NCBI RefSeq assembly: GCF_029265695.1
Contig: NZ_JAJUHW010000014.1
Location: 1-64,000 of the forward strand
Direction of reading: 5' to 3'
Length of the DNA: 64,000 nucleotides
Source: Gracilinema caldarium
GTDB taxonomy: Bacteria; Spirochaetota; Spirochaetia; Treponematales; Breznakiellaceae
Shown: positions 1 through 64,000 of the stretch, in pieces
Numbering within the stretch: the first letter of the stretch is position 1
Layout of the letters: each line of letters begins with the position of its first letter
Made by a program: the position numbers and the translations under genes
Notes under the pieces: generated by a model
What the model saw: only the letters and a program-made list of their open reading frames with translations
Databases searched by the model: none
Told to the model about the DNA's origin: nothing

Positions 1-72
1 CATTCCCTCCCGGAGTGCTTCCAATGCGACTTTCGCTTTAAACGCTTTGTCAAAACTTTGTCTCTTTTTCAT
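1..72 (-). CDS. IS3-family transposase OrfA, N-terminal fragment cut by the window edge
   Basis: Reading leftward from an ATG at 72, the first residues are MKKRQSFDKAFKAKVALEAL, the typical start of the OrfA helix-turn-helix protein of IS3-family insertion sequences, which binds the element ends. A GGAG ribosome-binding site lies 5 bases before the ATG. Only 24 codons are visible and the gene runs off the left edge, so I cannot tell whether the element is intact or whether an OrfB follows. The family call rests on this short but characteristic stretch. Confidence 0.75.
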   Translation of the reverse strand, partial: MKKRQSFDKAFKAKVALEALREGM

Positions 73-105
73 GGTGTCTCCGCTTTAAGTGTAACGGATT
101 CTACA
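1..105 (-). mobile_element. Right-hand end of an IS3-family insertion sequence (boundary estimated)
   Basis: The orfA start at 72 implies that the element's end lies shortly beyond it. Read on the minus strand, the sequence from about 105 downward begins TGTAGAATCCGTTACACTTA, and IS3-family terminal repeats commonly begin with TG. The other end is outside the window, so the inverted repeat and the target duplication cannot be confirmed and the boundary is a guess. The broken gene just to the right (218-786) fits a site that tolerates insertion. Confidence 0.4.
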
Positions 106-217
106 CCTTATTTATACTGTCTTTTGTGTTTTAATTTTGAGGCTCAGCATAGTATTAACAGAGACTTTAAATGGTGAAACCAATACTTCAATCTTAATTT
201 GGGGTGGAGATCTGATT

Positions 218-786
218 ATGCAAAACTTTTTACCCTTTAGTGATAGGTGGGAAGAAATTGGTTTTCCGCCAAAAAAACCGGAAGCCTAGGAGTTTCCCTT
301 TTCGAATGTGTTCTACTTTTGGGAAGACAGAATAGAAGACATCAAAGCGAGTTCGGTACTCAGAGAGAAAACTAAAACAGGGGAAGAAATCACCTATGAC
401 GAAAACCAATTACGAAAAACATTTTATGGTGTTCACGATTCAACACTCAACATGAATACCTACAAACGGGCTTGGGCAGAGGGAGTGCCCGGGTCCGGTA
501 TCGGAGAGACCTTAGATATTGAGTTTACGCTGCCTGCGGACCATATGATGGTTCTTATAGTGAAATCAAGTTTCCCGAGAAAACCCGCAAGGTACGCTTT
601 ACGATAAAAGATATGTACAAGGGAACCAAGTATGATGACACCTGCATCACCGCCATATACTTAAAGCAGCAAAGCGAGTTCACGACCCACCCATACTTTG
701 AGATTGTCCCCCAGGACAGTAAAAAATACTATGAAGCCATAGAAATCGTAGAAAAACGATTAAGGGAAGCAGCGCTTATAAAATAA
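218..786 (+). pseudogene. Broken gene for a glycan-binding (NADase-type/discoidin-like) domain protein
   Basis: Three coding pieces join into one protein. An ATG at 218, behind a GGTGGAGA ribosome-binding site, opens a reading frame that stops at TAG 287-289. The same frame continues with FYFWEDRIEDIKASSVL and AWAEGVPGSGIGETLDIEF. Near 540-550 the frame must shift, after which it reads SYSEIKFPEKTRKVRFTI and ends at TAA 784-786. The pattern 'trp-x-GVxGSGIGE' followed by a beta-rich stretch resembles the NADase-type glycan-binding domains common in Treponema surface proteins. The product has no clear signal peptide, so the 5' part may also be lost. One stop and one frameshift in about 190 codons mean a decaying gene. 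It might instead be two short real genes, but I think that less likely. Confidence 0.6.
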
Positions 787-856
787 CCTATAAGACCAGC
801 CCATCAAGAAACTGCCCTTGTTTTTTTTAAATAAAATAGTAATACTCATTACTAGT

Positions 857-2230
857 ATGCAGTTTGATATTCACAGTGTCCTCATTACCGGTACGGGCAT
901 GAGTCTCGTTTTTCTATGCCTTTCGGTGTTTACCTGGCTCAAAGGCCGCCGACGGATTGCTGGTTTGGAATACTGGTTTCAGGGTTATGGCTTTTTTCTG
1001 TTCGGTATGATGCTGATAATAATACGGAATCGTATTCCCGAATGGATTTCTATAGTTTTTGGCAATACTGCAATCTTTATAGGTCTTTCTTTTAAAATAA
1101 TCGGTCTCTTAAAGTATCTAGAATGGTATTCACGCAAAATGCTTCTTTGTCTTATTGCCTATAACCTGATCCATATAGCGCTGCTTGTCTGGTCATTATC
1201 CTTGCCTGAGGGGCTTAAGTTCCGAATGATCAGTATTAGTCTCTATAATGTCAGTTTTAGTGTCTTAGGATCCTGGCTGCTTCTCTCCAAAGCATCGCGT
1301 AAATTGCGGAGCCATACCATTGTAGCAACAAGCTTTTATGCCCTTTATGGGGCTATCTATCTTGTGCGCACCATCCGATCTTTTTATTGGCATAATGGTA
1401 ATAATTGGTTACAGTCAAAGGATCCGGTGGAAAGCATGATATTAACGATGGTTATTATCCTGTTAGGTGGTGTTGCAGTCGGTGAGATGCTTCTCGTTCA
1501 CGGAAAATTGGAACTCCTTCTTATGGACACTGCGATCAGGCTTAACGAAACCAACCGATCTTTGGAAGAAGAAATCGTTCACCGGGCGTCGATAGAGCGG
1601 GAACTACAGTTTTCCAATAGAGAACTAGCATCGACCCAAAAAGAAATCATGCGGACCCTCGCGGAAGTGGTCGAATATCGTTCTAAGGAGACCGCTCTCC
1701 ACGTGGCTCGGGTTTCAGCTTACAGCAAAATCATTGCGCAAAGTATTGGATGTAAGGAGGAATTTATTAATCGCCTTGCAGATGCAGCCCCTATGCATGA
1801 TCTGGGTAAGGTCGCCATGAGCGATGAGCTTTTAAATAAAAAGGAGCCCCTGACTGCAGAAGAGCACAAGCTCATGCAGAGCCACACCCTTATTGGCTAC
1901 AACCTCCTTAAAAATTCCGAACAGCCACTCCTTCAATTAGCTGCCATTATCGCACTGGAACACCATGAACATTGGGATGGTCAAGGCTATCCATTAGGAA
2001 AAAAAGGCGAAGATATCTCCCTCGCAGGTAGAATCGTCTGTCTCTGTGATGTGTTCGATGCTCTCTCGGTAGAACGGCCCTACAAAAAAGCGTGGGACAT
2101 GGATAAAATCTTAGCATATCTTAAAACTCAGCGGGGGCACATGTTCGATCCCCGCTTAGTGGACGTGTTTTTTCTTCAGATTGATGAAATCTTTTCGGTA
2201 ACTTATAGCATTTCTGAAGTTTTAAAATAG
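857..2230 (+). CDS. Membrane HD-GYP domain protein, probable cyclic-di-GMP phosphodiesterase
   Basis: This 457-residue protein has about seven hydrophobic segments in residues 5-215, a coiled-coil linker near 220-265, and a C-terminal HD-GYP domain. The metal-binding pair is H314-D315 in MHDLGKVAM. The signature HHEHWDGQGYP lies near 368-379, so the catalytic set looks complete. The family hydrolyses cyclic-di-GMP, and the membrane part probably senses a signal. A frame opens earlier at a TTG (818), but that start has no ribosome-binding site and adds 13 residues. I prefer the ATG at 857, although no strong ribosome-binding site is visible there either. It appears to be transcribed alone. The signal sensed is unknown. 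Confidence 0.85.
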   Translation: MQFDIHSVLITGTGMSLVFLCLSVFTWLKGRRRIAGLEYWFQGYGFFLFGMMLIIIRNRIPEWISIVFGNTAIFIGLSFKIIGLLKYLEWYSRKMLLCLIAYNLIHIALLVWSLSLPEGLKFRMISISLYNVSFSVLGSWLLLSKASRKLRSHTIVATSFYALYGAIYLVRTIRSFYWHNGNNWLQSKDPVESMILTMVIILLGGVAVGEMLLVHGKLELLLMDTAIRLNETNRSLEEEIVHRASIERELQFSNRELASTQKEIMRTLAEVVEYRSKETALHVARVSAYSKIIAQSIGCKEEFINRLADAAPMHDLGKVAMSDELLNKKEPLTAEEHKLMQSHTLIGYNLLKNSEQPLLQLAAIIALEHHEHWDGQGYPLGKKGEDISLAGRIVCLCDVFDALSVERPYKKAWDMDKILAYLKTQRGHMFDPRLVDVFFLQIDEIFSVTYSISEVLK

Positions 2231-2255
2231 AAGCGGTATCCATGATATCGCTTTT
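2231..2255 (+). terminator. Weak hairpin after the HD-GYP gene
   Basis: AAGCGGTATC (2231-2240) and GATATCGCTT (2244-2253) pair over ten positions with one G-T wobble and a three-base loop. Only a short T run follows. It begins right after the stop codon, so it could be an inefficient intrinsic terminator. Confidence 0.35.
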
Positions 2256-2285
2256 ATAAAACTTCCTTTCCCTCATTGTACTCCC

Positions 2286-6441
<4,156 letters not shown>

Positions 6442-6475
6442 CTACATGCAGTTTCTCCGTTAGTATACATATCCT

Positions 6476-7480
6476 ATGGAAGCCGAATCTCAGAAGGCAA
6501 AGGAACTGGCCATACTTGGCATTCTCGACGAAAATGAGCGGCCCTTAAGCGGCGCTGATCTCGAAGCCCTGCTCAGGGACAAGGGCTATGAGCTGAGCGA
6601 ACGGACCATACGGCTGTATTTGCAGCGTTTTGACGCGGAGGGGCTCACTGAGTCATTAGGCAAGCAGGGACGAAAAATTACCGATAAGGGCCGCATGCGG
6701 CTCGACGAACAGCGCTTGATGCACCGGGTGGGTTATATGTCTGCCCGTATTGACCAAATGACCTATACCATGGACTTTGACCTCCCCAGGCGAAAGGGAA
6801 CGGTGGTCATCAATCTGGCTATCATTAAAAAGGATGATTTTCTTGCCTACCTCCCCATGGTAGAGCAGGTATTTGAGAAAGGTTACGCTATGGGAACCCT
6901 GGTAAGCCTCGTGGGTCCCGGTGAACGCATTGGTGCCTATGTAATACCGGATGGCCACATTGGCTTTTGCACAGTCTGTTCGGTAACCTTGAACGGTGTG
7001 TTTTTAAAATACGGCATTCCCACAAGGTCTCTTTTTAGTGGTCTTTTGCAGCTGGAGCAGGGGCAGGCTGTGCGTTTTGTGGAGCTTATCAGTTATGACG
7101 GCACCAGTATCGATCCCTTGCAGCTTTTTATCCGAGGTAAAATGACCGATTATTTAGGGGCCATTAAAAACGGCAACGGCAGGATCGGAGCGGGCTTCCG
7201 GGAAATCCCCGGCGAAAGCTACCAGCTTGCAGCGGACCTGGCTCGGCAGCTCCAGGACATAGGTCTCGGGGCCTTTCTTAAAATCGGCCGCCCTTCCCGG
7301 GACCTCCTCAATGTCCCGGTCCATGAAGGCTGCTGCGGCCTCATTGTTATCGGCGGCCTCAATCCTGTGGCGGTCTTTGAAGAGTCGGGTATTCCTGTAA
7401 GCTACAACGCCCTTGCGGGCTATATGGAATTTAACCGGCTCTTCCATTATTCCCAAATGCGGGAACGCCTCGGGTCGTAA
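6476..7480 (+). CDS. nrpR: NrpR-type transcriptional regulator (HTH plus NrpR/DUF128 domain)
   Basis: Residues 1-75 form a winged helix (LAILGILDENERPLSGADLE, then a recognition helix around SERTIRLYLQRF). Residues 80-320 form a single NrpR effector domain, recognisable from MDFDLPRRKGTVVINLAIIK, GYAMGTLVSLVGPGERIGAY, and the C-terminal GCCGLIVIGGLNPVAVFEESG. In methanogens NrpR represses nitrogen fixation and assimilation genes and lets go of DNA when 2-oxoglutarate rises. Some archaeal forms carry two effector domains; this one has one. The divergent gdhA and the palindromes between the genes strongly suggest that it regulates glutamate synthesis. The ATG at 6476 has no good ribosome-binding site, but the protein aligns from here. 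No nitrogenase genes are present in the window. Confidence 0.85.
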   Translation: MEAESQKAKELAILGILDENERPLSGADLEALLRDKGYELSERTIRLYLQRFDAEGLTESLGKQGRKITDKGRMRLDEQRLMHRVGYMSARIDQMTYTMDFDLPRRKGTVVINLAIIKKDDFLAYLPMVEQVFEKGYAMGTLVSLVGPGERIGAYVIPDGHIGFCTVCSVTLNGVFLKYGIPTRSLFSGLLQLEQGQAVRFVELISYDGTSIDPLQLFIRGKMTDYLGAIKNGNGRIGAGFREIPGESYQLAADLARQLQDIGLGAFLKIGRPSRDLLNVPVHEGCCGLIVIGGLNPVAVFEESGIPVSYNALAGYMEFNRLFHYSQMRERLGS

Positions 7481-7482
7481 CG

Positions 7483-8481
7483 TTACAACGCTGCCATCTG
7501 GGTTACCACGAAGGCGCCGTTCCCGAGCCAGGGGACCCAGGTGATGGAGGTGTACCCATCTCCTGCCGGTGTAGGCAGTACCGCCCCAGGAAAGAGCCAG
7601 GCATACTCGTTATAGGGCCAGAGCAGCGATCCATAGGAACTTAAAAGGGCAAAGCGGTCTTTGCCGAAACAGAAGCCTCTAAAGGTGGTATCAAGCTGGT
7701 TTGCGACCCCATAGAGGTCTTCCCAGGTGGAACCATCTGTGCTTGTGGCCACGTTGCCATACTGGTCCGCAATCATATAGAGGCCGTTGCCGTAGGTTAC
7801 GGCGACTATATTATTAGATATAGAATCACTCGCTGTAATTGGCCCTTCCCAGTTGCTGCCGTTGGTGCTGGTATAGAGGGTCCAGTTTATAGTACCCGCA
7901 AAGAAACGGCCGTTTGCAAAACTAATACTTGAAAAATTAGGAGCCTCTACTGGTGTTGTATCGGTCCAGGTTGCCCCCGAGTCACTGCTACTGAGTACAA
8001 GCCCGATGCTCGCTTGCCCCCATAAACCGACAGCAACAAAAACGCCATTGCCATAAGCTATGTCTGTTAAACTATGAGTATAGGTATGACTGCCCTCGGT
8101 AAGAGGACTCACATCTTCCCAGCTATTACCAGGATTGTTACTTCTAATAATGGTTCCAGAGTTCCCTGCTGCAACAAAGTAGCTGTTACCGTAAGAAACG
8201 CCGTTAAATTCCACGTTGGTTCCTGGATTTGTTTCAGGATTTATCCAGTCTCGTCCATCGGTGCTAACAAAAATAGTATCATTATAACCGACGGTTACGA
8301 GTGTGGTGCTGCTAAATGCGAGATCATTAGCAAAAAGTGAGTCCGGCAGAATCACCACAGGAACAGTCGCATCAATACCAGCGGCTCAGGTCGGGCCAGC
8401 AGGCCCCGCTGGTCCGGCGGGCAAAGAACAGGATGCAATAGAAAGCGCCACAGCGATGACAAGTAGTCCCCATTTTTTCAT
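7483..8481 (-). pseudogene. Lipoprotein with collagen-like stretch and beta-propeller repeats, interrupted by an in-frame TGA
   Basis: From ATG 8481 (GGGGAGGAT ribosome-binding site) the reading gives a lipoprotein signal peptide ending IASC with Cys18. Short G-x-y triplets (GPA GPA GPT) follow, then a TGA at 8386-8388, then AAGID in the same frame. The open frame continues for about 290 more codons without damage. The body has about six repeats of the form 'YGNGVFVAVG ... STDGSxW', typical of BNR/sialidase-like beta-propellers. The stop replaces the expected glycine of a collagen triplet (GGA to TGA), so a single base change explains it. It may be a recent nonsense mutation, a sequence error or a readthrough site. 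An internal restart near 8358 would make a protein without an export signal. The gene runs tail-to-tail with nrpR, 2 bases apart. Confidence 0.75.
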
Positions 8482-8586
8482 ATAATCCTCCCCTTTTTGA
8501 TACTATCCAGAGAGGAAGCTGATGTGTTACAGGGGATGCACAGGCCGGTGCACGTATAAGGACAGATCAATACTTATAGAAATAAC

Positions 8587-8617
8587 CTGCATTATATGCA
8601 GATTCGGATAATATCCG
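8587..8617. promoter_or_regulatory. Pair of adjacent palindromes upstream of the broken lipoprotein gene
   Basis: CTGCAT-TAT-ATGCAG (8587-8601) and CGGATA-A-TATCCG (8605-8617) are perfect inverted repeats three bases apart. On the minus strand the first contains TATAAT (8596 down to 8591), a candidate -10 box, about 105 bases upstream of the lipoprotein start. They look like protein-binding sites over a promoter. No known regulator is recognised. The rest of the 8482-8728 gap holds an AATAGATTA/TAATCTATT inverted repeat (8654-8680) and the terminator below. Confidence 0.35.
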
Positions 8618-8684
8618 TTACATAAAGTATAGCACATGATCTTATAAAAGCAAAATAGATTATAAAAAAAGTAATCTATTAGTT

Positions 8685-8721
8685 AAAAAAAAGGGGATGT
8701 CCTTAACTTATAGGACATCCC
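8685..8721 (-). terminator. Intrinsic terminator of the small outer-membrane protein gene
   Basis: GGGATGTCC (8694-8702) and GGACATCCC (8713-8721) form a perfect nine-pair stem with a ten-base loop. On the minus strand a run of eight T follows (8692 down to 8685). It lies just beyond the stop codon at 8729. The same stem sequence recurs in the terminator at 23917. Confidence 0.8.
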
Positions 8722-8728
8722 TTTTATT

Positions 8729-9196
8729 TTACAGACCTACCTGGGTCTTTATGCCAAAAAGAACAACACCGCCGTTCGCCACATCAAAAGCGCTTCCTGC
8801 ATTGGAAGTAGCAAGCCAGTCGAGGTAAATGGCCATTTTTGCAAATAAAGCCGATTTCTTTGCGAAAATGTCATAGTTAACACCGAGGCCAAAAGCAGGA
8901 GAATTACCCGGGATCGTGCCGGTATAGAGGGTAATGCCCAGTTTATCAAGAGGAATGACAGTAATATTCATAACGTTCACATTGGTGCCGGAAATGTTGC
9001 GGTATTTAAAGCCTCCAGTAAAGCTATCGTTAAATACATAATCAATTCCAAACTATGTTTCGCTGGATACGGTTTGGGTGTTTATGTTATATCCAGCGCC
9101 GGAACCGACGGTAAAGGTAAAATAGTCTGCTTTCTGCGCAAAGGCAGCAAATGCCAGACATCCGAAGAGGAAAACGCTGATTACCACTTTCTTCAT
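8729..9196 (-). pseudogene. Small exported beta-barrel-type protein interrupted by an in-frame TAG
   Basis: ATG 9196 follows AAGGAG at good spacing. The first 20 residues (MKKVVISVFLFGCLAFAAFA) are a clear signal peptide. The frame stops at TAG 9053-9055 after 47 codons, then continues in the same frame with FGIDYVFNDSFTGGFKYRN to a proper stop at 8729. Together the parts encode about 154 residues with alternating hydrophobic strands (KLGITLYTGTIPGNSPAFGLG, AKMAIYLDWLATSNAG), as expected of a small outer-membrane barrel. The reading frame is otherwise undamaged and has its own terminator. Like its neighbour at 7483-8481, it carries one nonsense codon only. No specific family is recognised. 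Confidence 0.7.
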
Positions 9197-9274
9197 ATGA
9201 AAGCTCCTTATAGTGAGATTGATAAAAACTTTCGCACACCGGTGTAAGGGTGTCAATATATAGATAAAAAAAAC

Positions 9275-9302
9275 TTGAAATATTTCCAAAGGGGTTTACA
9301 AT
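9275..9302 (+). promoter_or_regulatory. Candidate promoter of the hydrogenase operon
   Basis: TTGAAA (9275-9280), 16 bases, TACAAT (9297-9302). The leader to the hydC ATG at 9437 would be about 128 bases long and contains a CCAGCC/GGCTGG hairpin (9323-9341). Confidence 0.45.
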
Positions 9303-9436
9303 AACAGTAATAACACAGAGTTCCAGCCCGGCGATGGCTGGAGAGGTCTGCAAAATCCATATCGCCCGCATCAATCTGTGCTTCAGTGCTGCTTCCTGCT
9401 GGTACATCGGCTGTATCGAATCTGTAGGAGGCTTGT

Positions 9437-9970
9437 ATGAAAAAATCCCCCGCAATTCATCAATCTGAACCGGAACTTGCTCCTGTCCTTGTGGAGTCCA
9501 CGATCAATACCTATCGGGGTAAGCCGGGAGCCCTGCTTTCAATCCTGGAAGAATTGCAGAATCTTCATCCCTACAGGTACCTCGAAGAGGCCACCTTGGC
9601 CCAGGTCGCTTCGGGGCTTCATATTCCTCAATCTCAGGTCTATTCGGTTGCTACCTTTTATTCCTATTTTAACCTTGTGCCCCAGGGTAAGCATACCATA
9701 GTGGTGTGCCGGGGAACCGCTTGTCATACCCGCGGCTCTTTGGCGCTGCTCCAGGAAGCCATGTACCGGCTTGGGCACGAAGCCTTCCGCGAAGCCGATG
9801 AGCCATCCTTTACCACTGCGGATAGATTGTTCACCGTAAAAACAGTTGCCTGTTTTGGCCAGTGTGCCCTGGCTCCGGTTATCGCAGTCGATGGCCGGAT
9901 TTATTCACGGATGAATGTCCGGCTCCTTGCGGGGCTCCTGGAAAAAATCCGGAAGGAGACAAAGAAATGA
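9437..9970 (+). CDS. hydC: NAD(P)-linked [FeFe] hydrogenase, small [2Fe-2S] subunit (NuoE/HndA-like)
   Basis: The 177-residue protein has the thioredoxin-like [2Fe-2S] fold of NuoE. Its four cluster ligands are visible as C91-x4-C96 (CRGTAC) and C139-x3-C143 (CFGQC). In trimeric bifurcating or NAD(P)-linked hydrogenases this subunit partners the flavin subunit encoded next. The N-terminal helical part (LSILEELQNLHPYRYLEEAT) is also typical. It starts at ATG 9437 behind TAGGAGG. Its stop overlaps the start of hydB in an ATGA, so the two are translationally coupled. It is the first gene of the hydC-hydB-hydA operon. Confidence 0.92.
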   Translation: MKKSPAIHQSEPELAPVLVESTINTYRGKPGALLSILEELQNLHPYRYLEEATLAQVASGLHIPQSQVYSVATFYSYFNLVPQGKHTIVVCRGTACHTRGSLALLQEAMYRLGHEAFREADEPSFTTADRLFTVKTVACFGQCALAPVIAVDGRIYSRMNVRLLAGLLEKIRKETKK

Positions 9971-12900
9971 AGAGCTTTCCCTTGGAAAAACAGGCCCATG
10001 GGGGCTTAGCCTTGGTAAAACCCTCTGGCCCGGCCATTTCGGTAGGGCTGGGAACCTGCGGTATCGGCAACGGAGCCTTGGACCTCTACGAAGCATTACA
10101 AAAAGCGTCTCAGGGAACTGGAGTGCTTATAAAACGGGCAGGCTGCTTTGGATTCTGCGCGGAGGAACCGCTGGCCATGCTCTATTATCCGGGTAAACCG
10201 GTCCTGCTCTATGCCCAAGCGACCGCAAAGGATGCAAAGAAACTCCTTACTGCCCTGGAAAGCCCTGAAGCGCTCACCCGTTTTGCAAGACGGGCTCGGG
10301 CTAAAATATCACGCTGGGACTTCAGAACCAGCGAGCTAAATTTTGGAGACGCCTTCCCTGAGGTACCGGAATGGAAGGATCTGTCCTTTTTTTCAGGCCA
10401 GGAAAAACTGGTACTCCGGGATGCGGGGCTTATCGATCCAGAAAATATTGATGAATACCTTGCCGTGGAAGGTTACCGGGCCTTGTATAAAGCGTTGACC
10501 AGCATGAACTCTGACGAGGTTATTGAAGCGGTAGTCCAGTCGGGTTTACGGGGCCGGGGCGGAGCTGGTTTCTCAACGGGCAACAAATGGCAGCTTCTTA
10601 AGGCGAATAAGGGAGACGAGAAATACCTTATCTGCAATGCCGACGAGGGCGACCCGGGTGCTTACATGAACCGGAATGAAATAGAAAGTGACCCCCATAT
10701 GCTGCTGGAAGGGATGCTCATCGGGGCCTACGCGACCGGGGCCCGTCATGGCTTTGTCTACGTCCGGGCCGAATACCCTCTGGCGGTGGAGCGGCTGCAG
10801 AAAGCCATCAAGGATGCCCATTCTTACGGAATTCTGGGGCCCCATGTTCTGGGGACAGATTTTTCCTTTGACCTTGAACTGGTCTGCGGCGCCGGTGCCT
10901 TTGTCTGCGGCGAAGAAACAGCCCTTATTGCCAGCGCGGAGGGCAAGGCTGGCAGACCCCTGCCTCGGCCTCCCTTCCCAGCTCAGAAGGGCTACCAAGG
11001 GTATCCCACGGATATCAACAATGTAGAAACCTGGTGCAACATTCCGGTCATTGTGGCGAGGGGCGCTTCCTATTTCAGAACCATTGGTACGGAAAAAAGT
11101 CCGGGAACCAAGGTCTTTAGCCTCGTAGGAAAGGTCAAAAATACGGGTCTTGTGGAACTGCCCCTGGGGACGCCGCTTAATACGATCATTTACGGAATGG
11201 GAGAAGGTGCGGGCAGCAGAAAGCATATCCGGGCCGTCCAAACGGGCGGGCCCTCCGGTGGCTGTATTCCGGCGGATAAATTTCCCATCCCTGTGGATTA
11301 TGAATCTCTCACCGCCCTGGGGGCCATTATGGGGTCAGGGGGCATGGTGGTCATGGACCAGGACAACTGTATGGTGGATGTGGCCCGGTATTTTACGGGC
11401 TTTACCGCCTCCGAATCCTGCGGTAAGTGTACCCCCTGCCGGGAAGGCACCGCCCAGATGCTCAGAATCCTTACTGATATTAGCTCCGGTAAGGGGAGCC
11501 TTAAGGATCTGGAGGAACTTGAAGAGCTTGCCCACACCCTTAAAGATGCGTCTCTTTGTGCCTTAGGCCAAACCGCAGCGAATCCAGTGCTGACAACCCT
11601 CCACTATTTCCGGCAAGAGTATGAAAAACATATAGTAGAAAAACGCTGTACCGCCGGGGTCTGCGAAAGCCTTTATGAAGCCCTCTGCGAAAATTCCTGT
11701 CCCCTTCATATGAATATTCCGGGCTACCTGGCCCTGCTTTCCGAAGGCCGCATCGAAGATGCCTACGAACTCACACTCCGGGATAATCCGCTTCCCGCTT
11801 CCATGGGCCGTATTTGCCACTTCCATTGTCAGATGCGCTGCCGCCGTGAGACCTTGGACGAGAGCGTCGCCCAGGGAGAAATCCACCGGTATTTGGCGGA
11901 CACCATGTACAAATTGGGAAAGGATAAGGAAATCTGGCAAAAACTGGTTCGGGAAAAGAAGCCCGATACGGGTAAAGAAATCGCCATCGTCGGTGCTGGG
12001 CCTGCGGGACTTGCGGCGGCTTTTTACCTTATCCGGCTGGGCCATCGGGTCATGGTTTACGAGTCCCATCCTAAGGCTGGGGGCATACTTCGTTACGGCA
12101 TCCCCGCCTACCGGCTCCCCAAGGACATCTTAGACCGTGAATTAGAGTTGTGGAAAAAATTGGGGGTCCGTTTTACCTTTAATTGGAAACTCGGTCGGGA
12201 TGGCCAGATTGATGAACTTAAATCCCGCTACGACACGGTCATTGTGGCTATCGGAGCCCAGGGCGACCGGCCCCTGGGCATTCCCGGAGAGGACTTGGCG
12301 GGGGTGCATCCTGGGTATGCATGGCTCGAGGCCTTCGCCCTTGGCACGTCGCCGAGCCTATCTCGAAGCGATACGCGGGGCGATACACGATTCCAGGCCC
12401 GGAGCGCGTCATCGGCTTCTGCTCCGGGCCAAGCCAAAAAGATAGGAAATCGTTGTCTCGTTATAGGCGGTGGCAATGTGGCTATCGACACTGCCAGGAC
12501 CCTTTTCCGGCTTGGCAAAGAAGTTACCGTAGTATACCGGCGCAGCAGGACCGAGATGCCTGCCAATGCGGTAGAACTGGCTGGTGCGGAAGAAGAGGGT
12601 ATCCGTTTTGAATATATGCTCCAGCCGGAGGAAATTACCGGATCGGCGGGCCATGTTCAGGCGGTGCGGTTCCGGGTGATGAAGCCCGGTGGTATCGACG
12701 AATCGGGCCGGCCAAAACCGGTTCCGACGGACCGGACTGTGGACATTCCCTGCGATGATGTGTTCATCGCGGTTGGCGAGCGGGTGCTTTCCGAATCGAT
12801 TGTTCCACAGGGATTCCCGATAGAACGGGACGGCCGTATTCGGGTGAACCATATCACGGGGAACGTACAAGGAAACGTCTATGCCATCGGAGACGCAGTT

Positions 12901-13203
12901 ACCGGACCCGCAACCGCAGCGGAGGCCATGGGGCTCGGCAAGTCCGTTGCCCGATCTATCGACCAGGCCCTGATGAACCGGGATGTTTTCTCCGAATTGT
13001 ACAAACAGTACTCGTATCCTATGACGGTGCCAGCGGAAGTCGAGCCGAGCCCCATGGGCCGGCCCAAATTGGTGCCCCCCGAAGACCGAAAGGGTAATTT
13101 CCAGGAAATATCATTCGGTTTTAACGGGGAAGATGCTCTGCGGGAAGCACGGCGCTGTCTGCGCTGCGATGTCCGTTCAAATGCCATGAGTCCCTGGCGG
13201 TAG
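9967..13203 (+). CDS. hydB: Hydrogenase flavin subunit: NuoF-type domain fused to a GltD-like NAD(P)H oxidoreductase
   Basis: The 1078-residue protein contains: (1) a thioredoxin-like [2Fe-2S] segment (residues 10-95, with GCFGFCAEEP); (2) a NuoF core that binds NAD(H) and FMN (GLRGRGGAGFSTGNKW near 190-205, CGAGAFVCGEETAL); (3) a [4Fe-4S] site (C485-x2-C488-x2-C491); (4) from about 560 a glutamate-synthase small-subunit-like module with cysteines in CENSCPLHMNIPGYL and CHFHCQMRC, an FAD-binding GAGPAGLAAA near 676, and a second dinucleotide site GGGNVAID near 834. The usual C-terminal ferredoxin domain of HydB is replaced by this module, which suggests a second flavin and NADPH exchange. The ATG at 9967 overlaps the hydC stop and has AAGGAG upstream. 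A low-complexity insertion occupies residues about 790-822. Confidence 0.9.
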   Translation: MKSFPLEKQAHGGLALVKPSGPAISVGLGTCGIGNGALDLYEALQKASQGTGVLIKRAGCFGFCAEEPLAMLYYPGKPVLLYAQATAKDAKKLLTALESPEALTRFARRARAKISRWDFRTSELNFGDAFPEVPEWKDLSFFSGQEKLVLRDAGLIDPENIDEYLAVEGYRALYKALTSMNSDEVIEAVVQSGLRGRGGAGFSTGNKWQLLKANKGDEKYLICNADEGDPGAYMNRNEIESDPHMLLEGMLIGAYATGARHGFVYVRAEYPLAVERLQKAIKDAHSYGILGPHVLGTDFSFDLELVCGAGAFVCGEETALIASAEGKAGRPLPRPPFPAQKGYQGYPTDINNVETWCNIPVIVARGASYFRTIGTEKSPGTKVFSLVGKVKNTGLVELPLGTPLNTIIYGMGEGAGSRKHIRAVQTGGPSGGCIPADKFPIPVDYESLTALGAIMGSGGMVVMDQDNCMVDVARYFTGFTASESCGKCTPCREGTAQMLRILTDISSGKGSLKDLEELEELAHTLKDASLCALGQTAANPVLTTLHYFRQEYEKHIVEKRCTAGVCESLYEALCENSCPLHMNIPGYLALLSEGRIEDAYELTLRDNPLPASMGRICHFHCQMRCRRETLDESVAQGEIHRYLADTMYKLGKDKEIWQKLVREKKPDTGKEIAIVGAGPAGLAAAFYLIRLGHRVMVYESHPKAGGILRYGIPAYRLPKDILDRELELWKKLGVRFTFNWKLGRDGQIDELKSRYDTVIVAIGAQGDRPLGIPGEDLAGVHPGYAWLEAFALGTSPSLSRSDTRGDTRFQARSASSASAPGQAKKIGNRCLVIGGGNVAIDTARTLFRLGKEVTVVYRRSRTEMPANAVELAGAEEEGIRFEYMLQPEEITGSAGHVQAVRFRVMKPGGIDESGRPKPVPTDRTVDIPCDDVFIAVGERVLSESIVPQGFPIERDGRIRVNHITGNVQGNVYAIGDAVTGPATAAEAMGLGKSVARSIDQALMNRDVFSELYKQYSYPMTVPAEVEPSPMGRPKLVPPEDRKGNFQEISFGFNGEDALREARRCLRCDVRSNAMSPWR
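12396..12430. repeat. Perfect inverted repeat inside the coding sequence of hydB
   Basis: GGCCCGGAGC (12396-12405) and GCTCCGGGCC (12421-12430) are a perfect ten-base inverted repeat with a 15-base loop. It sits in a stretch encoding a serine/arginine-rich linker (SPSLSRSDTRGDTRF, then SASSASAPGQAKK) between the two dinucleotide-binding halves of the GltD-like module, where homologues have no such sequence as far as I know. It looks like a small palindromic element inserted in frame. Confidence 0.5.
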
Positions 13204-13220
13204 GTTCTCGGAGGTAACAT

Positions 13221-15005
13221 ATGGATAGCATGACAGAATCTCAAGTTCAGATCACCATAGATGGAAGATCCCGTTCGGTTCCCCCAGGGACGAGCATCCT
13301 GCAGGCCGCGAAAATTGGGGGTATACAAATCCCCACCCTTTGCCACTTGGAAGGAGTCTGTGCAAGTGCCTCCTGCGGGGTCTGTGTGGTGGAGGTAGAG
13401 GGTGCAAAAAGCCTCCTCCGTTCCTGTGTGCAGGCAGTAACCCCTGGTATGAATATAAAAACCCACAGCCAGCGGGTCATGTCGGCCCGGAAAACCGCGG
13501 TAGAATTACTCCTTGCCAATCACCCGGAAGATTGCCAAACCTGTCTCAGGAACGGTTCCTGCGAATTGCAGGATATGGCACAGCTGCTCGGTATCCGCTC
13601 CCGCCGCTTCCCACGCACAAGACCGGCTTTCCCCCCAGATTTCCAAGGCTGGGGCGTACAGCGGGACAATGATAAATGTATACTCTGCGGCCGCTGCGTA
13701 TCCGTATGCCGGGAACTGCAGACCGTCTCCGCCATAGACTTTGTCGGGCGGGGCATTAAAACCCATGTGGGGACCTTTATGAACAGGGCCCTTTCGGAAT
13801 CGGTCTGTGTCTCCTGCGGCCAGTGTACCCTGGTGTGTCCCACCGGGGCTCTCACTGAACGGGACCAAACCGAAGAGGTGTTTGCACTGCTTCATAACCC
13901 GGATAAGGTGGTGGTGGTCCAAACCGCCCCGGCAATCAGAGCCTCCCTGGGAGAAGCCCTGGGTATGGAAAGCGGGGCCCTTGTGACAGGCCAGATGGTC
14001 GCCACCCTGCACCGCCTTGGTTTTTCCTATGTGTTCGATACCCAATTTACCGCAGACCTTACCATTATGGAAGAAGGCTCTGAACTCATCCAGCGCCTGT
14101 CCGCTGCCCAGCGGGGCGAGAAACCGCTTCTCCCCATGATTACCTCCTGTTCTCCCGGCTGGATTAACTTTATTGAAACTTTCTATCCAAGACTTACAGG
14201 TCATCTTTCTACCTGCAAGTCGCCCCAGCAGATGTTCGGGGCGATAGCAAAGACATACTGGGCGAAAAAGATGGGCCTAGACCCATCCCAAATTGCGGTG
14301 GTTTCCATTATGCCCTGTACAGCTAAAAAATTCGAAGCCAAACGGAACGAAATGCGTTCAGCCTGGCAATGGTGGGAGGAACAGGGGAGGACCTATGAAC
14401 CTTTCTATGATGTGGATGCGGCTTTGACGACCCGGGAATTAGCCCGGATGGTTCGCCGTATAGGCCTTGATTTTACCAAATTACCCCAGGAACTATTCGA
14501 TGATCCCCTGGGCCGGAGTACCGGTGCGGCTACTATTTTTGCCAATACCGGGGGTGTTATGGAAGCGGCGGTCCGCACCGCCTATGAACTGGTGACCGGA
14601 AAGGCCTTGCAAAACCTCGAATTGGAAGCCCTCCGGGGTAACCAGAATATCAGGACCGCAACACTCGACCTCGATGGCACGAAGCTCACCGTAGCGGTGG
14701 CTCATACCCTTAAAAATGCCCGTATTATTCTTGATGAAATTGCTGCGGGAACGAGCCCCTACGCCTTTGTGGAAATCATGACCTGTCCCGGAGGCTGTGT
14801 CGGCGGAGGAGGCCAACCCTTAGGGCAGAACCAGGAGAAAATTACCCATCGGCAGGCTTCTATTTATATGAAAGACAGGCAGTTTCCGGTTCGCAAGTCC
14901 CATGAAAATCCTGAAGTACAGGCCCTGTATCGGGAATTTCTGGAAAAGCCTCTGGGGCACCTATCCCATGAACTGCTTCATACTACATATCGAAAAATAG
15001 GTTGA
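13221..15005 (+). CDS. hydA: [FeFe] hydrogenase catalytic subunit
   Basis: This 594-residue subunit carries, in order: an N-terminal [2Fe-2S] ferredoxin domain (residues 8-85, CHLEGVCASASCGVC); a His-Cys3 [4Fe-4S] motif (HPEDCQTCLRNGSC); two further [4Fe-4S] motifs (CILCGRCVSVC and CVSCGQCTLVCP); and the H-cluster domain. The three H-cluster motifs read TSCSPGW (C310, S311), MPCTAKKFE (C366) and MTCPGGCVGGGG (C522, C526). The first differs from the canonical TSCCPxW: Ser311 sits where the cluster-ligating second cysteine normally is. The gene starts at ATG 13221 behind GGAGG, 17 bases after hydB. The hydEFG maturation genes are not in the window. Confidence 0.93.
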   Translation: MDSMTESQVQITIDGRSRSVPPGTSILQAAKIGGIQIPTLCHLEGVCASASCGVCVVEVEGAKSLLRSCVQAVTPGMNIKTHSQRVMSARKTAVELLLANHPEDCQTCLRNGSCELQDMAQLLGIRSRRFPRTRPAFPPDFQGWGVQRDNDKCILCGRCVSVCRELQTVSAIDFVGRGIKTHVGTFMNRALSESVCVSCGQCTLVCPTGALTERDQTEEVFALLHNPDKVVVVQTAPAIRASLGEALGMESGALVTGQMVATLHRLGFSYVFDTQFTADLTIMEEGSELIQRLSAAQRGEKPLLPMITSCSPGWINFIETFYPRLTGHLSTCKSPQQMFGAIAKTYWAKKMGLDPSQIAVVSIMPCTAKKFEAKRNEMRSAWQWWEEQGRTYEPFYDVDAALTTRELARMVRRIGLDFTKLPQELFDDPLGRSTGAATIFANTGGVMEAAVRTAYELVTGKALQNLELEALRGNQNIRTATLDLDGTKLTVAVAHTLKNARIILDEIAAGTSPYAFVEIMTCPGGCVGGGGQPLGQNQEKITHRQASIYMKDRQFPVRKSHENPEVQALYREFLEKPLGHLSHELLHTTYRKIG

Positions 15006-15038
15006 CAACGCACAAAAGCTGTATAACAGTTATGTGAT

Positions 15039-17246
15039 ATGCGAAAATTTCAAATACATTCAATCCGGGACCGTTTCATCTTATGGACGGTTCCGGTCCT
15101 TTTGTTGTCCCTTGGCACTGTCGTTTTGGTGCTTTCATGGTTTGCAAATAGAACATTGCAGGAAGGAACGGCCCGTAATGTGTATCTGGCGGGAAAAAGC
15201 ATGGCCGATACAATTCAAGAAAGTCTAGAGGAAAAGGCTCGGATTGTAAAAACCATGGCAGCCACTCTGGATACTCTCCGATCTGAGGGTGTCCGGGACA
15301 GAACTCTTATAGGTCCCCTGTTTGCTGCGATACACACACGACATCCTGATCTTTTTACCGTTTGGACAGTTTTTGACAGAAATCAATGGGATGGGAAGGA
15401 TGCTCAATTTGCAGATAAGGACGGCTGGGATGCACAGGGATCCTTTGGCCTATATACAAGCCGAACCAACGATAGCATTAAAATTATAAAAGACGCTGAT
15501 TATTTTGAAGCTGCTTATTTTGCGGAGCCTAAAAAAGCAGGCACATTACTCCTTATGGAGCCCTATCAGGATGAAGTAGACGGCACTGCGGTTATCAATA
15601 CAAGCATTGCAATACCACTATACGACCAACACAAAACCTTTCTTGGGGTCTGCGGGGTTGATACATCCCTTAAAATGATTATCGATTATGTCCAAACCTT
15701 TACGTACGGTCAATCTGGTTATGCATTGCTTGTTTCTAGATCGGGAACTATATTGTCCGACCGGAACCAAGAGCATATTGGCAAAAAATACAGCGATGTT
15801 TTTGATGCAGGTTTAAGTTCTGCCATCAATGAACATCTCATGAATGCAATACCAAGCGCAGAAACCAAAATCTTAAACAGCTGGTACTCCTTCGGAACAC
15901 AGCAGTATTATGTCCTCTTTTTCCCAATAATATTGAAAGAAGGAACTGGCAGCTGGCTCTGTTCCGTTCTGGTCCCAAAAAATGAACTCTTAGCTTCCCT
16001 GAATCTGTTCCGTACCATCAGTATCGTGGGGGCGGTGGTGATCTTTATTTTTACAATTTTGGTCATTTTTATTATTACCACTGAGACCATAAAGCCGCTC
16101 AAGCTGTTCGAATCCCTCTTGGACCCGGTTGGTAAAGGAGATTTTACCGTTCATTTTGACGGCCTCGGTAACGACGAAATCGGGGATTTGGGAAAAACAA
16201 TCGATGAATTATTGGAAAAATTGTCGGTCCTTATCTCCCGCATCAAGGGAACTGCGGCTGCGCTGGCATCCCTCGAAGACATATCAAATCAGCAGACAGA
16301 ACAAACGGGGATGGATGTCGATCAAATTGCACAGGCTATTAACAGCATGCAGCAAGCCCTGTACGATCAGGTTTCTATGGTAAAACAGGTGACTGGTTTT
16401 ATGCAGGAAAATTTGGAAACCATACTGAATCTGGACAACAACATTGAAAACCAGGCTCGCAGGCTCCAGGAATCTTCTGCAGCGGTGGAAGAAATGACCG
16501 CCAATGTAAATTCAATTGCATCAAACATGGATATGGTTTCCAATTCGGTTCTTTCCCTAAAAGAGGTCTCAGACAAAGGCCGGGACCGGCTTTCTGCAGT
16601 ATCAAGTTTAGCACTGGATGTTTCCGGAAAGTCCGAAAATCTTTTGGAGGTTAACACCACCATTGCGGGTATCGCTGCCCGGACTAACCTGCTGGCCATG
16701 AATGCAGCAATCGAGGCTGCCCATGCAGGTGAGGCTGGTAAAGGCTTTGCCGTTGTGGCCGACGAAATTCGCAACCTGGCCGAATCCTCGGCGGTAAAAT
16801 CCAAGGAATCAGGCCGGGCCTTAAAATCGGTACGGGCTGCCATAGATTCCATGGTGTCTGGCATGGTTGCGGTGGAGACTTCGTTTAATGAAATTTTGGA
16901 AAAGGTGAACCAGGTTGATGCGCTTTCTTCCCAGGTAAAAACTTCTCTGGAAGAACAAAAACAGGGTTCTGAACAGGTGCTTGAAACCCTGGCTCAGCTC
17001 CACAAAATAACTGCGGAGGTTCGCAGCCAATCCGCTGCTCTACGGCAGCAAAATGCATCGGTGCTGGAACAGGCACAGCTTCTGTCCCAGCGGTCGGAAA
17101 ACCTGAAAGAAAAAATGGACGATATCGACAGTTATGGCAAGGATATTCGTACATCGATGCAAAAAATGGTGCAACTAGAAAAGGCAAACCGGGAAGAATT
17201 AGCGGTACTCATTCGGGAAACCGCGACCTTTAAGATTCGGCTTTGA
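15039..17246 (+). CDS. Methyl-accepting chemotaxis protein with a Cache-type periplasmic domain
   Basis: The 735-residue receptor has a first transmembrane helix near 15-37 and a large periplasmic region to about 320 that looks like a double Cache ligand-binding domain ([37 protein letters not shown]). A second helix follows near 325-350, then HAMP and a signalling domain with the hairpin tip [20 protein letters not shown]. It passes signals to CheA and CheW. It lies 33 bases after hydA in the same direction and could be cotranscribed, so a link between H2/redox metabolism and taxis is possible but unproven. The last 17 bases overlap the next gene on the other strand. The ligand is unknown. 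Confidence 0.9.
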
Positions 17247-17730
17247 CCTCCTCCTTTCCTGATTTCACTGCGATAGTGTCCTGCAAGGTTCCCATGGGAC
17301 AAACAGCGCACCATGCACGGGGTTTATAAAAAAGCCCCAACGTATAGCTGATGCCTAGGGAGATAACATAGATAGCCCAGAAAATGCGGCCTACCTCTGA
17401 CCAAGCTCGACCGAAACGCACCAGGAGGTTTACCATGCAAAAGAGCATAAAACCGCACAGAGCCCGTCTGATTTCAGGGGCGTATAAGAATTGAGGCAGT
17501 TTGCGTTTCCGGGATATGGGTGTCAGAACGACGCTCAGGGATGCCCCGTTTGGACAAATGTGGCCGCAGAAATAGCGGGTGCTCCGGAAATTAAGAGCCA
17601 CCGCAAGGACTATCAACCCAATTACTAAAAGCCCAACTAGGGGATAAAAGTAGCCGCCAACTCCCACCAGCAGAACAAAGAGGACCGAAAGGTATTTCTT
17701 TTTGCCCTTATAAAGATTGATCTGTTTCAT
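17230..17730 (-). CDS. Small membrane protein with two [4Fe-4S]-type cysteine motifs
   Basis: The 166-residue protein has about four hydrophobic segments and two cytoplasmic-side cysteine motifs, CGHICPNG near 55 and [11 protein letters not shown] near 143. This layout resembles the membrane ferredoxin-like proteins of the NapH/CcoG/RnfB-associated group (4Fe-4S binding, domain 5). It lacks the usual extra ferredoxin domain. It may carry electrons to a periplasmic or thiol partner. The upstream gene encodes a thioredoxin and overlaps it in an ATGA, so the two are coupled and probably act together in membrane thiol redox transfer. Confidence 0.7.
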
Positions 17731-18056
17731 TCGAATATCATTCCATAATAACGGTCAATTTTGTTGGCCAGTTCCATAATACCGAAATTGCGAGCTTCCC
17801 GTATTAGTTCTTTACCCTGAAAATATCCGAGTATAGCGGGAACCGAATAGACCGAAAGTTGACCCCGGAACTCAGGCAAAGCTTCGGTATCGACATAGAA
17901 AAGCTTCATTTTAGGGAACTGTTTATTCATCAAATTAATGATCTTAGGTTTAATGCTGGCGCATACTCCGCAGGTGGGGGTAGAGCAATATAAAAGCACC
18001 GCCGGTTCTTGTAAAACAAGCTGTTGAAATTCGTTAAAGCTGGAAAGAGTATACAT
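17727..18056 (-). CDS. Thioredoxin-family protein
   Basis: This is a 109-residue single-domain thioredoxin fold. The active-site motif is CGVC in STPTCGVCASIKP, and the cis-proline is in YSVPAILGYFQGKEL. No signal peptide is present, so it acts in the cytoplasm. The CGVC centre, rather than CGPC, suggests a specialised reductant or a bacillithiol/monothiol-type partner, but it should not be called TrxA with certainty. It is translated together with the membrane Fe-S protein downstream. Confidence 0.85.
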   Translation of the reverse strand: MYTLSSFNEFQQLVLQEPAVLLYCSTPTCGVCASIKPKIINLMNKQFPKMKLFYVDTEALPEFRGQLSVYSVPAILGYFQGKELIREARNFGIMELANKIDRYYGMIFE

Positions 18057-18141
18057 GTTTTACAATATATAGAAATATATATTTTGTGTAAAGATATTTT
18101 TTATGCGATATGAGTGCCTGAGATATCTTATTTTTCTCTGG

Positions 18142-18171
18142 TTGACAAACCATTGCGACTTTAACTATACT
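18142..18171 (+). promoter_or_regulatory. Promoter of the XRE-cupin/leuCD operon
   Basis: TTGACA (18142-18147), 18 bases, TATACT (18166-18171), 35 bases before the ATG at 18206. Confidence 0.65.
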
Positions 18172-18205
18172 TAATACGCTACATTTATATTAAAGGAGGG
18201 CAAAT

Positions 18206-18787
18206 ATGCACTACCGCTTTGGAGAAAAAATTCGTGCGGTCAGAGAACGGCGTTCCCTTACCCTGAAGGAAGTGGCAGACCGGGCCGGGGTAAGCGAAAG
18301 CCTGGTCTCCCAGATAGAACGGAACAGGGTTTCGCCGGCTATCGATACACTGCTCTCGCTGGCAGAGGCGCTGGATATCGATTTGGAGTACCTCTTCTCC
18401 GATTTCAGGCGCGAACGGACTGTGCAGGTAATCCATGCCGATGAACGGGCAACCTTTACCCGGCCCGGCGGTGTCCTGTACGAACGGCTTGCCCAGCTCG
18501 ATGCAGCTTCCCAGGGACAGGACGGTATAGAAGCCTATTATATCACAATCGAGAAAAACGGAAAGACCGGCGCCCGTGAATATGGACACGCGGGCTGGGA
18601 GCTGGGCGTTGTGGTAGAAGGAACTGCAGAATTGACTGTGGGTACCAAAACGTACCGGCTGAACCCCGGCGACTCGGCTAGTTTTCGCTCCGATGCGCCC
18701 CATGTGCTGGCTAACGCGGGCGAGGGGCAGCTTAAGGTGTTTTGGATAATTACTCCCCCCAAGGGAGAAATAGGATCAGGAGTATAG
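18206..18787 (+). CDS. XRE-family regulator with C-terminal cupin domain
   Basis: The 193-residue protein has a lambda-repressor-type helix-turn-helix (residues 5-60, SLTLKEVADRAGVSESLVSQ) and a cupin domain (residues 100-185, with HAGWELGVVVEGTAELTVG and a second motif around DAPHVLAN). Cupin-type XRE regulators usually sense small metabolites and control a neighbouring pathway. It lies 5 bases ahead of leuC in the same operon, so its likely target is the isopropylmalate isomerase genes. The start is supported by AAAGGAGGG 7 bases upstream. Confidence 0.9.
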   Translation: MHYRFGEKIRAVRERRSLTLKEVADRAGVSESLVSQIERNRVSPAIDTLLSLAEALDIDLEYLFSDFRRERTVQVIHADERATFTRPGGVLYERLAQLDAASQGQDGIEAYYITIEKNGKTGAREYGHAGWELGVVVEGTAELTVGTKTYRLNPGDSASFRSDAPHVLANAGEGQLKVFWIITPPKGEIGSGV

Positions 18788-18792
18788 CGAGT

Positions 18793-20103
18793 ATGGAGAA
18801 AAAAGCGGCTGGTAAATCCCTGGCGGAAAAGATTTTCGAAACCCATCTGGTAGACAAGCCTTTTGGAGAAGCCTGGGTACTCAGGCTCGATGCGGTATTT
18901 TGCCATGAGATAACAACTCCGGTGGCAATAAATGACCTGGTGTCCAAAGGTATGGATCGGGTCTTTGATCCGGCTAAAATTAAGGCCGTCATCGACCATG
19001 TGACTCCCGCTAAGGACTCTAAAACAGCCCTCCAGGGCAAAATCCTCCGGGATTGGGCCCGGCGGCATGGGATAAAGGACTTTTTTGATATCGGCCGCAA
19101 TGGGGTGTGCCATGCCCTTTTCCCCGAAAAGGGTTTTGTCCGGCCCGGCTATACGGTTATTATGGGAGACAGCCACACCTGCACTCACGGAGCCTTCGGT
19201 GCCTTTGCCGCAGGAGTGGGCACCACGGATCTTGAAGTGGGCATTCTTAAGGGTGTGTGCGCCTTTAAGCCCCCCCGGACCATGCGTATAAACCTAGAGG
19301 GCTCCTTAAAGCCCGGTGTGACTGCTAAGGACGTTATTCTTGCCCTCATTGCTCAAATCGGCGTGTCCGGGGCCACCGACAAGGTCATGGAATTCCGGGG
19401 CCCTGTGGTGGACTCCCTTTCCATGGAAGGCCGCATGACCCTCTGTAACATGGCGATAGAAGCGGGCGGCACGAGCGGTGTCTGTATGCCCGATATGACC
19501 ACCGTAAACTACCTCTGGCCCTTTGTTGGCCCCGACGGAGAAGGCCAGTTTAAAACTAAAGAAGAAGCCCTCGCGGCCTATAAAGTATGGTGGAGCGACG
19601 AAGACGCTTCCTATGATTCTGTTGTGAACCTCGATTGTTCTGCACTTGAGCCGGTAGCGACCGTTGGCTACAAGCCTGACCAGGTCCGTGCTATCTCCGA
19701 GCTGGAGGGTACCAAGGTAGACCAGGTATACATTGGTTCCTGTACCAACGGACGTATTGAAGACCTGCGGGAAGCCGCTGCGGTACTCAAGGGCAGGCGT
19801 ATTGCCGATTCGGTGCGGGGTATCCTTTCTCCCGCCACGCCGGATGTCTATGCCCAGGCGCTCAAGGAGGGGCTCATCCAAATATTTATGGATGCGGGCT
19901 TCTGCATCACTAACCCGACCTGCGGTGCCTGTCTTGGTATGTCCAATGGAGTTCTTGCAGAAGGGGAAGTTTGTGCTTCCACAACAAACCGCAATTTTTA
20001 TGGGCGAATGGGGAAGGGTGGCATGGTTCACCTGATGAGCCCCGCCAGCGCTGCCGCTACGGCGGTTGCAGGCTATATAACCAGCGCAGATAAGCTTAAA
20101 TAA
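18793..20103 (+). CDS. leuC: 3-isopropylmalate dehydratase large subunit (aconitase family)
   Basis: The 436-residue protein has all aconitase-family marks: GDSHTCTHGAFGAFAAGVGT, the cluster ligands in YIGSCTNGRIEDL and NPTCGACLGMSNG, and the substrate loop STTNRNFYGRMGKGG. With LeuD it isomerises 2- to 3-isopropylmalate using a [4Fe-4S] cluster. The sequence type is the shorter LeuC2/homoaconitase group, so homoaconitate or methylmalate cannot be excluded as substrate. It carries an extra segment around residue 230-260. The ATG at 18793 is preferred; an upstream frame opening at 18742 would overlap the regulator gene. The next gene begins 10 bases downstream. Confidence 0.9.
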   Translation: MEKKAAGKSLAEKIFETHLVDKPFGEAWVLRLDAVFCHEITTPVAINDLVSKGMDRVFDPAKIKAVIDHVTPAKDSKTALQGKILRDWARRHGIKDFFDIGRNGVCHALFPEKGFVRPGYTVIMGDSHTCTHGAFGAFAAGVGTTDLEVGILKGVCAFKPPRTMRINLEGSLKPGVTAKDVILALIAQIGVSGATDKVMEFRGPVVDSLSMEGRMTLCNMAIEAGGTSGVCMPDMTTVNYLWPFVGPDGEGQFKTKEEALAAYKVWWSDEDASYDSVVNLDCSALEPVATVGYKPDQVRAISELEGTKVDQVYIGSCTNGRIEDLREAAAVLKGRRIADSVRGILSPATPDVYAQALKEGLIQIFMDAGFCITNPTCGACLGMSNGVLAEGEVCASTTNRNFYGRMGKGGMVHLMSPASAAATAVAGYITSADKLK

Positions 20104-20113
20104 GGAGCCACCG

Positions 20114-20641
20114 GTGAAACAATTTGGCGGAAAACTGCTCTTTTTGGATCGCAGTGACATCAATACGGACGAAATCATACCCGCAAAGTACCTGACCGAA
20201 ATTTCCAAGGAAGCACTTAAACCCTTTTGCCTCGAGGACTTAAAGCTCCCCGACTTTGATTCCCGCCGGGACTTGGCGGGTAAAAGCGCTATTCTTACCA
20301 GGGGTAACTTTGGCTGCGGCAGCTCCCGGGAGCATGCGCCCTGGGCTCTGGAGGTCAATGGTATTAACATTGTAGTAGCCGAAAGTTTTGCCCGTATTTT
20401 CAGGCAGAATATGTATAACTGCGGCATGCTGGCCATCGAGCTCCCCGCAGCCCAGATTGATGAACTTTTCTTGGCTTTTAAGGGTCTTGATACGGACCTG
20501 GCGGTGGACTTAAATGCGGGAACATTAAAGTTTACTGCTCCCGGGAAAGCTGCCTATACCGCTCAGTTTAAGCTCACCGAATTTGAGTCTGCACTGGTAA
20601 AATCAGGCGGCTGGGTCCAGTTTGCTGCAGAACGTTATTAG
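20114..20641 (+). CDS. leuD: 3-isopropylmalate dehydratase small subunit
   Basis: The 175-residue swivelling subunit pairs with LeuC. The family signature is visible as DRSDINTDEIIPAKYLTE near the start and RGNFGCGSSREHAPWAL in the middle. It begins with GTG at 20114, with AAGGAG 7 bases before it. It is the last gene of the operon. No leuA or leuB is nearby, so the rest of leucine synthesis must be elsewhere. A hairpin with a T run begins 9 bases after the stop. Confidence 0.92.
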   Translation: MKQFGGKLLFLDRSDINTDEIIPAKYLTEISKEALKPFCLEDLKLPDFDSRRDLAGKSAILTRGNFGCGSSREHAPWALEVNGINIVVAESFARIFRQNMYNCGMLAIELPAAQIDELFLAFKGLDTDLAVDLNAGTLKFTAPGKAAYTAQFKLTEFESALVKSGGWVQFAAERY

Positions 20642-20649
20642 TGATATTA

Positions 20650-20682
20650 TGATGCCATGAATCTTGGCATCATTTATTTTTT
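20650..20682 (+). terminator. Hairpin with T-run that spans the start codon of the MFS gene
   Basis: TGATGCCA (20650-20657) pairs with TGGCATCA (20665-20672) over eight bases, followed by TTTATTTTTT. It would end leuCD transcripts. Unusually, the ATG of the next gene (20657-20659) sits at the top of the left arm and in the loop, so the hairpin could also block its translation. Confidence 0.6.
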
Positions 20683-21826
20683 CTCCTTTACCGTATACGG
20701 CGTGGCAACGCCCTACCTTTCAGTGCTGGTCCGAAACCTTGGTTTTGGGCCTGCAGCGGTGGGGCTTCTTTTGGGTCTTTTTGAAATTGCAGGTATCACC
20801 GGTCCTTTTATCATCGGCCGTTATTCCGACACCTTAGGCCGCTATCGGCCCGGCTTGCTGTTTTCCCTGGTTCTCATTCCCCTTGCGCTGATCCCTCTTC
20901 TGCTCTGGCGCAACATTGTTATTACTGCCGCTGCCCTAATCGTGCTTGCGGTCGGTGTCCGTTCCATTATCCCCTTGCTGGATGCGGCAACTACGCTTCT
21001 TTTAAAAAATAAAGAAGATTATGGAAAAATTCGTGCCGTCGGCTCTTTGAGCTTTGTATTTATGGCCCTTGTCCTTCAGTACACCCCTATCCTGCAGCCT
21101 ACAAGCTCTCTGGCTATTGGTGTCTGGCTTGGGATTACCGCAATCCTCACCATACTGACCCTGCCGCTGCTTTCGGAACATGATACTCCTGCACAAGGCC
21201 CATCACAATCTGCCTCGAAATATGTTTCGAATGGCAGCCCCGCTCATAGTCCCGCTGCCTGGTCCTCGCTTTTCATTATCGGTCTTGTCATTATTGGATT
21301 AGGCAGGCTTTCTATGGCGCCGATTGCCTCATTTTTTTCACTCTATGTTTCCGAAGAGCTTCATTGGAATGCGGTGGGTCTGATGTGGGCTCTTTCGGCG
21401 GTTTCCGAAATACCATTTATGTTCATTTCAGGAAGGCTCATTAAAAGATATGGTTCCGCGCCGCTCTTAGCCCTTTCTATGGTGGCGGTTATAGCTCGGC
21501 TTGGTCTATATGCTCTTTTCCCGACCAAAGCTGGAGCAATCATGGGACAGCTGCTTCATTCGCTCTGTTACGGGCTTTTCCATCCCGCAGCAGTGGCCTT
21601 TGTAAGTACCCATGTGCCTCCCCAAAAACGAGCTGTGGGTCTTACCATGTATATCTCCCTTGGAGTAGGCCTTCCAACCTTTATCGGGAGCGCCTTAGGT
21701 GGATACATTGTAGAAGCCCTAGGATACCAGGTGCTCTTTGGGTCCTACACTATTTTCAGTGTCATAGGGATCGTAATATACGGTTTTTTTGCTGCAGCCC
21801 TTTCGGAAAAGCGGCAGAGCAATTGA
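20657..21826 (+). CDS. MFS transporter (LacY/PPP-type group)
   Basis: The 389-residue protein has about 12 membrane helices. The first helix (IIYFFSFTVYGVATPYLSVLV) with the conserved F-x-x-Y-G-x-x-x-P-Y pattern, and the loop GRYSDTLGRYRPGLL after helix 2, resemble the proton-coupled sugar/nucleoside porter group of the major facilitator superfamily. The first helix is intact, so ATG 20657 is the true start even though no ribosome-binding site is seen and the start lies inside a terminator-like hairpin. The substrate cannot be predicted. A 34-base gap separates it from the next gene. Confidence 0.85.
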   Translation: MNLGIIYFFSFTVYGVATPYLSVLVRNLGFGPAAVGLLLGLFEIAGITGPFIIGRYSDTLGRYRPGLLFSLVLIPLALIPLLLWRNIVITAAALIVLAVGVRSIIPLLDAATTLLLKNKEDYGKIRAVGSLSFVFMALVLQYTPILQPTSSLAIGVWLGITAILTILTLPLLSEHDTPAQGPSQSASKYVSNGSPAHSPAAWSSLFIIGLVIIGLGRLSMAPIASFFSLYVSEELHWNAVGLMWALSAVSEIPFMFISGRLIKRYGSAPLLALSMVAVIARLGLYALFPTKAGAIMGQLLHSLCYGLFHPAAVAFVSTHVPPQKRAVGLTMYISLGVGLPTFIGSALGGYIVEALGYQVLFGSYTIFSVIGIVIYGFFAAALSEKRQSN

Positions 21827-21860
21827 CAAGTTATTGTGTGAGGCATAGGCTCCATGCATT

Positions 21861-22652
21861 ATGATAGCCACAATTATAAATGCCCTTGCAGTCGTATTTG
21901 GATCCCTTCTGGGCCTCCTTTTAGGGGGAAAGATTTCCGATAAATACCGCACCATTGTATTTGACGGAGCGGGTATTACTACGGTCATTATTGGGGTCTC
22001 CATGGCCCTGGCGAGTCAGCGGATTATCTATCTAGCTTTGGCTCTTATCATCGGCGGTCTTATCGGTTCGGTGATCGATATTGATGGGGCCATACTGCGC
22101 TTTGGCGCTTTTCTTGAGTCGGTAACGCTGAAAAAAAAGAAAAATGCTGCAGAAGACGCAAAGCCCTCTGCCATAGAAACCGCAGAATCCGCCAGATCCC
22201 CTGGGGATCACCGTTCCGGCTGGGATTTCGGTCATGGATTTCTGAATGCTTCGGTGCTTTTTTGTGTAGGAGCCATGGCTCTTCTGGGTTCATTTAAAGC
22301 CGGCACCGATGGGGATTACACGCTCATCCTCACCAAGTCCATTCTGGACGGCTTTATGGCTATCCTTATGACCGCCGCCATGGGCCCCGGGGTTGCCTTT
22401 TCGGCCCTGCCCATCTTTGTCTATCAGGGACTGTTAACATTGGCGGCCCAATGGGTAAAACCCATGGTGAGTCCCCTCATGCTCTCCGAGCTGACCGGCG
22501 CTGGCGGCGCCATGGTGCTCATGATCGGCCTTAATCTGCTCTCTGTAAAATCAATCAAAACCGCTAATTTTCTTCCTGCCCTGGTGCTAATCGTGTTTTT
22601 AGCCCTTTTAGATCCTGCGCTGCTTGCCTTAGCCAAGAACTGGGGGTTTTAA
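21861..22652 (+). CDS. DUF554 family membrane protein
   Basis: The 263-residue protein has about seven hydrophobic segments and the conserved DUF554 pattern: IINALAVVFGSLLGLLLGGK at the N-terminus, GLIGSVIDIDGAI in the middle, and FLNASVLFCVGAMALLGSF. The family (YdfK/YqgA homologues) is widespread and uncharacterised, probably a transporter. A lysine- and alanine-rich cytoplasmic loop near residues 92-115 is longer than usual. The start is ATG 21861 behind a weak GAGG. Function is unknown. Confidence 0.85.
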   Translation: MIATIINALAVVFGSLLGLLLGGKISDKYRTIVFDGAGITTVIIGVSMALASQRIIYLALALIIGGLIGSVIDIDGAILRFGAFLESVTLKKKKNAAEDAKPSAIETAESARSPGDHRSGWDFGHGFLNASVLFCVGAMALLGSFKAGTDGDYTLILTKSILDGFMAILMTAAMGPGVAFSALPIFVYQGLLTLAAQWVKPMVSPLMLSELTGAGGAMVLMIGLNLLSVKSIKTANFLPALVLIVFLALLDPALLALAKNWGF

Positions 22653-22686
22653 AAGGGGGATGAATCAAAATGGTAAACTTTAATTA

Positions 22687-22715
22687 TTGACAATTCCAAA
22701 AAGTGGTCATAAACT
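22687..22715 (+). promoter_or_regulatory. Promoter of the MalK/UgpC-type ATPase gene
   Basis: TTGACA (22687-22692), 17 bases, TAAACT (22710-22715). The leader to ATG 22751 is about 28 bases and ends with AAGGGAGG. Confidence 0.6.
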
Positions 22716-22750
22716 GGAAATCGATAAAATAACCCTATAAGGGAGGCCTT

Positions 22751-23878
22751 ATGGCAAAGGTAGAACTCAAAGGTATTAGCAAGGTGTATGAAGGCAATGT
22801 CCGTGCAGTGGACAATGCGAACATCACCGTAAACGACAAGGAATTTGTCGTTTTCGTCGGCCCTTCTGGCTGTGGTAAGTCAACCACCCTCCGTATGATC
22901 GCCGGTCTTGAGGACATTAGCGAAGGTGAACTCTATATCGACGGCGAACTGATGAATGATGTTCCCCCGAAGGACCGGAACATCGCCATGGTATTCCAGA
23001 ACTACGCTCTGTATCCCCACATGACCGTATATGACAACATGGCATTCGGTCTCCGGATTAAAAAGGTAGATAAGGCAGAAATTGACCGGCGTGTTCATGA
23101 AGCAGCCCGTATCCTGGATATTGAAAAGTTCCTGGATCGCAAGCCCAAGGCCCTCTCCGGTGGTCAGCGCCAGCGTGTTGCCGTAGGCCGCGCTATTGTA
23201 CGGAACCCCAAGGTCTTCCTTTTCGACGAGCCCCTTTCCAACCTGGACGCAAAGCTCCGGGTACAGATGCGCGCTGAACTTTCGGATCTGCACCTCCGGC
23301 TCAATGCTACCATGATTTATGTTACCCATGACCAGGTAGAAGCTATGACCATGGCGAGCAAAATCGTGGTTATGAAGGACGGCAAGGTTCAGCAGATTGG
23401 TTCACCCCTCTTCCTGTATAACCATCCGATCAACAAGTTTGTCGCGGGCTTTATCGGTTCTCCGCCCATGAACTTCCTCACCGTCAAGGTGGTAGAGAAG
23501 AATGGTTCTGTAGTGCTCGACGAAGGTTCCTTCGAGGTTAAACCCGTAGAAGAACACGTAAAATATCTTAAGAAATATGTGGGCAAGGAAATCTACTTTG
23601 GTATCCGGCCGGAAGACCTGACCTTTGTAGAATCCCCTGCTGCAAGCAACAATATTTCCGTTAAGGTAACCGTGGTTGAACCCCTGGGCGCTGACATCAA
23701 CCTGTGGATGTCTACCAAGACCCAGCCCATGATTGCCCGTACCGAACCCCACCATGTGTTCCATGTGGGCGATACGGTCAACTTTGTGCCCCATATGGAA
23801 AAAGCCCGGTACTTTGACAAGGATACGGAACTTTCGATCCTTGCTGAACTGGACAACGCAATCCAGGGAAATAACTAA
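22751..23878 (+). CDS. ugpC: ABC transporter ATP-binding protein, UgpC/MalK/MsmK type
   Basis: The 375-residue ATPase has Walker A (GPSGCGKST, about residue 37-45), the Q-loop VFQNYALYPHMTV, the signature LSGGQRQRVAVGRA, Walker B VFLFDEPLSNLDAKL, the H-loop YVTHDQVEAM, and a C-terminal TOBE/regulatory domain (residues 240-370). This is the shared ATPase that energises carbohydrate or glycerol-phosphate importers. It stands alone with its own promoter and terminator and no permease genes nearby, which fits a common ATPase serving several sugar permeases, as MsmK does in streptococci. The exact substrate set is unknown. Codon use looks stronger (highly expressed) than in the neighbours. Confidence 0.92.
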   Translation: MAKVELKGISKVYEGNVRAVDNANITVNDKEFVVFVGPSGCGKSTTLRMIAGLEDISEGELYIDGELMNDVPPKDRNIAMVFQNYALYPHMTVYDNMAFGLRIKKVDKAEIDRRVHEAARILDIEKFLDRKPKALSGGQRQRVAVGRAIVRNPKVFLFDEPLSNLDAKLRVQMRAELSDLHLRLNATMIYVTHDQVEAMTMASKIVVMKDGKVQQIGSPLFLYNHPINKFVAGFIGSPPMNFLTVKVVEKNGSVVLDEGSFEVKPVEEHVKYLKKYVGKEIYFGIRPEDLTFVESPAASNNISVKVTVVEPLGADINLWMSTKTQPMIARTEPHHVFHVGDTVNFVPHMEKARYFDKDTELSILAELDNAIQGNN

Positions 23879-23916
23879 AACGGCATAAGCCTCACATTTC
23901 TTAACGAAAATTTTTT

Positions 23917-23957
23917 GGGGGATGTCCTACATGTATTGGCGGACATCCCCCTTTTTT
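23917..23957 (+). terminator. Intrinsic terminator of the ATPase gene
   Basis: GGGGGATGTCC (23917-23927) and GGACATCCCCC (23941-23951) form an eleven-pair perfect stem followed by six T. It is preceded by a run of T as well. Confidence 0.9.
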
Positions 23958-23994
23958 ACTTGTAATCAATTGGTCTACCACATATACTTACAGT

Positions 23995-25758
23995 ATGACT
24001 GACCTCTCTATTTCAACCGCAGTTTTTACTGAAAAAATAGGTTCCGTTGTAAATGAATCGGAACAGATGTTTTTAACTCTTGGCAAGGTCAGCCCCCTCT
24101 TTGTTCGAGAGCTCCATGAAAACCTTGTATCTTTGGAACAATCTTTTGCTTCCGAAACGGGAGTAAATACCGCAATTTCAAAACTCGATCGGTTATTCAC
24201 TCAAACGAAAGATCGAATCGGAAATTGCAGCCTCATATTTTCTAAGATGCACGATCGGGGCTCATCACTGCTCACCTCCCTCTCGGATTCTTTAGATCGG
24301 CTTAAGGCTATGGAGGGCATTATAGAAAAAATACGGAATGATTCCGAAGATATGGCACTGATTTCCTTAAACGCACTCACCGGAGCTTTAAAATCTGGTG
24401 CTGCAGGCCGGGGATTCAGTGTCATTACCGAAGAACTCATGAGGCTTTCGGATCAAACAAAGGTTGTAACCGATCAGCTAGAGTCCGATAGTTTAGCCCT
24501 TATGAAACAGCTTACCGGTTTTACTGGTGAACTAAAAAAACTGGAAGAGCTGCAAAATACCGTGTTCGAAGGACTCGATGAACTTATTACACAGCAGTTT
24601 GTAGCTATCGAAGAAAAGGTTAAAAATCTCACCAAATCACTGTACGCCCTTGTACAAGAAAGCAAAACTCTGGAAAAACCGGTATGTGCCATCATGGAAA
24701 CCATTCAGATCCATGATATTGTACGGCAATCTTTGGATCATATCCTCATAGCACTCCGGGAATATGAAGATATTAAAAACTCCGCTTCTGTAGATGCCGA
24801 TGAACTTGAAGCCTTCAAAGGGCAGCTGCTCATTTTGGGCGAAGTCATTATGGAAGATGTTATAAGCCGTTTCGAAGAGGCCCTCCGTACCTTTGATACC
24901 GCCTTTACGGCCATACAAAAGCTCATACGAAGGGGGGAAAAAGAACGGACCATCCTTTTAAGAGAGCACTTCTCTCACCTCTCAAGTTCATCTATGCAGA
25001 CAGTGTTTGAAGAGTCTGCCCGTACACTTACCATGATAGAACAAAATCTTTCGAGTTATTTGGCAATTAAACAAAGCGTTGCTTCCCAGGGGAGCAGGAT
25101 TGCTGAATATGTTTTAGCCATATCCAAACAATATGGCAAATTCGAAAAAATCATTAATCGATTCAATACCATCGATATCGCTGCCCGGATTGAAATTTCA
25201 AAACAAAGCATGCTGCATTCAATTAAAAATACGGTGACCGCTATGACCGGTCTTATTAACAGAATAAGTTCCGATGTGGAGGATGCAAAAAAGTCTAGCC
25301 AATCCTTTATTGAGGATACCCATACCGCTCTTTTTGATTATGGAAAAACCTTCGGAGAAGAGGTCACTACTTTCTCGCTTGCCCAACAGGAATTAGTACA
25401 AGCTTTCCGGCTCTTTGCCTCATTTCAGGAAGACCTTGAACAAAATACAAGAAATTTTACTCTTTTTTCAGAAACCTTTATCAACCTGCTCGAAACCCAG
25501 GAACATGAAATTGGTAAAATAAAAAATCTCATTATTCAATGTAAACAGATTAAGGATTATTTCTCAGAGATTCGGGCAAAAATGCCAGAAAGCTCAGAGA
25601 ATGTTGAGATCCGGAACCAGCACCTAAAGGATATTATCAGCAAATTCACGATTTATGCCCATAAGCAAGCGGCGGCAGAAATCGGCAACTTTGAGGTAAG
25701 CTCCACAAAGGGTATTAAGGATGTGGATCTGGAAGCGGGCGAAATAACCTTTTTTTAA
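23995..25758 (+). CDS. Soluble chemoreceptor-like helical protein next to cheD
   Basis: The 587-residue protein is almost entirely helical, with no signal peptide or membrane segment. Residues near 120-160 (ISLNALTGALKSGAAGRGFSV, with ITEELMRLSDQT) resemble the hairpin tip of receptor signalling domains (NAAIEAARAGExGRGFAVVA), but the usual E-A-A-R core is altered to ALKSGA. A second helical half (about 300-540) has no clear signalling tip. It may be a cytoplasmic receptor or an adaptor of the chemosensory array. The cheD gene begins 10 bases after its stop, and CheD proteins bind receptors, so the two probably act together. The ATG at 23995 has no strong ribosome-binding site. The signal is unknown. 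Confidence 0.6.
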   Translation: MTDLSISTAVFTEKIGSVVNESEQMFLTLGKVSPLFVRELHENLVSLEQSFASETGVNTAISKLDRLFTQTKDRIGNCSLIFSKMHDRGSSLLTSLSDSLDRLKAMEGIIEKIRNDSEDMALISLNALTGALKSGAAGRGFSVITEELMRLSDQTKVVTDQLESDSLALMKQLTGFTGELKKLEELQNTVFEGLDELITQQFVAIEEKVKNLTKSLYALVQESKTLEKPVCAIMETIQIHDIVRQSLDHILIALREYEDIKNSASVDADELEAFKGQLLILGEVIMEDVISRFEEALRTFDTAFTAIQKLIRRGEKERTILLREHFSHLSSSSMQTVFEESARTLTMIEQNLSSYLAIKQSVASQGSRIAEYVLAISKQYGKFEKIINRFNTIDIAARIEISKQSMLHSIKNTVTAMTGLINRISSDVEDAKKSSQSFIEDTHTALFDYGKTFGEEVTTFSLAQQELVQAFRLFASFQEDLEQNTRNFTLFSETFINLLETQEHEIGKIKNLIIQCKQIKDYFSEIRAKMPESSENVEIRNQHLKDIISKFTIYAHKQAAAEIGNFEVSSTKGIKDVDLEAGEITFF

Positions 25759-25767
25759 GGTGGGCTT

Positions 25768-26409
25768 ATGTATTCTCATCGTGTATTAGCCTATGAACAG
25801 CCTATTACCATCATAAGACCGGGAGAATACCTTGTTTCTCAAGAAGATATTATTATCTCCACTGTTTTAGGTTCCTGTATAGCGGTTGCAATGTATGATG
25901 CAAGCACCGGTTCTGGAGGGCTAAACCATTTTATGTTGCCCGCCGCATTTATACATCAGCACTCTACTCAAGCAGGGGGCGCTGGCCCGATTATTGAACC
26001 AGATCCGCGGGATTTTTTGGAAGACAGTGCTCGTTATGGTATGTATGCCATGGAAGTGTTGATTAACGGACTGCTCAGGCTTGGCTGCCGGCGGGATCAC
26101 TTAGCCGCTAAAGTTTTTGGCGGTGCTTCTGTCCTTGGCTTTGGTAAGGATGGTAGAAAAACCGTAGCTCAGAGCAACATTGATTTTGTTTTTGAGTATT
26201 TAGAAACCGAAAAAATTCCGATCATTGCTTCCGATGTAGGCGGTTCGGATGCTCGAAAAATCCTCTTTTTTGTTAAAGAAGGAAAGGTGCTTCTGAAGCG
26301 AATTAAGGGAACTTATACGAACCTGGTTGCTCAGGAAGAACAAATCTACGAAGAACGGCTCAAGGCAAAACCGGTGGAGGGATCTGTCCATTTCTTCACG
26401 GAAGAATAA
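25768..26409 (+). CDS. cheD: Chemoreceptor glutamine deamidase CheD
   Basis: CheD converts receptor glutamines to glutamates and, in several bacteria, binds CheC/CheX to tune adaptation. The catalytic cysteine is C37 in TVLGSCIAVAMYD and the histidine is H54 in GGLNHFMLP. GGASVLGFGKDGRKTVAQSN is also typical. At 213 residues it has about 50 more than the usual core, with a C-terminal helical tail. GTG or ATG choice is not in question: ATG 25768 has GGTGGG close by. Its last 14 bases overlap the ribonuclease gene on the opposite strand. Confidence 0.93.
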   Translation: MYSHRVLAYEQPITIIRPGEYLVSQEDIIISTVLGSCIAVAMYDASTGSGGLNHFMLPAAFIHQHSTQAGGAGPIIEPDPRDFLEDSARYGMYAMEVLINGLLRLGCRRDHLAAKVFGGASVLGFGKDGRKTVAQSNIDFVFEYLETEKIPIIASDVGGSDARKILFFVKEGKVLLKRIKGTYTNLVAQEEQIYEERLKAKPVEGSVHFFTEE

Positions 26410-28285
26410 ACATAAATTCCAGCTCCGGCAATTTTACCGATTTCAATGTTACCGTAACGGTATCGTTGTAGCTGACCGATTCTTTTACGGCCACTTGGGT
26501 TTCTAAGGCCAAGGCTGGAATGATAACTGTTGCCCGGTTGCCCTTTATGTCTACCACCACCGCTTCCCATTGGCTTCCTATTTTATCCTCTAAATACACC
26601 GCGGTCCAATGGAGCTTGGAAGCCCGTTCTGCCTGGATAGTAGCCGCCGCAGCGGCCTCGCCGGCCGCAACCCGTTCTAGGATTTCATCAATATCAAGCA
26701 ATTGCTCTCCCTTAAGGTAGCGTCTCAATTGCTGGTGGGCCAGAAGGTCCGTGTATCGCCGCAAGGGGCTTGTAACCTGGGTGTATACCGAGAGCCCCAG
26801 TCCCGCATGGTCTCCCGGCTGGGCCGAGAGCCGGCGGGGCCGCATGCAGCGCCGCAGCTGATAGGACCCTGCAAGGCCCGGCAGTACCTCGTTCGGCAGG
26901 TCTCCGATTTCCTGGGCTACAAAAGGAAAAGGAATGCGGTTCCGCATGGCCCAGCGGGCTGTGGCCTCTCCTGCTATGAGCATGCACTCCCGGACCATGT
27001 CAGCTGACCGGTAAGAAGGTATGGGGGAGAACTGAATCTCTTTTTCTGAAACCCCAAGGTGAATCTCAGGGAATTCAATGGTTACCGCACCGGCGGCTTG
27101 TCTGCGCAGGATATTTTTCTCAGAAAAATCAAAAAGGCTTTTCAGGATCGGTTCTTCGCTCAGGCGATCCGCTTCGTCGTAGGTAAGCCGCTTAACCCGG
27201 ACAAGGCTGCGGAAAATATCGATTGAATCAGGGCTCCCATCTTCCGCGAGGGAAATTTTAAAGGTCAATGCCGGCGATATTTCATCTAAACCTAAGGCAA
27301 AGTGCCGCAGGCTGTCTTCGTGAAGCATCCTCTGGGCCCCTTCGGGAAGGTACAGGGTAGAACCGCGGCTCCGGGCTTCCAGGTCCGCTTCGCTATCATT
27401 TGGTACAGAAGCGGCTGGGTCTGCTACATGTACATACAGAGTGGACCCTTCTAGGTACACCGCATCATCAGGGTCGGTACTCCAGGGATTATCGATGGCA
27501 AAGGCCGGCTTGTCGGTCAGATCAAGCCGATCCTCCTGAGGCGGCGGAGCAATAGGTGTCCGTGCAGAGCCCTGGGGACAGCCAAAGCGGCTCGGATATG
27601 GGTTGATGAACTGATCCCAGTACCCGATTTTTAGGAGCAGTTTGTGCGCCTCTATAGGGGTTTCGGCCTTTCCTAAGTCCCGCAAGGTGCGGCTTTTGTC
27701 AGTTTTACCGAAGGCGAGGGCTTCTGCATCCTGGAGAAATCTTCCCTCGTTTACTTTATCATAGGTGCCGTTTCTGAGATGCTCAAGGAAAAGTTCCCGC
27801 TCTTCCTGTTCCCGATTTTTTTCGTTCCGCTTTCTTAAAATCTGCGCCACATCCTCTGGAGTCCGCACCTGTACATATATCCTGGGGACTGCCCCTATGG
27901 CCTGTGAGGCTGCCGCAGCTTCTGCCGCTTGGACTTGTACCGTTTTTTGATCCGCTTCTATAAAATAAAGTCCATCTAAGAGCAGTTTGTAGATTTCCCA
28001 GGCTGTCCGGGGCGTATATTCACCGAAAATAAGCTCCGCCGTTTCCTGCACACTGGTCTGGCTTCCCTGAAGCAGCTCCCAGGCCCCCGCAACGTCTCCA
28101 TCAGAAAGAGGGGTTTCCAGTAATTTAAGAGACGCAAGCGGCCCTGGGTGGAGCAGGGTAATATCTTTTGGGCGTAACTTTATTGTTTCTCCCGAGGCGA
28201 GCTGAATGGTAAGTTTTTCTCCATTTTCAGTGATAATGGCCGGTTTCGATTTATAAATGACAAGGGCCTTTTCCAGTGTACTCAT
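26396..28285 (-). CDS. RNB-domain exoribonuclease (RNase II/R family)
   Basis: The 629-residue protein has an N-terminal OB-like and winged-helix region (residues 1-200) and an RNB catalytic domain whose acidic motif is visible in AFAIDNPWSTDPDDAVYLEG (about residue 270). Further marks are YTQVTSPLRRYTDLLAHQQL near 500. It degrades RNA 3' to 5'. No S1 domain is obvious at the C-terminus, so it is nearer to the short RNase II-like proteins of cyanobacteria and spirochaetes than to RNase R. I start it at ATG 28285; the frame opens earlier at a TTG (28336), but that would run into an inverted repeat and has no ribosome-binding site. It is divergent from the lysine operon. Confidence 0.88.
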   Translation of the reverse strand: MSTLEKALVIYKSKPAIITENGEKLTIQLASGETIKLRPKDITLLHPGPLASLKLLETPLSDGDVAGAWELLQGSQTSVQETAELIFGEYTPRTAWEIYKLLLDGLYFIEADQKTVQVQAAEAAAASQAIGAVPRIYVQVRTPEDVAQILRKRNEKNREQEERELFLEHLRNGTYDKVNEGRFLQDAEALAFGKTDKSRTLRDLGKAETPIEAHKLLLKIGYWDQFINPYPSRFGCPQGSARTPIAPPPQEDRLDLTDKPAFAIDNPWSTDPDDAVYLEGSTLYVHVADPAASVPNDSEADLEARSRGSTLYLPEGAQRMLHEDSLRHFALGLDEISPALTFKISLAEDGSPDSIDIFRSLVRVKRLTYDEADRLSEEPILKSLFDFSEKNILRRQAAGAVTIEFPEIHLGVSEKEIQFSPIPSYRSADMVRECMLIAGEATARWAMRNRIPFPFVAQEIGDLPNEVLPGLAGSYQLRRCMRPRRLSAQPGDHAGLGLSVYTQVTSPLRRYTDLLAHQQLRRYLKGEQLLDIDEILERVAAGEAAAAATIQAERASKLHWTAVYLEDKIGSQWEAVVVDIKGNRATVIIPALALETQVAVKESVSYNDTVTVTLKSVKLPELEFMFILP

Positions 28286-28329
28286 GTTATCAGTGTAGCA
28301 TGTATATTCATTGTCTCTCAACTGATGCT

Positions 28330-28356
28330 TTTTCAAAACTGGGGGAGTTTTGAAAA
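28330..28356. repeat. Perfect inverted repeat between the ribonuclease gene and lysC
   Basis: TTTTCAAAACT (28330-28340), loop GGGGG, AGTTTTGAAAA (28346-28356). Eleven perfect pairs lie between two divergent genes, so it cannot terminate either of them. It may be a regulator site or part of the ribonuclease mRNA leader, since RNase mRNAs are often autoregulated. Confidence 0.6.
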
Positions 28357-28396
28357 TGGCCTCATATACATTTTATATACAAAAATTGATTTAGTA

Positions 28397-28425
28397 TTGC
28401 ATAAAAATACATAATTTGATACAGT
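28397..28425 (+). promoter_or_regulatory. Promoter of the lysine operon
   Basis: TTGCAT (28397-28402), 17 bases, TACAGT (28420-28425). The implied leader to ATG 28450 is only about 18 bases and ends in GGAGG, so there is no room for a lysine riboswitch. Confidence 0.6.
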
Positions 28426-28449
28426 ACATGCCATAATGGAGGTTTATCG

Positions 28450-29781
28450 ATGATTGTCATGAAATTTGGCGGCAGTTCTGTTGCCAATGCGGAGCGTATT
28501 TGCTATGTCACCGAAATTGTACGGTCCCTTTTGAATCAAAAACCTGTGCTGGTGCTTTCCGCTATGGGTGATACCACCGATCATCTTTTGGATGCGGCAG
28601 ATGAAGCATTAAAAGGCCATGTTTCGGTAGAAAAAATCGAAAACCTCCATAAACAGACAATCCAGGATTTACAGTTGGATTCTCAGGTCCTCGCAGAGGT
28701 TGATGCGCTTCTTGCGGAGCTTAAAAGCCTCCTCGTAGGGATCTCGCTAATAAAAGAGCTGACGAATCGGACGAAAGATTACCTAGTCTCATTTGGGGAG
28801 CGGCTTTCCATAAGAATCGCCGCCGCTTATTTCCGCGCTGCAGGTATTCAGGCCAAAGCGCTTGACGCCTGGGATGCGGGTTTTCAGTCCGATGCCCAAT
28901 ACGGCCAGGCAGAGGTATTGCCGGAAGCCTGGAATCGTATTGCGGGTACCCTTATTCCCTTGGTGGAATCTGGGGTGCTGCCGGTGGTCACCGGCTTTAT
29001 TGCTAAAGATGCCCAGGGCAACATTACTACCCTTGGGCGCGGCGGATCGGATCTGAGCGCGACCATTATCGGCGCGGCGTGTAAAGCCCAGGAAGTCCAG
29101 GTCTGGAAGGACGTGGACGGAATACTCACGGCGGATCCCCGGCTTGTGGCTTCCGCCCGGCCTGTGGAGGCGGTAACCTACGAAGAAGCAGCAGAATTGG
29201 CCTACTTTGGCGCTCAGGTACTCCATCCCCGATCCATGCAGCCCTGTATTGCCACCGGGACGACTGTACGGGTGAAAAATTCCTATAATCCCTCGGCTAC
29301 GGGTACAAAAATTGTCGGTAAACTGGAAGGCAACGCAGGTCCTGTGCGGGCCATTACTTCAAAAAAGAATGTCACCCTGGTCGATATTGTATCGAGCCGA
29401 ATGCTGGGCCAATATGGTTTTCTGGCGGGGGTTTTCAGTGCCTTTTCGTCCCACAAAATTTCTGTTGATATGGTAGCCACGAGCGAAGTGTCCATTTCGC
29501 TCACCCTTGATGCAGCCCACGACCTGGCGGCTCTGAAAAGGGACTTAGAAAAAATTGCCAGTGTAACGATAAAAGAGAAAAAAGCTATTATTACCATTAT
29601 CGGAGACGTTCGCCGCTCATCGGAAATTCTTGAGCGAAGCTTCGGCGTGTGTGCTTCCCTGGGTGTGCAGGTTCAGATGGTTTCCCAGGGAGCAAGCAAG
29701 GTGAACATCAGTTTTATTGTGGACGATGCGGAAGCTCCGCGGGTAGTTCAGGGCTTGCATCGTGCCTTTTTCGAAGCCTAA
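28450..29781 (+). CDS. lysC: Aspartate kinase
   Basis: The enzyme phosphorylates aspartate, the first step to lysine, methionine and threonine. The kinase domain starts MIVMKFGGSSVANAERI and has the conserved FGERLSIRI, GFIAKDAQGNITTLGRGGSD and VQVWKDVDGILTADPRLV. Two ACT domains occupy about residues 300-440, so feedback by lysine or another amino acid is likely. The 443-residue length fits monofunctional aspartokinase III-type enzymes. It is the first gene of lysC-dapB-dapA-asd-lysA-dapL, all on one strand with gaps of 9-30 bases. Confidence 0.95.
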   Translation: MIVMKFGGSSVANAERICYVTEIVRSLLNQKPVLVLSAMGDTTDHLLDAADEALKGHVSVEKIENLHKQTIQDLQLDSQVLAEVDALLAELKSLLVGISLIKELTNRTKDYLVSFGERLSIRIAAAYFRAAGIQAKALDAWDAGFQSDAQYGQAEVLPEAWNRIAGTLIPLVESGVLPVVTGFIAKDAQGNITTLGRGGSDLSATIIGAACKAQEVQVWKDVDGILTADPRLVASARPVEAVTYEEAAELAYFGAQVLHPRSMQPCIATGTTVRVKNSYNPSATGTKIVGKLEGNAGPVRAITSKKNVTLVDIVSSRMLGQYGFLAGVFSAFSSHKISVDMVATSEVSISLTLDAAHDLAALKRDLEKIASVTIKEKKAIITIIGDVRRSSEILERSFGVCASLGVQVQMVSQGASKVNISFIVDDAEAPRVVQGLHRAFFEA

Positions 29782-29796
29782 GGGTGCGGAGGAGCC

Positions 29797-30597
29797 ATGA
29801 ATATTGCCCTGATTGGTTACGGCAAAATGGGTCATATGATCGAGGCTGCCGCTTTGGAACGGCAGCATCGGATAGCAGCCTATGTGGATCCAGTGGTCCC
29901 CCCAGGTAAGGGATTTACTTCTGTGGCGGAAATGCTGGCTTCGGGCATTCAGATTGATGTGGCGATCGAATTTACCCGGCCTGATACGGCGATACCCAAC
30001 ATAAAAGCCCTGGTGAATGCTCGGCTTCCTGTGGTGGTTGGAACCACCGGATGGTATGCAGGCTTGCCGGAAATTGCGCAGAAGGTGCAAGAAAAAGGTT
30101 CGAGCCTTCTGTGGTCCAGTAATTTTTCTATAGGCGTACAGCTGTTTTTCAGAATCGCAAGCTACGCTGCAAAACTTTTTAATGAGTATGAGGAGTATGA
30201 TGTGGGCGGATTCGAAGCCCACCACAATAAAAAGGCCGACAGTCCATCGGGGACTGCTAAAACTCTGGTGGAACGGGTACTCAAAGAGCTGGATCGAAAA
30301 AAAAACCCAGTTTATGATACCTTGGATCGGCCTCCGCGGCCGGAGGAACTCCATTTTTCGAGCCTCCGTGTCGGATCCGTTCCGGGAACCCATAGCCTTT
30401 TTTTCGATTCAACAGCCGATACCATCGAACTGACCCATACCGCCCGGAGCCGCGAAGGCTTTGCCCGCGGTGCTGTCAGGGCCGCCGAGTGGCTGGTTGG
30501 ATGTACAGGTCCTGGGGGATCCGGAACGCTCAGGCGGAACGGGGTTTTTACCATGGATGATGTACTGGCCCATATTGATGCATTTAATCAACATTAA
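29797..30597 (+). CDS. dapB: 4-hydroxy-tetrahydrodipicolinate reductase
   Basis: The 266-residue reductase uses NAD(P)H to make tetrahydrodipicolinate. The Rossmann motif GYGKMGHMI lies at residues 6-14, and the substrate/catalytic histidine-lysine motif reads HHNKKADSPSGTAK (near 147-160). The start is ATG 29797 after GGAGGAGCC. The stop codon shares its last A with a possible dapA ATG. Confidence 0.95.
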   Translation: MNIALIGYGKMGHMIEAAALERQHRIAAYVDPVVPPGKGFTSVAEMLASGIQIDVAIEFTRPDTAIPNIKALVNARLPVVVGTTGWYAGLPEIAQKVQEKGSSLLWSSNFSIGVQLFFRIASYAAKLFNEYEEYDVGGFEAHHNKKADSPSGTAKTLVERVLKELDRKKNPVYDTLDRPPRPEELHFSSLRVGSVPGTHSLFFDSTADTIELTHTARSREGFARGAVRAAEWLVGCTGPGGSGTLRRNGVFTMDDVLAHIDAFNQH

Positions 30598-30608
30598 TGG
30601 AGTGTTTT

Positions 30609-31517
30609 ATGATGGAATTACGGGGAGCCTTTACTGCCCTTGTTACTCCCATGCATGCCGACGGAACGGTCGACTATGAAGGATTCAGGACCCTGGTTCG
30701 TTTCCAAATAGAGAAGGGGATTCACGGTCTTGTACCTCTGGGGACTACCGGCGAAACGCCGACTTTGGAACGGGAAGAACAGGATAAGCTTATTGAGATT
30801 GCGGTACAGGAAGCCGCTGGCCGTGTGCCGGTCATTGTCGGTGTCGGGTCCAATTCAACTTCCCACACGATTCAGAATGCTAAACGGGCCCGTTCTCTCG
30901 GGGCGGATGCAGTCTTGGTGGTTACCCCCTATTACAACAAGCCTACCAACGAAGGCATCATTCGGCATTTTACCGCCATAGCAGACGCTACGGATGCACC
31001 CATCCTTATTTACAATATCGCTTCCAGAACGGGCAAAAATATTGATGTGCCAACCATGGAGAAGCTTTCTCTGATTCCGACGGTGATCGGAGTCAAGGAG
31101 GCCTCCGGGGATCTGGCGCAAATGGGAGACATTATCCAGAGTGTTGCAAAACCGCGCAGAGCTCAAGGAAAGCCCTTTGCGGTACTCTCGGGAGATGATG
31201 CCTTTACCCTTGCCCTCTGCGCTCTGGGAGGGGATGGGGTGGTGTCCGTAGTTTCAAATTTAGTTCCCGACAGGGTGAGCCGCCTCGCTGAAGCCTGTCT
31301 CGCCGGGGATTTTGCCAAGGCGCGGGAATTCCATTACAGCCTGCTTCCCCTCTTTAAGGGAGCCTTTATTGAAACTAATCCAATCCCCATAAAGACTGCC
31401 ATGGGCTGGTCCGGACTTCCTGCTGGTCCCTGCAGGCTGCCCCTTTGTGAATTGGAAGCAGCGAATGTACCAAAGCTTAAGGCCGCCCTTGAAGCAGCCG
31501 GCATCAATGTGAAATAA
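30609..31517 (+). CDS. dapA: 4-hydroxy-tetrahydrodipicolinate synthase
   Basis: DapA condenses pyruvate with aspartate semialdehyde. Visible are the pyruvate-binding PLGTTGETPTL, the catalytic tyrosine in VVTPYYNKPTNEG, and the Schiff-base lysine K163 in GVKEASGD. It is a TIM barrel of 302 residues. I place the start at ATG 30609 because GGAG at 30599-30602 is six bases ahead. An ATG at 30597 overlaps the dapB stop but has no ribosome-binding site. Confidence 0.95.
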   Translation: MMELRGAFTALVTPMHADGTVDYEGFRTLVRFQIEKGIHGLVPLGTTGETPTLEREEQDKLIEIAVQEAAGRVPVIVGVGSNSTSHTIQNAKRARSLGADAVLVVTPYYNKPTNEGIIRHFTAIADATDAPILIYNIASRTGKNIDVPTMEKLSLIPTVIGVKEASGDLAQMGDIIQSVAKPRRAQGKPFAVLSGDDAFTLALCALGGDGVVSVVSNLVPDRVSRLAEACLAGDFAKAREFHYSLLPLFKGAFIETNPIPIKTAMGWSGLPAGPCRLPLCELEAANVPKLKAALEAAGINVK

Positions 31518-31547
31518 ACCTGCTATAATAATAAGGAGAAAATAAAA

Positions 31548-32645
31548 ATGCAGAAAATACCTGTTGGAGTTCTTGGTGCTACCGGAATGGTTGGCCAGCA
31601 GTATATAGCCCTCCTTGCGGAGCACCCCTGGTTCGAGGTCCGCTATGTGGCAGCCTCTCCCCGCAGCGCGGGAAAAAGCTACGCAGAAGCCGTGGCTGGC
31701 CGCTGGCACCTGAGCCGCAGTTATGGCTCAGGGGTAGGAAACCTTATCGTTGCCGATGCCAACGATGTTCAGGCTGCGGTAGCGGCCTTTAAGAAGGGGG
31801 ACTGCGCCTTTGTGTTTTCAGCCCTGGAAATGTCCAAGGACGAAATAAAAGCTCTGGAAGAAGCCTACGCCGCGGCGGGTATCCCGGTAGTATCCAACGC
31901 GTCAGCCCACCGGTGGACTCAGGATGTTCCCATGCTGATCGCCGAAATCAATCCGCACCATGCGGATATTATTCCCCAGCAGCGGAAACAGCGGGGCTGG
32001 GATAAGGGTTTTATCGTGGTAAAGCCCAACTGTTCCATTCAAAGCTATATGACTCCCATTTGGGCCCTCATGCAGGAGGGCTACGAAATCCGCCGCATGT
32101 TTGTCACTACCATGCAGGCCGTTTCCGGCGCGGGGTATCCGGGCGTACCAAGCCTTGATATGATTGATAACATTGTACCCTATATTGGCGGAGAAGAAGA
32201 AAAGTCCGAACAGGAACCACTTAAAATTTTGGGTTCCATACAGGGAGGCAGCATTGTAAACGCTTCAGGGCCCCTTGTTTCTGCCCACTGTAACCGGGTC
32301 CCGGTCGTGGACGGGCACACCGCCTGTGTAAGCCTTGAGTTTGGGGATAAAAAACCAAGCATCGACGAAGTAAAGGCAATCTGGAGTAAATTCCGGGCTC
32401 TTCCCCAGGAGCTGAAGCTGCCCTTTGCACCGGAACAGCCCATTATCGTCAGGGAGGAGGCAGACCGGCCCCAGCCGCGGAAGGACCGGGATGCTGATAA
32501 GGCCATGGCCGTCAGTGTGGGACGCATCAGGCCCTGCAAGCTCTTTGATCTGCGTTTTGTCGGACTTTCCCACAATACGGTCCGCGGTGCTGCGGGTGGC
32601 GGTATCCTTAATGCGGAGCTTCTCAAAGCAAAGGGTTATCTGTAA
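31548..32645 (+). CDS. asd: Aspartate-semialdehyde dehydrogenase
   Basis: It reduces aspartyl phosphate to the semialdehyde. The NADP-binding motif is [13 protein letters not shown] at residues 7-19 and the catalytic cysteine is C162 in KPNCSIQ. The sequence (365 residues) resembles the archaeal/fungal-type Asd rather than the E. coli type, judging by [18 protein letters not shown]. The ribosome-binding site AAGGAG is 9 bases before the ATG. It sits fourth in the operon, supplying DapA. Confidence 0.94.
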
Positions 32646-32654
32646 GATTACATT

Positions 32655-33929
32655 ATGAACAACAAAACCTTTCCGCTTTCTGCAGAACAATTGCGGAACC
32701 TTGTTTCGCAGTATCCTACTCCCTTTTATCTTTATGACGAAGGGGCAATCCGGAAAAATGCCCGGGCTATTAAAAAGGCTTTTTCGATTTTACCAGGCTT
32801 TTTTGAGCATTTCGCGGTCAAGGCGCTGCCCAATCCCTTTATCATGAAGATCCTCCATGACGAAGGTTTTGGCGCCGATTGTTCGAGTCTGCCGGAGCTG
32901 CTCTTGGCTGAGCGTGCAGGGATTCGGGGTGAGGAAATCATGTTCACCTCCAATGATACCCCCGCTGAGGAGTTCCGGGCGGCACGAAGGCTGGGTGCCA
33001 TCATCAATCTTGATGACTTTACCCATATTGAATTCCTTGAATCTGCCGCGGGTATACCGGATTTGGTTTCCTGCCGGTACAACCCGGGTCCTCTTAAAGA
33101 AGGCAATGCCATCATCGGAAAACCGGAGGAGGCCAAGTACGGTTTTACCCGGGATCAGCTATTCGAAGGCTACCGGCTCCTTAAAGCAAAGGGGGCCACA
33201 CGCTTTGCACTCCATACCATGGTGGCTTCGAACGAACTCAATATTGAATACCATATCGAAACCGCCCGGATACTCTTTGAGCTTGCAGCGGAACTGTACC
33301 GCAAGCTCGGCATCCGGCTCGAGTTTGTAAACCTGGGGGGCGGCGCGGGCATTCCTTACAGGCTCGAACAAAATCCCATCGATTATGAAGCCCTTGCTCG
33401 GGGTATCCGCGCCGCGTACGATGCGATTATTGTGCCCGCAGGTCTGGATCCGCTGGGAATACACCTTGAGTGGGGGCGCATTATTACCGGTCCCTATGGC
33501 TGGCTTGTGAGTAGAGCGATTCACGAAAAACATATCTACCGGAACTACATTGGCCTCGATGCTTCCATGGCGGATCTTATGCGGCCAGGCATGTACGGGG
33601 CCTACCACCACATAACGGTGGCAGGCAAAGAGCAGGAAGTCCCTGCAGAAACCTATGATGTGGTAGGGAGCCTCTGTGAAAATAACGATAAATTTGCAGT
33701 CCAGCGGAAGCTCCCTAAAATCGACATCGGAGATGTGCTCATTATCCATGATGCGGGAGCCCATGGCAGAGCGATGGGCTTTAACTACAACGGAAAACTT
33801 CGGGCAGGGGAACTGCTGCTCCGTACCGATGGTTCGGTGCTCCAAATTCGGCGCCGTGAAACGGTGGAAGATTATTTTGCCACCCTGGACTTTTCAGCCC
33901 TCGCCCAGTTTTCTCCAGAGAGAACCTAA
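32655..33929 (+). CDS. lysA: Diaminopimelate decarboxylase
   Basis: This PLP enzyme (424 residues) of the alanine racemase-like fold III family makes lysine from meso-diaminopimelate. The PLP lysine is K56 in HFAVKALPNP. The glycine-rich phosphate loop is NLGGGAGIPY and the partner-site cysteine motif is GSLCENNDK near 337. It differs from typical LysA in its low similarity around the C-terminus, so it may belong to the divergent LysA/carboxynorspermidine-like group. Its place between asd and dapL supports LysA. The start is ATG 32655, with no clear ribosome-binding site. Confidence 0.88.
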   Translation: MNNKTFPLSAEQLRNLVSQYPTPFYLYDEGAIRKNARAIKKAFSILPGFFEHFAVKALPNPFIMKILHDEGFGADCSSLPELLLAERAGIRGEEIMFTSNDTPAEEFRAARRLGAIINLDDFTHIEFLESAAGIPDLVSCRYNPGPLKEGNAIIGKPEEAKYGFTRDQLFEGYRLLKAKGATRFALHTMVASNELNIEYHIETARILFELAAELYRKLGIRLEFVNLGGGAGIPYRLEQNPIDYEALARGIRAAYDAIIVPAGLDPLGIHLEWGRIITGPYGWLVSRAIHEKHIYRNYIGLDASMADLMRPGMYGAYHHITVAGKEQEVPAETYDVVGSLCENNDKFAVQRKLPKIDIGDVLIIHDAGAHGRAMGFNYNGKLRAGELLLRTDGSVLQIRRRETVEDYFATLDFSALAQFSPERT

Positions 33930-33944
33930 ACAAAGGAACTAGTT

Positions 33945-35168
33945 ATGCTTGTACGCAACAAAAATCTTGGAAATCTAAAGGCTGGCTACCTTTTCCCGGA
34001 AATAGCAAAGCGCCGCCGGGACTTTCTTGCCAAACATCCTGAAGCAAAGATTATCAGCCTTGGTATCGGGAATACTACCGAACCCATTACGCCCCATATC
34101 GATGCGGGCCTCGTGGAAGGTGCCCGGCGGCTTGCCACCAAGGAAGGCTATACCGGCTACGGCGACGAGCAGGGCATGACTGCCCTCCGGGAACGAATCG
34201 CCCAGGTCTTTTACAATTCTCTTAAAGGATGCAGAACAATTAGTGCCGATGAAGTATTTATCTCCGACGGTGCTAAATGTGATATCGGAAGGCTTCAGCT
34301 GCTTTTTGGCAGCTCTGTTCCGGTGGCAGTCCAGGACCCTTCATATCCGGTCTATGTAGACGGTTCAGTCCTTATCGGGGCTGCTGGCCCTTGGAATGGT
34401 ACAGGCTATGAAGGTATTCGCTACCTTCCCTGTAATGCGGAGAACAATTATTTCCCCGATCTGGCAAAGCTGCCGAAAAACGGCCTTGTATATTTCTGCT
34501 CTCCCAATAATCCCACCGGAGCGGTAGCGACGAAGGATCAGCTCACTGCCCTTGTTAAAGCAGTCCATGAGTCTGGCTCTATTCTGATCTTTGACGCAGC
34601 CTACGCTGAATATATCCGATCCCCCGAACTTCCCAAGAGTATTTTTCAAATTCCCGGTGCCGAAACCTGTGCGATCGAAGTTAATTCCTTTTCTAAACCA
34701 ATTGGATTTACCGGTGTCCGTCTTGGTTGGACCATAGTTCCTAAAACCCTGGTCTACGATGGAGGTGAAAGCGTTAATGCCGACTGGAACCGTATATGTA
34801 CTACGGTTTTTAACGGAGCCTCCAATATTGCACAGTACGGCGGGCTTGCGGCCCTTGACCCTGAGGGGCTTAAAGAAATACAACAGCTTACGGATTACTA
34901 TCTGGAAAATGCCCGGCTGATTAGGAGTACCTTGCAAAACCTTGGAATTTCTTGCGTCGGAGGAGACAACGCGCCTTATATCTGGGCCCAGTTCCCCGGC
35001 AGGACGAGCTGGGATGTGTTTGAAAAAATCCTCGAAACATGCTGGGTTGTAACCACCCCCGGTTCAGGGTTCGGTCCTGCAGGAGAATCATTTATCCGCT
35101 TTTCCGCCTTTGGCCACCGCGAAGATATCGAAGAGGCTTGCAAGAGACTTACTCATTTAACCCTCTGA
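33945..35168 (+). CDS. dapL: LL-diaminopimelate aminotransferase
   Basis: DapL converts tetrahydrodipicolinate directly to LL-diaminopimelate, bypassing the acylated intermediates. This 407-residue fold I PLP enzyme shows the family start NLKAGYLFPEIAKRR, ISLGIGNTTEPI, and the PLP lysine K251 in SFSKPIGFTGVRLGW. This pathway is known in plants, chlamydiae, spirochaetes and some others. It ends the lysine operon. A dapF epimerase, needed next, is not in the window. Confidence 0.95.
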   Translation: MLVRNKNLGNLKAGYLFPEIAKRRRDFLAKHPEAKIISLGIGNTTEPITPHIDAGLVEGARRLATKEGYTGYGDEQGMTALRERIAQVFYNSLKGCRTISADEVFISDGAKCDIGRLQLLFGSSVPVAVQDPSYPVYVDGSVLIGAAGPWNGTGYEGIRYLPCNAENNYFPDLAKLPKNGLVYFCSPNNPTGAVATKDQLTALVKAVHESGSILIFDAAYAEYIRSPELPKSIFQIPGAETCAIEVNSFSKPIGFTGVRLGWTIVPKTLVYDGGESVNADWNRICTTVFNGASNIAQYGGLAALDPEGLKEIQQLTDYYLENARLIRSTLQNLGISCVGGDNAPYIWAQFPGRTSWDVFEKILETCWVVTTPGSGFGPAGESFIRFSAFGHREDIEEACKRLTHLTL

Positions 35169-35203
35169 TCTAGGCAAACGATGCGCCCCTTTGGTATAGT
35201 AAG

Positions 35204-35235
35204 CCCGTTCTGAATGGCCCTGGACACAGAACGGG
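35204..35235 (+). promoter_or_regulatory. Hairpin that covers the ribosome-binding site of the asparaginase gene
   Basis: CCCGTTCTG (35204-35212) and CAGAACGGG (35227-35235) pair perfectly over nine bases with a 14-base loop. The right arm overlaps the GGGAG ribosome-binding site (35233-35237) of the gene at 35244. A TATAGT box at 35195-35200 would start the transcript just at the left arm. Translation may be controlled by folding. Confidence 0.5.
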
Positions 35236-35243
35236 AGATTCTA

Positions 35244-35732
35244 ATGAATGGTATAAGAATACTTATAACCGGCGGCACCTTTGATAAACACTATGACGAA
35301 CTGAAGGGTGTATTGACCTTCAAGAATAGCCATCTTCCGGATATTATAAAACAGGTTCGTATCACCGTTCCGGTGGAACTCGAAATTAATCAGTTGGTAG
35401 ACAGCCTTGAAATGGGTGACCAGGACAGGCAAAATATACTTGCGGCATGCAAAAAGGCTCCTGAGGATAGAATCATCATTACCCATGGAACGGACCGCAT
35501 GGTCGATACGGCAAAGGTACTCGGTCCTGCGGGCCTGCAAAAGACAATTGTACTTACCGGTGCCATGGTTCCCTATTCAGTGGCTGGCAGCGATGCTCTG
35601 TTTAACCTGGGCTGTGCTTTTTCTGCGGTCCAGCTATTACCAGCCGGGGTGTATATCACGATGAACGGCCGGGTTTTCCCCTGGGACCGGGTGAGAAAAA
35701 ACTACGAAAAGGGTGTGTTCGAAACAATATAA
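35244..35732 (+). CDS. Single-domain asparaginase-like protein
   Basis: At 162 residues this is only the N-terminal domain of type I/II asparaginase. The two catalytic threonine motifs are present as TGGTFDKHYDE (first Thr) and THGTDRMVDTAKVL (second Thr with Asp), followed by VLTGAMVPYSVAGSDALFNL. The C-terminal domain is missing. Such one-domain proteins occur in many bacteria and are poorly studied. The gene might also be a truncated remnant, but the reading frame and start are clean. ATG 35244 has GGGAG at six bases. It lies after the lysine operon, with its own weak promoter and a hairpin over its ribosome-binding site. It runs tail-to-tail, 5 bases from the next gene. Confidence 0.82.
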   Translation: MNGIRILITGGTFDKHYDELKGVLTFKNSHLPDIIKQVRITVPVELEINQLVDSLEMGDQDRQNILAACKKAPEDRIIITHGTDRMVDTAKVLGPAGLQKTIVLTGAMVPYSVAGSDALFNLGCAFSAVQLLPAGVYITMNGRVFPWDRVRKNYEKGVFETI

Positions 35733-35737
35733 TCCTC

Positions 35738-36709
35738 TTATTGAGCTGCCTCTGATGCTGTCTCAGATTTTTCATCCGGGGCAGCGTTAATGTCTTTCCC
35801 TATCGATAAGGCTCTGCGCGTAGGAAGCTTAATATTGTCCGCTGAGATTACTATACCGATAATCCCTTCATAAAGGACCGCAGTGCTTGCGGGGCTCTTG
35901 AGGCTGCCTACACCCCAGGCGTAGAGGGGAGAGCGGGCTCCTCCCATAATTTTAAAAGCATCGGAAAATCTAAAGGTGGCATTCATGCCAATCATAAGGG
36001 CTGCTAGTTCATCTATGCTGGTGCTGGCGCTTATATAAGAGCGTTTGAGCGATTGGTATCCTAAGGTAATGATTGCCGTATAGGGAACATTTTTCTTGAA
36101 CACCTCGGTGACCATATCATAATTAGTAACGCTGTCTACCGTGGTAAGACTTGCAGTTTGTTTCAGGGTAAAGGTTTTTGTGGATAGTCTGAAACTGGTA
36201 AGGGTATTAGGCCCCCATACCCCAAAGGCCATTTCGCTCCGCTGCTGTACATAATCCCCAGGAACAGTAATACCCGCTCCGATGGTCGTATCGGACCGGA
36301 AGGTCCCATACAATACCCCCGGCAATGTCATAGTTAAGGTCGTAGAAAGACCGGATGTTATAAGTGATGATGCTGCGTTGAATAGGCCAAAGAAAGGTCC
36401 CACTGCAATTTTAGCGTATCCCGTATCAAAGGACACGGTTGTATAGAGGCTGTTTCGGAGTATGGGGTCCCGGTTAAAGATGACGGCAAAAAGAGCGCTG
36501 TCTGCTATTGGTTGTTCAAGTTTAGCGGTCCCGCTTATATATAAGAGTTCGGCAAATGGTTGGTTGCCATCACTCAGGGCGGTAACCCGGCTGGTATCAA
36601 AAACCATATTTCCCAGGGAACCTTCCAGACTGATATCGAGGGCAAAAGTTGATGAGCCGAACCCTAACAAAAGAAAGAAGCTAATAAATGCTATTGCTTT
36701 ATATTTCAT
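35738..36709 (-). CDS. Exported protein of unknown function, probable beta-rich envelope protein
   Basis: The 323-residue protein begins with a signal peptide (about 23 residues, ending STFA). The body is rich in alternating hydrophobic and small residues, like outer-membrane or periplasmic beta-proteins, for example FDTGYAKIAVGPFFGLFNA. I recognise no domain. It is coupled to the upstream gene (36711-37937): the stop of that gene and this start are one base apart, and both proteins look alike in style. They probably form a pair acting in the envelope. The C-terminus is charged (ERKSE-type, ending SEAAQ). Confidence 0.6.
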   Translation of the reverse strand: MKYKAIAFISFFLLLGFGSSTFALDISLEGSLGNMVFDTSRVTALSDGNQPFAELLYISGTAKLEQPIADSALFAVIFNRDPILRNSLYTTVSFDTGYAKIAVGPFFGLFNAASSLITSGLSTTLTMTLPGVLYGTFRSDTTIGAGITVPGDYVQQRSEMAFGVWGPNTLTSFRLSTKTFTLKQTASLTTVDSVTNYDMVTEVFKKNVPYTAIITLGYQSLKRSYISASTSIDELAALMIGMNATFRFSDAFKIMGGARSPLYAWGVGSLKSPASTAVLYEGIIGIVISADNIKLPTRRALSIGKDINAAPDEKSETASEAAQ

Positions 36710-36710
36710 A

Positions 36711-37937
36711 TCAATAGGCCGTCCGTACTCCTATAAAAATATCAGCCATTTCCAAGGGCTGGGTGTATTTTAATGGATCCACACGAATTTTAAGATCCCA
36801 GCGGATCCCTTCAGTTACCGCACTGATAAAAGGAGAAATACGCAGTGCAAAAGAATTTGAAGCTGAACTTGAACGGAGGTTAAGCGTACTTTCAAGGCCT
36901 CCTTGCACCCGGTATTTATAGATATTCCCAATGAGTAATTGAGCATTTATATCCGTTGCTCCCCGCTCCTCTGAATTCACAAGCTGCAGATACCTGACTG
37001 GATGATAAAAAAGGGTAAAATGCAGGGCAAAAAGACCAATGGCAAGCCGGGGTTCAAAAAGGAAATAGAGGTTATCTACTTTTAGATCCGTACCGCTTTC
37101 CCATCCAGGAATACCCACCTGCGCGAGAAAGTCGGCTCCCATGCCGGTAGAAAAATAAGCGAGAAGGCCTCCCCGGTACATGCCAAAATCTCCGTAGGGG
37201 AAAGTTGCACCGGCAAAGGCTTCAAACTTTACATATTGGCTGTTAATGAGGACCCGTAAATCACCTGAATATCTGCCGCTTTCTGGAATCCCCGTCGTTT
37301 CGTTGATAAAAGCGCTGTCCTGATACAGATACAGCATGGGGATAATGTTTTTCAAAGCCAGCAATGAAAGCTGGAACCCGGTTCCGATAGCTTCATGAAT
37401 TCCGTTATATTGATACGCAGGATTCCCGCCGATACCCTGCGGAAAATAAGCAAAGCCCTTAAATTCAGTTCCTATAGGAGAACTGCCGAAAAGCAGAGGA
37501 AAGTCATCCCCGGAACAGAAGGTGTCCGAATACCCAATAAAATAACTTATTTCGATAGGTAGCTCGAAGGGCTGCCGGGCGCTTACTTTTGCAAGCTTAA
37601 ATTGCAGGGCCGCAAGATTATTAAAACGATCTAAAAGTGCATTATAGTCTGCTGCCGTTGGAGAGGCTGTAACTGGCTCAATACTGGTCCTGCCGTAACC
37701 AAGGGTTTTTTCCAGGTCCCGAGAAGTAAAGGCAAGCCGTAAAAGGCCGCCGTATTTGTAGCCCCCTGCCAGAGCGATATCCGCCTGGGCTATGGAAGAA
37801 AGTGCGAAGGTCCCATTCGTTATGGTTCCCGTACTTGCCATCTCAAGAGAGGGAACACTGAGTTCTGCGGCGAAGGAGTAAAAGGAAACAAATAGAAGCG
37901 GGAGAAGGGACAGAAGAATGTTCTTTCTGGGGCTCAT
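36711..37937 (-). CDS. Exported protein of unknown function, probable beta-barrel
   Basis: The 408-residue protein starts with a signal peptide (MSPRKNILLSLLPLLF, cleavage near AA-EL). The mature part has many short amphipathic strands (YKYGGLLRLAFTSRDLE, FKGFAYFPQGIGGNPAY), which fits an outer-membrane beta-barrel. No family is recognised. It is the first gene of a two-gene operon with the exported protein at 35738. Its ATG is preceded by AAGGAGC. It is divergent from cheA. Confidence 0.6.
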   Translation of the reverse strand: MSPRKNILLSLLPLLFVSFYSFAAELSVPSLEMASTGTITNGTFALSSIAQADIALAGGYKYGGLLRLAFTSRDLEKTLGYGRTSIEPVTASPTAADYNALLDRFNNLAALQFKLAKVSARQPFELPIEISYFIGYSDTFCSGDDFPLLFGSSPIGTEFKGFAYFPQGIGGNPAYQYNGIHEAIGTGFQLSLLALKNIIPMLYLYQDSAFINETTGIPESGRYSGDLRVLINSQYVKFEAFAGATFPYGDFGMYRGGLLAYFSTGMGADFLAQVGIPGWESGTDLKVDNLYFLFEPRLAIGLFALHFTLFYHPVRYLQLVNSEERGATDINAQLLIGNIYKYRVQGGLESTLNLRSSSASNSFALRISPFISAVTEGIRWDLKIRVDPLKYTQPLEMADIFIGVRTAY

Positions 37938-38034
37938 TTTATGCTCCTTTTTTTCTATTGTAGCATGTTATAGGGCAACTTACAACAAATAAGCCTTGAC
38001 GTAAGACGATTTGTGTATAAACATTATCAATGTC

Positions 38035-40473
38035 ATGAGTGATTATTTAGATCCAAACAACGAAGAACTCCTGAAAGACTTTTTTAGCGAAGCCCAGATG
38101 CAGGTCGAAACCCTGGAACAAAACATTCTGGTGCTGGAAAACGAGGGTCATAATCGGGATGCGGTGGATGAAATTTTCCGTGCTGCCCATACCTTAAAGG
38201 GCGGGGCTGCAACGGTCGAAATGAATGAATTGTCGTCTTTTACCCATTTGGTGGAAGATGTGCTGGATGCTATCCGGTCCGATCAGGTACCCGTCAATGA
38301 AGATGTTATTGATGTACTCCTTTTGGCAATAGATATCATTAAGGATATGCTCAATGCCCGTATGGAAGGTTCTGTCTATCGCGGTGACAGCTCAGCCATT
38401 GAAAAGCGGCTTTCCGCCCTGTTACCCGAAGGAGGCCGGCGGGGCAAGCAGGGGGCTAAAGCCGTGCCAGCAGCCAAAGCTGTTCAAACTGAAGCCGTAA
38501 AGCCAGCTCCTACTGCTTCATCTGCTGGAAAGCAGTCGGATAAAGGTTCTCTCACCGAATATGAAATTCTCGAAATGCGGCAGGCTGCGCAGGAAGGGAC
38601 GACCATTTATCGCATCTCGGTTACCTTTAACGAGGATAATGTGATGAACACGGTCGGCGGTATACAGGTTTTTGCCGCTTTAAAAGGTGTCAGCACCGTA
38701 TTGCGAACCGTACCAGACTTTGAGCAGCTCTATGAGGATGTGTTTCATCCAGTTGTAGATTATTACGTTTCCAGTAACCATAGCCCTGATGATTTATACC
38801 GGATTGTTTCCATTCCGGATGTAACGGTGCAGGCAGAAATAGAAGATCTTGGCCGTGGAGGCGCAGGCGTAAAATCACAAGCTAAACCTGAAGCTGTGAC
38901 CCCCGCGGTGCAGCCTGCAGCGGCTTCTAAACCGGTCCCTGCACAGGCTCCGTCTCAGCAGCCAGCCCGTGCTACCAGCCCTGCTCCTGCGGCGGCTCCT
39001 AAAGCAGCAGAGGTAAAAGAGCAGATTGTACAGGACGAAGGCAAGGGAGAACAGGAATCGGAGGCTAAACGGGCTGGCAAGGATGCGGGCTCGATCCTTC
39101 GGGTGGATTCAAAACGGATCGATAATCTTCTGAATCTGGTCTCTGAAACGGTCATTACCAAGGCAACCTTTAACCAAATATCCAACCAGTTTGGAGAACT
39201 GATGACCCAGCTTCAGGGAACTGAAGCTCTCTATCGTGAGAAAATGAAAGATCTCTTTGACCGACTTCCTGAGTATCTGGAAAGCATACAGAAGAGCAGA
39301 ACGGTTAAAGAAATACGCAAAGAAATATCCGAGCGGTATGGCGATCTTTTTACCCTCTTTGATCCCATAGAAACGGGCCTTAAGACCAGCATCGGCAAAT
39401 ACCGCTCAACAGCACAGAACCTTGGCCGAATTACTGGAGAACTTCAGGAAGGGGTCATGCGGATTCGTATGGTGCCCATCAGCCAGATTTTCAATCGGTT
39501 CCCGCGTTTGGTCAGGGATCTTTCCAAGAGCCTTAATAAAAAGGTGAATCTTGTAATTGAAGGTGAAGAAACTGAGCTCGACAAGTCCGTCATTGAAGAC
39601 CTGCTTGATCCTATTATGCACTCAGTTCGGAACTGTATTGACCACGGAATAGAAGCTCCCGAAGTCAGGCTTGGCGCAGGAAAAAGCGAAACCGGTACGG
39701 TGCTGCTTAAGGCGAGCAACGAAGGTAATATGATTATCATCGAAATCGCCGATGACGGTAAAGGTATCGATGTAGATGCGGTCAGAAACAAGGCAATCGA
39801 ACGGGGGCTCATCCACCCGAATAAAGAATTGACTGATGTGGAAGCCTTTAACCTTATTTTTGAGCCCGGTTTCTCCACCGCAAAAGAAATAACTAACATA
39901 TCCGGCCGCGGTGTGGGGCTTGATGTTGTTCGCCGGCAGGTAGAAAAACTAAATGGCATGGTTACCGTCAGTTCAGAACGGGGCAAGGGAACCAAATTTA
40001 CCATCAAACTGCCCCTGACCCTGGCTATCATACAGGGCCTTCTGGTGCGGGTTGGAAGCGAAATATACTCTATCCCGATTACATCAGTTATCGAAAGTCA
40101 CCGAATAAAGCCCTCCGAAATCAAAATGATCGATAACTACGAAGTGTTCAATATTCGTAACGATGTCATTTCCCTTCTCAGGCTTAACCGGCTTTTCGGT
40201 ATAAAAACGAATGAACAACGGGAATACAATTTTGTGGTTATTGTCGGTACGGCGGAGAAAAAAATGGGCCTCATGGTTGACAGTCTCATCGGCGAGGAGG
40301 ACGTGGTCATAAAGCCCCTGCGGGATCAGTTTACTAATTCACCGGGGATTGCCGGGGCTTCGATACTGGGAGATGGCTCGGTTTCGTTGATTATTGATGT
40401 GAGCCAGCTCTTGGAACTGGGACTGCGAAAGGAATTGGAAGAACGGCGCCGTCGGGAAGCGTCAATTCGGTAG
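38035..40473 (+). CDS. cheA: Chemotaxis histidine kinase CheA
   Basis: The 812-residue kinase has an HPt domain with phospho-histidine H52 (AAHTLKGGAATV) and a CheY-binding P2-like domain (about 180-275). An Ala/Pro-rich linker (290-345) precedes a dimerisation region longer than usual (about 355-495, with the extra coil EKMKDLFDRLPEYLESIQKS). The HATPase domain follows (HSVRNCIDHGIEAPEVR, GRGVGLDVVRRQVEKLNG), then a CheW-like domain. The long dimerisation region fits the atypical CheA known from Treponema arrays. The frame opens at 38011, but ATG 38035 (MSDYLDPN) gives the usual N-terminus. It is the first gene of cheA-cheW/R-cheX-cheY. Confidence 0.95.
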   Translation: MSDYLDPNNEELLKDFFSEAQMQVETLEQNILVLENEGHNRDAVDEIFRAAHTLKGGAATVEMNELSSFTHLVEDVLDAIRSDQVPVNEDVIDVLLLAIDIIKDMLNARMEGSVYRGDSSAIEKRLSALLPEGGRRGKQGAKAVPAAKAVQTEAVKPAPTASSAGKQSDKGSLTEYEILEMRQAAQEGTTIYRISVTFNEDNVMNTVGGIQVFAALKGVSTVLRTVPDFEQLYEDVFHPVVDYYVSSNHSPDDLYRIVSIPDVTVQAEIEDLGRGGAGVKSQAKPEAVTPAVQPAAASKPVPAQAPSQQPARATSPAPAAAPKAAEVKEQIVQDEGKGEQESEAKRAGKDAGSILRVDSKRIDNLLNLVSETVITKATFNQISNQFGELMTQLQGTEALYREKMKDLFDRLPEYLESIQKSRTVKEIRKEISERYGDLFTLFDPIETGLKTSIGKYRSTAQNLGRITGELQEGVMRIRMVPISQIFNRFPRLVRDLSKSLNKKVNLVIEGEETELDKSVIEDLLDPIMHSVRNCIDHGIEAPEVRLGAGKSETGTVLLKASNEGNMIIIEIADDGKGIDVDAVRNKAIERGLIHPNKELTDVEAFNLIFEPGFSTAKEITNISGRGVGLDVVRRQVEKLNGMVTVSSERGKGTKFTIKLPLTLAIIQGLLVRVGSEIYSIPITSVIESHRIKPSEIKMIDNYEVFNIRNDVISLLRLNRLFGIKTNEQREYNFVVIVGTAEKKMGLMVDSLIGEEDVVIKPLRDQFTNSPGIAGASILGDGSVSLIIDVSQLLELGLRKELEERRRREASIR

Positions 40474-41874
40474 ATGGGGAATAGTATGCAAGCACATGAG
40501 CAAAACCTTAAAGCGGAAGATATCATTGCCGTAGGCAATAGTGCCGCAGGCAGTAGTGCCGCAGGCGGCAATGGGGAAACCCTCAGAACAGACAAGGCAA
40601 TTACCGTAGATTTTAAAATGGTTACCTTTTCGCTGGCTGGCAAGGACTATGGCGTTGATATCATGAACGTCAAGGAGATTGCCAAGGCAAGCAAATTTAC
40701 CTATGTTCCGAATGCTGCGCCCTTCCTAAGGGGAGTTTACAACCTGCGGGGTGAAATTATTCCTGTCATCGATTTCCGAATCTTCTTTCATCTGCCGGCA
40801 GAACGCAAAAGCGATGATGCCATGGAAAACCTGCTGATTTTAAGACTAGAAGACCATGTTTATGGAGTTATCGTAGACAGCATTGACAAGGTTGTAGGTA
40901 TTCAGTCGAGCAATATACAGCCCCCGCACCCGATTTTTGGTGACATCAATATAAAATACATTCATGGGGTAGTGGAGAATCAGGGACGGCTTTATATTAT
41001 TTTGGATGTAAACCGTATTTTTGAACAGAAGGAAGAAGAAAAGCCCCGGCTTATTTCGGAAACTGCCAGTGGTACCTATTTTGCAACCCAGAGTGCAGTG
41101 CTAGAAAAGGAAAGTGCCGCAGCTATATCAAAAAACTCCGGTTCAGAGCTCGAGTTTATTAAAGAAACGCTTTTTGCGCTTAAACATTTTGCTGCTACAC
41201 CGCTCAATGAAACATGGATCGTAAATCGCTTTGAAGAATGGAAAAAAGTAAAAAACAATAAGGAATTACAGTTAAAGAACGTGGAAGATGCGGATGAGTT
41301 CCTTTCTACGTTTTATTCTCCCTGCAATGGCCGTCTGTGGGACGAAACCTATGCAGAACAGGTTCTTGCTGCACTGCCGGATCTTAACTCTAAAACCATT
41401 ATGGTCTGGAACCCTGGCTGCGGTAAGGGCTATGAAAGTTATTCCCTCGCCTGTTTGCTTAAAAAACGATACAAGGATGCTCGTATAAAGATTTGGGCAA
41501 GTGATAATGATCTATTGGCGGTCTCTTCAGCTCCCAATATGGTATTCGAGCTGGAAACGGTGCCCGCTTTGTATCAGGAATACCTCGTTAAAGGCCGTTA
41601 TGGGTATTCATTTAATCAGGAAATAAAGGATGCTATTCTTTTTGAATACCATGACATGAAAAATGTGAATCCCTTTACCGACCTGGATCTTATTATGGCC
41701 CGGGATGTCCTCTCTTTCCAGGATATAAACGAACAGAACAAGATTTTGAACGATTTTACAGAAAAATTAAAAGCCCGCGGTCTTGTATTGGTAGGTCAAC
41801 ACGAACAGTTGCCTGAGGAAGAATGGACCCGGCTTGGCACGGATCCAGTATCCTTGTATATGTATAATAGCTAA
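40474..41874 (+). CDS. CheW scaffold fused to a CheR-like methyltransferase domain
   Basis: Residues 1-45 are a low-complexity tail, about 48-190 a CheW domain (FSLAGKDYGVDIMNVKEI, YNLRGEIIPVIDFR), and about 230-466 a CheR-like domain (NPGCGKGYESYSLA near 312, the SAM motif, and DLIMARDVLSFQD, cf. CRNVLIYF). The glycine-rich loop reads GCGKGYES rather than SCSTGEEPYS, and the tip that binds receptors is shorter, so methyltransferase activity is uncertain. The hybrid is known in Treponema chemotaxis arrays, where the second domain may be structural. The gene starts immediately after the cheA stop. A tandem repeat lies in its 5' end. Confidence 0.85.
   Translation: MGNSMQAHEQNLKAEDIIAVGNSAAGSSAAGGNGETLRTDKAITVDFKMVTFSLAGKDYGVDIMNVKEIAKASKFTYVPNAAPFLRGVYNLRGEIIPVIDFRIFFHLPAERKSDDAMENLLILRLEDHVYGVIVDSIDKVVGIQSSNIQPPHPIFGDINIKYIHGVVENQGRLYIILDVNRIFEQKEEEKPRLISETASGTYFATQSAVLEKESAAAISKNSGSELEFIKETLFALKHFAATPLNETWIVNRFEEWKKVKNNKELQLKNVEDADEFLSTFYSPCNGRLWDETYAEQVLAALPDLNSKTIMVWNPGCGKGYESYSLACLLKKRYKDARIKIWASDNDLLAVSSAPNMVFELETVPALYQEYLVKGRYGYSFNQEIKDAILFEYHDMKNVNPFTDLDLIMARDVLSFQDINEQNKILNDFTEKLKARGLVLVGQHEQLPEEEWTRLGTDPVSLYMYNS
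40534..40563 (+). repeat. Two tandem 15-base repeats in the 5' coding region of the CheW-CheR gene
   Basis: GGCAATAGTGCCGCA (40534-40548) and GGCAGTAGTGCCGCA (40549-40563) differ at one base and encode GNSAA/GSSAA-like units in the flexible tail before the CheW domain. Being a multiple of three, the copy number could change without a frameshift. Confidence 0.75.
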
Positions 41875-41889
41875 CGGAAGGAGAAACAC

Positions 41890-42354
41890 ATGAGAGTCGA
41901 ATACATCAATCCCTTTGTAGAGTCAGCCTTTAATGTTCTTAAAGAAGTGTTGAATACGGATATTAAACGGGGTGAATTATACCTAAAATCGACCACGATG
42001 CCCGTATTGGGCGTTGCCGCTCTCGTTGGTCTTGCGGGGGACGTGGAAGGCCGTGTTTTGTTTGACATGTCTAAACAAACGGCTCTTGCGGTGGCGTCTA
42101 CCATGAACGGTGAACAATTAACCAGCCTTGATGAACTCGCTAAGGCTACTATCACCGAGCTCGCCAATATGATTACCGCTCAGGCGGTTACTAAGCTGCA
42201 TGATCTGGGTTTCAAGTTTGACCTTACCCCTCCAGCTCTTTTTACCGGTGACAATATGGAAGTCTCGGACCATGAGGTCGAAGCCCTGATTGTTCCAATG
42301 GAAACACCCCAGGGAAAAATCGAGATAAATGTCGCAATCCGTGAGCGAGCCTAA
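41890..42354 (+). CDS. cheX: CheY-P phosphatase CheX
   Basis: The 154-residue protein belongs to the CheC/CheX/FliY phosphatase family. The catalytic pair E-x-x-N is seen as E90 and N93 in ATITELANMI, a single copy as in CheX. CheX dephosphorylates CheY-P and in spirochaetes takes the place of CheZ. It starts with ATG 41890 behind AAGGAG, and cheY starts 7 bases later, as in the Treponema cheAWXY operon. Confidence 0.93.
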   Translation: MRVEYINPFVESAFNVLKEVLNTDIKRGELYLKSTTMPVLGVAALVGLAGDVEGRVLFDMSKQTALAVASTMNGEQLTSLDELAKATITELANMITAQAVTKLHDLGFKFDLTPPALFTGDNMEVSDHEVEALIVPMETPQGKIEINVAIRERA

Positions 42355-42360
42355 CAAGGA

Positions 42361-42816
42361 ATGCCTATGAAGACGAAACAGGATTTTCCATCAATAAACG
42401 AGCGGGAACCAGACGGTCTTAAACCGGATGGAACACCTTTTCGGGTTCTGGTTGTAGATGATTCCATGTTTGTTGCCAAGCAGATTGGTCAGATTCTTAC
42501 CTCAGAGGGCTATGAAGTCGCTGCCACCGCCGCAGATGGTGAAGAGGGTGTGGAAAAATACAAGGAATTGTTTCCCAATATAGACTTGGTGACTATGGAT
42601 ATTACCATGCCTAAAATGGATGGTATTACCGCCCTTGAACATATTATGAATTTTGACAAGAACGCTAAGGTCGTCATGATTAGTGCCCTGGGTAAACAGG
42701 ATCTGGTTAAAAAATCTTTGCTTTTAGGGGCAAAAAATTACATTGTTAAGCCCTTAGACCGTAAAAAGGTCCTGGAACGGATTGCCCAGGTGCTTGGCAA
42801 GACCTCTGGAGCCTAA
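42361..42816 (+). CDS. cheY: Chemotaxis response regulator CheY
   Basis: This is a single receiver domain of 151 residues with a 25-residue N-terminal extension. The phosphorylation site is D80 in DLVTMDITMPKMDG. The acidic pair is in VLVVDDSMF, the conserved Thr/Ser in MISALG and the lysine in NYIVKPLD. CheY-P binds the flagellar switch. The ATG could be 42361 or 42367. It ends the chemotaxis operon. The tRNA-Val promoter begins 17 bases after its stop. Confidence 0.95.
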   Translation: MPMKTKQDFPSINEREPDGLKPDGTPFRVLVVDDSMFVAKQIGQILTSEGYEVAATAADGEEGVEKYKELFPNIDLVTMDITMPKMDGITALEHIMNFDKNAKVVMISALGKQDLVKKSLLLGAKNYIVKPLDRKKVLERIAQVLGKTSGA

Positions 42817-42832
42817 CAGAAAACAAAACCTA

Positions 42833-42862
42833 TTGACAAAGTCCGCGCTTCTTTGGTATATA
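42833..42862 (+). promoter_or_regulatory. Promoter of the tRNA-Val gene
   Basis: TTGACA (42833-42838), 18 bases, TATATA (42857-42862), ten bases before the mature tRNA start. Confidence 0.6.
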
Positions 42863-42872
42863 GAATAGGCGC

Positions 42873-42946
42873 GGGCGGTTAGCTCAGTTGGTTAGAGCAC
42901 CAGTATGACACGCTGGGGGTCACAAGTTCGACTCTTGTATCGCCCA
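42873..42946 (+). tRNA. tRNA-Val (anticodon GAC)
   Basis: All four arms fold: acceptor GGGCGGT/ATCGCCC, D arm GCTC/GAGC, anticodon stem CCAGT/GCTGG with loop ATGACAC, and T arm ACAAG-TTCGACT-CTTGT. The anticodon at loop positions 3-5 is GAC, which reads valine codons GUC and GUU. The CCA end is not encoded. A promoter precedes it and a strong terminator follows. Confidence 0.95.
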
Positions 42947-42953
42947 TAGAACC

Positions 42954-42994
42954 GGGGAGTTTTAAGATAATCTTAAAACTCCCCTTTTTTTTTT
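42954..42994 (+). terminator. Intrinsic terminator after tRNA-Val
   Basis: GGGGAGTTTTAAGA (42954-42967) and TCTTAAAACTCCCC (42971-42984) form a fourteen-pair perfect stem with a three-base loop, followed by ten T. Confidence 0.92.
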
Positions 42995-43040
42995 AGCTAT
43001 GCCATTGTTTCAATATTAAATCTTTTATATATTACAAGTC

Positions 43041-44519
43041 ATGGAACAAAACATATTTGCGGCGGGTTTACCGGTCCGAAGACGTCCCAGACCTTTTACG
43101 CTGTTAGTGTTTGGTGCATCAGGAGATTTAGCTCACCGAAAATTATATCCCGCCTTTTTTTCCCTCTTTAGGGAAGGCGCCGTGGATGACTGGTACCTAG
43201 TCGGTTTTGGCAGGCGACCCTGGTCAGACAGTGATTTTCGCAGCGAAATTGAAAAGGCGCTCAGTGATTTTAAAATCACCGAAGATGAGGCCCGGTGTTT
43301 TTTTTCCCGCTGTCTGTATGTGCAGGGTGATATTGATGATATTCAAGCCTACCACCGGATCGCATCGATCGTTGAAAAAGATAGGGATCTGATAAGCTAT
43401 CTTGCAGTCCCACCAGAACAGTATAAGCCAATCATAGATAACCTATATAAGGCCGGACTTTCCAAGCGCAGCCCTTTGGAAAGCCGTGTAGTAGTAGAAA
43501 AACCCTTTGGCCGAAGCGGTAAAGAAGCAGCGGAGCTCAATGACTTTATCACCGAACGGTACGAAGAGGATTCAATTTTCAGAATAGATCATTATCTCGG
43601 CAAGGAAACGGTTCAGAATATCGCGGTGTTCCGTTTTGGAAACGGTATCTTTGAACCGATTTGGAACAACAATTACATACATCATGTAGAGATAACCGTA
43701 GCAGAGACTGTTGGGGTAGAGAAACGGGCTGCGTACTATGAACAATCGGGAGCTCTGCGGGATATGGTTCAGAACCATTTGCTTCAGCTTCTGGCGCTGG
43801 TTGCCATGGAACCGCCGACCTCTTTTACTTCTGATACGGTACGGGACGAAAAAGTAAAGGTTCTCAGAGCGTTACGGCCCCTGTCTGAGCTGGATATTCT
43901 TTCAAATACCCTTCGCGGTCAATATCGTGCAGGTCTCATAGACGGTCAAGCTGTACCGGGCTATTTGGAAGAAAGCGGTGTAGACCCCCAATCGAAGACA
44001 GAAACCTATGCAGCCCTGATGGCCCATGTAGACTCCTGGCGCTGGTTTGGGGTTCCCTTTATTCTCCGTACCGGGAAACGGCTGAGCCGCAGGGTTTCAG
44101 AAATTGCGGTTCATTTTAAAAAGCCTGCTATGAACCTGTTTCCTCAAGCATTTGGCGGAGCCAACCAATTAGTCTTCCGTATTCAGCCTGATGAGGGGCT
44201 TACGCTCTATCTTAATACGAAAATTCCCGGTCTTACCGATAGATCAAGGGTTGTATCTATGGACTTTTTGTACGGTACCGGTTTTGGCCGACCTTCGCCC
44301 GAAGCCTACGAGCGGCTCCTCCTGGATGCCCTTATCGGCGATAGTACCCTTTATACCCGCAGGGATGAGGTAGAAGCCTCCTGGGCGTTCATCGATCCCA
44401 TACGGCGCGCCTGGGATGCCCAGGCTCTGCCACTGCACCTGTATGAAGCGGGCAGTTCCGGTCCCCTGGCTGCCCAGGGACTTGCGGAACGTATTGGCGA
44501 TCACTGGAGGCGATTATAA
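43041..44519 (+). CDS. zwf: Glucose-6-phosphate 1-dehydrogenase
   Basis: Zwf oxidises glucose-6-phosphate to the lactone, opening the oxidative pentose phosphate pathway. The 492-residue protein has the nucleotide motif VFGASGDLAHRKLYPAFF near residue 22 and the active-site FRIDHYLGKETVQNI near 180-194. VVEKPFGRSGKEAAELN is also typical. The TGA shares a base with the ATG of the next gene (44519), so opcA is translationally coupled. Confidence 0.95.
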   Translation: MEQNIFAAGLPVRRRPRPFTLLVFGASGDLAHRKLYPAFFSLFREGAVDDWYLVGFGRRPWSDSDFRSEIEKALSDFKITEDEARCFFSRCLYVQGDIDDIQAYHRIASIVEKDRDLISYLAVPPEQYKPIIDNLYKAGLSKRSPLESRVVVEKPFGRSGKEAAELNDFITERYEEDSIFRIDHYLGKETVQNIAVFRFGNGIFEPIWNNNYIHHVEITVAETVGVEKRAAYYEQSGALRDMVQNHLLQLLALVAMEPPTSFTSDTVRDEKVKVLRALRPLSELDILSNTLRGQYRAGLIDGQAVPGYLEESGVDPQSKTETYAALMAHVDSWRWFGVPFILRTGKRLSRRVSEIAVHFKKPAMNLFPQAFGGANQLVFRIQPDEGLTLYLNTKIPGLTDRSRVVSMDFLYGTGFGRPSPEAYERLLLDALIGDSTLYTRRDEVEASWAFIDPIRRAWDAQALPLHLYEAGSSGPLAAQGLAERIGDHWRRL

Positions 44520-45448
44520 TGTATCCCAAGATATCAGTCTTAGAACAGGAACTTATGGCCCGACTCAAAGAACATACGGGGGGTAATGCACGGGCCATGT
44601 CTGCAACCATTATAACCTTGTCCTCTAAAGCCCATGCAGAGGAAGTGGACCGATGGACCGAAAGCCTCATGGGCCGCCGTCCCGCCCGGCTGCTCCATCT
44701 TAGAGGCTATGCTCCCGATGGGCTGCACAGCTGGTCCTCCGCGCGCTGCGCATTGGACCGTCAGGAGCGTGGCATTTGTTTTGAAGATGTCTATATAGAA
44801 ACCCCCGATGACAGCGCATATCAGGGCCGCATCTGGAGCGCCCTGGTACTGCGAGAACTCCCTGCATTATTGGTCTGGACCCTTGGACCTGAGGCTTTAA
44901 ATAGCTGCGAATATGATTGCGCTGAACGGGTGGATTTAACCATTATAAACGGAAGCTGGGACCTGAAACACTACAAACGAGGCCTTGCCGTTTACCGAGA
45001 TGCGGTCGCAAGCGCTTTGCAATCGAACAAAGCTTTGGTTGACCTTTCTTGGGAACAGCTGCTCCCCCTGCGGTATGCCTTTTCCCGCCTTTTTGATGCT
45101 CCCCATACGCAGGATATTGATTTGCTGAGAACGATAAATATTCAAGTATCAGACCCTTGGACGCTTCACCTCCTCAAAGGATGGATACAGGACCGAACCA
45201 AGGGAAAATCTATACAAATTGATGGGCGCCTGGAGCCCTCGTACCAGGATGGAACCGGCCAAATTTCCTGCACCTTTGCCGATGGTACATTATCTGCTAT
45301 CGAGGTCCATACTTCGCGGCAGGCAGAGCTCCGGTACCGGGACGGCAAGTCCCTGCAGATCAGTTTGCCCGATGCCAGTATCGGTGCCATTCTTGAACGC
45401 ATTGTAGATTCTCCAGTAGCGGATCCTCTGTATAAACGGGCACTCTAG
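44519..45448 (+). CDS. opcA: Glucose-6-phosphate dehydrogenase assembly protein OpcA family
   Basis: The 309-residue protein resembles OpcA, which in cyanobacteria and actinobacteria allosterically activates or assembles Zwf. Conserved features are LLHLRGYAPDG, CFEDVYIETPDDSAYQGRI, and LRELPALLVWTLGP in the first half. The second half binds the enzyme by homology and shows weaker conservation. It overlaps zwf by one base, which supports the functional pairing. Its presence in a spirochaete is less familiar than in cyanobacteria and actinobacteria. Confidence 0.85.
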   Translation: MYPKISVLEQELMARLKEHTGGNARAMSATIITLSSKAHAEEVDRWTESLMGRRPARLLHLRGYAPDGLHSWSSARCALDRQERGICFEDVYIETPDDSAYQGRIWSALVLRELPALLVWTLGPEALNSCEYDCAERVDLTIINGSWDLKHYKRGLAVYRDAVASALQSNKALVDLSWEQLLPLRYAFSRLFDAPHTQDIDLLRTINIQVSDPWTLHLLKGWIQDRTKGKSIQIDGRLEPSYQDGTGQISCTFADGTLSAIEVHTSRQAELRYRDGKSLQISLPDASIGAILERIVDSPVADPLYKRAL

Positions 45449-45500
45449 CGCCTCTGATATCTGTCTGCTGAAATAAATTGACTCTTATGGCAGCCGTATC

Positions 45501-45553
45501 TTGACTATAATTCGATAATTTATTATCGTATAAAAGATGACTTAATTAGTCAT
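45501..45553. promoter_or_regulatory. Promoter/operator region of the D-lactate dehydrogenase-like gene
   Basis: A perfect TATAAT lies at 45506-45511. Directly after it is the palindrome CGATAAT-TT-ATTATCG (45513-45528), and then ATGACT-TAATT-AGTCAT (45537-45553), another perfect inverted repeat just before the GGAGG. The first would cover the transcription start, a normal place for a repressor; the second would fold in the mRNA leader or bind protein. Neither matches the Rex operator (TTGTGAA-N4-TTCACAA). Confidence 0.5.
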
Positions 45554-45567
45554 AGATAGGAGGTTCT

Positions 45568-46638
45568 ATGAATACGGTGATGAAACGAGAAAGCCCGGTT
45601 CGTGTAGCTTTTTTTGATACAAAACCCTATGATCGGGAATATTTTGACGTCTATAAGAGCAGCTTTAATGTGGAAATAAAATATTTCCCCTCAAAACTTT
45701 CTGCGGATACAGCGAGCTTGGCTCAGGGCTATGATGCGGTCTGTGCCTTTGTGAATGATGAACTGGACGCTCCCACTGCGGATATCCTTGTTGAGGGCGG
45801 TGTCCGGCTTGTTGCACTCCGCTGCGCAGGATACAACAATGTGGACCTGAAAGCCGTGTGGGGCCGTCTGCATGTTGTCCGGGTACCTGCCTATTCTCCC
45901 CATGCAGTGGCAGAACATGCCATCGCTCTTCTTTTAACTCTTAACCGAAAGATTCATAAATCATATATCAGAACCAGGGAAGGCAATTTTACCCTTGCGG
46001 GCCTGGTGGGTTTTGACCTCTTTGGAAAAACTGCAGGTATTATTGGAACCGGCCAGATTGGCCGTATTACGGCAGAAATTCTTAAGGGCTTTGGCATGAA
46101 GGTTCTCGCCACTGACCCCTTCCCTAATGAAGGCTGGGCTGCTGAAAAGGGGGTTCAGTATACCTCTATGGATGTTCTTTTCCGACAGAGCGATGTGATT
46201 AGCCTCCATTGTCCCCTGACCCCGGAAAATCATCATCTAGTGAACAGCGAAAGTCTTGCCAAAATGAAAAAGAATGCCATTATCATCAATACAGGCCGGG
46301 GTGCACTTATTGATACCAAAGCGCTGATCCATGCGCTTAAAACACACAGTCTGGGCGGGGCTGCCTTGGATGTGTATGAAGAGGAGGATGAGTACTTTTT
46401 TGAAGACCATTCCGCTTCGGTCATAAAAGACGATGTTTTGGCTCGGCTTCTTACCTTCCCGAATGTGCTGATTACGGGCCACCAGGCGTTCTTGACCCAT
46501 GAGGCTTTAACGGCCATTGCCACTACCACATTGGGAAACATACAGAACTACTTTGATACAGGCGATTTAAGCAACGAAATTTGCTACCGCTGTACTCAGA
46601 AAACCTGCAGCCGCAAAGAAACAGGCCGCTGCTTTTAG
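45568..46638 (+). CDS. ldhA: D-lactate dehydrogenase-like 2-hydroxyacid dehydrogenase
   Basis: The 356-residue protein belongs to the D-isomer-specific 2-hydroxyacid dehydrogenases. The NAD-binding motif is GIIGTGQIGRITAEIL near 156-171. The catalytic Arg is in NTGRGALIDT, the Glu in DVYEEEDEYFF, and the His in ITGHQAFLT. The length and YNNVD/YSPHAVAEHA pattern fit fermentative D-lactate dehydrogenase. The C-terminus carries an unusual cysteine cluster (CYRCTQKTCSRKETGRC), possibly a small zinc site or redox switch. The ATG is preceded by AGGAGG. Its last four bases overlap the gene on the other strand. Confidence 0.9.
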   Translation: MNTVMKRESPVRVAFFDTKPYDREYFDVYKSSFNVEIKYFPSKLSADTASLAQGYDAVCAFVNDELDAPTADILVEGGVRLVALRCAGYNNVDLKAVWGRLHVVRVPAYSPHAVAEHAIALLLTLNRKIHKSYIRTREGNFTLAGLVGFDLFGKTAGIIGTGQIGRITAEILKGFGMKVLATDPFPNEGWAAEKGVQYTSMDVLFRQSDVISLHCPLTPENHHLVNSESLAKMKKNAIIINTGRGALIDTKALIHALKTHSLGGAALDVYEEEDEYFFEDHSASVIKDDVLARLLTFPNVLITGHQAFLTHEALTAIATTTLGNIQNYFDTGDLSNEICYRCTQKTCSRKETGRCF

Positions 46639-48053
46639 ACTGCTTTCTGATACGCCAGGACTTTCCAGCCCTGGCGTTTTAGTTCACCGATGCGCTGAAA
46701 GCCTTTCCGTTTCTGTCGGTCAAAACGTTCTGCTTCGGTGGCCGAGAGGCCGATAAAAATGAGGCTGCCCGGATCGGCAAGTTTTTCGAGGCCCGTCCAA
46801 TAAGCGGGCCAAGGAGCGGTTTTGGGAACCGGATCGGGGAATAGAAACATAAGCGGAAAGGGGCCGCCGCTGGCTTTAAGAAGCTCTTCCGCGGAAAGGT
46901 CTGGATCTACCGAAGGAACAATAGCGGGGGAAAGGTCCCGAATGGCTTGATCCGTATGATTCACTGAGTAGGACCCCTTTAGGTTTTCGAGATTTTGTTT
47001 TGTTGCAGTGAGGGACAGTATATTTCTCCCACCGATTACTGGTGTAAAGGAGATTTGTGCCAACTCTTGTAAAAAGCTTATTACAAACCAGAGGGGAAAG
47101 TGACCCTGTCCCACCTCAAAAAAGAGGATAGGAAGATGTTCTCTCCGTGTAAGAAAAGACCGTATCTGGTGCTGTAATTTTAGAATCAGGGCAGCCATAA
47201 GCTCGTGGATATAGTGGGGCTGGTCAAAGTCCTCCACACCATGAAGGCTTTGCAGGGTGTATTCAGTATCCTTTATCTGGTAGGTTCCCAAGATCCGCTT
47301 ATAGGCTTCCCAGGAAAAGGATTCTTTTGCAGCTACCTTCTCTGCATCTTGCTGCGCTGGCGGCTTTCCATAAACAAAGACTCGATGCTCAGGACCAGCA
47401 GTTTCTTCGACCAGTTCCGCTCCATATTTGAGTATCCAGCCCTTAAACGTTTCTGCCAGAGGGTCTACTATGACAACGAAGACCCGGCCCGCCTCTTCCA
47501 GCAGGGCAAGAGAACGCCGGACGAAGTATTCAAGCACCGGGAGCCCCGCTTTAGCGGGTATGTTTGACACAATCCAATCATAGGGGCCTGGGGCAGAGAG
47601 GAGGGGTTCTGTATGGGTGGAAAAGCGGGGCTCCCGCAGGCTGCCGGCCTGGCTAACGGTTTGGTCGCCTGTGATGGTGTCAACCAGGCCGCTGCCTAAC
47701 CCGTTGGCCAGGCCGTTGCAGGCGGTGAACTGGCGGGCTAGTTCATCCCGATCCTGAGCGCGGATAACAAAGTTCTCATGGCCCTCTTTCTGGAAGTAAG
47801 ATCCCAGGGCTATGCCAATAACTCCTGTGCCGGAACCGGCATCGAGAACGCGGTGGGGCATAGATAATGAAGCACTTTTAAGTTTATCAATATGATTGGA
47901 AATGACCCGTAAAAGAAGCCGGGTCCCGGAATCGACATCGTAGGAACTGAAAAGCCCATGGGAAAGGGTAAGGGTAATTTCCGTTCCCTTAAACCGCATA
48001 GCTGTGGTTTTTGACCCATAGGCTTCCATAACCGGGCAGGTGTGTTTAGTCAT
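46635..48053 (-). CDS. SAM-dependent methyltransferase (RsmC/HemK-like) with an unassigned C-terminal half
   Basis: Residues 1-235 form a class I methyltransferase: LDAGSGTGVIGIALGSYF (SAM motif I) and DWIVSNIPAKAG, the position where RNA and protein-glutamine methylases have N-P-P-x. Ile replaces the first proline, so substrate type is uncertain. Residues 240-472 have no family I recognise; they contain two SLTATKQNLENLKGSY-like helices. It is followed at once by efp upstream (overlap of 8 bases), so efp and this gene are cotranscribed. A target in translation is plausible. Confidence 0.65.
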   Translation of the reverse strand: MTKHTCPVMEAYGSKTTAMRFKGTEITLTLSHGLFSSYDVDSGTRLLLRVISNHIDKLKSASLSMPHRVLDAGSGTGVIGIALGSYFQKEGHENFVIRAQDRDELARQFTACNGLANGLGSGLVDTITGDQTVSQAGSLREPRFSTHTEPLLSAPGPYDWIVSNIPAKAGLPVLEYFVRRSLALLEEAGRVFVVIVDPLAETFKGWILKYGAELVEETAGPEHRVFVYGKPPAQQDAEKVAAKESFSWEAYKRILGTYQIKDTEYTLQSLHGVEDFDQPHYIHELMAALILKLQHQIRSFLTRREHLPILFFEVGQGHFPLWFVISFLQELAQISFTPVIGGRNILSLTATKQNLENLKGSYSVNHTDQAIRDLSPAIVPSVDPDLSAEELLKASGGPFPLMFLFPDPVPKTAPWPAYWTGLEKLADPGSLIFIGLSATEAERFDRQKRKGFQRIGELKRQGWKVLAYQKAV

Positions 48054-48609
48054 TCACCCGTTCGACGTACTCGTTGGTTTCCGTATTTACAAGAATTTTT
48101 TCACCCTGTTTGATGAAGAGGGGTACCCGGACGGTAAGACCCGTTTCAGTTACGACCGGTTTGGTTGCCCCAGATACGGTGTCTCCTTTAACGTAGTTTT
48201 CGCTTTCTGCAACGGTAAAGACAACCTTGTAGGGTATCTTAATATCGATCACCTGGCCTTCCCAGAGGAGCAGGTCGTAGGTTTCGCCTTCTTTAAGGTA
48301 ATATTTTTTGTCTTCCATGCCGGATATGGGGACTTCAAACTGGTCATAGGTGTTGTTATCCATGAAGTGATAGTAGTCCGTATCAGCGTATTGATACTGG
48401 CAGGAATGGGTATCTACCTGGGCGTCTTCAACCTCCAACTGGGTTGGTATGGTTTGGGTTAGGACCGAACCGTCCTTGAGACTCTTCATTTTTACCCGTG
48501 CAAATGCTCCTCCCTTGCCGGGATTAACAAATTCTCGTTCAACCACAATAAAGGGCTGGCCTTTTTGCAGAAGACAGGTGCCTTTGGCGATATCTCCGCC
48601 TCGAATCAT
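48046..48609 (-). CDS. efp: Elongation factor P
   Basis: EF-P relieves ribosomes stalled at polyproline. The 187-residue protein has the three beta-barrel domains. The loop entering the ribosomal P site reads PGKGGAF, with Lys32 in the position modified by beta-lysine in E. coli-type EF-P. The epmA modification gene is at 59980-60990, which supports that this lysine is lysylated. The ATG is preceded by GAGAGGAAC. It overlaps the methyltransferase gene by eight bases. Confidence 0.95.
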   Translation of the reverse strand: MIRGGDIAKGTCLLQKGQPFIVVEREFVNPGKGGAFARVKMKSLKDGSVLTQTIPTQLEVEDAQVDTHSCQYQYADTDYYHFMDNNTYDQFEVPISGMEDKKYYLKEGETYDLLLWEGQVIDIKIPYKVVFTVAESENYVKGDTVSGATKPVVTETGLTVRVPLFIKQGEKILVNTETNEYVERVND

Positions 48610-48718
48610 AATGTTCCTCTCTTATTAGAATACGATATGCAGTGGTAGCAAAATTATAGCAAGTTCATCAATCTTAGTCTAGAAAGCCATGCTATCATAG
48701 GGCATACTGTGTATCGTT

Positions 48719-50992
48719 ATGTATCATATAGGCCGAAGGATTGTACCCCTATCTCTCAAGGTTATTCTCATCATTGTAGGCTCCCAGTTGCTGCTTTATT
48801 CGCTTTTTTCTCTATTGGTACTAGAAAGTAGTACCGAAGCTGTTAAGGCTAGCGAATTAGATACATTCCGTCTTTTGGGAGATGCCCTGCACTGGTCAGT
48901 CGATGATGAGCTTGCCAGTGCAGAACTTACTTTGAATTATTTGATACAGGATCCTGCCATTGTTGAGCTTTTTGCAGACCGTGACAGAATGGGTCTGTAC
49001 CAATACCTTAAGCCCAAGTATACAGCTATTCAAGATCGGGTTATACGATTCCATTTTCATTTACCCGATGGCACTTCATTTTTACGGATGCACAATCCAG
49101 AAAGTTATGGTGACAATCTTTTAGAATTACGTCCCATGGTCCGTGACGCTATTAATTTACGGCAAAAGGTTCAGGGTATAGAACTTGGACGGGATGGAAT
49201 TGGGCTGCGTATATTATTGCCGCTGTGGAAATCTGAGCAGTACATTGGATCGATTGAATTCGGTATGGATTTCGGTACTGCCTATGTTCAAAAAATGAAA
49301 AAAAAATACGGCGGTGATTATTATATTTTTCTTTTTAACGGGCCGGAAACATATAAAATGTTGGCAGGTACCCAGGATAATCCCCGCTGTTCTACTGCAG
49401 ACCGTCTGCTCGAAAGTCTCAGGAATGGAAATGCGGAGCTTTCTCTTGATTGTTCCCATGCAAGGGCTGTGGGGCTTTATCCATTCAGGGATTATTCTGG
49501 AAAAGTTATTGGTTTTATAAAAGCAGAATTACAGCGTATACCTCTCTCAGATGCCCTTAAGTCTATTCAGGGGCGTTTGTTTATAATTGGTTTAGTTCTT
49601 ATAGCATCACTAATAGCAGCAAGTCTATATGCCCTGAATAGTTTTTTAATTCCCCTTAGCGAGGTGGTCGCAAAAACACAACTTATATCGGAAAAAATCA
49701 TTTCAGGTGATGTAAGTTATCGGGGCTCTATTAGCCACGGGGCGGCGGAGTATCAGGAGATTATTAGGGCGGTTAATACAATCATCGATGCACTTCGAGA
49801 GCGGGAAAGCCTTCTGCAGGCTATCGTGGAGGGTATTCCGGGTATTGTCTACTATGTTGATGTAAACTGTCGTATCATTTGGGCCAATAAGCTTGCGATG
49901 AGCCGCTTCCCTGGGCTTCATAAAGAATATCTTAGAACATACACCACAGGCTTTTTTGAACAGGAACGTCAACTCTTACTTCGTGCATTCAATTCTGGCT
50001 CTATTGAAACAATCGATGCTTGTTATGTTGTGCCCTCAGCTTTATCGGGTCAGGAATGCTGGGAGCATGTGGCTGTACCGGTAGCAGATTCGGATGGACA
50101 TGTTACGCATGTGATTCGGATTTCACAAGACATATCGGATAAGCGTAAGGCCGAGTTAGAATTGAGAGAACTGAATGAAACCTTGGAGCATAGGGTCGAA
50201 GAGGAGATAAAGCGGCGGCAGGAAGGCGAACGGATTGCGGAACAGCAGTCCCGGCTTGCTGCCATTGGGGAGCTTGCTACTGGTATGGCCCACGAAATTA
50301 CCCAACCGCTTAATGCGATTGCTTTTTCTGTGGAAAATATCAAGAATCGTTACTATCAAGGATCCTTGGATGATACCTATCTGGATAAAAAAACCGCTGC
50401 CATTGTTTCTGATATTGAGCGGGTTCGTCGGGTCATTGAACATGTTAGGCTCTTTTCTCGGGGAGGCCCATCGGATTATCAGACAAGTTTTTCTGTGAAT
50501 CGCTGCGTAGAAAACGCCCTGTCTTTAATGGGAACTCAGCTGGCAACCCATGGAATAGATGTGGCTCTCAATTTTGAGCCTAATTTGCCAGATATTCAAG
50601 GAAATCCATTCCAGTATGAACAGGTAGTTATCAATCTGTTATCGAATGCCAGGGATGCGGTAGAAGAGCGGCTGTTGAGAGAGTCGGACCACGATTTGTT
50701 CGATCCGGCACCTGGACAGATTAGGATTACTACCAAAATGAACGGAAGCTGTCTCATCCTGGAGATTGAAGATAATGGAATCGGTTTACCCCAGGGATTG
50801 GAAAAGCGTATATTTGATCCCTTCTTTACAACAAAACCTCTTGGCAAGGGAACAGGACTGGGACTTTCTATTTCCTATGGTATTATCCGTCAGATGGGCG
50901 GCAGTATAATCTTTGAAACATTGTCCCTGGGGGGGACCAGGGTTTTGGTAGAAATTCCGTTTCATAAAGATATAGTTGGAGATAATGTATGA
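48719..50992 (+). CDS. Membrane sensor histidine kinase with Cache-like, HAMP and PAS domains
   Basis: The 757-residue kinase has a transmembrane helix near 10-35, a periplasmic sensor of about 250 residues (double Cache-like, cf. GLRILLPLWKSEQYIGSIEFG), a second helix near 285-308, HAMP, PAS (about 360-470, IPGIVYYVDVNCRIIWAN), a coiled coil, HisKA with H525 in MAHEITQPLNAI, and an HATPase domain ending near 750. The HxxxQPLNAI type kinases typically partner NtrC-family regulators, and the next gene is one. The two overlap by four bases. No ribosome-binding site is clear for ATG 48719. It probably senses sulfur compounds or redox state, judged only by the operon it precedes. Confidence 0.88.
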   Translation: MYHIGRRIVPLSLKVILIIVGSQLLLYSLFSLLVLESSTEAVKASELDTFRLLGDALHWSVDDELASAELTLNYLIQDPAIVELFADRDRMGLYQYLKPKYTAIQDRVIRFHFHLPDGTSFLRMHNPESYGDNLLELRPMVRDAINLRQKVQGIELGRDGIGLRILLPLWKSEQYIGSIEFGMDFGTAYVQKMKKKYGGDYYIFLFNGPETYKMLAGTQDNPRCSTADRLLESLRNGNAELSLDCSHARAVGLYPFRDYSGKVIGFIKAELQRIPLSDALKSIQGRLFIIGLVLIASLIAASLYALNSFLIPLSEVVAKTQLISEKIISGDVSYRGSISHGAAEYQEIIRAVNTIIDALRERESLLQAIVEGIPGIVYYVDVNCRIIWANKLAMSRFPGLHKEYLRTYTTGFFEQERQLLLRAFNSGSIETIDACYVVPSALSGQECWEHVAVPVADSDGHVTHVIRISQDISDKRKAELELRELNETLEHRVEEEIKRRQEGERIAEQQSRLAAIGELATGMAHEITQPLNAIAFSVENIKNRYYQGSLDDTYLDKKTAAIVSDIERVRRVIEHVRLFSRGGPSDYQTSFSVNRCVENALSLMGTQLATHGIDVALNFEPNLPDIQGNPFQYEQVVINLLSNARDAVEERLLRESDHDLFDPAPGQIRITTKMNGSCLILEIEDNGIGLPQGLEKRIFDPFFTTKPLGKGTGLGLSISYGIIRQMGGSIIFETLSLGGTRVLVEIPFHKDIVGDNV

Positions 50993-52392
50993 AAAACTCA
51001 GAATCTATAGCAGTACTTGTATTGGATGATGAAACTCGTTTAGCTGATGAAATAGGTGAATATCTTGAATCTAAGGGTTTTTCTGTGTTTATTGCTGACA
51101 GGCCTTCAAAGGCATTTCAGATTCTACATTCAAAGCCAATTCACATTGCCATGGTAGATATAAAGCTCCCAGAATACGATGGGCTAACTTTCTTGCGAAA
51201 GCTCCGTGCTGAACAATCGGATACTGAAATTATTATTATGAGCGGTCATGGAGATATGGAAAGCGTGATAGAAGCCCTGAGACTCGGAGCCTTTGATTAT
51301 CTGCGTAAACCTTTTTCAAGTCTTGAATTGCAGGCTGCCATTAGCCGAATTAGCCGTTTCCTCGAAGTGCAGCAAAGTTACCGTCGTTCATCTCAAAGGT
51401 GTATGGAATTACAGGACGAACTTTTTTCGGAAAACGAACTTATTGGTCATTCTTCGATTATGGAACAGATACGGGAAATGATTCAGCGCGCAGCGCAGTT
51501 CTCGGATACAGCGGTACTAATACGCGGAGAAAGCGGTACGGGAAAAGAATTAGTGGCCCGGCAAATACACAGGCTGAGCAGTCGTGCCAGCGGATCTTTT
51601 GTACCAGTAAATTGTGCTGCCATACCTCGTGATATGTTTGAAAGCGAATTCTTTGGCCATGAGAAAGGGGCTTTCACTGATGCTCAAGTAAAGCGCAATG
51701 GGTTATTCCGAACCGCTGATGGAGGGACCCTATTCCTCGATGAAATAGGAGAAATCCCTTTCGAGCTTCAGAGTAAACTTCTGAGGGCTCTTGAAGAAAA
51801 GAAAGTCCGGCCCCTAGGTATGGACAAAGAACTTTCTGCGGATGTGCGAATTATCGGTGCTACAAACCGAGATCTTTTGGAAGAGGTGAGGCAAGGCCGT
51901 TTCCGTAAGGATCTATATTACCGGATTGCAGTCATGGATATTCATGTACCTCCTCTTCGAGAACGCAGAGAAGACATACCGGATCTAATTGATTATTTTT
52001 ATAGACAAAGCTGTCTCCGATCGGGGCGTCCATTTCGGTCTCTTAGCGCAAATATCATTGATCAGTTATTACGCTACGATTTCCCTGGCAATATCAGGGA
52101 ATTAAAAAACCTCGTAGAACGGATAGTTATACTTGGCAGGGAACCACAAGAAAAGGACCTGAATGCCTGGCTAGATCCGGAACACTGTGGGTGTACCAGG
52201 GATAGTCAGTCTCAAACTGCAGACCTCTTATCTGGGCTGCCCCCGGTGCTTAATTTGGAAACGATCGAAAAGGCCCTCATTATGCGTGCCATGGAACAAG
52301 CCCAGGGAGTACAATCTACTGCAGCCCAATTGCTTGGCATTACCCGTCAAGCTCTGGATCGGCGACTAAAGAAATATCAACTGCGGCCTTAA
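50989..52392 (+). CDS. NtrC-family sigma-54-dependent response regulator
   Basis: The 467-residue regulator has a receiver domain (D57 in AMVDIKLPEYDG), an AAA+ domain with Walker A GESGTGKE near 180, the sigma-54 contact loop GAFTDA near 226, Walker B TLFLDEIGEIP, and a Fis-type helix-turn-helix at 430-465 (STAAQLLGITRQALDRRLKK). It activates RNA polymerase with sigma-54. A consensus sigma-54 promoter and three repeats suited to enhancer binding follow 47-227 bases after its stop, so the sulfur operon downstream is its probable target. Confidence 0.95.
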   Translation: MKNSESIAVLVLDDETRLADEIGEYLESKGFSVFIADRPSKAFQILHSKPIHIAMVDIKLPEYDGLTFLRKLRAEQSDTEIIIMSGHGDMESVIEALRLGAFDYLRKPFSSLELQAAISRISRFLEVQQSYRRSSQRCMELQDELFSENELIGHSSIMEQIREMIQRAAQFSDTAVLIRGESGTGKELVARQIHRLSSRASGSFVPVNCAAIPRDMFESEFFGHEKGAFTDAQVKRNGLFRTADGGTLFLDEIGEIPFELQSKLLRALEEKKVRPLGMDKELSADVRIIGATNRDLLEEVRQGRFRKDLYYRIAVMDIHVPPLRERREDIPDLIDYFYRQSCLRSGRPFRSLSANIIDQLLRYDFPGNIRELKNLVERIVILGREPQEKDLNAWLDPEHCGCTRDSQSQTADLLSGLPPVLNLETIEKALIMRAMEQAQGVQSTAAQLLGITRQALDRRLKKYQLRP

Positions 52393-52438
52393 TCAAAATG
52401 ACTGAATGTTGTCATTGGCTCCAGGGCACGATTTTAAA

Positions 52439-52487
52439 TGTCCGTTTTCGGTCGTCCATTTTCGGGCATTAAGCCTGAAAGCGGACA
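52439..52487. promoter_or_regulatory. Three enhancer-like sites for the sigma-54 regulator
   Basis: Copies read TGTCCGTTTTCGGTC (52439-52453), CGTCCATTTTCGGGC (52453-52467) and, inverted, GCCTGAAAGCGGACA (52473-52487). The shared unit is close to TGTCCGYTTTCRGGC. The first two are direct repeats 14 bases apart, the third opposes them. They lie 117-165 bases upstream of the -24 box, the normal range for NtrC-type activators. There is no T run, so a terminator is unlikely. Confidence 0.65.
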
Positions 52488-52603
52488 GCATATAACCCAA
52501 CTAATAACGTTAATTAATTAATAAGAACGTAGCTTTTATCTCTATTATATTATCTATAAAGAATTATTTTATTTAATTATTTTGGGTGTTGCTGAATATG
52601 TTT

Positions 52604-52619
52604 TGGCACGCTCTTTGCT
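52604..52619 (+). promoter_or_regulatory. Consensus sigma-54 promoter of the sulfur-uptake operon
   Basis: TGGCAC (52604-52609), five bases, TTGCT (52615-52619), which matches the -24/-12 consensus TGGCAC-N5-TTGCW fully. Transcription should start near 52630, 45 bases ahead of the first gene. Confidence 0.9.
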
Positions 52620-52674
52620 ATTAATAAATAACCGAATTGATTCGGAAACTATTTTTATTAGCAAGGAGCATAGT

Positions 52675-52902
52675 ATGGCAGAACACACACTTGATTGTCT
52701 CGGAGAAGCTTGTCCGGTACCTCTTATTAAGACTCAAAAGGCTATGGAAAAAATGGCTGTTGGGGATGTACTTATCGTCAATATTGATCACAGCTGTGCT
52801 ATGAAAAACGTTCCTGATTGGGCTCGTTCAGTCGGTCATAATGTGGAAATTGAAGAAGTTGCCGAAGGCGAATGGAACATCATTATAGAAAAGGTAAAAT
52901 AA
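52675..52902 (+). CDS. TusA-like sulfur carrier protein
   Basis: The 75-residue protein has the TusA/YedF/SirA fold with the signature CLGEACPVPLIKTQKAM. The conserved sulfur-accepting cysteine of the C-P-x-P motif is C13; an additional cysteine, C8, precedes it. It passes persulfide sulfur. As TsuB in the thiosulfate uptake system, such a protein works beside a YeeE-type channel, and two YeeE-type genes follow. The start at ATG 52675 has AAGGAG 6 bases upstream and lies downstream of the sigma-54 promoter; an earlier start at 52582 would lie upstream of it and is excluded. Confidence 0.88.
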   Translation: MAEHTLDCLGEACPVPLIKTQKAMEKMAVGDVLIVNIDHSCAMKNVPDWARSVGHNVEIEEVAEGEWNIIIEKVK

Positions 52903-52912
52903 GGAGTATCCC

Positions 52913-53437
52913 ATGGACGAAAAAAAGAAATACCCGTTCCACGAAAAATATTTTAAAAAAGAGTGGAGCTATACTACCGGTTCTGTTCTGCTAGCAATAC
53001 TAGCCTTGGCTTTGGTTATTGTAACTGGAGCTTCCTGGGGTGTAACTGGCCCCCTCGGTATGTGGGGTGGAAAGTTGCTGCAGCTTATTGGTATCAATGC
53101 TGATGCATGGAAAGGTTACAACGGTAGTCTTGCCAAATATAATTTCTGGATGGATCAACCCTCACTGACCAACCTGGGGATTGTGTTAGGTGCTCTCCTT
53201 TCAGTTCTTCTGGCAACTCAATTTAAGATTAAAAAAATAAAGAGCATGAAAAATGTTTGGGCAGCAGTGTTGGGTGGCCTTTTAATGGGTATTGGCGCAC
53301 GGCTCTCCCTTGGATGTAATATCGGTGCATTCTTTACCGCCTTGCCGGCTTTTTCTCTCCATGGATGGGTGTTCTGGATTTCCATATTTGCCGGCGCAGC
53401 GGTAGGTAGTCAGCTGCTTAAAAAATATTTTATGTAG
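52913..53437 (+). CDS. YeeE/YedE-family membrane protein, first half of a split channel
   Basis: The 174-residue protein has about four membrane segments. The conserved half-helix motif RLSLGCNIGAFFTAL (C135) matches the G-C-N/A-G elements of YeeE/TsuA. The family imports thiosulfate or other sulfur (or selenium) species through cysteine relays. In full-length TsuA two such halves occur in one chain; here they are on two genes. It starts 10 bases after the tusA-like stop, with AAGGAG. Direction and substrate are inferred from the family. Confidence 0.8.
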   Translation: MDEKKKYPFHEKYFKKEWSYTTGSVLLAILALALVIVTGASWGVTGPLGMWGGKLLQLIGINADAWKGYNGSLAKYNFWMDQPSLTNLGIVLGALLSVLLATQFKIKKIKSMKNVWAAVLGGLLMGIGARLSLGCNIGAFFTALPAFSLHGWVFWISIFAGAAVGSQLLKKYFM

Positions 53438-53447
53438 GAGGATGATG

Positions 53448-54188
53448 ATGAGTGATACTAATACTTCCGCTATCCGGCGAACGACAACCCGTGTCAAAGA
53501 AACTCCCGAACAGCGAGCCCGTAAGCAAAAAATACAGCTAACTGCTGGAATCATTCTCGTCGTTATTTTGGTGTTGCTAGGTTTGTATATTCAGACGCAG
53601 AATCCGAAAGGTGCCTATATTTGGCTTATCGGTCTTGGTTTTGGTTATACACTCCAGCGTTCGCGTTTCTGTTTTACCGCCTCTATGCGTGATCCTGTGT
53701 TGACCGGATCTACCGAACTTACAAAAGCGGTCATTATTGCCCTCGCGCTTGCTTCTGTTGGTTATATGGCCTTGCAGATGAAGCTAACCGGTGTGGATCT
53801 TAAGAATCTCGGTACCGATGCTCTGAAGGACGCTACCAAACTGCCCGGACATGTGCGGGCTGTCGGTGTGCATACCATTATCGGTGGCTTTATATTCGGA
53901 ATCGGCGCTGTAATCGCTGGAGGTTGTGCATCGGGTACTTTTATGCGTATGGGCGAAGGCTTTGTACAGCAGTGGATAGCCATAATTTTCTTTATTGCTG
54001 GTTCAGTCATTGGTATGGTCATTTTGCCCTATGTCCAGGCTAACCCAATCCTTTATCAGAATAATCCAATCTATTTGCCTCAATTACTTGGCGGATGGGT
54101 CCCGGCAATCATAGTTCAGTTTGGACTCTTATTTGTACTGTATGTATTTGCTGACTGGTATGGCAAGAAAAAAGCCGGAGAACTTTAA
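53448..54188 (+). CDS. YeeE/YedE-family membrane protein, second half of a split channel
   Basis: The 246-residue protein has about five membrane segments. The two characteristic cysteine motifs are RSRFCFTASMRD (C75) and AGGCASGTFMRMGEG (C160), both found in the TsuA-type pore. A 35-residue charged N-terminal tail is extra. Three ATG codons in a row follow GGAGG; I prefer the third (53448) because of spacing, while 53442 is also possible. Together with the 52913 protein it should form the complete uptake channel, fed or drained by the TusA-like carrier. Confidence 0.82.
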   Translation: MSDTNTSAIRRTTTRVKETPEQRARKQKIQLTAGIILVVILVLLGLYIQTQNPKGAYIWLIGLGFGYTLQRSRFCFTASMRDPVLTGSTELTKAVIIALALASVGYMALQMKLTGVDLKNLGTDALKDATKLPGHVRAVGVHTIIGGFIFGIGAVIAGGCASGTFMRMGEGFVQQWIAIIFFIAGSVIGMVILPYVQANPILYQNNPIYLPQLLGGWVPAIIVQFGLLFVLYVFADWYGKKKAGEL

Positions 54189-54191
54189 AAT

Positions 54192-55430
54192 ATGGACAAA
54201 AAAAAAATAGAACATTATGATGTTGTAGTGATCGGCGGTGGCCCTGCAGGCATGACTGCCGCTCTCTACGCAGGCCGTGCGAGGCTAAAGACTTTGCTTA
54301 TAGAAAAATCCCTTATCGGCGGTATGGCTACCTATACCAGCGAGATCGAAAATTATCCCGGTTTCCCGGAGCCGATTGATGGGATTGAGCTGATGAAGCT
54401 TTTTGATAAACAATTCCGGCGCTTTGGTGTGGATGTAAAACTAACCGACGTTAAGTCCGTGTCAGTGGAATGTAACCAAAAGATCGTATCCACTTTTAGA
54501 ACCGATTATTATGCCAAGGCGGTCATTATTTCTACGGGAAATAAACCCCGTCTGACTGGTGCAAAGAATGAAGAAAAATTCCTGAATGACAAGGGAATTT
54601 CTTTTTGCGCCACCTGTGATGCGGCCCGTAATACGGGAAAACGTATTATGGTCATTGGTTCAGGCGATGCTGCTATAGAAGAGGGCATGTTCCTGACAAA
54701 ATTTGCACGGGAAGTTATTGTGTCGGTTATCCATGACGAAGGTATTATGGATGCCAATAAGGTCGCCCAAGAAAAGGCCCTTGCAAATCCCAAAATGAAG
54801 TTCATGTGGAATACGGTGGTCGATTCGTTCGAAGGGGATGACATGCTTAAACAGGTTGTCCTTAAAAACATTAAGACCGGCGAACTTATTCCTGTGGATG
54901 TGGATACCTGTTTCCTGTTTATCGGCTATGTTCCGAATACAAAAATATTCGAAGGCTTTATCGATATGACCCAACGTGGGTATATAAAGACCAACGAAAA
55001 CATGGAAACCAGCCGAGAAGGCTTTTTCGCTGTAGGGGATTGCCGTGACAAGACCCTGCGCCAGGTTGCTACAGCGGTAGGAGACGGGGCCATTGCGGGC
55101 TTTATGGCAGAAAAATACGTTGAGGAATTAGAATACGTTCAGCGAGAAATTTTTGAAGCCAAGGGCCTTATCATGGCATTTGTATATAACGCGGTAGAAG
55201 CCCTGGATCGGGAATTTCTTGCTCGGGTAGAACAGGTTCAGCGTGAATACAAGGATCAGGTCCAATTGAGACGTATTGATGTCTATAAGTCTGACCGTAT
55301 CGCCTGTCGTCTCGATTATACTAAAACACCCTCTATTATTTTTATGAAAGATGGCAAGATATTGGAAAATATAACCGATTTGAGCAATTTGGAAAAAACT
55401 ATTGCCCAGATGATTACAAAATTTGCTTAA
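54192..55430 (+). CDS. Thioredoxin reductase-like flavoprotein with a C-terminal thioredoxin-like tail
   Basis: Residues 1-315 are a TrxB-type flavoprotein: FAD motif VIGGGPAGMTAALYAG near 14, active-site CATC (C139/C142), NAD(P)H motif VIGSGDAAIEEGMF near 155, and the FAD motif FFAVGDCRDKTLRQ near 278. Residues 320-412 have a thioredoxin fold with a TPS cis-proline turn (YTKTPSIIFMKDGK), but the place of the CxxC motif reads VYNAVEA and lacks cysteines. One cysteine remains in RIACRLDY. It may reduce persulfide on the TusA-like protein. It is the last gene of the operon. Confidence 0.85.
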   Translation: MDKKKIEHYDVVVIGGGPAGMTAALYAGRARLKTLLIEKSLIGGMATYTSEIENYPGFPEPIDGIELMKLFDKQFRRFGVDVKLTDVKSVSVECNQKIVSTFRTDYYAKAVIISTGNKPRLTGAKNEEKFLNDKGISFCATCDAARNTGKRIMVIGSGDAAIEEGMFLTKFAREVIVSVIHDEGIMDANKVAQEKALANPKMKFMWNTVVDSFEGDDMLKQVVLKNIKTGELIPVDVDTCFLFIGYVPNTKIFEGFIDMTQRGYIKTNENMETSREGFFAVGDCRDKTLRQVATAVGDGAIAGFMAEKYVEELEYVQREIFEAKGLIMAFVYNAVEALDREFLARVEQVQREYKDQVQLRRIDVYKSDRIACRLDYTKTPSIIFMKDGKILENITDLSNLEKTIAQMITKFA

Positions 55431-55504
55431 AAGGTTAGGTCCTTTCAAGATTAACCCAGTTTTGAAAGTGTTTTACCTGCTAAGAGTTTCTTTGTTCTCG
55501 ATAA

Positions 55505-55534
55505 CCCCCAAATGATTGATGTTTGGGGGTTTTT
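55505..55534 (+). terminator. Intrinsic terminator of the sulfur operon
   Basis: CCCCCAAA (55505-55512) and TTTGGGGG (55522-55529) form a perfect eight-pair stem with a nine-base loop, followed by TTTTTC. Confidence 0.85.
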
Positions 55535-55541
55535 CTTTGCC

Positions 55542-55569
55542 TTGACAAAAATGGTCATATGCTCATAAT
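55542..55569 (+). promoter_or_regulatory. Promoter of the Mrp gene, very close to its start codon
   Basis: TTGACA (55542-55547), 16 bases, CATAAT (55564-55569). Transcription would begin at about 55575-55577, two to four bases before the ATG at 55579, so the mRNA may be leaderless. Confidence 0.5.
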
Positions 55570-55578
55570 TAATGCATT

Positions 55579-56355
55579 ATGAGCGCAGCTATAGAGAAAT
55601 TTTCCAAAATGGGAATTAAGCACCTTATTGGTGTGGTAAGCGGAAAAGGCGGGGTTGGAAAATCGACCACCAGCGTACTTCTAGCCCAGGCTTTAGCAGC
55701 ACGGGGCTACAAGACGGGCCTTTTAGATGCGGATATGACCGGTCCCAGCATACCCCGGCTTTTTGGTCTTGAGGGGCTTAAGGGTGAAAGCGACGGCGAA
55801 AAAATCTATCCTCTTGAGTCTGATCAGGGCATCAAGGTTATTTCGGTAAATATGTTCTTACCCGAAGAAGATGAGCCGGTTATTTGGCGAGGACCGCTGC
55901 TTTCAGGTGCCCTTAAGCAGTTTTATGAAGAGGTTGCCTGGGGTGAACTCGATTACCTTGTGGTAGATTTTCCCCCTGGAACAAGCGACGTGGTCTTAAG
56001 CGGTTTCCAGCAGCTTCCTTTGGACGGTATTGTCGTGGTGGTAACCCCGCAAGACTTTGTGTCCATGATAGTAGCCAAGTCGGTAAAAATGGCCGTAAAA
56101 ACTGATGTTAAGATCCTCGGTATGGTGGAAAATATGGGGTCCATGATTTGCCCCCATTGTGGCACCGAATTTACCCTCTTTGCCCAGGGCCAGGCACGGG
56201 AAGGATTTGACAAGCTACAAATGCCGGTCCTTGCCCGCTTCCCCTGGCGGCAGGAACTTGCCCAGCGGGGATCCCTCATCTGGAGCAAACTCCCAGCTGA
56301 CCTGCAGGCTGCTGCAGATGCTCTTGTACAGAATGTGGTTATATCATTACAATAA
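55579..56355 (+). CDS. Mrp/NBP35-type ATPase, iron-sulfur cluster carrier
   Basis: The 258-residue P-loop protein has the deviant Walker A GKGGVGKST at about 24-32 and the conserved metal-site C-P-x-C in CPHCG near 191. It also has VDFPPGTSDV and VTPQDFVSM. It carries [4Fe-4S] clusters to target enzymes; the [FeFe] hydrogenase and aconitase-family enzymes in this window would be such clients, though this is inference. No ribosome-binding site precedes ATG 55579, consistent with a leaderless transcript. The next gene starts 32 bases later. Confidence 0.92.
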   Translation: MSAAIEKFSKMGIKHLIGVVSGKGGVGKSTTSVLLAQALAARGYKTGLLDADMTGPSIPRLFGLEGLKGESDGEKIYPLESDQGIKVISVNMFLPEEDEPVIWRGPLLSGALKQFYEEVAWGELDYLVVDFPPGTSDVVLSGFQQLPLDGIVVVVTPQDFVSMIVAKSVKMAVKTDVKILGMVENMGSMICPHCGTEFTLFAQGQAREGFDKLQMPVLARFPWRQELAQRGSLIWSKLPADLQAAADALVQNVVISLQ

Positions 56356-56386
56356 GCTTAATGATCTGTGGTGAACGGGGGGCTTA

Positions 56387-57322
56387 ATGCAAAAGGTGAG
56401 AAACCTTTTACTGATGATTCTGGTAGGCAGTGTCTTGTCCTGCGTTTCAGTAAAAAAGATCGAAGCTCCGGTACCGCCACCCCCTGTTCTGGAACCTGTA
56501 CCGCAGTTTTCTGTGGGGCTTCCCATGCCGGAATCGGGTGGGGAGCTTGCAGTTCTGTTTAAGGTTCCCCTTAAGATTGAAAATCCGGGAAAAGATGCCT
56601 ATACTCTGCAAAAGCTGGAAGCACAGGCGATTTTGCACCTGGCGGATCAGGACCTAGAACTAAAAACCCAGCTTGTCAGCGCTGAACAAGAACCAGTTCA
56701 GGGCACCACGATTAATCCTCACGGGAGTTTTACCTGGTTCCTTGCTGTTTCCGTACCCCTTGAGCAGGTACTTTCCCATTTTACTGAGCCTGCTTCGGCT
56801 TCTTCTCATCCAGATGGAGCTAATAATGCGTCTAAAGTGTTCGATGTTTCTGCCATGGCGATGCTCTTCGATCCGCGGGGCAAGGTTTTGAACCTGGAAA
56901 CCAAGACAGCAATACCCATGCCCCAGATCTTTTGGCCAGTGGTCAGGGTGCTGAGCATCGCAGTTAAGCGGGCTGAGCTTATCAATACGAGGCTTAAGGT
57001 TCGGCTTCTTATAGAAAACCACAATAATTTTCCCCTGACTCTATCCCGTTTTTCCTATGAGCTCTATGGAAACGGTCGTTTCTGGGCTGACGGCAGTTTT
57101 GCTGACCTCTTTACCGTCCAGGGTAACGAAAGTCTCGAGAAAGATATTTACCTCCTAATGAATTTCATCAATATGAAACGGGATTTGCTGGACCAGGTTA
57201 TTGCACTAAAATCGGTGCAATATCGTTTCCATGGGGACCTGCGGATAGAAAGCCCCCTCCTGTACTTGCCCGCCTTCCCTTATGCTTTTGACAGGCAGGG
57301 TAGCTCTCCAGTTATTGAATAA
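56387..57322 (+). CDS. Lipoprotein with LEA14-like domains
   Basis: The 311-residue protein has a lipoprotein signal peptide ending VLSC (Cys19). Two beta-rich parts follow, about 40-160 and 195-300. The second (LINTRLKVRLLIENHNNFPL) carries the LEA14/WHy pattern of stress-related proteins (x-x-N-x-x-F-x-L). The first is similar but weaker (FKVPLKIENPGKDAYTLQ). It should be anchored in the inner or outer membrane. The gene may be cotranscribed with mrp. Exact function is unknown. Confidence 0.75.
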   Translation: MQKVRNLLLMILVGSVLSCVSVKKIEAPVPPPPVLEPVPQFSVGLPMPESGGELAVLFKVPLKIENPGKDAYTLQKLEAQAILHLADQDLELKTQLVSAEQEPVQGTTINPHGSFTWFLAVSVPLEQVLSHFTEPASASSHPDGANNASKVFDVSAMAMLFDPRGKVLNLETKTAIPMPQIFWPVVRVLSIAVKRAELINTRLKVRLLIENHNNFPLTLSRFSYELYGNGRFWADGSFADLFTVQGNESLEKDIYLLMNFINMKRDLLDQVIALKSVQYRFHGDLRIESPLLYLPAFPYAFDRQGSSPVIE

Positions 57323-57360
57323 GTTTAAGCAGTCCTGATGTTTCGCTTCTTGACAGCCTC

Positions 57361-57389
57361 TTGACAGATATTAGTTGAAAAATTACAAT
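57361..57389 (+). promoter_or_regulatory. Promoter of the beta-glucosidase operon
   Basis: TTGACA (57361-57366), 17 bases, TACAAT (57384-57389). It lies 58 bases before ATG 57447. Another TTGACA is found 11 bases upstream (57350-57355). Confidence 0.7.
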
Positions 57390-57446
57390 CAAAGTAAAGC
57401 CTTGCACAAGGTATTAACGACAACAAATACGAGGGAGGCACAGGGG

Positions 57447-58787
57447 ATGCCGAAATTTGATTTTCCTGAGGATTTTATATGGGGAACCGCAACTGCCAGT
57501 TTCCAGGTGGAAGGGGCTGCCTATGAGGATGGCCGAGGCGAAAGCATTTGGGACCGGTTTTGCAGAATGCCGGGCAAGGTTTTTGCAGGCGATAACGGGG
57601 ATGTGGCTTGTGACCAGTACCATCGGTATCCAGAAGATATTAAATTGATGAAAGAAGCGGGAATCCAGGCTTACCGTTTTTCTATAGCCTGGCCCAGAAT
57701 CTACCCTGAAGGTACCGGCCAAGTGAATCCGAAGGGCCTTGCCTATTACCGAGCTTTGGCAACCGCCCTCCGGGATGCGGGCATAGAACCGGTGGCGACC
57801 CTGTACCATTGGGACCTGCCCCAGGCGCTGCAGGAGCGGGGGGGCTGGGAAAGCCGAGAGATTGCCTTTGCCTTTGAACAGTATGCAAAAACCTGCTTTG
57901 CTGAGCTCGGAGATCTTATTCATACCTGGATTACCCTGAATGAACCTTGGTGTTCCGCTTACTTAGGTTATGCCATGGGTCACCATGCACCGGGGCTTAC
58001 GGATATAAACGCAGCGGTACGGGCAGTCCATCACCTTAATCTTGCTCATGGCCTTGCGGTTCGAGCCTTCCGGGCTTCAGGCAAGAAGGGGCGCATCGGC
58101 ATTACCTGGAATATTATGATTCCCCGGCCTGCAACCAGGCAGGAACAGGATGTACGGGCCGCCGAATACTGCATCGATCGGGATACCCGCATGTTTACCG
58201 GACCGGTGTGCGGCCATGGTTATCCCCGGGCATTTCTAGCGAGTATGGGCCTCTCAGTGCCTGAAGAGCCGGGCGATATGGAGATAATATCCCAAAAAAT
58301 CGATTTTGCGGGTCTTAATTATTACAGCGAGAGCGCGGTCGCCTGGGATGTGAGCAAAGAGGACCATGTCCGCTGGGTTCCAACCTGGCAGGAAAAGACT
58401 GATATGGGCTGGCCTATTGTTCCCCAGGGGTTTAAGCGTTATCTCCGTTGGCTCACCGCGGAGACCGGAGGTATCCCCATCTATGTAACCGAAAACGGCT
58501 GTGCCCAAAAGGACGAAGTCGTCATCGATGAAACGGGGCTCCAGCGGGTCCATGATACGGGGCGTATCGCTTACCTCAGGTCTCATTTCCTTGCTATGAA
58601 AGAAGCGCTGGATGAAGGGATTCCGCTCAAGGGCTATTTCCTCTGGTCCCTTTTGGACAATTTTGAATGGGCCCATGGCTACTCTAAGCGGTTTGGTATT
58701 ATCTATATGAATTATGAGACCTTGCAACGAATTCCTAAAGACAGTTACTATTACTACAGGGATGTTATTGCAGGGTATGGTGAATGA
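57447..58787 (+). CDS. GH1 beta-glucosidase
   Basis: The 446-residue enzyme is a family 1 glycoside hydrolase, cytoplasmic, hydrolysing beta-glucosides such as cellobiose. The acid/base is E166 in TLNEPW and the nucleophile E349 in YVTENGC. The substrate motif WGTATASFQVEGA is at the N-terminus and WSLLDNFEWAHGYSKRFG near the C-terminus. I start it at ATG 57447 (GGGAGG upstream) because a frame opening at 57375 would lie before the -10 box. The ATGA overlap with the ROK regulator gene makes a two-gene module. The absence of a 6-phospho-substrate motif favours free glucosides. Confidence 0.93.
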   Translation: MPKFDFPEDFIWGTATASFQVEGAAYEDGRGESIWDRFCRMPGKVFAGDNGDVACDQYHRYPEDIKLMKEAGIQAYRFSIAWPRIYPEGTGQVNPKGLAYYRALATALRDAGIEPVATLYHWDLPQALQERGGWESREIAFAFEQYAKTCFAELGDLIHTWITLNEPWCSAYLGYAMGHHAPGLTDINAAVRAVHHLNLAHGLAVRAFRASGKKGRIGITWNIMIPRPATRQEQDVRAAEYCIDRDTRMFTGPVCGHGYPRAFLASMGLSVPEEPGDMEIISQKIDFAGLNYYSESAVAWDVSKEDHVRWVPTWQEKTDMGWPIVPQGFKRYLRWLTAETGGIPIYVTENGCAQKDEVVIDETGLQRVHDTGRIAYLRSHFLAMKEALDEGIPLKGYFLWSLLDNFEWAHGYSKRFGIIYMNYETLQRIPKDSYYYYRDVIAGYGE

Positions 58788-59971
58788 TAGAAGGCAAAAA
58801 TGAATGGTACGGTTCCCGGATTCTTTCGCTGCTTTATAAGAGTCCCGGCATAAGCCGATCGGACTTGGCAGACCTCTTAGGCTTGGATCGGGGAACTGTA
58901 AGCCGCATTGTACAGTATCTTGTTTCAAGCGGACTTGTTGTGGAAGGGGAAGAAATTCTGGAAAGCTCGGATCAGGCGGGCCGTAAGAAGATCGCCCTCT
59001 ATTTATCCGATTATTCTGGCTATTCTATCGGTCTTGAAGTACAGTTTGAATTTATCAAATACGGTGCGCTGAGCCCCCTGGGCACTGAACTCTTTTCCGG
59101 TATTTTTTACCGGTCTACCAAAGGGAACCTGGTAGAAGATATTGAATATGCGGTTCGTCTAGTAAGAGAAAAATTTCCTCAAAAGAAGCTGTTTGGCGTA
59201 GGTATCGCTTTAAGCGGTCTGGTTGACCCGATCCGGGGCGTTTTGTTATTCAGTCTTTCTTTAGGGGCCCGAGAGCATCCTCTGGCGCTCGGAGCGGAAT
59301 TGGAAAGGCGCTTGGGTGTGCCGGTCTTCCTTGACAACGACGCAAAGTGCTGCTGTTACGATGTACTGTCCCGTTCATCCACAAATCGCTATGCAGAACC
59401 TGGAATGCCGCTCGTTTCTGAATCGGGGAATTTTATTTATACCTTCTGTGAGTTTATTGACAATCCTGAAGATACAGAGAAGTACGAACGGATCGGAATA
59501 GGGACCGCAGTGGTCTTGCAGGAGAAGATTTTTTACGGTAGCCGCTTTGCTGCCGGCGAGTTCCGTAACCTGTATGCGGATCCTAATCTTCCCGGTCAAT
59601 TTGGCCGCTATTCCTGCGATTATTTTCTGTCCATGAAAACTGACCCGGAGCGGCGGGCCCTCTTTATCCATGACCTCGCCGGCAGCATGGCCTATATTGC
59701 CAATTTCATGGATATTCAGCTCCTTTATATGGGGGGCGGCATTGAACGGTACGGCGAAGAATTACAGGCAGCCTTTGACCGGGCGGTAGAAAGCACCTGG
59801 CTTTATCAGGAATATCTTCCCCGGCATATTCAAATCCAATTTGATCCCTCGGACGAAAAACCTGCGGTCCGCGGGGCCGCCGCTATGGTGCACCGGCATA
59901 TTTTCCTGGGGCCTATCCACGAGGGACAAAAGCGGACCGGACTTGCTTATCTGGAATCTCTGCTGGATTGA
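58784..59971 (+). CDS. ROK-family transcriptional regulator
   Basis: The 395-residue protein has a winged helix (residues 10-65, SRSDLADLLGLDRGTVSRIV) and a ROK sugar-binding domain (about 85-380, FGVGIALSGLVDPIRGVLL, VPVFLDNDAKCC). The regulatory ROK zinc motif usually reads CxCGxxGCxE; here it is not visible, and YMGGGIERYGEEL closes the domain. It probably senses glucose or a beta-glucoside and represses the adjacent glucosidase. Its ATG overlaps the glucosidase stop in ATGA. Confidence 0.88.
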   Translation: MIEGKNEWYGSRILSLLYKSPGISRSDLADLLGLDRGTVSRIVQYLVSSGLVVEGEEILESSDQAGRKKIALYLSDYSGYSIGLEVQFEFIKYGALSPLGTELFSGIFYRSTKGNLVEDIEYAVRLVREKFPQKKLFGVGIALSGLVDPIRGVLLFSLSLGAREHPLALGAELERRLGVPVFLDNDAKCCCYDVLSRSSTNRYAEPGMPLVSESGNFIYTFCEFIDNPEDTEKYERIGIGTAVVLQEKIFYGSRFAAGEFRNLYADPNLPGQFGRYSCDYFLSMKTDPERRALFIHDLAGSMAYIANFMDIQLLYMGGGIERYGEELQAAFDRAVESTWLYQEYLPRHIQIQFDPSDEKPAVRGAAAMVHRHIFLGPIHEGQKRTGLAYLESLLD

Positions 59972-59979
59972 GGCTAAAT

Positions 59980-60990
59980 TTATTGGCCGGTCATGGGAAA
60001 GGGAAGCACACTGTCTATGGTGGAGCGGCCGACAATGGCCATAACGAGCCGATCCAGTCCCATGGCTACCCCTGAACAGGCTGGGAAACTCCGTATTTTG
60101 CCATCCCGGTCCCGGCGAGGTTCGAATACCCGCCAGTATTGTTCATCAATTTGATGAGAAACCAGGGCCTTCTTTTGTTTTTCTTCCCCTTCTGCCGCAA
60201 AATATCGGCGGACCTCTCCGCTGTCGGTTTCTTCAGTATAACAATTGGCGAGCTCTATGCCCCGTACATATAGTTCCCATCGTTCTTTGGCTAGACTGCC
60301 TGTACAATTTTTTGCAAGGCAGGGCACAAAAGACGGGTAATCCATAAGCGCCACAGGTTTGTCCCGGGGCAGGTTTGGTTCCACCGTATGGACAAAAATA
60401 AGGTTATAAAGATCCCCTAGGTCCATAAAGTCCGCAACCGGCAAACCAAGCCGTAGGGCCTCTGCTGCGAGAGCTTCCCGGCTCTGGCGTGCGACCGTGT
60501 AGAGCGAAAAGCCTGCCCAGCGCTGAAAGGCTTCTTCCATGCACATCTGTACAAAGGGGGGCTGCACATCCGCTGGAGCATCAGGGGGCAACACAGACCG
60601 GAAGAGATCCTCCGTAATGGCAACCGAATCCTTATAGGTGGCTCCTATGGTGTAGTATTCAAGCATGGTAAATTCGGGGCTGTGGAGCCTGCCGGTCGAT
60701 TCGCCGTTTCGGAAGCATTTGCTTATCTGATATATGCTTGTTCGATGCTGGGCTATAAGCTGTTTCATCCATAGTTCCGGAGACGGAACCAGATAGTACT
60801 CTTTGCGCCGCTCTCTTCCTGCGCTGTCCGGGGGTAGCAAGTATTCGGTTTTAAATACCTCAAGACATGTTTCCGGGATCAGGTGCGGCGCAAGAATGGG
60901 GGTATCTACTTCGAGATAATTACGGCTTTCAAAAAAGGAGCGGATGGCCTTGAAAATACGGCTCCGCTCACGAAGCAGTTCTATATCCAT
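59980..60990 (-). CDS. epmA: EF-P beta-lysine ligase (EpmA/PoxA/GenX)
   Basis: The 336-residue protein is a class II lysyl-tRNA synthetase-like catalytic core without the tRNA-binding domain. Visible are motif 1 (ESRNYLEVDTPILAP), motif 2 (FRNGESTGRLHSPEFTMLEY) and motif 3 (ACSGVAMGLDRLVMAIVG). EpmA attaches beta-lysine to the conserved lysine of EF-P, whose gene is at 48046-48609. The epmB aminomutase is not in the window. The order epmA-murD-unknown reads leftward with 9-base spacing. Confidence 0.93.
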   Translation of the reverse strand: MDIELLRERSRIFKAIRSFFESRNYLEVDTPILAPHLIPETCLEVFKTEYLLPPDSAGRERRKEYYLVPSPELWMKQLIAQHRTSIYQISKCFRNGESTGRLHSPEFTMLEYYTIGATYKDSVAITEDLFRSVLPPDAPADVQPPFVQMCMEEAFQRWAGFSLYTVARQSREALAAEALRLGLPVADFMDLGDLYNLIFVHTVEPNLPRDKPVALMDYPSFVPCLAKNCTGSLAKERWELYVRGIELANCYTEETDSGEVRRYFAAEGEEKQKKALVSHQIDEQYWRVFEPRRDRDGKIRSFPACSGVAMGLDRLVMAIVGRSTIDSVLPFPMTGQ

Positions 60991-60999
60991 CGGTTTGCT

Positions 61000-62496
61000 C
61001 TATGCTAAGCGGCGGATTGCCTCTTTCCATTTTCTGCCCCGGTCAAACTCATTCAGGAACATACCGAAGGAAGCACATCCCGGGCTCAGTACAACCTTAT
61101 CTCCCGGTTGGGCTTTCCCGATGGCAGCCAAGACTGCCCGATCCAGGTTGTCAAAGGGGCCGAGATAGGAAATGCCCCGGGCATCCAATAGCTGCTTGAG
61201 CTTCTCTGTACCGGTGCCTGCCAGGAGTATCACCTGTTTTGTTTTTCTGCAGGCCTCTGCCAGGGGGGTAAAATCCAGGTTTTTATCGGTTCCGCCGGTA
61301 ACCAATATGGGTCTTTGGTCAAAGGCCTGTACTGCCGCTGCGGCAGCTTCCGGTATGGTGGCTGCCGTATCATTGTAAAAGCGTATTCCCCGATTTTCAT
61401 AAAAAAACTCGAGCCGGTGTTCTATGCCGGGGAAGCTGCCCAGGGCTTCTCGTACGAGTTCCGGCGGTATTCCCAAATCTAGGAGCCCCAAAGCACAGGC
61501 AAGCAGGTTTTGCTTTTGGTGTATGCCGGGCACAAGTGGTGCTTCCGGAACAACCTTGGCGATAGAACCGTCAGCAAGCCGGGCGAAGCAGGGTCCTTGG
61601 GAGCCATCTATCCATCCATCTAATTCTGCTTTAGGTTCTCCGCGGTGCCCTTCTCGGCGATCCTGTGCCTCCTGGCCTGAGAGCCAGGTCTGATAGATTC
61701 GCGGCCGGCCCTTAGTTTCGGCGGCAAAGCTGCGTCCCCAGCTGTCACTGCCGGTAACAGTCACATCAGAGCTATCCTGACCCTGGTAAAGCACCCGTTT
61801 ATCCGCCACATAGGCTTCCATGGTCCCATACCGGTCCAGGTGATCCGGCAGTATGGTGGTGAGAATGGCAACCTGCGGTTTAAGCAGGGCCCGTTCTGCT
61901 GCCTGAGAACCGTTTGTCCCTGCCGGTATGAGTTTCCTTCCCCTTAAATCCCCAAGCTGCCAGCTTGAAAGTTCAAGAACCACATCATCTTCTGGCCGCA
62001 GCTGGTCTAAAAAGGTGAGGGGGGATACGGTAATATTGCCGCCCAGATAGGCTCGGCCAGGGAGCAGAGGCTTCTCATGGCTAGCTGTGGTGTTTCGCAA
62101 TGAGGAAAGAGCCCAGTGGAGGGCGCTCGCGGTGCTCGATTTTCCCTTGGATCCCGTTACTGCGCAAAGCCGGGCGGGATTCTCCTGTAAAAAGATGGAA
62201 ATATCCGTTTCTATCCGCTTGGCCGCAGCCAGAAACGGCGAATCGGGTTTTACCGCGGGGTTTTTAACCACCACGTCGGCGTTCTTAAAATCTGACATTT
62301 CATGTTTGCCCAATACGAACCTAATGGGGAGATCTCCCAGGGCTTCAATACTGGGACGCAAGACCGTCTCGTCCCGCAGGTCTGTAACAGTAACCTGGGC
62401 ACCATGGCTGGCAAGATAGCGGGCGGCCTCAAGCCCGCCGCCATTAAGGCCGAGCCCCATAACAACAACGCGGCTTCCTGAAAATTTAGAACTCAA
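61000..62496 (-). CDS. murD: UDP-N-acetylmuramoyl-L-alanine--D-glutamate ligase
   Basis: MurD adds D-glutamate to the peptidoglycan stem. The 498-residue length exceeds the usual 440-460. The ATP loop is VTGSKGKSSTASALH near 113-127. NPAVKPDSPFL and LPDHLDRYGTMEAY are typical, and SPGCASFGMFLNEFDRG closes the enzyme. A charged insertion (GQEAQDRREGHRGEPKAE) near residue 275 accounts for the extra length. The start is a TTG at 62496 with AAGGAG seven bases upstream. An alternative ATG lies 12 codons in. It overlaps the upstream gene by 11 bases. Confidence 0.93.
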   Translation of the reverse strand: MSSKFSGSRVVVMGLGLNGGGLEAARYLASHGAQVTVTDLRDETVLRPSIEALGDLPIRFVLGKHEMSDFKNADVVVKNPAVKPDSPFLAAAKRIETDISIFLQENPARLCAVTGSKGKSSTASALHWALSSLRNTTASHEKPLLPGRAYLGGNITVSPLTFLDQLRPEDDVVLELSSWQLGDLRGRKLIPAGTNGSQAAERALLKPQVAILTTILPDHLDRYGTMEAYVADKRVLYQGQDSSDVTVTGSDSWGRSFAAETKGRPRIYQTWLSGQEAQDRREGHRGEPKAELDGWIDGSQGPCFARLADGSIAKVVPEAPLVPGIHQKQNLLACALGLLDLGIPPELVREALGSFPGIEHRLEFFYENRGIRFYNDTAATIPEAAAAAVQAFDQRPILVTGGTDKNLDFTPLAEACRKTKQVILLAGTGTEKLKQLLDARGISYLGPFDNLDRAVLAAIGKAQPGDKVVLSPGCASFGMFLNEFDRGRKWKEAIRRLA

Positions 62497-63433
62497 TCCT
62501 AAACTCCTTCTGTTCCTGCCGGTTAAGATAGGCTGTAACCGTCAGGTTCGTCCAGAGCTTTTTAAAGTTCCCGTTCACTTTTTGCCGCAATTCTTGGAAA
62601 AGGGGAATGTTTTCGGAGAACGTGCTGGTCTTGAGGGTTTGCTGGATTTTTCCAAGATGGGGTTCCAGAAATTGCAGGGCTCCCTCAAGGTAGGGCAAGA
62701 GCTGCCGCCGCCGATCGGGAGTCGGTCCAAGGATAGACATGCAGATGGTTTTGTATTTGCAGGTGAAGGGATAATAGGGATAGATCCGCTGCCCTTCGGC
62801 TATGAAGAGCTTGGTAAAAAATTTAGTTAGTTCCGTGTCTATCCAGATACCGCGGACCAAGTATCCTTTGCCTGTTTCCCCGATCCATGTATTGGAAATG
62901 GTCTGGTGTATTTTAAATGACACAATTTTACCCATTTCGGTGAGTACTGCCTCGAGGGGTATGCAGTCACTCTCTAAATAGAGCCGGTTAGTTCGATACA
63001 CGGCGGTAAAGTCGTTGCTGCCCCGTTCAAGCAGTTCATGTTCGAGCGGGCGGTATTGCAGGTTAATCCTGAGAAGAAAAAGAAAGTACCGTTCGCCGAT
63101 TTTGTAAATTCGGTAAAAGCAGGGTTTCTGTATTTCTGCAGGGTCAAAGAAATACGTTAGGTCTGAAAAAAAGTCTGGAACCAGGGGCAGCATGGAGTCT
63201 ATAAAGTCATGCAGCGCATTGGAATAATCAGTCCGGGGAACCGCTTCCCGTACATCATGATGAATGGGGAAGCGGGGCACCACAAAGGGTTCAGGGACTT
63301 CCAAAAAGTACTCTTCACTTTGGTTAAAATGATGGGTGTACGGTTTTTCCAATGAACGATGGGGCGTCTGCAACTTTTGGTTAATAATACGGTCCGAAAA
63401 CCCAGGCCGTATCTCGTTTAATAGCTGTTCCAT
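62486..63433 (-). CDS. Conserved-looking protein of unknown function upstream of murD
   Basis: The 315-residue soluble protein has no signal peptide or membrane helix and no domain I recognise. It contains many aromatic residues (EYFLEVPEPFVVPRFP, FSDLTYFFDPAEIQKPCF) and alternating beta/alpha pattern. ATG 63433 is well placed. It shares 11 bases with murD at its 3' end, which suggests coupled translation and possibly a role in envelope growth, but that is inference only. Confidence 0.6.
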   Translation of the reverse strand: MEQLLNEIRPGFSDRIINQKLQTPHRSLEKPYTHHFNQSEEYFLEVPEPFVVPRFPIHHDVREAVPRTDYSNALHDFIDSMLPLVPDFFSDLTYFFDPAEIQKPCFYRIYKIGERYFLFLLRINLQYRPLEHELLERGSNDFTAVYRTNRLYLESDCIPLEAVLTEMGKIVSFKIHQTISNTWIGETGKGYLVRGIWIDTELTKFFTKLFIAEGQRIYPYYPFTCKYKTICMSILGPTPDRRRQLLPYLEGALQFLEPHLGKIQQTLKTSTFSENIPLFQELRQKVNGNFKKLWTNLTVTAYLNRQEQKEFRIEF

Positions 63434-63488
63434 TGTTTGTTCATTTAATGATACTACGGGAATGAGGTTATTTCAAACAAATAAAACA

Positions 63489-63517
63489 TTGCAGGCTCTA
63501 GTTCTTCATAGTATAAT
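63489..63517 (+). promoter_or_regulatory. Promoter of the DUF2147 gene
   Basis: TTGCAG (63489-63494), 17 bases, TATAAT (63512-63517), 32 bases before ATG 63549. It is a near-consensus -10 box. Confidence 0.7.
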
Positions 63518-63548
63518 GACCGCACGTTCATTATGAGGAGGATTTTGA

Positions 63549-64000
63549 ATGAAAAAGGCTCTTTTGTTAGTTTCAGCATTGCTCGTCCTTTCCAGCATGG
63601 CCCTCTTTGCGGCTGATCCTGTAGAAGGTCTCTGGAAAAGCGTGGATGAGCAGGGAGTAGCAACCGCTTTCTGGAAAATTTATGAAAAAAACGGGGTGCT
63701 TTTCGGTGAAATTGTTAAGATTGTCGGCAAAAGCGATGATACGATAGCAACTGCAGCAAAACCGAGCTATAAAAACTTCCCTATCCCTGGCGAAGTCAAT
63801 AAAATGAAGGTTGTGGGAACTCCCTGGATTTACGGCCTTAAGAAAAAAGCTCCTGGCCAGTGGGAAGGGGGCAATATAATTGATCCTGGCAAAGGAGATA
63901 TTTATAACTGCAAAATTACCTTCCGGCCAGCGGACGGTAAAAAGTATAAAACCGACATACTCGAAATGCGGGGCGAAATAGGCCTGGGTATTGGGCGCAG
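63549..64000 (+). CDS. DUF2147-family exported protein, cut by the right window edge
   Basis: It starts with a signal peptide (about 21 residues, ending LFAAD) after GAGGAGG. The mature part matches the DUF2147 pattern (PVEGLWKSVDEQGVATAFWK, GEIVKIVG, GKGDIYNCKITF, MRGEIGLGIGRS). The family is small, secreted and often found in spirochaetes and proteobacteria; its function is unknown. The right 3' end is outside the window, so 150 codons are visible. Confidence 0.85.
   Translation, partial: MKKALLLVSALLVLSSMALFAADPVEGLWKSVDEQGVATAFWKIYEKNGVLFGEIVKIVGKSDDTIATAAKPSYKNFPIPGEVNKMKVVGTPWIYGLKKKAPGQWEGGNIIDPGKGDIYNCKITFRPADGKKYKTDILEMRGEIGLGIGR

Follow-up and report, generated by a model that had tools for sequence, protein, structure and literature searches.

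Two neighbouring envelope-protein genes, each with a single in-frame stop codon, in a tract of raised divergence in a Treponema-like spirochaete

Recently formed bacterial pseudogenes have been discussed previously (PMC13345370) and offer a comparison for genes interrupted by a single nonsense mutation, and in Treponema caldaria H1, 80 pseudogenes have been reported, corresponding to 2.73% of genes (PMC3739177). The two interrupted genes described here resemble such young nonsense pseudogenes (PMC13345370; PMC3739177) in having one lesion per gene, an intact orthologue in close relatives, a constrained codon pattern and intact translation signals, but they differ in that two adjacent genes are affected within one divergent tract and are known from a draft in 88 contigs. 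One of them is also similar to BNR/YCF48-like beta-propeller lipoproteins (DUF6242, PSII_BNR) in its Asp-box-like repeats and lipoprotein signal, whereas it carries a short collagen-like linker and its frame is interrupted. The tract around them shares with homologous allele replacement in close bacteria a sharp step in synonymous divergence, the retention of gene order and an edge inside a gene. In contrast to that process, the donor was not found among the genomes compared, and the left edge is hidden by the end of the sister genome's contig.

The window analysed comprised the opening 64,000 bases of contig C65, which belongs to a draft genome of 3.04 Mb (88 contigs, 95% complete). It was compared with members of the same genus: the complete Treponema caldaria genome (G001; single contig, 3,239,340 bp), the metagenome-assembled Treponema sp. 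M74 (G002), which is the nearest relative, and, as a third species, the metagenome-assembled Treponema sp. AS27yjCOA_205 (G003). The nearest relatives are metagenome-assembled. The features are listed in Table 1.

Table 1. Positions in the window of the interrupted genes and of the features around them.
Feature	Position	Strand	Evidence
Transposase orfA-like frame start, contig end	1..75	(-)	Near-identical sequence begins contig C88
Remnant of NADase_transloc/discoidin-domain protein gene	218..786	(+)	Domain matches; comparison with T. caldaria homologue
Raised-divergence tract relative to G002	2239..9104		Identity and dS comparison with G002
Lipoprotein (predicted beta-propeller) gene, single interruption	7483..8481	(-)	Reading frame; Pfam DUF6242 and PSII_BNR; intact G002 orthologue; Asp-box-like motifs
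In-frame TGA, codon 32 of 332, lipoprotein gene	8386..8388	(-)	Frame read; Gly codon in G002
Terminator-like hairpin after second gene	8684..8731	(-)	Sequence dispersed in window genome and G002
Small exported, probably outer-membrane protein gene (second gene), single interruption	8729..9196	(-)	Frame read; orthologues in G002 and G003 uninterrupted
In-frame TAG, codon 48 of 155, second gene	9053..9055	(-)	Leu or Ile codon in G002 and G003

The frame of the lipoprotein gene was read from the ATG at 8481-8479 to the stop at 7485-7483, and that of the second gene from the ATG at 9196-9194 to the stop at 8731-8729. Only one internal stop was present in each, the TGA at 8388-8386 and the TAG at 9055-9053, which confirmed the main claim of the earlier sequence-only reading, that two neighbouring genes are each broken once. 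The same reading held that the TGA replaces a collagen-triplet glycine, and the codon does occupy the glycine position of a Gly-X-Y triplet; the TAG sits in the short stretch where its protein varies most. That both frames are otherwise clean and furnished with proper signals was likewise borne out, with strong Shine-Dalgarno sequences (GGGGAGG and AAGGAG, respectively) 5' of the two genes, a signal peptide with a lipobox-like cysteine (...IASC) in the first product and a signal peptide ending AFA-Q in the second.

Behind its signal peptide and lipobox-like cysteine, the lipoprotein gene encodes a short collagen-like Gly-X-Y linker followed by BNR/YCF48-like repeats, and five Asp-box-like motifs were counted in its product. 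In the Pfam search, it matched DUF6242 with 33.4 bits (cut-off 29) and PSII_BNR with 27.1 bits (cut-off 27), both above the family cut-off, which places it in the BNR/YCF48-like propeller family. The product was therefore read as a predicted beta-propeller lipoprotein; the fold prediction for the intact orthologue (mean pLDDT 42) was too weak to confirm a propeller, and searching solved structures by sequence yielded no helpful match for it. The second gene had no family match in Pfam, and the prediction for its intact orthologue (mean pLDDT 30) was too low to give a barrel fold; from its sequence character, the product is probably an outer-membrane protein. The region upstream of the lipoprotein gene (8498-8586) is roughly 75 bases longer in the window than in G002, which makes the promoter regions different. 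The sequence of the hairpin that follows the second gene has more than a dozen matches each in the window genome and in G002.

In G002, both genes are intact, full length and side by side, collinear with the window, and the second gene is also intact in G003. Each gene of the window thus has a premature stop relative to an intact full-length orthologue, and because these orthologues are open over the whole length, both are interrupted genes and not chance open frames. Over the full frames, amino-acid identity to G002 was 83% for the lipoprotein gene and 88% for the second gene, in gap-free alignments. Substitutions fell mainly at third positions in both, and dN/dS relative to G002 was 0.175 and 0.099, respectively, against 0.02-0.08 in neighbouring genes. 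With G003 as the outgroup, the ratio of nonsynonymous to synonymous changes in the second gene was 13:25 on the branch of the window genome and 7:14 on that of G002, and such similar ratios speak against a long period of relaxation or neutral drift. Neither gene therefore carries a further lesion or more than little sign of relaxed selection, and it follows from this constrained codon evolution that the stops are either young or not real in cells. No copy of the lipoprotein gene was found in G003, neither gene occurs in the complete T. caldaria genome, and matches of any kind to the second gene were limited to 9 of 200 family genomes. Both genes are thus accessory and lineage-restricted, dispensable within the genus.

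Whether the stops are errors of the sequence was addressed with conserved genes of the complete relative, as a codon-usage scan for interrupted genes (839 kb) was too weak. Genes from 1.2 Mb of the T. caldaria genome were compared with 839 kb of the window genome, giving 169 testable genes and 62,608 codons, and no convincing in-frame stop was found in them. Stops flagged in these genes were set aside as extended N-termini, antisense shadow frames or stops near the C-terminus; the sole flagged exception was an apparent frameshift relative to T. caldaria in a DUF445-like membrane protein gene (contig C11, near 19,430). The 95% upper bound from zero events is about 5e-5 stops per codon, and the probability that uniform error produced two stops in these 487 codons is about 3e-4 or less. 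Uniform sequencing error is therefore improbable. In a reciprocal scan of the window against G002, no genes were clearly broken except the lipoprotein gene and the second gene; the remaining flagged frames were judged antisense shadows or ended no more than 3 residues from the C-terminus.

The comparison with G002 also placed both stops within a tract of raised divergence. Across the tract, identity was 77-92%, whereas beyond 9.1 kb most of the window was at about 95%, and dS was 0.47-0.77 in the five tract genes (a PPDK_N-type protein, glutamate dehydrogenase, an NrpR-like regulator, the lipoprotein gene and most of the second gene), in contrast to 0.07-0.38 in the 39 other genes compared, so that synonymous divergence is two to four times that elsewhere in the window. 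The right edge, which falls within the second gene at 9104-9128, is an abrupt step; the left edge is out of view, where the G002 contig ends. Of the 44 genes compared, 2 are broken and both lie in the five-gene tract, a clustering slightly above random scatter (about 0.01, calculated post hoc), which counts somewhat against two ordinary losses. Inside the tract, the window genome and G002 are still each other's closest, and therefore the segment either derives from a near relative or is a place where the assembly joined two strains; distances of the tract to G001 and G003 approach saturation and give no recipient genome. We infer that the step reflects recombination, i.e., an exchanged segment between close relatives, while the step itself fits a strain chimera as well as a recombinant. 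Within the tract (4957-7480), the glutamate dehydrogenase gene adjoins, and is divergent from, the NrpR-like nitrogen regulator (NRD1_2 and a winged helix), an arrangement that suggests local control of nitrogen assimilation. Elsewhere, the stretch at 48.6-55.5 kb has no match in G002 yet is present in G001 and G003, representing a draft gap or a deletion.

A local strain mixture is accordingly the main rival explanation, in which a mixture or locally low coverage produced an assembly or consensus artefact, the stops being either alleles of a minor strain or errors. The fragmented draft and the metagenome-assembled relatives would favour it, as would the position of the stops inside a tract whose divergence differs from that of its flanks and the repeated transposase sequence at which the contig begins. 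However, the two assemblies are collinear through the tract junction, the conserved genes yielded no stop at a rate that could account for two, and an origin in a minor strain would still mean that broken alleles exist. On balance, we regard an artefact as unlikely.

The sequence-only reading had further offered on/off variation between cells and readthrough as explanations, and neither was supported. In the former, the alleles would have been caught in an off state; both products are surface-type proteins, and intact alleles of relatives could in principle replace the broken ones by exchange. A phase-variable gene is recognised by a repeat tract, an invertible segment or another reversible element, but between 7400 and 9400 there were no tandem repeats or simple-sequence tracts, and no inverted pair or invertible segment except the terminator hairpin. 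A point nonsense mutation has no mechanism of rapid reversal and is not a usual switch, and we consider such switching highly unlikely. Programmed readthrough or recoding of the TGA and TAG, by which a little full-length product would be made, is extremely unlikely. The frames downstream of the stops do stay open and constrained, as readthrough would have it, but sister species have ordinary sense codons at both places, the TGA replaces glycine and not cysteine, and two different stop codons are involved. Moreover, no suppressor anticodon was present among the 42 of 45 tRNA matches that could be typed (3 were untyped), no tRNA-Sec scored above cut-off, no Rfam element was found, and the conserved genes compared elsewhere contained no convincing stop.

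The sequence-only reading also counted 218-786 as a third nonsense gene. This part was borne out only partly, as the stretch is a 5'-truncated remnant; in T. caldaria, its homologue is an open frame of 368 residues whose N-terminus is signal-like. Its two pieces correspond to the ends of the NADase_transloc/discoidin domain; relative to the homologue, it lacks the 5' part and is broken chiefly by an internal gap of roughly 124 nt with a frameshift near 556. The TAG at 287-289 precedes the stretch with detectable homology, which starts near 320, and so cannot be placed inside the gene. The remnant adjoins transposase-like sequence at the contig end, and it is older and more decayed, different in kind from the two nonsense genes and not to be counted with them. 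At positions 1-151, nearly the same sequence as that with the transposase orfA-like start begins contig C88 and occurs in contig C223 of G002.

Considering the above results, we propose that the two adjacent envelope-protein genes are likely to be recent loss-of-function alleles with one point nonsense mutation each, within an exchanged segment of about 7 kb. Recent loss, the remaining explanation of the sequence-only reading, agrees with the intact orthologues in the sister species, the lack of a second lesion, the constrained codons and the dispensable nature of the genes. Each gene would recently have gained its mutation and become a young pseudogene in the sequenced population, the stops being real in cells and the function presumably lost. 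Translation would end after 31 residues in the lipoprotein gene and 47 in the second gene, leaving a signal peptide and a short peptide, and neither gene has further downstream a start preceded by a ribosome-binding site from which an exported product could be regained. The two stops would lie in a segment whose ancestry is unlike that of its flanks and which has one of its edges in the second gene, derived from homologous exchange between close relatives, either in the window lineage or in its sister. More speculatively, and in our view very unlikely, the locus might be an exchange point for envelope-protein alleles among related Treponema-like spirochaetes, with recombination edges that separate the signal peptide from the mature domain, and with intact and broken alleles kept in the population as a slow on/off polymorphism.

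At the pseudogene rate of T. caldaria, one or two would be expected per 64-kb window and a few would be ordinary, and the loss of such accessory genes is therefore unsurprising. Recent loss of these two genes would thus be an ordinary case of an uncultured Treponema-like spirochaete losing accessory genes for envelope proteins, of little significance alone. The tract was visible only by comparison with G002 and not from the window sequence itself, and the comparison with the sister genome alters the picture of the interrupted genes. The locus is a mildly useful case in which stop codons in a draft genome are to be read alongside a divergence step, as a sign of recombination or strain mixture.
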